In this document: piece by piece, positions 1-22,381 of the stretch
Layout of the letters: every line of letters starts with the position of its first letter
How positions within the stretch are numbered: the first letter of the stretch is position 1
Source of the DNA: a virus
DNA length: 22,381 bases
IMG/VR virus record: IMGVR_UViG_3300042402_001013
Span: 1-22,381 of that record
Direction: 5' to 3' (one strand)
Made by a program: the position numbers and the translations under genes
The notes under the pieces: model-generated
What the model was told of the DNA's origin: nothing
Seen by the model: only the letters and a program-made list of their open reading frames with translations
Databases searched by the model: none

Positions 1-732
1 ACTAATGAGGGCTGAGCGCCTAACTCCACCAACCACGACCACTTCAGCAATCTTACATACAAGATCATGACACTCCAAACTAGTAAGACGACGACCAGCA
101 GCCTGCTCAAACAACTTAGTCGTAAAGATAAACAAGTCCTCTAGGGGCGCAGGACCACTAGCCCTACCACCAAACGTCTTGAGCCTACTGCCAGCGGGAC
201 GAACCAGAAAGTAATCAATGCTAGGCTTTTGACCAGCATACAACATAGCGATCAACTCACGAAGCGCCCTAGCCCAACCAGCCTTAGAATCAGCCACAGT
301 AATAATAGTAGTACTATCCTCAAAGTGCTCATTCACCACAGGCAACTGATTAATCTCATCACGCTCAACAGAAAAACCAACACCCACACCATTCATCAGG
401 ATATACAGAATCTCATCAAAACAACGAGGATGATTAATAGGCGTATACGAACAATTATACCCAGCAACATTCTCACGCTGCAACGCAGGACCAGCAGTCA
501 TAAGTGCTCGCATACTAGGCATAACCTCAAGACCAATAATAGCATCCAGCAACTCTGCCTTCAACTCAGCAGGCATCTTATAATTATAATTAACCTTAAG
601 ATGCTGCTCCATAAACTCTACATAACGATTAACCGTTTCAGGCCAATACTCTCTACGATTCTCATCATCAAGCCAACGAGCATAACGACTCGTAGCAATG
701 AATGTTTGATAATCAGTTGGCAAACTCATCAT
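1..732 (-). CDS. nrdJ: Class II (B12-dependent) ribonucleoside-triphosphate reductase, N-terminal part
   Basis: This enzyme reduces ribonucleotides to deoxyribonucleotides using adenosylcobalamin and would feed dNTPs to phage replication. The gene is partial: it begins inside the window and its C-terminal part, with most catalytic residues, lies beyond base 1. The visible 244 residues match the monomeric RTPR type: a VNRYVEFM segment near residue 34, MPSMRALMTAG near 70, then NCSYTPINHPRCFDEI followed by MNGVGVGFSVER near 92-123, and VVVGGVRRSA near the cut end. The Cys near residue 93 is the likely first redox cysteine. Two adjacent ATG codons (732 and 729) can serve as start; GGAAAGG lies 6 nt before the first. 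It follows a tRNA-Leu gene and is probably the last known member of the leftward metabolism operon. Family assignment is firm; function as an intact enzyme cannot be judged from this fragment. Confidence 0.88.
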   Translation of the reverse strand, partial: MMSLPTDYQTFIATSRYARWLDDENRREYWPETVNRYVEFMEQHLKVNYNYKMPAELKAELLDAIIGLEVMPSMRALMTAGPALQRENVAGYNCSYTPINHPRCFDEILYILMNGVGVGFSVERDEINQLPVVNEHFEDSTTIITVADSKAGWARALRELIAMLYAGQKPSIDYFLVRPAGSRLKTFGGRASGPAPLEDLFIFTTKLFEQAAGRRLTSLECHDLVCKIAEVVVVGGVRRSALIS

Positions 733-770
733 ATCTAACCTTTCCATAAACTCTTTCAAATTATAACTAG

Positions 771-852
771 TAGGGCTGGAGGGAATCGAACCCTCACACC
801 CAAAGGTAACGGATTTTAAGTCCGGCGCGTCTACCAATTCCGCCACAGCCCC
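771..852 (-). tRNA. tRNA-Leu (anticodon TAA)
   Basis: It folds as a class II tRNA on the minus strand. The 7-bp acceptor is GGGGCTG against CAGCCCT with an A discriminator. The anticodon loop is CTTAAAA, giving anticodon TAA. The variable arm is long, as expected for leucine, and the T loop is GGTTCGATTCC. No CCA is encoded. It reads UUA and lies alone between the metallophosphoesterase and ribonucleotide reductase genes, away from the main tRNA cluster. Confidence 0.95.
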
Positions 853-857
853 ATCAG

Positions 858-1628
858 TTACCTAGCCGTACTCGTCACGCGCAAACCACGAGCACCGTAC
901 GACACCATATCAGGCTTACCATTCGTGATAAACCAATACCCATTACACCAATTAGGATACGCAGTCGTACCCTGCAAATACTCCGTCTGTTGAATATTAA
1001 AGAAACCACCCAACTCTCCAACAATAAACTCGCCACTAGCATCCCAGCCCATAGCACAATGATGCGTATGAGCAGTCAGCGTATGACATTTCTTAATCTC
1101 ACTAATCGCAAGCGGATTATTAAGAGGATTCTTAGAATACGTCGTCGGATGAGCAATAAAATACTTCTGCTTATTACTCGTTAAATAACAATGATCAAGA
1201 TTAGAAAACACCAACTTAGAACCAGACTTATCAATACCATCAAACACTTGCTTCATACTATCAACAAACGACTCACGATACTCAGCACTCTTCGTATACC
1301 GATAATCGTGATTACCCTTCAAGAACACCACATTCTTAAAATTAGCACACAGAATCTCCATAAGATCCCGAGCCTCACTCAACTCCTTCTCAATACCAGC
1401 ACTCTTCTGTTTAGGATAATACTGACTCAACGAGTCACCATTCAGAAAATCACCAGCAATAAGAAGATTATTATAATCAACAGCCTCCTGAAGAAACTCA
1501 TTCACAAGACGAGCATCATACAACGGCACATGCCAATCAGCAGTAACCGCCCAATCACCCTTCAAATGCAAAGGCTTATCCAACCCGAACTCAAACCTAC
1601 CCTTATCCTTCGTATCAACCAGCCTCAT
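858..1628 (-). CDS. Calcineurin-like metallophosphoesterase
   Basis: This 256-residue protein has the two-metal phosphoesterase signature in order: DWH (residues 31-33), a GD pair near 59-60, GNHD (105-108), AHP near 159-161 and the C-terminal TAHTHH (185-190). These residues coordinate two metals and hydrolyse phosphoester bonds. Phage relatives can be DNA or RNA nucleases, nucleotide phosphatases or polynucleotide-end phosphatases; the substrate cannot be told from sequence. The start at 1628 has GGAGGCGG upstream and overlaps the stop of the preceding sigma-like gene (ATGA-type junction), so translation is probably coupled. No signal peptide or membrane segment is visible, so it should act in the cytoplasm. 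Confidence 0.85.
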   Translation of the reverse strand: MRLVDTKDKGRFEFGLDKPLHLKGDWAVTADWHVPLYDARLVNEFLQEAVDYNNLLIAGDFLNGDSLSQYYPKQKSAGIEKELSEARDLMEILCANFKNVVFLKGNHDYRYTKSAEYRESFVDSMKQVFDGIDKSGSKLVFSNLDHCYLTSNKQKYFIAHPTTYSKNPLNNPLAISEIKKCHTLTAHTHHCAMGWDASGEFIVGELGGFFNIQQTEYLQGTTAYPNWCNGYWFITNGKPDMVSYGARGLRVTSTAR

Positions 1629-1912
1629 AGACCGCCTCCATTCATAATTAGTGTCAAAGCATGCAACCCATCATGCAACCTACGATTAACCTGACGAGTT
1701 GTCACACCATCATTATATGCTTGGTCTTGAATAGGCACACCATTCACAAACACATTTACCACGGTGAAATACAAGACTTCACTCTGCCGCTTAAGAGCCT
1801 TCAAACTATTATCAATATCCAACTTGTAATAAGAAAAAGTAGAATCAGGATGCTGCTGAAGAGTATAATAACTACGCAAAAGATTCTCTACAATATCAGT
1901 AGTATATCCCAT
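1625..1912 (-). CDS. Sigma region 4-like HTH protein
   Basis: This is a small protein (about 95 residues) of uncertain function. Its C-terminal half reads like a sigma-70 region 4 or related HTH. A leucine-rich helix (LKRQSEVLYFTVV, about 38-52) is followed by GVPIQDQAYNDGVTTRQVNRRLHDGL (about 58-83), which has the turn and recognition-helix pattern. The start was chosen from AGGAGG at 1922-1927, which sits 9 nt before ATG 1912; GTG 1915 (6 nt) is also possible. The gene overlaps the end of the upstream region 2-like gene by 17 nt, so the two are probably made together. It could be half of a split sigma factor, or an independent DNA-binding protein. The HTH is inferred by eye, without a profile search. 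Confidence 0.6.
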   Translation of the reverse strand: MGYTTDIVENLLRSYYTLQQHPDSTFSYYKLDIDNSLKALKRQSEVLYFTVVNVFVNGVPIQDQAYNDGVTTRQVNRRLHDGLHALTLIMNGGGL

Positions 1913-2201
1913 CACCATCAACCTCCTCATCATTCTTATCTTTTTCTACACCATCAACGATCTCCTCATAATCAACCGCATGTTGGTGACGCAAGCGCTT
2001 TACAAACCGAACCCAATTCTTTAATCTATTATACACAGCCTGACTAACATACCGTGGATCCGCATCAGGAGGACACAACCACACAGCGATCATGCCCTCC
2101 TGATACAAATCATCATATTCTGCTGCCTTACGGAACCTATAAGCAGCGGCAGCAACAACCTTCTCGTATTCCCCGACTCGTGTATTATCGGGGTCAATCA
2201 T
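1896..2201 (-). CDS. Sigma region 2-like protein
   Basis: This protein has about 101 residues. The segment YDDLYQEGMIAVW (residues 29-41) closely resembles the core of sigma-70 region 2, which binds the beta-prime coiled coil of RNA polymerase. It is followed by a helix, YVSQAVYNRLKNWVRFVKRLRHQ (51-73), that is compatible with regions 2.3-2.4. The tail is very acidic. There is no region 4 in this frame; the next gene supplies a region 4-like HTH. The start ATG 2201 lies 1 nt after the SSB stop and has no clear ribosome binding site of its own, so it probably depends on coupling to ssb. A longer frame reaching back to 2273 overlaps the ssb 3' end and is less likely. It may alter host RNA polymerase specificity for late genes; this is inference. 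Confidence 0.6.
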   Translation of the reverse strand: MIDPDNTRVGEYEKVVAAAAYRFRKAAEYDDLYQEGMIAVWLCPPDADPRYVSQAVYNRLKNWVRFVKRLRHQHAVDYEEIVDGVEKDKNDEEVDGDGIYY

Positions 2202-2202
2202 A

Positions 2203-2547
2203 TTAGAAGGGGAAGTCGTCGCCCGTGGCAGCAGGAGCCGCAGCGACAGGAGCAGCCGGAGCGGCACCCTCACCAGCGATACGAATAACCGTCGTAGCCG
2301 ACAGATTATTATACGTCACCTGCTCACCATCCTTGTTCTGACCAACACTCTGCGAGTGCTTGCCGTCACACACAAGGAAGTCACCCTTGCTGATCGGGAT
2401 GTTAGCCTTCTCAGGCCAGAGAGTAACACTAAAGTTCTTGTTAGAACCAATAGCACGAATTACAACGTCACGAACCTGTTTATCACCAGCAGTACGCTGA
2501 CGAGGATCAAACTGAACAATACCAGCAATAGTAACATACTCACTCAT
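2203..2547 (-). CDS. ssb: Single-stranded DNA-binding protein
   Basis: This 114-residue protein has a short OB-fold-like core (VTIAGIVQFDPRQRTAGDKQVRDVVIRAI, then NFSVTLWPEKA and GDFLVCDGK). A low-complexity Ala/Pro linker leads to an acidic tip ending in DDFPF. That tip is the hallmark that bacterial-type SSBs use to recruit replication and recombination partners. It coats single-stranded DNA at the phage fork and during annealing. The ATG overlaps the stop of the upstream nuclease by one base (TAATG). It is shorter than the cellular protein, as is common in phages. Confidence 0.85.
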   Translation of the reverse strand: MSEYVTIAGIVQFDPRQRTAGDKQVRDVVIRAIGSNKNFSVTLWPEKANIPISKGDFLVCDGKHSQSVGQNKDGEQVTYNNLSATTVIRIAGEGAAPAAPVAAAPAATGDDFPF

Positions 2548-2876
2548 TAAATATTCTCCTTAGTATACGCATCCCACATTTTGAGGAATGTCTTATATGG
2601 TACAACTACGAACCTTCGACCAGTACGCGCTTCTCGTAGAAAGAGACTCCACTCCTTGCCTCTAGCATTGTGATCGGCTTGTTTAAGATCAGCATCTTTC
2701 AATGATAGGCGCTTCTGGTACTTACACTCCGGAGCGAACTCTCCGGGTAGATCAATCACATCAGGAACATCAAATCCTCGAGGTCCCGTCCGTGTTCCAC
2801 CAAGATCACGAGCAACTTCTCGCTCCCAATCTTTCCATTGTTTACTCCGATTCGGAGGTAGACTCATCTTGCTCAT
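2547..2876 (-). CDS. PD-(D/E)XK nuclease, Holliday-junction-resolvase-like
   Basis: This 109-residue protein has a restriction-endonuclease-fold arrangement: an N-terminal helix with E18/E20, D39 in GFDVPDVIDL, then E50-C-K52 (the ExK pair) and Q66 in the following helix (DLKQADHNA). The spacing and small size fit archaeal or phage Holliday junction resolvase-like nucleases that cut recombination or replication junctions before packaging. A restriction-like or Vsr-like nuclease of the same fold is the alternative. The ATG at 2876 is taken; ATG 2867 would give better spacing from the GGGGG stretch. It overlaps the preceding acidic gene by about 35 nt and ssb by 1 nt. Confidence 0.7.
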   Translation of the reverse strand: MSKMSLPPNRSKQWKDWEREVARDLGGTRTGPRGFDVPDVIDLPGEFAPECKYQKRLSLKDADLKQADHNARGKEWSLFLREARTGRRFVVVPYKTFLKMWDAYTKENI

Positions 2877-3159
2877 CCCCCGGATCAGCGTTTGTCAAAA
2901 AATCTTCCTCATTAAGAGGATCTTCCCAAGACTTATAATGCTCTGGAAGCGACTCTCGCAGGCTTTCAGCCTCATCATCAGCAGCGAACACCGTGATAGC
3001 CTTCTGATCATCCGTAGTAATATAATACGGACCATCAAGGATAGCACGAGCAGTCAGAAACTCTAGCACACCAGCAATAACACGACCCAACGAATTCTCA
3101 TCATTAGTCGAAATCAACTCGTGCATAGCAGACGGATACTCAATAACATCTTCACTCAT
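2842..3159 (-). CDS. Acidic hypothetical protein
   Basis: I do not recognise this 105-residue protein. It is strongly acidic, with a disordered-looking tail rich in Asp, Glu and Ser (DPGDEQDESTSESE). It has no membrane segment, signal peptide or cysteine motif. AAGGAGG stands 8 nt before the ATG. It lies between the primase/helicase gene and the resolvase-like nuclease and overlaps the latter by 35 nt. It could be a partner protein for the replication machinery, but nothing in it shows this directly. Confidence 0.7.
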   Translation of the reverse strand: MSEDVIEYPSAMHELISTNDENSLGRVIAGVLEFLTARAILDGPYYITTDDQKAITVFAADDEAESLRESLPEHYKSWEDPLNEEDFLTNADPGDEQDESTSESE

Positions 3160-3171
3160 AAACTCACCTCC

Positions 3172-4452
3172 TTAGAATGCTTCGTTTGTGGTCACAAGTT
3201 CAACCTTACCGTCCATTGTATCAAGGATCTGTACTTTTGTCAAGCCACCGGCTTGTGTACGACGACTCTTGTAATGAACAAGGTTGAAGGTGTTAGCACC
3301 AGTTTTACGGGCTTCGATGCCACAATCAACTGCTGCGCCAATATCTGACGAGCCACGAGTACGAACATAACTACTAGTAGACTCGCTCTTATTAGTATGA
3401 TGTAGGATAATGACGGCTGCGCCAGTCTCGCGACACAACACGTTAATGCTATCGTTGAACAAGCCAGCCATCTCACCAGCATTATTCTCGTCACGAGTAT
3501 GGAAACGTGTAAGAGAGTCTAGTACAATCATGTTAGGCTGATAGGTGATAGCCTCGTCAAGGATCTTGTCAAAGTTACGATCAAGTCGTACGCCCTGACG
3601 ATGCAAGTAGCGCAGATTCTCAAAGTCGTGCATACCTAACTTGTGAAGACGATTATACACAACGTCGTGTGGATTCTCCTCATCAATATACAAGACCTTA
3701 CCACTAGCATGCATAGGCATACCAAGCCACGAATCAGCACCATTAGCCATATTTACAGCAAGACTAAGGCTGATCCAAGACTTACCAACGTTAGGTTCGC
3801 CAACCAGTAGCGTAGTGTCACCACGACAGATAAGACCCTCTACAAGCCAATCATATGGTGGCGGGGGAACACTAAGATCAAGATTCTGATAATGATAATT
3901 ACCACTACTAGCATCCTTGACAACATCACGGAACGTATCAATACTATACTCTTCGAAGAATTCTACAATATCCTTGACATTATCGGGGAGGCTGACACGA
4001 CGCGCCTTGCTACCAAGCAGACTACGAATCTTTTGCCACGACTTCTCACCTTTAGCCGCAGTATTATAATCCGCATCATTATCCAATACGACATACACCG
4101 TATCGTACTGGTCTAGAATGTCAGTCTCCGCCTTGTCCACCCCAAACAAGCCGGGAGTACCATACACATTCTTAATGCCCTCTTGCCAGAGTCGCATCGT
4201 GTCAGTCTCACCCTCAACAAGAAACGTATACGCCTTGGAATCATCCAACGGTCCGTGATACAAGCCTAGTTTCAAACCAGCCTTTGAAACAAACTTGCGC
4301 TTACCGGGACCAATATACCGCTTCTTGTCTCCGGATTCGTAGGGGAACACAACCCAGTCTGCGTCCTCACTACGAATACCGAAAGCAGTAAGAGTCTCAC
4401 CTGTAATACCCTTCTCAATCTCAAACCAATTCTTATGAGCCTCTGTAATCAT
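3172..4452 (-). CDS. TOPRIM primase / RecA-like helicase fusion
   Basis: This 426-residue replication protein unwinds DNA and possibly primes synthesis. The N-terminal half has a TOPRIM domain: VEGETD (79-84, catalytic Glu 80) and VVLDNDAD (121-128). The C-terminal half is a RepA/DnaB-type ATPase: Walker A GEPNVGKS (218-225), a conserved acidic IDEEN (256-260), Walker B MIVLDS (308-313) and the HHTN sensor (351-354). No zinc-binding primase module precedes the TOPRIM domain, and the protein begins within about 15 residues of the first conserved primase segment (FGIRSEDADWVVFPY). Template recognition may therefore differ from T7 gp4, or a separate zinc protein may serve. The start has AAAGGAG 4 nt upstream. 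It sits 9 nt after the endolysin stop, in one operon with SSB and polymerase. Confidence 0.88.
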   Translation of the reverse strand: MITEAHKNWFEIEKGITGETLTAFGIRSEDADWVVFPYESGDKKRYIGPGKRKFVSKAGLKLGLYHGPLDDSKAYTFLVEGETDTMRLWQEGIKNVYGTPGLFGVDKAETDILDQYDTVYVVLDNDADYNTAAKGEKSWQKIRSLLGSKARRVSLPDNVKDIVEFFEEYSIDTFRDVVKDASSGNYHYQNLDLSVPPPPYDWLVEGLICRGDTTLLVGEPNVGKSWISLSLAVNMANGADSWLGMPMHASGKVLYIDEENPHDVVYNRLHKLGMHDFENLRYLHRQGVRLDRNFDKILDEAITYQPNMIVLDSLTRFHTRDENNAGEMAGLFNDSINVLCRETGAAVIILHHTNKSESTSSYVRTRGSSDIGAAVDCGIEARKTGANTFNLVHYKSRRTQAGGLTKVQILDTMDGKVELVTTNEAF

Positions 4453-4461
4453 TATTCTCCT

Positions 4462-5202
4462 TTAGTTAAGCACACGAATAAAAGCAGCAACGTCAGTAAC
4501 GCGACGTTCCATAAGGGCAACCATGCCACCATCCGACGGATTAGTACCACTCGTATTGCCCTCAACGCTAGTGAACGTCTTTTTCTTGCCCGGAGGAGCA
4601 TTCACAATACCAACATGATCCGGCACACCATCCTTCTTCCAATCGAACAGGACAACATCACCGACCTGAGCCTCGCTAGCCTTGACAATCTTAAGACCAT
4701 TACGCATTGCCTTAGCATCAGCCAGCATGTAGGGACAGTAAGCATACTTGCTACCCTTAACAAACGACTTGCTCTTGGCCTGACTAAAACAATACGTGAC
4801 GAACATAGCGCACCACGGGCCACGCATACCATACCAATTACTAAATAGGCAGATGTTAGATCCGGGCGGCTGCTCACTAACGCCAATGAAACGACTAGCA
4901 ATATCAAGAGCGTCAGCACCAACGTACCGATTCTTGTTACGAGACTTGGCTCGCTGTCGCATAATCAGACTAGGCTTAGCCTTACCAGCAAGAAACAAAA
5001 ACAACTGATCATCAAACTGACTATTAATATTTTTCTCAGCATAACCAAGATCCCACTTAGCCGCCTTCGTAGCAGCCGCAGTAATAGGACCATACAATGC
5101 ATCAATCTTATCATTATAATAACCATGATGCTTTAGCGCACCTTGTGCCGCACTAACATCAGCGCCCTTCATATTTGGACTAGTCAACACTAACGTTCTC
5201 AT
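4462..5202 (-). CDS. Endolysin: peptidoglycan-binding and CHAP domains
   Basis: This 246-residue cell-wall hydrolase is used for host lysis. Residues 1-75 look like a peptidoglycan-binding domain (AAQGALKHHGYY then DALYGPITAAATKAAKW). Residues 95-246 form a CHAP/NlpC-type cysteine amidase or peptidase with catalytic Cys131 in WCAMFV, His196 in DHVGIV, and Glu214/Asn216 in SVEGNTSG. There is no signal peptide, so export through a holin is expected; no holin was recognised in the window. AAAGGAG stands 6 nt before the ATG, which overlaps the stop of the DUF3310 gene (ATGA). Its place between primase/helicase and polymerase, not beside structural genes, is unusual. Confidence 0.88.
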   Translation of the reverse strand: MRTLVLTSPNMKGADVSAAQGALKHHGYYNDKIDALYGPITAAATKAAKWDLGYAEKNINSQFDDQLFLFLAGKAKPSLIMRQRAKSRNKNRYVGADALDIASRFIGVSEQPPGSNICLFSNWYGMRGPWCAMFVTYCFSQAKSKSFVKGSKYAYCPYMLADAKAMRNGLKIVKASEAQVGDVVLFDWKKDGVPDHVGIVNAPPGKKKTFTSVEGNTSGTNPSDGGMVALMERRVTDVAAFIRVLN

Positions 5203-5435
5203 ACCATACTCCTTTGATTTTGGATTACTCGCTGCTCTTCAATATAGATCAGCCTATCAATATACCACTTAGCCTTACGAAGATCCTCAATACCATTCTT
5301 ATAACGATACCGACTCACATACTTTAGCACATTGCCCTGATGATAGTCAAGTGCCAAACCCTCAATGGCTGTAATAACTTCCATATCGCCTTGAGTATAA
5401 TGCTTAGGACTATTTACGGGATCATCAATTGCCAT
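5199..5435 (-). CDS. DUF3310 family protein
   Basis: This is a 78-residue protein with the DUF3310 pattern: VNSPKHYTQG at the start, then EVITAIEGLALDYHQGNVLKYVSRYRYKNGIEDLRKAKWYIDRLI. The family is common next to phage replication genes and is sometimes labelled nucleotide kinase-like, but its biochemical role is not settled. The start ATG 5435 was chosen because AAGGAGG lies 6 nt upstream; a longer frame inside the polymerase 3' end is less likely. It overlaps the polymerase C-terminal gene by 11 nt and the endolysin by 4 nt. Confidence 0.85.
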   Translation of the reverse strand: MAIDDPVNSPKHYTQGDMEVITAIEGLALDYHQGNVLKYVSRYRYKNGIEDLRKAKWYIDRLIYIEEQRVIQNQRSMV

Positions 5436-6168
5436 TGTATTCCTCCTTATCAGCCCAATTAGTAGTAGACCATTCGCAGTCTGTTTCAATACTAACGAAT
5501 TGTTCTACGATTTTATTCCCCATCAAGTAGGGAACATGTGTAACAAGATGGCTAATCTCTGCTTTATCTGCATCAATAATAATTTCGTCATGCACGATAT
5601 TGACAATGTGACTAGCACAATGCTTGTCTAGAAAGGTGCTGACCTTAACTACGGCATCCCGCATAAGATCAGCAGCGGAACCCTGAATGAGCGCGTTGAG
5701 TGCTTTATGGTGCTCTTCGACATGTAGCCGACGACCATACAAATTACTAATATACCCACGGCTATTCAGAGTTTCGCTTATTTGATTGTTTAATTCTGCA
5801 ATGCCCGGACGAGTCTCATGATAAGCCTTAAGCAATCGTTTGGCTTCTTTAAAGTCTACGCCTAGTTGTCGCATGATTGTAGGAGTACCACCACCATAGA
5901 TGATACTAAAGTTTAGTGTTTTACCAACTTGCCGCTGGTCGTCTGTGATGCGTTCCGATGCGTATAGTCCTTGGGCGGTAACAAGGTGCGGATCTGCTCC
6001 ATTGTTAATTTCGTTTGCAAGCGAATTGTCGTTGATCCCTCGTGACAAGTAGTAAGCGAGTAGACGGACTTCGATGGCTTTATAGTCAAAGAATAAGAAC
6101 GCATCCAACTTGGGAACAAACGCTCGTTTAACATCTTTCTGACTCCTTGGAATATTCTGTACATTCAT
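5425..6168 (-). CDS. polA: Family A DNA polymerase, C-terminal (palm and fingers) piece
   Basis: This 247-residue piece carries the whole polymerase active site. Motif A is DYKAIEVR (Asp28, Glu33, Arg35). Motif B/O-helix is RQVGKTLNFSIIYG (Arg79, Lys83, Phe87, Tyr91). Motif C is IVHDEI (His193-Asp194-Glu195). It begins MNVQNIPRS, which is the conserved NxQNIPR element normally found in the middle of a PolA chain. The exonuclease and thumb half is encoded separately at 6929-7870, with a glycosyltransferase gene in between. The ATG overlaps the glycosyltransferase stop (ATGA). Phe87 corresponds to the E. coli Phe762 position, so discrimination against dideoxynucleotides is expected. It must presumably assemble with the N-terminal piece to give a processive, proofreading enzyme; that is inference. 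Confidence 0.92.
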   Translation of the reverse strand: MNVQNIPRSQKDVKRAFVPKLDAFLFFDYKAIEVRLLAYYLSRGINDNSLANEINNGADPHLVTAQGLYASERITDDQRQVGKTLNFSIIYGGGTPTIMRQLGVDFKEAKRLLKAYHETRPGIAELNNQISETLNSRGYISNLYGRRLHVEEHHKALNALIQGSAADLMRDAVVKVSTFLDKHCASHIVNIVHDEIIIDADKAEISHLVTHVPYLMGNKIVEQFVSIETDCEWSTTNWADKEEYNGN

Positions 6169-6932
6169 GCAAACTTATCCTTAATAGCATCAGCATACTT
6201 GTTAGAGATTTCTGCTACGCGCTGTTGAATCTCAGCATTATGCACTCGCTGAGCAGTAGTATTACCAATATATTGTTTATACAACAACTTATCAATATGA
6301 TAATAATTATACTTAAGCATAGTACGAACCATCAACTCGTAATCATCAGCGACTTTGTATGACGGATTATGACCACCAAGTTCTTGATAAACACTACGAT
6401 CCCAAGCACGAACATGATTAGGCATACTAACAATATGACTCATCGTAGTAGCATTAATTTCTGGTGCTCGCATAACCCAAACACCATACTCATCATCATA
6501 ATACTCACTACCATAACCAAATGCCCAGCCTTCAGGATACTTACAAGACTCGCCAGCAGAATTAATCTCACAACAATTAGAATAAAAAAACTCTGCCCAA
6601 TTCAACAAGTACGCTTCCCACAACTCTTCAAGAGCAGTAGGAACTAACTCATCATCATGATCTAATTCTACAAGAAGATCACCATTACCCTGCATGAAGG
6701 CTGACAACTTAACCATACCAATGTTACCAATATTCTTATGAGAGCGATGCAAGTTAATAGTGTAACGCTCATCATTACAATAACCATACATCTGACGATA
6801 AACATTCTCGCTAGTAGAATCGTCCCACACTACCCATTCCCAATCAGTATAAGTTTGATTCTTTAGACTAGTCCATGTCCTAGCAAGGACACCGGGATCA
6901 GTCTCATAGGTTGGTGTAATAACACTAATCAT
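6165..6932 (-). CDS. Family 2 glycosyltransferase lying between the polymerase halves
   Basis: This 255-residue GT-A glycosyltransferase uses a nucleotide-sugar donor. The visible signature is ISVITPTYE at residues 2-10, VVWDDS (34-39), the DxD-type metal and sugar site DHDDE (91-95), and ADDYEL (195-200), which fits the catalytic-base region. The C-terminal pattern GNTTAQRVHNAEIQQR (223-238) is typical of the family. It has no membrane segment, so it acts in the cytoplasm. The acceptor is unknown: a phage structural protein, a host wall polymer or, less likely, modified DNA, because no hydroxymethylase is visible here. Its ATG overlaps the stop of the polymerase N-terminal piece, and its stop overlaps the ATG of the C-terminal piece. 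The frame is intact, so it looks functional and not like debris. Confidence 0.9.
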   Translation of the reverse strand: MISVITPTYETDPGVLARTWTSLKNQTYTDWEWVVWDDSTSENVYRQMYGYCNDERYTINLHRSHKNIGNIGMVKLSAFMQGNGDLLVELDHDDELVPTALEELWEAYLLNWAEFFYSNCCEINSAGESCKYPEGWAFGYGSEYYDDEYGVWVMRAPEINATTMSHIVSMPNHVRAWDRSVYQELGGHNPSYKVADDYELMVRTMLKYNYYHIDKLLYKQYIGNTTAQRVHNAEIQQRVAEISNKYADAIKDKFA

Positions 6933-7870
6933 GCTTCTGCTGCTCCACTACTCATCCGACCAGTACGAGTACCATGCTGACGAAAATTTGGATGTAGAAT
7001 ACCGTCACGCGCCTCAGCATCAAGACCATCAAAGTACGTTGTTTTAATTTTATTAGCCTCACGCAACTCTACAATCAACGATGCAAGTTCGTCATCCACG
7101 CTGGCAAGCGTAGCCTTGTCGGTTTTACTAATTCTAATTCCTCGCTCTTCAAACGCCGCAATGATTTGCGCTGGCGACTGAGGGTTGAATTCTGACCCGG
7201 ATATTTCTGCAATCCGCGCTTTCGTTTTATAAATTTTATCACCATACTCCTGACGTTGTTTCTTAACATACGACTTATCTATTTGTAGTCCTCGCGCTTC
7301 GATGCCCAAGAGGGAAATTGTGAGGGCTTTTTCAATTTCATACAATGGGCGCAAGTCTTCGGGCAATCTATTCCGTAGTACTTCGTAAAGCCGCAGCGTG
7401 AATTCTGCATCTTTTTTCGCATACGGCGCAAGAATTTCGTGTGGAATGGGCGCATAACCGTCCTCTTTCTTCATCTTGTTTTTACGTCGCCACGCCTTTA
7501 GCACCTCATCCTCGTCAGTCTCTTCGCCAAGAATCGTACGAGCAAGATACTTAAGGCTAGTAGACTGGTGCTCATCAATGAGATGGGCAAGGGCTTGTGT
7601 ATCCTCAAACTTATCTACAAACACGCTGAGTGGAATACCCAGCCGACACAACTTCTGGATATCAAACTTAGCATTATGCATAATGATCTTATCACAATTG
7701 ATAAGCATATCATATACATGTTGAACATGACTATGCCATTCGCCATGTTCGCAAATACGCTTATCATAAACATGGCTCCAGTCTTGTGTCGCTACGCTAA
7801 TCATGAAGGCTTCATCATGCCAACCCACACCAGTTGTCTCAGTATCAATAGCCAGTAGATCCAAACCCAC
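6929..7870 (-). CDS. polA: Family A DNA polymerase, N-terminal 3'-5' exonuclease and thumb piece
   Basis: This 313-residue piece holds the proofreading domain: ExoI AIDTET (Asp9, Glu11), ExoII MHNAKFD (Asn66, Asp70) and ExoIII YAKKDAEF (Tyr150, Asp154). The thumb and early polymerase domain follow, up to the conserved TRTGRMSS near residues 301-308. It then stops after a few residues (GAAEA), precisely where a full-length enzyme would continue into NxQNIPR. That continuation starts the gene at 6168. The start is GTG 7870, with a weak GGGG upstream; it overlaps the dUTPase 3' end by 26 nt. Exonuclease residues are complete, so proofreading should be possible once joined with the catalytic half. 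Confidence 0.92.
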   Translation of the reverse strand: MGLDLLAIDTETTGVGWHDEAFMISVATQDWSHVYDKRICEHGEWHSHVQHVYDMLINCDKIIMHNAKFDIQKLCRLGIPLSVFVDKFEDTQALAHLIDEHQSTSLKYLARTILGEETDEDEVLKAWRRKNKMKKEDGYAPIPHEILAPYAKKDAEFTLRLYEVLRNRLPEDLRPLYEIEKALTISLLGIEARGLQIDKSYVKKQRQEYGDKIYKTKARIAEISGSEFNPQSPAQIIAAFEERGIRISKTDKATLASVDDELASLIVELREANKIKTTYFDGLDAEARDGILHPNFRQHGTRTGRMSSGAAEA

Positions 7871-8276
7871 GGTCGCCCCTTATCCCACTCCATACCATAT
7901 TATCACCACGCAACAAATTAGTTTGCATAAGAGGCTGCACCATGAACTGTGCAATCTTATCGCCACGCTCAATCAAATAATTAAAATCATCCATATTACC
8001 AAGCACAACCTTGATCTCACCACTATACTCAGCATCAATAATACCCGGAGCATTCAATACAAACACACCATGCTTAGACGCCAAGCCACTACGACTCATA
8101 ATAAAACCTACATGCCCAGCAGGAATACGAATAGCCAACTCCGTACGAGCAGTACCATAACCATGAGCAGGGATAGTTACGGATTCACTAGCCCGTAGAT
8201 CAAAACAAGCATCAGCCTTATGCTTCTTAACAGGAGCATGAGCATACTTAGTAAGGTGCTTATAATTAATAATCAT
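7845..8276 (-). CDS. dut: dUTPase
   Basis: This 143-residue trimeric-type dUTP pyrophosphatase converts dUTP to dUMP and keeps uracil out of phage DNA. All five motifs are present: ADACFDLRA (21-29), SRSGLASKHGV (61-71), NAPGIIDAEYSGEIKVVL (75-92, catalytic Asp81), RGDKIAQFMV (104-113) and the C-terminal arm RGDRGFGSTGY (133-143). The length is normal. The ATG overlaps the stop of the upstream gene (TAATG), and its 3' end overlaps the start of the polymerase by 26 nt. Confidence 0.96.
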   Translation of the reverse strand: MIINYKHLTKYAHAPVKKHKADACFDLRASESVTIPAHGYGTARTELAIRIPAGHVGFIMSRSGLASKHGVFVLNAPGIIDAEYSGEIKVVLGNMDDFNYLIERGDKIAQFMVQPLMQTNLLRGDNMVWSGIRGDRGFGSTGY

Positions 8277-8587
8277 TAGTCCATCCGATGCTCATATTTG
8301 TCAGAAGGAACATCCCAACAAGCATCACACATACATTCCTTCTTACGATTAGAATCGTAGATAACCTTATCCTCTTCCCACATTTTATAATCATAACCAG
8401 ACTGCCACGCATTATCAACCATAAGATCAAAATTCTGATCTTCCTGCTGATCATACATCATAGCAATCATATCTTCCATCTCTTCAATACGCATACTCAT
8501 ATCATCAGAAATACTCTGAATCATAAGACGCTGACTCTGAAGAACAGCAAGCGTACTCATAAAATAATCACGATCAGTGGAACGCAT
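8276..8587 (-). CDS. Hypothetical acidic protein with a short Cys cluster
   Basis: This 103-residue protein was not recognised. It is Met- and Asp-rich, with a predicted helical first half (DDMSMRIEEMEDMIAMMYDQQ) and a C-terminal CMCDACW cluster (three Cys within six residues). That cluster could bind a metal, but a fourth ligand is not obvious. AAAGGAG is 7 nt before ATG 8587, which favours it over the in-frame GTG just before. It overlaps the Rad52-like gene (TGATG) and dut (TAATG), so it belongs to the recombination and dNTP block. Confidence 0.7.
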   Translation of the reverse strand: MRSTDRDYFMSTLAVLQSQRLMIQSISDDMSMRIEEMEDMIAMMYDQQEDQNFDLMVDNAWQSGYDYKMWEEDKVIYDSNRKKECMCDACWDVPSDKYEHRMD

Positions 8588-9225
8588 CACAACACTCCTT
8601 TGTTAGACAAAGACTCACGAATAGCAGGAACAGTAAGATCCTCAATACCAAGAACCTCACACATCTGATCCTTCTCGGGCATAACACCCGGCTCCAACTC
8701 TAGCACACGCTGAGTATAAGCCACAACCAACTGTTTAAGAGCAACATCATTATTAGCAGCAGACTTCTGCAAAGCAACAAAATCACGCTCTGCTTCCTTC
8801 CACAAGTACAATGCAATACCATACTGGTGACAAGCCTTTTTAAGAGCCTCAGCCTGAGCAGACTTCACAGCAGTATCAGGATCAAAATTAACATTAGACC
8901 CAATACCATCACGAACAACAACAGCCTTCTGCGTAGTCAAGAACGCATCATCATCATCCTCAGCACCAACACTAATAACACCAATGTCATGCAGAAAAAT
9001 AGTCAGCGAACCCTGCACAACAGCAAGATACTGTGGTTTACCATTTTTAGTAGGCGGAGCCGCATCAGGATACAACTTCCAATCATTAATCTGCCATGCC
9101 CAAGCATGACCAAGCACCTCATTCAAACGATTAATATAATCATCAATAGCCACATAATCCTGACCACTCTGATTCTTCTTAACTAACGACGGGTGAAACT
9201 TATCGGTAAGATCCTTAGGGATCAT
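8587..9225 (-). CDS. Rad52-like single-strand annealing protein
   Basis: This protein of about 212 residues is compatible with the Rad52/Rad22 annealing family. YINRLNEVLGHAWAWQINDW (31-50) is followed by strand-rich VVQGSLTIF (70-78) and VISVGAED (84-91). Then comes DPDTAVKSAQAEALKKACHQYGIALYLW (116-143), a typical pattern in which acidic and lysine residues lead into a helix ending in a GLG-like turn. Such proteins anneal complementary strands after end resection. The neighbouring Cas4/RecB-like nuclease would supply the resected ends. ATG 9225 is 5 nt after AAGGAG, and the gene directly follows the nuclease stop. The family call rests on pattern and not on a profile search. Confidence 0.75.
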   Translation of the reverse strand: MIPKDLTDKFHPSLVKKNQSGQDYVAIDDYINRLNEVLGHAWAWQINDWKLYPDAAPPTKNGKPQYLAVVQGSLTIFLHDIGVISVGAEDDDDAFLTTQKAVVVRDGIGSNVNFDPDTAVKSAQAEALKKACHQYGIALYLWKEAERDFVALQKSAANNDVALKQLVVAYTQRVLELEPGVMPEKDQMCEVLGIEDLTVPAIRESLSNKGVL

Positions 9226-9227
9226 CA

Positions 9228-10040
9228 CTACTCCTTCTCGTTTTCTTTCATTGTATCATAATTTTGCGCATCGTCAATGTCAATAACCTCCATAAGTTCA
9301 GGCTTTTGTGTGGAACAACCACACAAGTCAATCTCCTGATCCTTCCAAGGACAAAACATACTAGAATAATGCGGCTTATACCACAACTCCATAGTCTTAT
9401 TACGCTTATTCTTCTTCCAAACATTATCACCCATAATAGGCTCAGGAAGAATACTATTAAGAGTATAATTAGTAATAGCCTGCTCAACCTCTAGCATACG
9501 CTGAGTAACCTCATCCTTACTCAAGGGCTGAATCTCGTAAAACCTAGGCTCCTCCCAACGCCGCTTATAATCTGGGCTACTAGGTAGATAGAGAATGCCA
9601 ACACGAAGATTAGAAATCGCAATACCATAATGATAATACGCTGAAACTTGTAGCACATGCTCACTCTTTGCCTCCTCCATAAACGACAGGCTAACACCAC
9701 TAGCCGTTTTATAATCAATCAACCATAAATCATCATCAGTCTCAAGATAAGCATCAGCCGTACCCTTCCAAGGATAATCACGATCCTCAACAAAGATAGG
9801 CTGCTCACTAATATACTTAATATCAGTCTGATTATGCATCACCGTGTGTAGGTATTCGTGGATTGCTGTGCCTTGTAGCAGAGGAAACGTATTCATCCAC
9901 GGACGATCAACCATAGGATAGCCATTCACCCAACTAAGACAAGTGTGGCGAGGATTCTGCAAATCAGTAGAGAAATGCAAGTATCCATCAGCCCGTGGAC
10001 GATTCACTTCCCACTTGATTGTATCAATCAGACTCTTCAA
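9228..10040 (-). CDS. Cas4/RecB-like PD-(D/E)XK exonuclease with possible Fe-S cysteines
   Basis: This 270-residue nuclease has the RecB-family motifs in order: His61 in GTAIHEYLH, Asp96 in GTADAYLE, the Asp109-x-Lys111 pair in LIDYKT, and QVSAYYHY (131-138), which matches the QxxxY motif. It also has one N-terminal Cys (Cys34) and three C-terminal ones (Cys230, Cys240, Cys242). This is the arrangement that binds a 4Fe-4S cluster in Cas4 and AddB. It likely resects DNA ends for the annealing protein next to it. The start is TTG 10040, 6 nt after GGGAGG. No CRISPR array or other cas gene is present, so a role in recombination is favoured over adaptation. Confidence 0.8.
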   Translation of the reverse strand: MKSLIDTIKWEVNRPRADGYLHFSTDLQNPRHTCLSWVNGYPMVDRPWMNTFPLLQGTAIHEYLHTVMHNQTDIKYISEQPIFVEDRDYPWKGTADAYLETDDDLWLIDYKTASGVSLSFMEEAKSEHVLQVSAYYHYGIAISNLRVGILYLPSSPDYKRRWEEPRFYEIQPLSKDEVTQRMLEVEQAITNYTLNSILPEPIMGDNVWKKNKRNKTMELWYKPHYSSMFCPWKDQEIDLCGCSTQKPELMEVIDIDDAQNYDTMKENEKE

Positions 10041-10206
10041 GGAAATCCTCCCACTCAGTAACTAGCCGACTACTACCATCTTCAATCTGCACCATGATTA
10101 AACCACTAGTATACGCAGTAGCATAAAGAGTCAAGATACGCTGACCATTATAAAATAGTGCCGACTCATTATCATGATTATCACCCCTACTTACAAACTT
10201 AAACAC
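10024..10206 (-). CDS. Small hypothetical protein
   Basis: This 60-residue protein was not recognised. It looks like a small alpha/beta domain (SALFYNGQRILTLYATAYTSGLIMVQIEDGSSRLV). The start is GTG 10206 with GGAG 7 nt upstream. The gene overlaps the stop of the tiny basic gene upstream by 8 nt and the nuclease start by 17 nt. It has no membrane segment or cysteine motif. Its compact packing in the operon is the main support for it being real. Confidence 0.6.
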   Translation of the reverse strand: MFKFVSRGDNHDNESALFYNGQRILTLYATAYTSGLIMVQIEDGSSRLVTEWEDFLEESD

Positions 10207-10333
10207 GCTGCTTCTCCTTCAACTTACGCTCAGCACGAAGAGCCTTAGCCTTCATCTTCTTAGCGCCACGATCCTCACGAACCTGCTTCTTAGCAGCCAA
10301 CTTATTCTTCTTAATACTAGACGGAACAGCCAT
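10199..10333 (-). CDS. Small highly basic protein
   Basis: This 44-residue protein is built largely of Lys, Arg and Ala (for example KKNKLAAKKQVREDRGAKKMKAKALRAERKLKEKQ) and probably forms one long basic helix. Such a protein could bind nucleic acid or neutralise an acidic partner, but no family is recognised. The ATG is 5 nt after GGGAG and overlaps the upstream stop (TAATG). It fills what would otherwise be a gap in a tightly packed operon. Confidence 0.65.
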   Translation of the reverse strand: MAVPSSIKKNKLAAKKQVREDRGAKKMKAKALRAERKLKEKQRV

Positions 10334-10530
10334 TAGTACTCCCAATCCTCTCCAACAACAGAAATAGACAAATGATAATCACTAAGAACATCATGAATAT
10401 CAATAATATGAGGGTTTATATTAAACTGAATAATAAGATCACTAGAATGATCCGTAGTAGCATCATAATGCTCATGCAAAGCCTTAAAAATAACACTCAA
10501 AACATCATTAACAGTAGGATACTCATTCAT
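10333..10530 (-). CDS. Small hypothetical protein
   Basis: This 65-residue acidic protein was not recognised. It has a helical N-terminal part (VNDVLSVIFKALHEHYD) and a strand-rich, His/Asp-rich second half. AAGGAG stands 8 nt before ATG 10530, which overlaps the stop of the gene before it (TGATG). Its own stop overlaps the next ATG (TAATG). Retained as real because of the continuous coupling on both sides. Confidence 0.62.
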   Translation of the reverse strand: MNEYPTVNDVLSVIFKALHEHYDATTDHSSDLIIQFNINPHIIDIHDVLSDYHLSISVVGEDWEY

Positions 10531-10757
10531 CACACATTCTCCTTAGGATCAAAACACAACACAGTAGCATCAAACTTAACCTTATCACTAGCAGTCTTAT
10601 TACGACGATAAGTATGAACCTTATATCCATGCTCATACAACATCTCAGTAGCAAGACCTAGACTAGGACTACGACCAATCACATTACCATCAACAGATAC
10701 AGTCCATGCACCCTTCTTATACACAATACTAGCCTCTGCTAACTTCTTCTCTTTCAT
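10530..10757 (-). CDS. Small hypothetical protein
   Basis: This 75-residue basic protein was not recognised. It has a strand-rich core (ASIVYKKGAWTVSVDGNVIGRSPSLGLATEMLYEHGYKVHTYRR) that resembles a small domain with a strand-turn-strand-helix plan. The start is ATG 10757, overlapping the upstream stop (TAATG). A longer frame from a TTG at 10775 lies wholly within the preceding gene and is not favoured. It is the second gene of the operon that starts at the 10.95 kb promoter. Confidence 0.65.
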   Translation of the reverse strand: MKEKKLAEASIVYKKGAWTVSVDGNVIGRSPSLGLATEMLYEHGYKVHTYRRNKTASDKVKFDATVLCFDPKENV

Positions 10758-10912
10758 TAAATACCACTTTCCCAATCCATAGGAGGATAATCCATATCAT
10801 CCTTATCAATACTATCAATATACATAGTACGAAGATCCATAAGGTCTTCATAAATTCTATACTCATTATCCCAAATGATATAATCATCATAAGTTATAGG
10901 AGCATTATTCAC
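10757..10912 (-). CDS. Small acidic hypothetical protein, first gene of the operon
   Basis: This protein of about 51 residues is rich in Asp, Tyr and Ile (DDYIIWDNEYRIYEDLMDLRTMYIDSIDKDDMDYPPMDWESGI) and was not recognised. The reading frame opens at ATG 10954, but that codon lies inside the promoter (its bases touch the -10 box), so it should not be transcribed as a start. GTG 10912, with AGAAAGG 8 nt upstream, is the more likely start. Gene order makes it the first product of the leftward metabolism operon. Confidence 0.6.
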   Translation of the reverse strand: MNNAPITYDDYIIWDNEYRIYEDLMDLRTMYIDSIDKDDMDYPPMDWESGI

Positions 10913-10944
10913 AGTATTAACCTTTCTGTTATTATGGTAACGGT

Positions 10945-10973
10945 ATTGTAGCATACTTGATTCCTTATTTCAA
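10945..10973 (-). promoter_or_regulatory. Sigma-70-type promoter of the metabolism operon
   Basis: On the minus strand TTGAAA (10968-10973) and TACAAT (10945-10950) are separated by 17 bp. Both boxes match the consensus at five of six positions. It points left, with the expected start of transcription near 10938. It lies just downstream of the tRNA cluster and drives the small-gene, nuclease, dUTPase and polymerase block. Confidence 0.75.
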
Positions 10974-10991
10974 GTAAATTGTTTGTAAAGG

Positions 10992-11062
10992 CTGGGGGAC
11001 TAGGATTCGAACCTAGATACCAAGATCCAAAATCTTGTGTCCTGCCGTTAGACGATCCCCCA
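10992..11062 (-). tRNA. tRNA-Gln (anticodon TTG)
   Basis: The 7-bp acceptor TGGGGGA pairs with TCCCCCA, with a G discriminator. The anticodon stem is CAAGA/TCTTG with loop TTTTGGA, giving anticodon TTG. The T arm is CTAGG/CCTAG. CCA is not encoded. It reads CAA and, by wobble, CAG. The D loop is short. Confidence 0.93.
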
Positions 11063-11136
11063 ATGGTTCCACAAGGATTCGAACCTTGACCTGCTAGATT
11101 AAAAGTCTGCTGCGCTACCGTTACGCTATGAAACCA
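11063..11136 (-). tRNA. tRNA-Lys (anticodon TTT)
   Basis: The acceptor TGGTTTC pairs with GGAACCA, including one T-G pair. The anticodon loop CTTTTAA gives TTT. The T arm is CAAGG/CCTTG. It begins one base after the neighbouring tRNA-Gln gene, so a shared precursor is likely. Confidence 0.93.
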
Positions 11137-11138
11137 AA

Positions 11139-11211
11139 TACGGCTGATAGGAATCGAACCTATACTTTACAGGGTAGAAACCTGCTGCACTATCCTTTAT
11201 GCTACAGCCGT
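11139..11211 (-). tRNA. tRNA-Arg (anticodon TCT)
   Basis: The acceptor ACGGCTG pairs perfectly with CAGCCGT, with an A discriminator. The anticodon stem CAGG/CCTG encloses TTTCTAC, giving TCT. It reads AGA and AGG, which are rare in many GC-rich hosts. Confidence 0.93.
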
Positions 11212-11214
11212 CAA

Positions 11215-11286
11215 TGGAACTACTAGGATTCGAACCTAGACTTGACAGATTAAGAGTCTGCTGCGCTACCGTTACGCCATAGTTCC
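11215..11286 (-). tRNA. tRNA-Lys (anticodon CTT)
   Basis: The acceptor GGAACTA pairs perfectly with TAGTTCC, with an A discriminator. The anticodon stem CAGA/TCTG encloses CTCTTAA, giving CTT. It shares its D-arm sequence with the tRNA-Lys(TTT) gene at 11063, which points to duplication followed by an anticodon change. Confidence 0.93.
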
Positions 11287-11289
11287 TTA

Positions 11290-11360
11290 CTCGGGGACAA
11301 GGATTCGAACCTTAATTCAGCGATTAACAGTCGCTTGTCTTGCCCTTAGACGATCCCCGA
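11290..11360 (-). tRNA. tRNA-Asn (anticodon GTT)
   Basis: The acceptor TCGGGGA pairs perfectly with TCCCCGA, with a G discriminator. The anticodon stem AGCGA/TCGCT encloses CTGTTAA, giving GTT. The T arm AAGG/CCTT is intact. Confidence 0.92.
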
Positions 11361-11364
11361 AAAA

Positions 11365-11445
11365 TACCAGAGGAGAGATTCGAACTCTCACGCATCGCTG
11401 CGCCTGATTTTGAGTCAGGTGTGTCTACCATTCCACCACTCTGGC
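11365..11445 (-). tRNA. tRNA-Leu (anticodon CAA)
   Basis: The acceptor GCCAGAG pairs with CTCTGGT, with one G-T pair and an A discriminator. The anticodon stem CCTGA/TCAGG encloses CTCAAAA, giving CAA. A long variable arm (CGCAGCGATGCG) confirms the leucine class. It reads UUG, a very frequent leucine codon in this phage. Confidence 0.94.
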
Positions 11446-11456
11446 AATACGATCAA

Positions 11457-12014
11457 CTAGTTTGCACTGCCCCTATAAGCAATCCAAATAGCAGCCTGAG
11501 CATCACGATTCGAAATATCAAACACTTGCGCGATATGTCGAACACCCTTCTCAATCTCAGCACGAACCGTGTTACTAATATCATTACCAAAACCAGCAGC
11601 ATAAGCCATGATACTATCAACCGTGATAGGATCCTTATGACCAATGATATTCAGGTAGAAGTTACCAACCTTCGGACCTGTGACATGCTTAGAATAATAA
11701 TGACTGTTAGCCACGGTGAAACCCTTACGCACGTTAGCACCAAGGATACCATACGATGCTCGGCGCATATGATCCGGCTTAAAAGAATCCTCAACGATCT
11801 TGTAAGTAGCGGCTACATTGGACGACCAGCGAGCACGAGGCGACGTAACAGCAAGGATAGCAGCGACACGCTGCGGAGTAATCTTATACTCTTTTGATAC
11901 GTCAAGGCAATGCTGCCATGCGCCCGGATACCAAGCCTCGCCCTCAGCGATAGCCCAATCAACACCATGCTCATAATTGTTGAGCACATTGTAAAACTTG
12001 TTAGCAATAGTCAT
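11457..12014 (-). CDS. Putative HhH-GPD DNA glycosylase-like protein
   Basis: This protein of 185 residues is not firmly recognised. Residues 112-140 (TGPKVGNFYLNIIG followed by HKDPITVDSIMAYAAG) resemble the helix-hairpin-helix plus catalytic aspartate of EndoIII/MutY-type glycosylases, where a GxGxKxA hairpin is followed by a VDTH element. Here Lys115 would lie in the hairpin and Asp133 would be the catalytic Asp. The helical remainder (QRVAAILAVTSPRARWSSNVAATYKIV) fits the all-helical fold. No Fe-S cysteines are present. If correct, it could excise damaged or modified bases. A structural role without catalysis is the alternative. GAGG is 7 nt before the ATG, and the tRNA cluster follows directly. 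Confidence 0.65.
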   Translation of the reverse strand: MTIANKFYNVLNNYEHGVDWAIAEGEAWYPGAWQHCLDVSKEYKITPQRVAAILAVTSPRARWSSNVAATYKIVEDSFKPDHMRRASYGILGANVRKGFTVANSHYYSKHVTGPKVGNFYLNIIGHKDPITVDSIMAYAAGFGNDISNTVRAEIEKGVRHIAQVFDISNRDAQAAIWIAYRGSAN

Positions 12015-12016
12015 AA

Positions 12017-12187
12017 TTATACCTCGTAAATTTCAACATCATTAGTAAAATCAGAGCCTGCAATCTCAGGCTCACTATCCCAGTACGCTGGATCACTCCA
12101 ACGCAGCCGTGCTTCATCCTCATTATCTGCTTCTACAAGCACAGAATAAGTTACAACCTCATCCCAAAAGACTTCGTACTTAGGCAT
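12017..12187 (-). CDS. Small acidic protein
   Basis: This 56-residue protein (MPKYEVFWDEVVTYSVLVEA, then an acidic helix NEDEARLRW and an acidic tail) was not assigned. The strand-turn-strand then EADNEDEA pattern resembles the C-terminal part of the upstream 150-residue protein (VSVTVPVTVCLTIEAVNEEAAEEMA), so both may share one small domain type. It starts beside the upstream stop (ATGATG overlap) with GAGGAGG just before it. Confidence 0.65.
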   Translation of the reverse strand: MPKYEVFWDEVVTYSVLVEADNEDEARLRWSDPAYWDSEPEIAGSDFTNDVEIYEV

Positions 12188-12636
12188 CATGCCTCCTCTA
12201 CGCTGTACTCAGCATCATAATAAGTGTTATATTCCATCTCGTAATACTCAATACCGTTACTCTCTAGGCTATCACGAGCCATTTCCTCAGCCGCTTCCTC
12301 GTTTACTGCCTCAATCGTAAGACACACAGTAACAGGAACAGTAACGCTAACATAATATTCACGCTGCAACATATTCTCAGGAACAGCATCATGAAACTCT
12401 AGCACACTAAGAACTTTACTAGTTTCATACGAGGATTCAGCCACAGCATTATCAAGATCCTCACGATACAAGCCCTGCTGTAGAAAGATATGATGCAACA
12501 CACTAGCAAGAATGTTAGTATCATCAAGATACCTAGCATTAGCATTCTCATACATACGCATCACACCAGCATGATTCTCCTGAGCCTTCTCCAACAGGTG
12601 CTCAAGTTCAGCCACACGCTCATCGTACATCGTCAC
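12187..12636 (-). CDS. Hypothetical protein with coiled-coil start and small beta/alpha C-terminal domain
   Basis: This protein of about 149 residues was not recognised. The N-terminal 45 residues (YDERVAELEHLLEKAQENHAGVMRMYENANARYLDD) look like a coiled coil. The C-terminal part YYVSVTVPVTVCLTIEAVNEEAAEEMARDSLESNGIEYYEME has a strand-strand-helix pattern repeated in the next gene. GTG 12636 is favoured because AAGGAG is 6 nt upstream; ATG 12675, overlapping the upstream stop as TAATG, is the alternative and would add 13 residues. Confidence 0.6.
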   Translation of the reverse strand: MTMYDERVAELEHLLEKAQENHAGVMRMYENANARYLDDTNILASVLHHIFLQQGLYREDLDNAVAESSYETSKVLSVLEFHDAVPENMLQREYYVSVTVPVTVCLTIEAVNEEAAEEMARDSLESNGIEYYEMEYNTYYDAEYSVEEA

Positions 12637-12674
12637 AATATTCTCCTTCTTGATTTGCTTACACATATACATCA

Positions 12675-12917
12675 TTAGAACCACCCAACCGTACGATCAT
12701 AAAAATCATCATCCGTCATCAAACGATCCGTAAACTCGTCATCATCATAATCCATCGTCCAATCATGATTGCATTCAGGCTCAACAAAACGATCAACCTC
12801 AGGCGTAAGCACATCATAATCAGGATGCACATTATCAGCCGACTCAAACGGCAAATCATTATCATCATCAATAGGATAAGTAACAGTCATAGTAGTCAAA
12901 CTCACTTTCTCTTTCAT
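12675..12917 (-). CDS. Small acidic protein behind a leader hairpin
   Basis: This 80-residue protein is very acidic (for example YPIDDDNDLPFESADNV and MDYDDDEFTDRLMTDDDFYDR) and of unknown function. The start ATG 12917 is 5 nt after AAAGGAAG and lies directly downstream of the conserved hairpin at 12933-12982. A longer frame opening at 12956 would run through that hairpin and is unlikely. No domain was recognised; DNA mimicry is possible from charge alone but is not shown. Confidence 0.65.
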   Translation of the reverse strand: MKEKVSLTTMTVTYPIDDDNDLPFESADNVHPDYDVLTPEVDRFVEPECNHDWTMDYDDDEFTDRLMTDDDFYDRTVGWF

Positions 12918-12932
12918 TTCGGCTTCCTTTAT

Positions 12933-12982
12933 CTCTCTAATATATTCTTTCTTCACTTCGTTCAGAAAGAATATTTAGAGAG
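12933..12982 (-). promoter_or_regulatory. Leader hairpin with tandem G-A mismatches and GAA triloop
   Basis: On the minus strand CTCTCTAAATATTCTTTCT pairs with the matching right arm. Inside the stem lies GA-AC-GAA-GT-GA: two G-A mismatches, a 2-bp AC/GT stem and a GAA triloop. It sits between the antirestriction gene stop and the ribosome binding site of the gene at 12917. The same plan, with a different stem sequence, occurs at 13924-13971 and 16480-16531. Confidence 0.75.
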
Positions 12983-12999
12983 TATATGGCTCAGTCCTT

Positions 13000-13908
13000 T
13001 CAGGCAACCAGAGCGTACGTATTTTCCATTACCATGTCAGCAGCAAACTGTGCCGCATTCGCTGCGCTGTAGAGCAACTTTGGCTCATCCTTGCAACGCT
13101 TAGCCCAACCCTTTAGGTAAGCCGCGCTCTGCTCCTCATTCAACGGAACCTCAGTATTAGCACACAGGAACGCAGCAGCAAACTCTGCAACCAACTCTTC
13201 CTTAGCGTAAGTATCAGTACCAAAACCACCCTTCTCAAGCCGGTTAGCGCGAGACTCGTGACCCGTGCTATGAGCAATCTCGTGAAAGAGAGTCTGATAG
13301 TAGGCTGCGAGAGTCTTGAACTGATCCACCTCAGGCATCGTGATGCTATCCGTCGAAGGCATGTAGAATGCACGATCACCACCGTGCTGGAATCCTGCAA
13401 TCGTATCACACCACTCAGCCGTAATCAACGCAGCCTCAGGGTACTCTTCATCATGCTCAAAACCCTCAACGTCAGGCTCAGGGACAATAAACTCGTCAAT
13501 ACCCTCAATCTGCGAACCATTGAAAACCCTGTAATAACGCTGAAACCACGAAGTCTTAGTCTCAACCTCACCTGTAGACTCGTCCTCAACCTCAGTCTGC
13601 GTAGCCTTGTTGTAGATAACAATGGTAGACTTGCTACCCTTGCGAACCTTCATGCCCTCAGGCAGGCTATTCATGGTGTAGAATCGCGGATCATTCCACT
13701 CGTTGATCTCCATGAGATACGAGAGATACATGCTGTTGAAGCCCGTGTAACGACGATTACTAATACCATTCTTTGGTGCCATAACATCGTCACGACCACG
13801 CACAATCCACGGACGACTCCACGGAGCAACACCCTGCTCCATTAGAGTAATCAGTCCCTCCGTGATCTCTGCATGAACCTCAGCAATATCAAACTTCTTC
13901 TTAGCCAT
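13000..13908 (-). CDS. ardC: ArdC-like antirestriction protein
   Basis: This 302-residue protein has two parts. The N-terminal half (about 8-150) has the ArdC/TraC ssDNA-binding pattern: TLMEQGVAPWSRPW near 21-34, GISNRRYTGFNSMYLS (48-63) and GMKVRKGSKSTIVIYN (85-100). The C-terminal half has a metallopeptidase signature HEIAH (209-213) with a likely third ligand in EELVAEFAAAFL (237-248). ArdC proteins protect incoming single-stranded plasmid or phage DNA from restriction. The start ATG 13908 follows AAAGGAGA and the leader hairpin at 13924-13971. A longer reading frame to 14130 would run through the hairpin and is not favoured. It is probably an early gene protecting entering DNA. Confidence 0.85.
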   Translation of the reverse strand: MAKKKFDIAEVHAEITEGLITLMEQGVAPWSRPWIVRGRDDVMAPKNGISNRRYTGFNSMYLSYLMEINEWNDPRFYTMNSLPEGMKVRKGSKSTIVIYNKATQTEVEDESTGEVETKTSWFQRYYRVFNGSQIEGIDEFIVPEPDVEGFEHDEEYPEAALITAEWCDTIAGFQHGGDRAFYMPSTDSITMPEVDQFKTLAAYYQTLFHEIAHSTGHESRANRLEKGGFGTDTYAKEELVAEFAAAFLCANTEVPLNEEQSAAYLKGWAKRCKDEPKLLYSAANAAQFAADMVMENTYALVA

Positions 13909-13923
13909 TTCAGTCTCCTTTAT

Positions 13924-13971
13924 CTCTCTATAGAAAAGAACTTCACTTCGTTCAGTTCTTTTCTTAGAGAG
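13924..13971 (-). promoter_or_regulatory. Leader hairpin of the antirestriction gene
   Basis: On the minus strand the arms CTCTCTAAGAAAAGAACT and AGTTCTTTTCTATAGAGAG pair. Between them lies GA-AC-GAA-GT-GA, the same loop core as at 12933-12982. The outer CTCTCTA/TAGAGAG is shared, but the inner stem differs by compensating changes. The stop codon of the upstream gene (13964-13966) lies in the 5' arm, so ribosomes finishing that gene would disturb the fold. The ribosome binding site follows the 3' arm. Confidence 0.75.
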
Positions 13972-14134
13972 TATAGTCTTTAGCAGCCCAGCAGAACAGA
14001 GCGATAGCGTAAGCCTCGTCCCACGCTTCCTCGTACGAATCAAACGTACCAGCGTACTCGCAATCATAATCATCATCACTATTGCGAATCCACAGGTCGT
14101 ACACACCTTCACAAATGTACTCAATCTCAAACAT
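13964..14134 (-). CDS. Small acidic protein
   Basis: This 56-residue protein was not recognised. It is acidic and aromatic (YDLWIRNSDDDYDCEYAGTFDSYEEAWDEAYAIALFCW), with a strand-turn then YEEAWDEAYAIA helix plan that resembles the gene at 14886-15116 (VGTFDISAEAEYVAAAF). The start is ATG 14134, overlapping the end of the 32-residue membrane peptide gene by 8 nt. Its stop is inside the leader hairpin of ardC. Confidence 0.65.
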   Translation of the reverse strand: MFEIEYICEGVYDLWIRNSDDDYDCEYAGTFDSYEEAWDEAYAIALFCWAAKDYTL

Positions 14135-14225
14135 TACGACTCCTATCTACGATTTCTACAACAAGCATACCTATAAGGAATGCTAATACAGGTAGTACAG
14201 CGATGTAAAATACTGCCTCAATCAT
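14127..14225 (-). CDS. Tiny predicted membrane protein
   Basis: This 32-residue protein is almost entirely one hydrophobic segment (VFYIAVLPVLAFLIGMLVVEIV, in shorter stretches around residues 5-26) and ends DRSRNV, a positive tail. It should span the membrane once. The ATG overlaps the stop of the gene before it by 8 nt, and its own end overlaps the next gene by 8 nt. Ribosome binding site AGAAAG is weak. Role unknown; a small lysis or exclusion peptide is possible, and not shown. Confidence 0.55.
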   Translation of the reverse strand: MIEAVFYIAVLPVLAFLIGMLVVEIVDRSRNV

Positions 14226-14385
14226 TATTCTTTCTCATTTCATTATGCAACGCATCCCTAACAATTCGCAAATTTGCAAGGTATCTTACAGAAACAAACT
14301 CGTTATTGAGTTCTACCGTAAGACAAGCCCACAAAGCGTTAGCAGCCTCACGATCCATCGTTATAGTTACGTTATTTTTACTCAT
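14218..14385 (-). CDS. Small hypothetical protein
   Basis: This 55-residue protein was not recognised. A short strand (NNVTITMDREAANALW) leads into helical sequence ending in basic residues (NLRIVRDALHNEMRKNND). The MDREAANALWACL piece resembles a generic strand-helix domain found in several small phage proteins. It starts at ATG 14385, overlapping the upstream gene by 8 nt, and overlaps the next gene by 8 nt. Confidence 0.6.
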   Translation of the reverse strand: MSKNNVTITMDREAANALWACLTVELNNEFVSVRYLANLRIVRDALHNEMRKNND

Positions 14386-14509
14386 CTACCCACTCACCAT
14401 CCTGCTCATCATCGTACCATGCTAGGTAAGCGTTAGGATCATAATCAGGCTCAAAGTACAAGTACTCGTGCCATGCGGCAGGAAGTTCGATGTAAAAATC
14501 CTCGTTCAT
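14378..14509 (-). CDS. Very acidic small protein
   Basis: This 43-residue protein (for example FEPDYDPNAYLAWYDDEQDGEWVDE) is strongly acidic and aromatic, and no family is recognised. ATG 14509 is preceded by GAGGAGGCGTAGC at 4-10 nt. The gene follows the stop of the next upstream gene by one base. A longer frame to 14587 would lie within that gene and is unlikely. Confidence 0.58.
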   Translation of the reverse strand: MNEDFYIELPAAWHEYLYFEPDYDPNAYLAWYDDEQDGEWVDE

Positions 14510-14510
14510 G

Positions 14511-14786
14511 CTACGCCTCCTCGTCAATTGTGGACTGGCACCCGTTGAGCAGGGACTCCAGCGCCCAACCCAAGTCGTCCTGAGCATCCATCGTCATGTT
14601 CCACGCATGCACCACCATCTTGCGGCTCATGTCAGCCGTCGTCGTCAGGTACATGTACTCCGGGTCGTGGAAGCGCATCACCGTCTCGTGCATGTGCTCC
14701 GCCTTGTTCAGGATCTCCATGCGCGCCTTCAGGCGCATCCACGCCTTCTCCACGTTGTCCACCATCGCCTGATTCACCATTCTCAT
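14511..14786 (-). CDS. Helical hypothetical protein, GC-rich gene
   Basis: This 91-residue, Met-rich, mostly helical protein (KAWMRLKARMEILNKAEHMHETVMRFHD and AWNMTMDAQDDLGWALESLLNG) has no recognised domain. AGAAAGG lies 4 nt before ATG 14786. Its third-codon positions are mostly C or G, unlike the T- and A-ending codons of the polymerase or portal genes, so this gene may have a different recent history. Confidence 0.65.
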   Translation of the reverse strand: MRMVNQAMVDNVEKAWMRLKARMEILNKAEHMHETVMRFHDPEYMYLTTTADMSRKMVVHAWNMTMDAQDDLGWALESLLNGCQSTIDEEA

Positions 14787-14796
14787 ACAGCCTTTC

Positions 14797-14825
14797 TAAG
14801 CATTCTACACCCACACCATGTGGGG
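14797..14825. repeat. Imperfect hairpin between small genes
   Basis: CTACACCCACACCATGTGGGGTAG folds with bulges into a stem whose loop is CAC-CAT-GTG, a C-NNN-G triloop like those in the array at 16.5-17 kb. It lies in a 99-base gap (14787-14885) that also holds three copies of CCTACAC (14833, 14841, 14885). No promoter or terminator is clear. Confidence 0.4.
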
Positions 14826-14885
14826 TAGTATTCCTACACACCTACACAAGCCTCAGAAGGCTCTGTAGACCCCTCAAAACGCATC

Positions 14886-15116
14886 CTACACACTCACCTC
14901 AGGATCATAAAGATTGTTCTCGTACCAACCCTCAAGTTCCTCACAAAAAGCAGCCGCAACATACTCTGCCTCTGCACTAATATCAAACGTACCAACAAAC
15001 TCCGGAGCCTCATCCCCGAACACATGCTCCACCGTGAAAACATCACCATCACGCCAGATACGCACATACTCAAGATTCTCCCACACCGTGTAGGAACGCC
15101 ACAGACCTTCACGCAT
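14886..15116 (-). CDS. Small acidic hypothetical protein
   Basis: This 76-residue protein was not recognised. It looks like a strand-rich start (SYTVWENLEYVRIWRDGDVFTVEHVF) followed by VGTFDISAEAEYVAAAFCEELEGW, a strand-helix plan shared with the gene at 13964-14134. The two may be distant duplicates. ATG 15116 overlaps the stop of the gene before it (TAATG). The 99-base gap after it suggests that the operon may be interrupted here. Confidence 0.62.
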   Translation of the reverse strand: MREGLWRSYTVWENLEYVRIWRDGDVFTVEHVFGDEAPEFVGTFDISAEAEYVAAAFCEELEGWYENNLYDPEVSV

Positions 15117-15295
15117 TACATCATCTCCATGTTAGCAATGTCCGTCATCATCTGCTTCGCAAGATCAATCCACGGCTCAGGACGACCAAAGTCGTACTCA
15201 CTCACCATCACGCTCAACCCATTATCAAGCAAATCAAGTTCCACACGATCACACACAATCGTCACACGCTCATCCGTATCAAGCATCACACGCAT
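15116..15295 (-). CDS. Small hypothetical protein
   Basis: This 59-residue protein was not recognised. Valine-rich strands (RVTIVCDRVELDLLDNGLSVMVSEYDFGR) are followed by a helix (PWIDLAKQMMTDIANMEMM). Codons are T/G-ending. Both ends are coupled by one-base overlaps with the neighbouring genes (TAATG), which supports it as real. Confidence 0.6.
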   Translation of the reverse strand: MRVMLDTDERVTIVCDRVELDLLDNGLSVMVSEYDFGRPEPWIDLAKQMMTDIANMEMM

Positions 15296-15405
15296 TACTT
15301 CTTCTCCTTCGGCTTCGGAATGCGCTTACCCGTCTTAGAATCTTCCATGCGAATACCATGCTGAGCAAGAATCTGCTCAACGGTCAGAGGCTTCTTCTCG
15401 CTCAT
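15295..15405 (-). CDS. Tiny basic protein
   Basis: This 36-residue basic protein (SEKKPLTVEQILAQHGIRM then KTGKRIPKPKEKK) was not recognised. The first part looks like one helix and the tail is lysine-rich. The ATG overlaps the upstream stop (ATGA) and the stop overlaps the next ATG (TAATG). Confidence 0.55.
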   Translation of the reverse strand: MSEKKPLTVEQILAQHGIRMEDSKTGKRIPKPKEKK

Positions 15406-15569
15406 GCTGCGCACACCTCCCACACATAAGCAACCTCGTTCCAGTCGTAGCCGCAAGCCTCCAAGTAATCACGAAGGTCAGCAACCTGCTCACCCGTGAT
15501 CCCGAAGTGAACCGACTCGCAAGTCAGCGTATCCACGATATCGTCGTTGATCTCAACCTTGTACTTCAT
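15402..15569 (-). CDS. Small acidic hypothetical protein
   Basis: This 55-residue protein (MKYKVEINDDIVDTLTCESV then FGITGEQVADLRDYLEACGYDW) was not recognised. AAGGAG lies 6 nt before ATG 15569. It is the first gene downstream of the promoter at 15601-15629 and so heads a short leftward transcript. Confidence 0.65.
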   Translation of the reverse strand: MKYKVEINDDIVDTLTCESVHFGITGEQVADLRDYLEACGYDWNEVAYVWEVCAA

Positions 15570-15600
15570 CCTGCACTCCTTGTGCTTCGCTTGTAGACAC

Positions 15601-15629
15601 ACATTATCGAACACTTGGCGGCTTGTCAA
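15601..15629 (-). promoter_or_regulatory. Sigma-70-type promoter, leftward
   Basis: A perfect TTGACA (15624-15629) is followed after 17 bp by TAATGT (15601-15606) on the minus strand. The -35 box overlaps the stop of the gene at 15626. The first ATG with a ribosome binding site downstream is 15569. Confidence 0.65.
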
Positions 15630-15835
15630 AGCCTGCCCGTCGCAATCCCATCCGACTCTACAACTTCTGCGAGCAGAGCCAGCGCAGAAACAACCTTTGC
15701 CTGACGATCAGCATACTCGGGCTGCACATACGCACCATCACGGTCAGCACTCGCATCCTGCAAATCCCAAATCAGCCAGCGAATGTCATCACCAGACATA
15801 TCCAACGCGCTCAGAATCTCGTGAACTTCCCGCAT
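15626..15835 (-). CDS. Hypothetical helical protein, GC-rich
   Basis: This 69-residue acidic, helical protein (REVHEILSALDMSGDDIRWLIWDLQDASADRDGAYVQPEY then QAKVVSALALLAEVVES) was not recognised. Its codons are GC-rich. The ATG overlaps the upstream stop (TGATG), and its own stop codon lies in the -35 box of the next promoter. Confidence 0.62.
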   Translation of the reverse strand: MREVHEILSALDMSGDDIRWLIWDLQDASADRDGAYVQPEYADRQAKVVSALALLAEVVESDGIATGRL

Positions 15836-16050
15836 CACACACCCTCCCGCTCATCGCCGCGCATCCGGCTGTTGGAACGCAAGCCCAGAGGACTCACGAT
15901 GTCTGTCACATGACGCTTGCCACGCTTAGCGTAGCCACGACCACGATTCCTGTACCGCTCAGCGATCTTCTCGCTATGCGAGTCACTCAGACGCTTGACC
16001 GTGAACACCTGAACCGAACCATCGGGCTGAATCCGCTCAACCTTGCGCAT
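15835..16050 (-). CDS. Small basic protein
   Basis: This 71-residue protein is strongly basic (ERYRNRGRGYAKRGKRHVTDIV) with a strand-like start (RKVERIQPDGSVQVFTVKRLS) and was not recognised. The basic middle could bind nucleic acid. GGAAGGAG is 6 nt before ATG 16050. A longer frame to 16089 starts within a run of pairing bases and has no ribosome binding site. Confidence 0.62.
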   Translation of the reverse strand: MRKVERIQPDGSVQVFTVKRLSDSHSEKIAERYRNRGRGYAKRGKRHVTDIVSPLGLRSNSRMRGDEREGV

Positions 16051-16102
16051 GTTGCGCTCCTTCCGCTTGTGTGAGAGAGAGTGTAGCACAGGTACGGGGA
16101 GT

Positions 16103-16471
16103 CTACGACTCCAGCCGCACCTTGCGCTGCACCTTGACGCGCTCGCCGCCGATCATGACGCTGACCGTGTTGCGACCACGCTTGCCCTGCCGACCGACCA
16201 CCGTGACCGACTCGCCACCAGAGGTGGCAAGAGCCATGTAGCAGACCTTGCAAATGCCTTCGGCATTCACACGCCGCGCCTTCTTGGCGAAGCCACAGCA
16301 CTTGCACTTCACCTTCTCAGCCTTCGGCTTCACATCCGCCACGAGGTCTTCGACCTTGGCAGCAGCCTCCACCACCTGCACACCCTGATCCTCGTTGAGG
16401 ATCTGGATCAGCATGGCAGCCTGCTCCGGGGAGAGAGCCTCGATCTTCGAAACGATGCTGTTGGAGTCCAT
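16103..16471 (-). CDS. Zinc-finger protein with disordered linker
   Basis: This 122-residue protein has a helical N-terminus (SKIEALSPEQAAMLIQILN) and an acidic, Ala-rich linker. A CKCCGFAKKARRVNAEGICKVC segment (written here in parts, residues about 56-78) has two CxxC-type pairs likely to bind zinc, and a basic strand-rich tail (GGERVKVQRKVRLES) follows. GC-rich codons are used. ATG 16471 has AAAGGA upstream and lies just after the hairpin at 16480-16531. It is the first leftward gene, so it may be expressed early and bind DNA or RNA; no family is recognised. Confidence 0.68.
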   Translation of the reverse strand: MDSNSIVSKIEALSPEQAAMLIQILNEDQGVQVVEAAAKVEDLVADVKPKAEKVKCKCCGFAKKARRVNAEGICKVCYMALATSGGESVTVVGRQGKRGRNTVSVMIGGERVKVQRKVRLES

Positions 16472-16479
16472 CTTCTTTC

Positions 16480-16531
16480 CTTTCTAGAGAGTTCTTCTTC
16501 TCACTACGTTCGAAGAAGAACTATCTGAAAG
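16480..16531 (-). promoter_or_regulatory. Leader hairpin of the first leftward gene
   Basis: The arms CTTTCAGATAGTTCTTCTTC and GAAGAAGAACTCTCTAGAAAG pair on the minus strand. Between them lies GA-AC-GTA-GT-GA: tandem G-A mismatches, a 2-bp stem and a GTA triloop. It is directly upstream of the ribosome binding site of the gene at 16471 and shares its core with the hairpins at 12933 and 13924. Confidence 0.72.
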
Positions 16532-16926
16532 GGAATAGAGGTTTCGGCGGCAAAACTCCCTAATCTCTCTCTATAGAGAGAGAGATTAGAAACATATCTT
16601 CTTTATCTAGACTAACTAATGCCAAAGGCACTTAGTTAGTATCTAGATAGAAGATATAAACCTAGACTACTAGAACTACGTTCAGTAGTCTAAGTGTACA
16701 ATACTACACAATCTTCGATTGTAGTAGTATTTGGCTTAGTTATACACTATCTACTAATACTATGTATTAGATAGAGAGTGTGTAGATTGGACTAATAAAC
16801 TATACCAACATAGTTGGTATAAGTATACTACTACTCTGTAGTAGTATATATATTATATACTATAGAGTAACATAGTTACTCTTAGTATATACTGGCTGAT
16901 AATAAAATATAATAAACCCTGTTTAT

Positions 16927-16955
16927 TATATAATATATTCTACTTGACTCGTAAA
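16927..16955 (-). promoter_or_regulatory. Possible leftward promoter
   Basis: TTTACG (16950-16955) and TATATA (16927-16932) on the minus strand are 17 bp apart, with TATAAT nearby at a longer spacing. It would make an RNA leader carrying the hairpin array before the gene at 16471. The -35 box is weak and AT-rich DNA gives such matches by chance. Confidence 0.3.
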
Positions 16956-17096
16956 ATACTCCCTACATTCTACTAGCAAATGCTAGTAGGCTCCTTGTAA
17001 AATATCAGGCTCCTCGCAACGTCACATGCGCATGCGTACCCCCGTTTACACCCTCCACAATATATATAATTACTATGCATATATTTTTGGTACATT

Positions 17097-17125
17097 TTGA
17101 GTTTGGCTTAGAATAATGGTATATT
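17097..17125 (+). promoter_or_regulatory. Rightward promoter of the packaging and head genes
   Basis: TTGAGT (17097-17102) and TATATT (17120-17125) are separated by 17 bp. Transcription should start near 17132, about 87 bases before the first rightward gene at 17219. The match is good for a host sigma-70-type RNA polymerase. Confidence 0.6.
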
Positions 17126-17218
17126 GTTAAAGTTTTATTAAGATTTGTGTTTTGATGTCCGATTTGTGTGTTTCTGGGTGTTATTATTAGTAGAGGGGTA
17201 TTTTTTTAAGGAGTTGTT

Positions 17219-17356
17219 ATGTTTGGTTCTAATGTTCAACCGAAGCGGCGGGTTAAGGAAGTTAAGAAGGAGCCTTGGTATTGTCATTCTTGTGATTTGG
17301 AGCATCCTCATTATTATTCTAAGTGTCCTAAGTGTGGTGGGCATCGTCCTCATTAG
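17219..17356 (+). CDS. Small zinc-ribbon protein
   Basis: This 45-residue protein has a basic start (QPKRRVKEVKKEPW) and then CHSC, ten residues, CPKC, followed by GGHRPH: a CxxC-x10-CxxC zinc ribbon. Such small proteins often bind DNA or protein partners. AAGGAG is 5 nt before the ATG. It is the first gene of the rightward unit, just before the terminase large subunit, so a part in packaging or in late control is possible; this rests on position only. Confidence 0.75.
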   Translation: MFGSNVQPKRRVKEVKKEPWYCHSCDLEHPHYYSKCPKCGGHRPH

Positions 17357-17364
17357 GAGTTGTT

Positions 17365-18825
17365 TTGGCTAATTATACTTATAGTGATGCTAAGTTGAGT
17401 GTTTCGGGGCTTGAGTCGTTGATGGAGGAGTTTCCGGGTAAGATGGTGTGGTTTGTTTCTAAGGGTTATGCGCCGCACTATTATCAGGTGTTGTTTCATT
17501 GTGATAAGAATGGTGCTAATCTTACTCGTTTTAGGCACTTGGTAGCGGGGCGGCGTGGTGGTAAGACTCTTAGTGCTGCGTGGGAGGTTCTTTTTTATTG
17601 TTTGCATCCTGAACAATTCCATTTGGATGCACACGGTCGTAAGAGCGACCAGCCTTTGTGGGTGTGGGCGCTTTCTGCTTCGTATAAGGTGGGGCGACCG
17701 TCGTATTTGACGTTCCGTGATGTGTGTATTAAGGCGGGATTGACGATTGGTAAAGAGGTAAAGGAGAATAAGGGTGGTTTGAGGTTCGAATTTGATAATG
17801 GTAGTCTTGTAGAGTTTAAGTCTGCTGAGGATCCACAGTCGCTTCGTGGTGCTGGTTTGGATATTCTTTGGATGGATGAGGCTGCTTTTATTAAGCATGA
17901 CGAGTCTTGGGGTGTTATTCGCCCTTCTTTGTCGGATAAGCAGGGTTTGCTTATTACGACGACCACTCCGAACCAGAAGAATTGGTTTTATGAAGAGTTT
18001 TTTAGTGATGATGCTCGTAAAGACGCGAATAATAGTCGTGTAGAGTATCGTAGTATTGATAATCCTTACTTTCGTAAAGAAGAATGGGAATATGTGCAGT
18101 CTAGATATCATCCGCTGCTTTTCGCACAAGAGTATATGGCGAGTTTTGACAGTATGGCAGGCAAAGACCTAGCCGGAGATTGGCTGCACTATTATGATTC
18201 TAATGATTTGATTGATGAGGATGGAAAACCGCTTAAATTGCGTAAATACATGGGAGTTGACCCTGCGATCAGTTTGTCTGCTAATGCTGACAGGTTTGTG
18301 ATCACTATTATTGGGGTGGCAGACTCTAACGAGGTGTTTCTACTAGAGCAATACGCGGCGCGAATTCCATTCGCAGAGCAACTCATTAAGATTGAGGAGT
18401 ATTATATTAAGTATAAGCCGGAGATTATTGGTATTGAGTCGAATGCTTATCAGGCTGCGCTTGTTCAGCAGACTGAGCGTCTTACTAGTATGCCTCCTGT
18501 TGTTCCTATGTTTGCTAAGGGTAAGAAGTGGGAGCGTATTCTGGCTATGAGTCCTTTGTTTAGGATTGGTAAGGTTAAGATTAAGAAGGATCATGTTGAT
18601 TTTATTCAGGAGTGGGTTGATTATGATTCTTCGATTCGTGCTCCTAAGGATGACTGTTTGGATAGTATGGAGATTGCTCTTCGTACTGCTGGCGCGTTGT
18701 TGGGAGAGTTTGTTGTTGAGAAGCCTAGTGTTGTTTCGGCTATGCCGGATTGGGTTTTGAATGATTTGCCTTCTGGTAAGAAGGAAGATAAATATATTGA
18801 CGAGTTTATGGGGAGTATTTGGTAA
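17365..18825 (+). CDS. terL: Terminase large subunit
   Basis: This protein of about 486 residues is the packaging motor and nuclease. The ATPase has Walker A AGRRGGKT (61-68), Walker B LDILWMDE (165-172, Asp171-Glu172) and the coupling motif TTTP (199-202). The nuclease domain has Asp299 in GVDPA, Glu358 in IGIESN and Asp430/Asp433 in KDDCLDS. The start is inferred as TTG 17365, because AGGAGTTGTT stands before it exactly as AAGGAGTTGTT stands before the preceding gene's ATG. A frame from 17332 would overlap that gene and has no ribosome binding site. Its stop overlaps the next ATG. Confidence 0.95.
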   Translation: MANYTYSDAKLSVSGLESLMEEFPGKMVWFVSKGYAPHYYQVLFHCDKNGANLTRFRHLVAGRRGGKTLSAAWEVLFYCLHPEQFHLDAHGRKSDQPLWVWALSASYKVGRPSYLTFRDVCIKAGLTIGKEVKENKGGLRFEFDNGSLVEFKSAEDPQSLRGAGLDILWMDEAAFIKHDESWGVIRPSLSDKQGLLITTTTPNQKNWFYEEFFSDDARKDANNSRVEYRSIDNPYFRKEEWEYVQSRYHPLLFAQEYMASFDSMAGKDLAGDWLHYYDSNDLIDEDGKPLKLRKYMGVDPAISLSANADRFVITIIGVADSNEVFLLEQYAARIPFAEQLIKIEEYYIKYKPEIIGIESNAYQAALVQQTERLTSMPPVVPMFAKGKKWERILAMSPLFRIGKVKIKKDHVDFIQEWVDYDSSIRAPKDDCLDSMEIALRTAGALLGEFVVEKPSVVSAMPDWVLNDLPSGKKEDKYIDEFMGSIW

Positions 18826-19163
18826 TGCCTAAGTTTACGAATGTGCGTAATGCTTGTTGTGATGCTATTACTGGAGAGCGTTTAAAGCCTTCGGATAGTG
18901 TGTTTGATACTGAGATTGCTAATCGTAGGGATACGATGATGGCGCGTAGTCGTACGCGCCTTGTGAAGGAGGAGACTATTGTTTGGTTGGCGGAGCAAGC
19001 AGGATACGTTATTACTAAGCGTGATGCTGGAGATTCTGGAGACACAAAAAACGTGGACGAGCCAGATGTTAGCGTTGGAAACGGAGAGGCTGAGGTTGGA
19101 AAGCCTAAGGCTGGAGGGAAGTCAACCTCTAAGCGACGTTCCGATGGGCCAGTTAAGGATTAG
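18825..19163 (+). CDS. Hypothetical protein between terminase and portal
   Basis: This 112-residue protein was not recognised. Residues 1-65 look folded (NVRNACCDAITGERLKPSDSVFDTEIANRRDTMMARSRTRLVKEETIVWLAEQAGYVITK). The rest is a disordered acidic then Lys/Gly/Ser-rich tail. ATG 18825 overlaps the terminase stop (TAATG). Its place suggests a head or packaging role. Confidence 0.72.
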   Translation: MPKFTNVRNACCDAITGERLKPSDSVFDTEIANRRDTMMARSRTRLVKEETIVWLAEQAGYVITKRDAGDSGDTKNVDEPDVSVGNGEAEVGKPKAGGKSTSKRRSDGPVKD

Positions 19164-19278
19164 TGAGGAAGAGCAGGATCTTGATTGGGCTTTAAGTAAT
19201 GGCTTAGTGACTCCCTATGAGTATAAGAATTTGCTTGAAAAAACGGGATTAGCGCCTGCTGATCTTGAGTTGCTGTAA
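19144..19278 (+). CDS. Small acidic helical protein
   Basis: This 44-residue protein (RISEEEQDLDWALSNGLVTPYEYKNLLEKTGLAPADLELL) was not recognised. It appears as two short helices with a turn and resembles small phage proteins placed before portals. The start ATG 19144 overlaps the previous gene by 20 nt and has no clear ribosome binding site, so the start is uncertain. Confidence 0.5.
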   Translation: MGQLRISEEEQDLDWALSNGLVTPYEYKNLLEKTGLAPADLELL

Positions 19279-19289
19279 GGAGGCACGAA

Positions 19290-21590
19290 TTGAGCGAGAC
19301 TACTGATTATATTGATGATATTCCTACTGGTTTTGCTTCGGCGGCTAGTCTCGTTAAGCGTGTAGACGAGTTGGAACGACAGCGCGAATTGCTTGCGCGA
19401 CAATGGAAGTTAAACTTATCTTTTTATAAGGGTAAGCAGTACGTTTTTTATAATCGTAAGTCTCGTAGGATTGAGTCGCTTCCTACTGATGATGGTGATA
19501 AGCCGCGTTATCGTGTGCGTCTTGTCTCTAATCAGATTGCTCCTAATACTCTTTCGTTGTTATCTCGTCTTGTGAAGTCTAAGCCACAGTTTTTTGCGAC
19601 TCCGGGGCAAGCATCGTATGAGGCGCAGAAGGCTACTCAGATTGCTGAGAATATGCTTGATTATTGGTGGGATGCTTTGCATCTTACCGAGAAGCGGGAA
19701 GAGGCAATGATGTGGAGTATTATTGCTGGTAATGGTTTTTGGAAGATTACTTGGGATGATAAGGCTGGTCCGGGTATGGAAGTGCTTATGGATCCCGATG
19801 GGCAGCCTATTGTTGATCCTATGATTAAGCATTATTTTTTGAAGAATCTTGAGGATGCTGGTGTTGATGATGATATGTTTAAGCGGCGTATTTATCAGGG
19901 TGAGATTCGTGTTGATGTGATGAGTCCGTTTGATGTGTTGTTGGATGATTCTGCTCAGGTGTTTGAGGATTGTAAGTTTGCGTTTTGTATTCATCCTTTG
20001 TCTAGTGAGGAGATTTTTGATCGTTATGGTGTGCGTTTGAAGCCTAATGCTGTTAATCGTTATCCTGATGAGACTCTTCCGGGTGCGTTTGGTAATATGG
20101 ATTCTAAGACGACTGAGAATGTTCGTGTTGTGTATTATGGGTATTTTGTTCCGGGTGGTAAGTATCCTGAGGGTCGTTTTGTTGTGTTTACGAAGAATCC
20201 TAGTATTATTCTTTATGATGCTCCGTGGCCTTATCCTTTTGAAGAGTTACCGCTTGTAAAGTTTCCGGGTATGCGTGTGCCGGGACAATTGTGGGATGGT
20301 AGTGTTGTTGAGCAGGCTGTGCCGTTGCAGAAGGAGTTGAATCGTACTCTTTCGCAGATTATTGAGTATAAGAATCTTACGTTGAAGCCTCAGATGATGG
20401 CTCCGATTGGTTCTTTGCGGCAGCGTGTTACGGATGAGCCGGGTGCTATTTTTGAGTATAATCCTGTTGCTGGTAAGACTCCTGAGCCTATGCCGTTGCC
20501 TTCGTTGCCTCCTTATGTGTTTGAGCATATTCAGGATTTGGGTGTGCGTTTGAAGGATATTTTTGGTTTGAATGAGATTATGGAGGGTGCTGTGCCGCCG
20601 AATGTTGAGGCTGGTGTGGCTATTGATCTTCTTCAGGAGGCTGCTACGGATCGTTTGGCTCCTCAGATTATGATGATGGAAAAGGGTTTGGAGCGGGCTG
20701 GTAATCTTATGCTTCAATTGGCTCAGCGTTATTATAATGAGCCTCGTACGATGATTATTACTGGTTCTGGTTCTAAACCTAAGATTGAGCGTTTTGAGAA
20801 TGCTGATCTTATTAAGGGCGTTAGTGTGCGTGTTGAGGCTGGTTCTGGTCTTCCGCGTACTCGTGCTGGTCGGCAGGCTCGTGTGATGCAGATGCTTCAG
20901 ATGGGTATTCTTAGTCCTACTAAGGCTTATAAGTATATGGATATGGCTGATTTTAAGGGTGTTCAGATGCAGTTTGAGGCTGATGAGGAGCAGGCTATGC
21001 GTGAGCATGATAAGTTGCTTGATGGTGGTATTCTTAATGAGCAGGCGGCTAAGCAGGCTCAGGAGCAACTTATGATGAGTATGATGCAGGGTGGTCAGGT
21101 TGATCCGCAATTGTTGCAGCAGAGTGTTGATGCTGGGTTGCAACCGTTGGCTTATGAAAATAAGTCTGCTCATTTGGAGGCGCATGCTGCGTTTATGAAG
21201 AGTGCTGAGTTTGAGACTCTTCCTGCTGAGGTTAAAGATGGTTTTTATAAGCATTATCAGTTTACTATGGAGGCGTTGCAGGGTGAGGCTGCGCCGACTG
21301 GTGATGCTCCGAAGGTTAGTCTTCAGTTGCGTGGTGCTGTTGGTCCGACGGTTGGATCTAAGATTCTTAATCAGTCTGGTGTTAAGGAGGTTACTCCGCA
21401 AGAGTTGTTGGAGCCGCCGCTTGATACGGTTGTGATTGATAATAAGGATAAGCCTAATTCTGAGGGTGGTGCTGGTGGTCAGATGGATCAGTATCAGATG
21501 GATTTGTTGCAGAAGTTGCAGGGTAATCAGGTGCTTGCTGATCAGAAGGTTGCTAATACGCTTGCTGAGCAGGCGGTTAAGAATGGCTAA
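19290..21590 (+). CDS. Portal protein
   Basis: This 766-residue protein forms the ring at the capsid vertex through which DNA is packaged and ejected. Recognition rests on the portal-like N-terminal pattern (RRVDELERQRELLARQWKLNLSFYKGKQYV, in parts), the stretch VSNQIAPNTLSLLSRLVKSKPQFFATP (about 77-103), later VVEQAVPLQKELNRTLSQIIEYKN, and gene order after terminase. The length suits the long P22/T7-connector-like portals. The C-terminal 150 residues are Gln-rich and probably form the crown or barrel. The start is TTG 19290, 6 nt after AAGGAGG. The class is clear although the exact subfamily is not. Confidence 0.88.
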   Translation: MSETTDYIDDIPTGFASAASLVKRVDELERQRELLARQWKLNLSFYKGKQYVFYNRKSRRIESLPTDDGDKPRYRVRLVSNQIAPNTLSLLSRLVKSKPQFFATPGQASYEAQKATQIAENMLDYWWDALHLTEKREEAMMWSIIAGNGFWKITWDDKAGPGMEVLMDPDGQPIVDPMIKHYFLKNLEDAGVDDDMFKRRIYQGEIRVDVMSPFDVLLDDSAQVFEDCKFAFCIHPLSSEEIFDRYGVRLKPNAVNRYPDETLPGAFGNMDSKTTENVRVVYYGYFVPGGKYPEGRFVVFTKNPSIILYDAPWPYPFEELPLVKFPGMRVPGQLWDGSVVEQAVPLQKELNRTLSQIIEYKNLTLKPQMMAPIGSLRQRVTDEPGAIFEYNPVAGKTPEPMPLPSLPPYVFEHIQDLGVRLKDIFGLNEIMEGAVPPNVEAGVAIDLLQEAATDRLAPQIMMMEKGLERAGNLMLQLAQRYYNEPRTMIITGSGSKPKIERFENADLIKGVSVRVEAGSGLPRTRAGRQARVMQMLQMGILSPTKAYKYMDMADFKGVQMQFEADEEQAMREHDKLLDGGILNEQAAKQAQEQLMMSMMQGGQVDPQLLQQSVDAGLQPLAYENKSAHLEAHAAFMKSAEFETLPAEVKDGFYKHYQFTMEALQGEAAPTGDAPKVSLQLRGAVGPTVGSKILNQSGVKEVTPQELLEPPLDTVVIDNKDKPNSEGGAGGQMDQYQMDLLQKLQGNQVLADQKVANTLAEQAVKNG

Positions 21591-22083
21591 GAGTCGTGTT
21601 GAGTGGGATGATGATTCTAAGGCGGCTGCGTATGTGATTTGGATTAGTAATGGTAAGAGTGTTAGGCAGACTGCTCGTGAGACTGGTATTCCTGTTTCGA
21701 CTATTTCTTATTGGGGTAAGGATTGGGAGAAGAATGGTCCTCCTGATAATCTTAATGAGAAGATTGCTAATAATGTGTATGAGTTTATTGCTCATGCGAG
21801 TAGTGTGCGCGAGACTGCTATGCGTAAGTTGGAGGAGTTGATTCCTCAGGCGGAGGTTAAACAGTTGAGTGCTATTGCTACTGTTGTGGGTATTATGGAT
21901 GATAAGATTCGGCTTGCTAATGGGCTTGCGACTAAGCGCACTGAGACTGTGCATACTCTTCCTAGTAAGGAGGAGATGCGCGAGTTGATGAGTGGTTTTG
22001 CGGATAGTCTTGTTAATGCGGCTGAGGATCGTTCGGCGGATATTATTGAGATTTCTGCTGAGAGTGTTGTGGTGAATAAATAG
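21583..22083 (+). CDS. HTH protein, possible terminase small subunit
   Basis: This 166-residue protein has an HTH: VIWISNGKSVRQTARETGIPVSTISYWGKDWEK (about 17-49, in parts), similar to terminase small subunit and transposase-type HTHs. The helical middle (ETAMRKLEELIPQAEVKQLSAIATVVGIMDDKIRLANGL) could oligomerise. A terminase small subunit recognises the packaging site. Its place after the portal and not before the large subunit is unusual, so an HTH regulator remains possible. The ATG 21583 overlaps the portal stop by 8 nt, with AGGCGG just upstream. Confidence 0.7.
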   Translation: MAKSRVEWDDDSKAAAYVIWISNGKSVRQTARETGIPVSTISYWGKDWEKNGPPDNLNEKIANNVYEFIAHASSVRETAMRKLEELIPQAEVKQLSAIATVVGIMDDKIRLANGLATKRTETVHTLPSKEEMRELMSGFADSLVNAAEDRSADIIEISAESVVVNK

Positions 22084-22127
22084 CGACCAACCAGAATAAA
22101 CTGGAGTCGTTCTTATAGGAGGGTCAC
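22084..22127 (+). repeat. Nested hairpin in the gap before the scaffold-like gene
   Basis: CGACCAACCAG, AATAAA, CTGGAGTCG form a two-part stem (CGAC/GTCG and CCAG/CTGG), followed by TTCTTAT. It is not a clear terminator because the T run is broken, and the ribosome binding site AGGAGG follows. Confidence 0.4.
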
Positions 22128-22381
22128 ATGAGTGACATTGATATGGATGGGGCGTTAAACGCTCTTACGGCTGAGTTACCTGATGAGGTTGCTGAGCCGG
22201 TTGTGTCGGATGAGAGTATGGTGGGGGATAATCCTGATGTGGAATCCTTTACTGGTTTTGATCCGACTATTCTTCCTGAGGATATGCAGCAGGTGTATAA
22301 GTCTATGCAGGCTGATTATACTCGCAAGACTCAGGAGATTGCAGAGTTGCGACGTAATTATGAGTCGTTCTCTGAAGCCGG
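22128..22381 (+). CDS. Scaffold-like protein, N-terminal part
   Basis: The 84 visible residues are acidic and extended (GALNALTAELPDEVAEPVVSDE) and end in a helical MQQVYKSMQADYTRKTQEIAELRRNYE. That QADYTRKTQE pattern is typical of phage capsid scaffolds that guide head assembly and are then removed. AGGAGG is 5 nt before ATG 22128. The gene runs beyond the right edge, and the major capsid gene is expected next. Confidence 0.75.
   Translation, partial: MSDIDMDGALNALTAELPDEVAEPVVSDESMVGDNPDVESFTGFDPTILPEDMQQVYKSMQADYTRKTQEIAELRRNYESFSEA

Follow-up and report, generated by a model that had tools for sequence, protein, structure and literature searches.

The divergent region between the early genes and the TerL and portal genes of a phage genome fragment was found to be filled by an array of eleven stem-loops. 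The array is real, conserved among related phages, and selected for pairing. As judged from its sequence and position, it most likely corresponds to a new kind of folded leader RNA placed before the early genes, which fits no described RNA family.

Genomic Context of the Array

The DNA analyzed, hereafter the window, was a 22,381-base virus record from IMG/VR that holds part of a phage genome. To the left of about position 16,470, its minus strand carries genes for a ribonucleotide reductase, a split family-A DNA polymerase, a primase/helicase, tRNAs, and an ArdC-like protein, and from about 17,330 onward the plus strand encodes TerL and the portal protein, with the array filling the intergenic region between this leftward early/replication operon and the rightward TerL/portal genes. 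The family-A DNA polymerase consists of two minus-strand ORFs (6929-7870 and 5425-6168, within 5425-7870 of the window), and a glycosyltransferase-like ORF (6165-6932, minus strand) sits between them; the same order of polymerase part, glycosyltransferase-like ORF, and polymerase part was seen in relatives L117 and L119.

Direct DNA matches of the window were not found in cultured phages. Judged by its portal protein, the closest cultured relatives (23-28% identity) are phages of Arthrobacter, Microbacterium, and Cellulosimicrobium, which makes an actinobacterial host likely. No array was present in these relatives (Arthrobacter Jasminevirus, Microbacterium Shocker, Cellulosimicrobium DS1, and Manatee Spring podoviruses).

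Excess of Hairpins and Folding over Chance

The initial annotation had described eleven adjacent inverted repeats, at least nine of them with C-NNN-G loops. All eleven were recovered as serial stem-loops at positions 16477-16989, and exactly nine are closed by C-NNN-G. Read on the plus strand, the loops of P1 to P6 are TAC, ATAG (a tetraloop), AAA, TAC, TTC, and TAT, and those of P7 to P11 are ATA, TCT, ATA, CCT, and AAAT (a tetraloop). Strict hairpins (score of at least 7, loop of 3-4) were counted in positions 16471-17000 and in 500 dinucleotide-preserving shuffles of the same region. Seven were present, against a shuffle mean of 0.46 (maximum 3), and five of the strict C-NNN-G type, against a mean of 0.03 (maximum 1). 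The comparison of folding with shuffled sequence that had been proposed as a check gave z-scores of about -13 to -17 for RNA or DNA on either strand: over 531 nt, -12.9 (minus strand) and -15.3 (plus strand) as RNA, and -13.8 and -17.0 for the two strands as DNA, with 0 of 100 shuffles folding as well in each of these four cases.

Pairing Is Kept in Relatives While Stem Sequences Drift

Searches with TerL and the first early gene as queries yielded more than a hundred related IMG/VR loci. Of the loci scanned, 45 carry an array of 6-14 strict hairpins in the corresponding position; 28 of these arrays are distinct, with 192 distinct stems among them. In the most different ones (L039, L052, L155, and L175), nearly all stems are unlike those of the window, and still they are near-perfect and their loops small. 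Covariation was analyzed on an alignment of 20 related sequences in the minus sense (A1), with partners slid by 1-3 columns and 500 shuffles as controls. In this alignment, 86.5% of the cells pair, against 32-47% with slid partners, and both sides have changed in 96 of the 161 pairs, against 41-62 when slid and with 0 of 500 shuffles reaching this value; the comparison by cells gave 337 against 66-124 in the slid versions. What is kept across relatives is the pairing, the C-G closure of the loops (87 of the 115 triloops in the 28 arrays), and a few motifs, whereas the stem sequences drift. The suggestion of the initial annotation that structure and not sequence is selected is therefore well supported by compensatory change, and its covariation check came out in favor, stems changing with compensation in the 96 of 161 pairs above.

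A covariance model built on the P3-P2 portion (R1) gave minus-strand matches in the held-out loci L108, L090, L152, and L155, with E-values of 1e-11 to 1e-14, and no match in any relative without an array. With this model, P3-P2 was not recovered in L052, L174, and L175, whose arrays have diverged in this portion as well.

Contigs L006, L028, L030, L033, and L065 end inside the array or within a few bases of it, which reflects either assembly breaks at the hairpins or a genome end. In the GC-richer loci L159 and L170, a different short structured element was found upstream of TerL (about 4200-4320 in L170), near the start of the leftward genes. It reads ACATACCC-TGAT-GGGTATGT, followed by TATCCGC/GCGGATA, of which a compensated variant, TATTCGC/GCGAATA, was also seen.

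Individual Hairpins of the Array

All coordinates below refer to minus-strand features. P1 (16479-16532) lies just upstream of the first early gene, and its apex, CGAAC-GUA-GUGAG, carries tandem G.A pairs beneath a C-GNA-G triloop. A small hairpin, GUUUUGCCGCCGAAAC (16541-16556), which varies among relatives, separates it from P2 (16557-16592), whose long stem is capped by a conserved CUAU tetraloop (ATAG on the plus strand); the variants of the P2 stem in relatives remain paired, 14 of the 16 pairs of helix 13 being changed on both sides. P3 (16593-16658) is a 29-bp hairpin in which the apical GUGCC-UUU-GGCA, a bulged G, and a 2-nt bulge are conserved and the outer stem covaries. Triloop hairpins of the C-NNN-G type follow: P4 (16660-16695, C-GUA-G), whose position in relatives is occupied by different stems and loops; P5 (16700-16731, C-GAA-G), corresponding to helix 8, in which both sides have changed in 12 of 14 pairs; P6 (16744-16781, C-AUA-G); P7 (16800-16822, C-UAU-G), corresponding to helix 6, in which 97% of cells pair and 5 of 8 pairs show change on both sides; P8 (16824-16848, C-AGA-G); P9 (16854-16891, C-UAU-G), helix 4 of alignment A1; and P10 (16907-16931, C-AGG-G). 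The outermost hairpin, P11 (16970-16989), has an AUUU tetraloop and is absent from some relatives.

With its outer strand, CCUUUC, P1 base-pairs with GAAAGG, the ribosome-binding site of the gene that begins at 16471, and this outer stem covaries in relatives (CCUUACU/AGUAAGG and CUCCUCUU/AAGAGGGAG), with 20 of the 25 pairs of helix 14 changed on both sides. In the subgroup formed by L052, L174, and L175, the ribosome-binding site lies outside P1, so occlusion of the site is a feature of the subgroup of the window and not a general mechanism. Two hairpins with an apical UGAACGAAGUGAA similar to P1, and with stems that differ, were found within the early operon, one (13932-13964, minus strand) ahead of the ArdC-like gene and its ribosome-binding site and the other (12942-12974, minus strand) before the next early gene. 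They lie directly before the ribosome-binding sites, have outer strands CUCUCUA/UAGAGAG, and are present in relatives too.

The apical P1 motif was considered as a phage-specific signal and rejected. Its cap, TGAACGNAGTGAA, is also present in repeats of unrelated bacteria, so that a stable cap common to many hairpins is the best reading of it. The unrelated bacterial contigs L179, L182, and L184-L188 carry repeats, GTCATCCTGAACGCAGTGAAGGATC among them, that share the P1 cap. The whole P1 hairpin is swapped as a block between L004 and the window, most of the adjoining array being nearly identical in the two.

Wobble Counts and the Strand of the Array

Wobble-type mismatches located between Watson-Crick flanks distinguish a G.U pair in a plus transcript from one in a minus transcript. 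Among the 192 stems of the 28 distinct arrays, the isolated mismatches read on the plus strand were 11 A.C and 1 G.T (p = 0.006), the former corresponding to G.U in the minus transcript. The clean-flank count on alignment A1 was 8 against 2 (p = 0.11), with the flank filter removed the two kinds were balanced (35 G.U against 32 A.C), and among confident interior pairs G.U made up 85 of 3164 on the minus and 59 of 3221 on the plus strand. Mutational bias is not a ready explanation of the polarity, as the unpaired bases of the arrays are without strand skew. The wobble test was downgraded as a decisive test between RNA and DNA, the unfiltered counts being even. G.U pairs are more frequent in many functional RNAs, and the stems of the array are almost purely Watson-Crick (about 2,000 such pairs against 12 isolated wobble-type mismatches), which leaves room for pairing at the DNA level. 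As the wobble counts are not uniform and wobbles are so few in the stems, we regard action as RNA only as more likely than action as DNA, short of proof.

GAA or GTA loops on one strand, pointed out in the initial annotation, do fall on the minus strand in the window, but their minus-strand excess across the 28 arrays is weak (24 against 12, p = 0.07). Among the roles that it had listed, a structured leader RNA is the best supported, by the wobble polarity, the P3 bulges, the position of P1 on the ribosome-binding site, and the P1-like hairpins; these features, along with the minus-strand matches of model R1 in held-out relatives, make a minus-strand leader RNA the probable form of the array.

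Flanking Block and First Early Gene

To the right of the array, alignment A1 and a landmark scan delimited a conserved block (16993-17100) with repeats of the ATTTTACA type on the minus strand, AACGGGGG (CCCCCGTT on the plus strand), and TATATAATTAC. This block is possibly a regulatory region, acting as a divergent promoter/operator; a consensus promoter scan returned no convincing sigma-70 promoter. The GC skew, proposed earlier as a check for an origin, reverses at the array (-0.32 to +0.32). As the genes change direction at this point too, the change in skew alone marks no origin, although together with the ATTTTACA-type repeats beside the array it makes an origin possible.

The first gene after the array (16103-16471, minus strand) encodes a Zn-ribbon protein of 122 aa whose C-terminal beta domain is basic. 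In every contig that has an array and extends far enough, this gene is the one directly after it. Locus L055, whose TerL is 85-86% identical to that of the window, has neither the array nor the Zn-ribbon gene. In L164, which has no array, and L165, whose array is down to four hairpins, the match to the Zn-ribbon profile is confined to its C-terminal part. The protein gave no Pfam, PHROG, or clear PDB match, and a fold search with its predicted structure (mean pLDDT 73) returned no informative match. The joint absence in L055 makes the Zn-ribbon protein a candidate partner of the array, and we tentatively propose, with more doubt than confidence, that it binds the leader. Their co-occurrence is consistent with a functional pair and also with a cassette exchanged as a unit, as adjacent genes can be gained and lost jointly without functional coupling.

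Discussion

The array matched no described RNA family. In scans with Rfam covariance models, GOLLD and ROOL included and low thresholds also used, only tRNAs reached the gathering threshold, and the sub-threshold matches in the array look like chance; a literature search found no published description of such an array. The intercistronic hairpins of T4, capped by UUCG, and the early RNase III sites of T7 are similarly stable mRNA structures, located just before ribosome-binding sites, with a free stem and a fixed cap, but in the array about eleven would be strung in one leader, most of them capped by C-NNN-G triloops, and in the subgroup of the window the ribosome-binding site is covered by one of them, P1. 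The put RNA of HK022, an antitermination leader, likewise folds at the beginning of an early transcript of its phage, as is proposed for the array; put, however, is made of two stem-loops of conserved sequence. GOLLD and ROOL, large phage-associated ncRNAs (PMC12286853), share with the array that they are large, structured, phage-encoded, and of unknown function, whereas the array matches no Rfam family, shows no fixed global fold, and lies in cis to one gene. A highly expressed structured ncRNA of unknown function has also been described in ICP1 (PMC7567579).

An intergenic setting comparable to that of the window was seen in locus L093, which is HMO-2011-like by its terminase small subunit and of an unrelated phage type. 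Its array (1749-2244), placed between the leftward terminase small subunit gene and rightward genes, contains about ten very long near-perfect hairpins, with stems longer than those of the window. HMO-2011-like cultured phages were considered as a model for it and discarded, as none among those examined has an array.

As to function, the array DNA may well encode a structured 5' leader RNA of about 0.5 kb of the leftward early operon with control in cis, a proposal for and against which we are evenly divided; that the leader regulates early gene expression in cis falls slightly short of that balance. Transcription of the minus strand would start within the conserved block, at a promoter near 17,000-17,100, and the transcript would fold during its synthesis into about eleven independent hairpins, whose pairing is the one revealed by covariation. 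The leader would end in P3 and P2, with bulges and loops kept as in a protein-binding site, followed by P1 as its last hairpin, whose pairing in this phage and its near relatives would include the first gene's ribosome-binding site. The hairpins might protect the leader and block ribosome access, and the product of the first gene, the Zn-ribbon protein, might bind the P3/P2/P1 end and so set the translation level of the early operon. A further version, which we consider doubtful, is a leader blind to sequence and coded by shape, in which interchangeable C-NNN-G hairpins, as RNA or DNA, would be bound by the Zn-ribbon protein and switch on the early genes. The hairpins would then be read by their number and geometry and swapped as modules, so that the array could drift in sequence with its function kept.

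A role at the DNA level, by cruciform extrusion or as single-stranded hairpins, located at an origin of replication or acting as the target of a structure-specific protein, is fairly unlikely. Only shape would be read in that case, leaving the sequence free, and C-NNN-G triloops favor compact DNA hairpins; these triloops, the nearly pure Watson-Crick stems, the strong DNA fold z-scores, the flip of GC skew at the array, and the ATTTTACA-type repeats beside it would all suit such a role. However, the skew follows gene direction, the wobble mismatches are polarized to the minus strand, asymmetric bulges are conserved in P3, P1 is tied to ribosome-binding sites and recurs far from any origin candidate, and L055 lacks the array in spite of its closely similar TerL. 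An abundant ncRNA acting in trans, processed from the leader near P1 and serving, for example, as a decoy for a host RNase or defense protein, appears quite unlikely, as the array always lies beside the same downstream gene, has no Rfam match, and varies in hairpin number and stems, whereas the architecture of GOLLD and ROOL is conserved. Its length and dense structure, P1 and P2 as conceivable processing points, and the phage precedents of structured, highly expressed RNAs of unknown function (ICP1, PMC7567579; GOLLD/ROOL, PMC12286853) would speak in its favor.

The stems, near-perfect and changing wholesale, and the exchange of the P1 module as a block between the window and its close relative L004 would be expected if the palindromes were a mutational by-product of replication, in which template switching creates and perfects them and selection for a function plays little or no part. 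This is very improbable, given that six to fourteen hairpins are kept at one locus despite wide divergence, that the CUAU loop and apical P3 are conserved, that the bias toward C-G closure is strong (87/115 triloops), and that such hairpins are scarce elsewhere in these sequences. Promoters of the N4 type, each C-NNN-G hairpin being recognized on supercoiled DNA by a virion RNA polymerase, have an almost negligible probability, although C-GNA-G triloops on the minus strand and the position before early genes would fit them. Stem sequence is constrained in N4 promoters, and no conserved promoter sequence was found in the hairpins of the array, whose stems differ between hairpins and relatives and which stand back to back without start-site spacing. 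No RNA polymerase was detected when the two largest virion proteins of the 44.6 kb relative G002 (1,925 and 1,093 aa) were scanned against Pfam and PHROG, so that the N4 precedent mentioned in the initial annotation gained no support. The likeness to the promoters of the N4 virion RNA polymerase (PMC4496689) lies in C-NNN-G triloop hairpins before early genes; the array differs in its tandem arrangement, in lacking a common stem sequence, and in that no such polymerase was found.

If the leader RNA reading is true, the array would represent a new phage RNA family at the early/late switch point of a widespread group of uncultured, probably actinobacterial, phages, and one largely invisible to sequence search, as it is mainly the pairing that is kept. 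It would also offer a concrete candidate RNA-protein pair, formed by P3/P2/P1 and the Zn-ribbon protein, for which the close relative without both array and Zn-ribbon gene provides a natural comparison.
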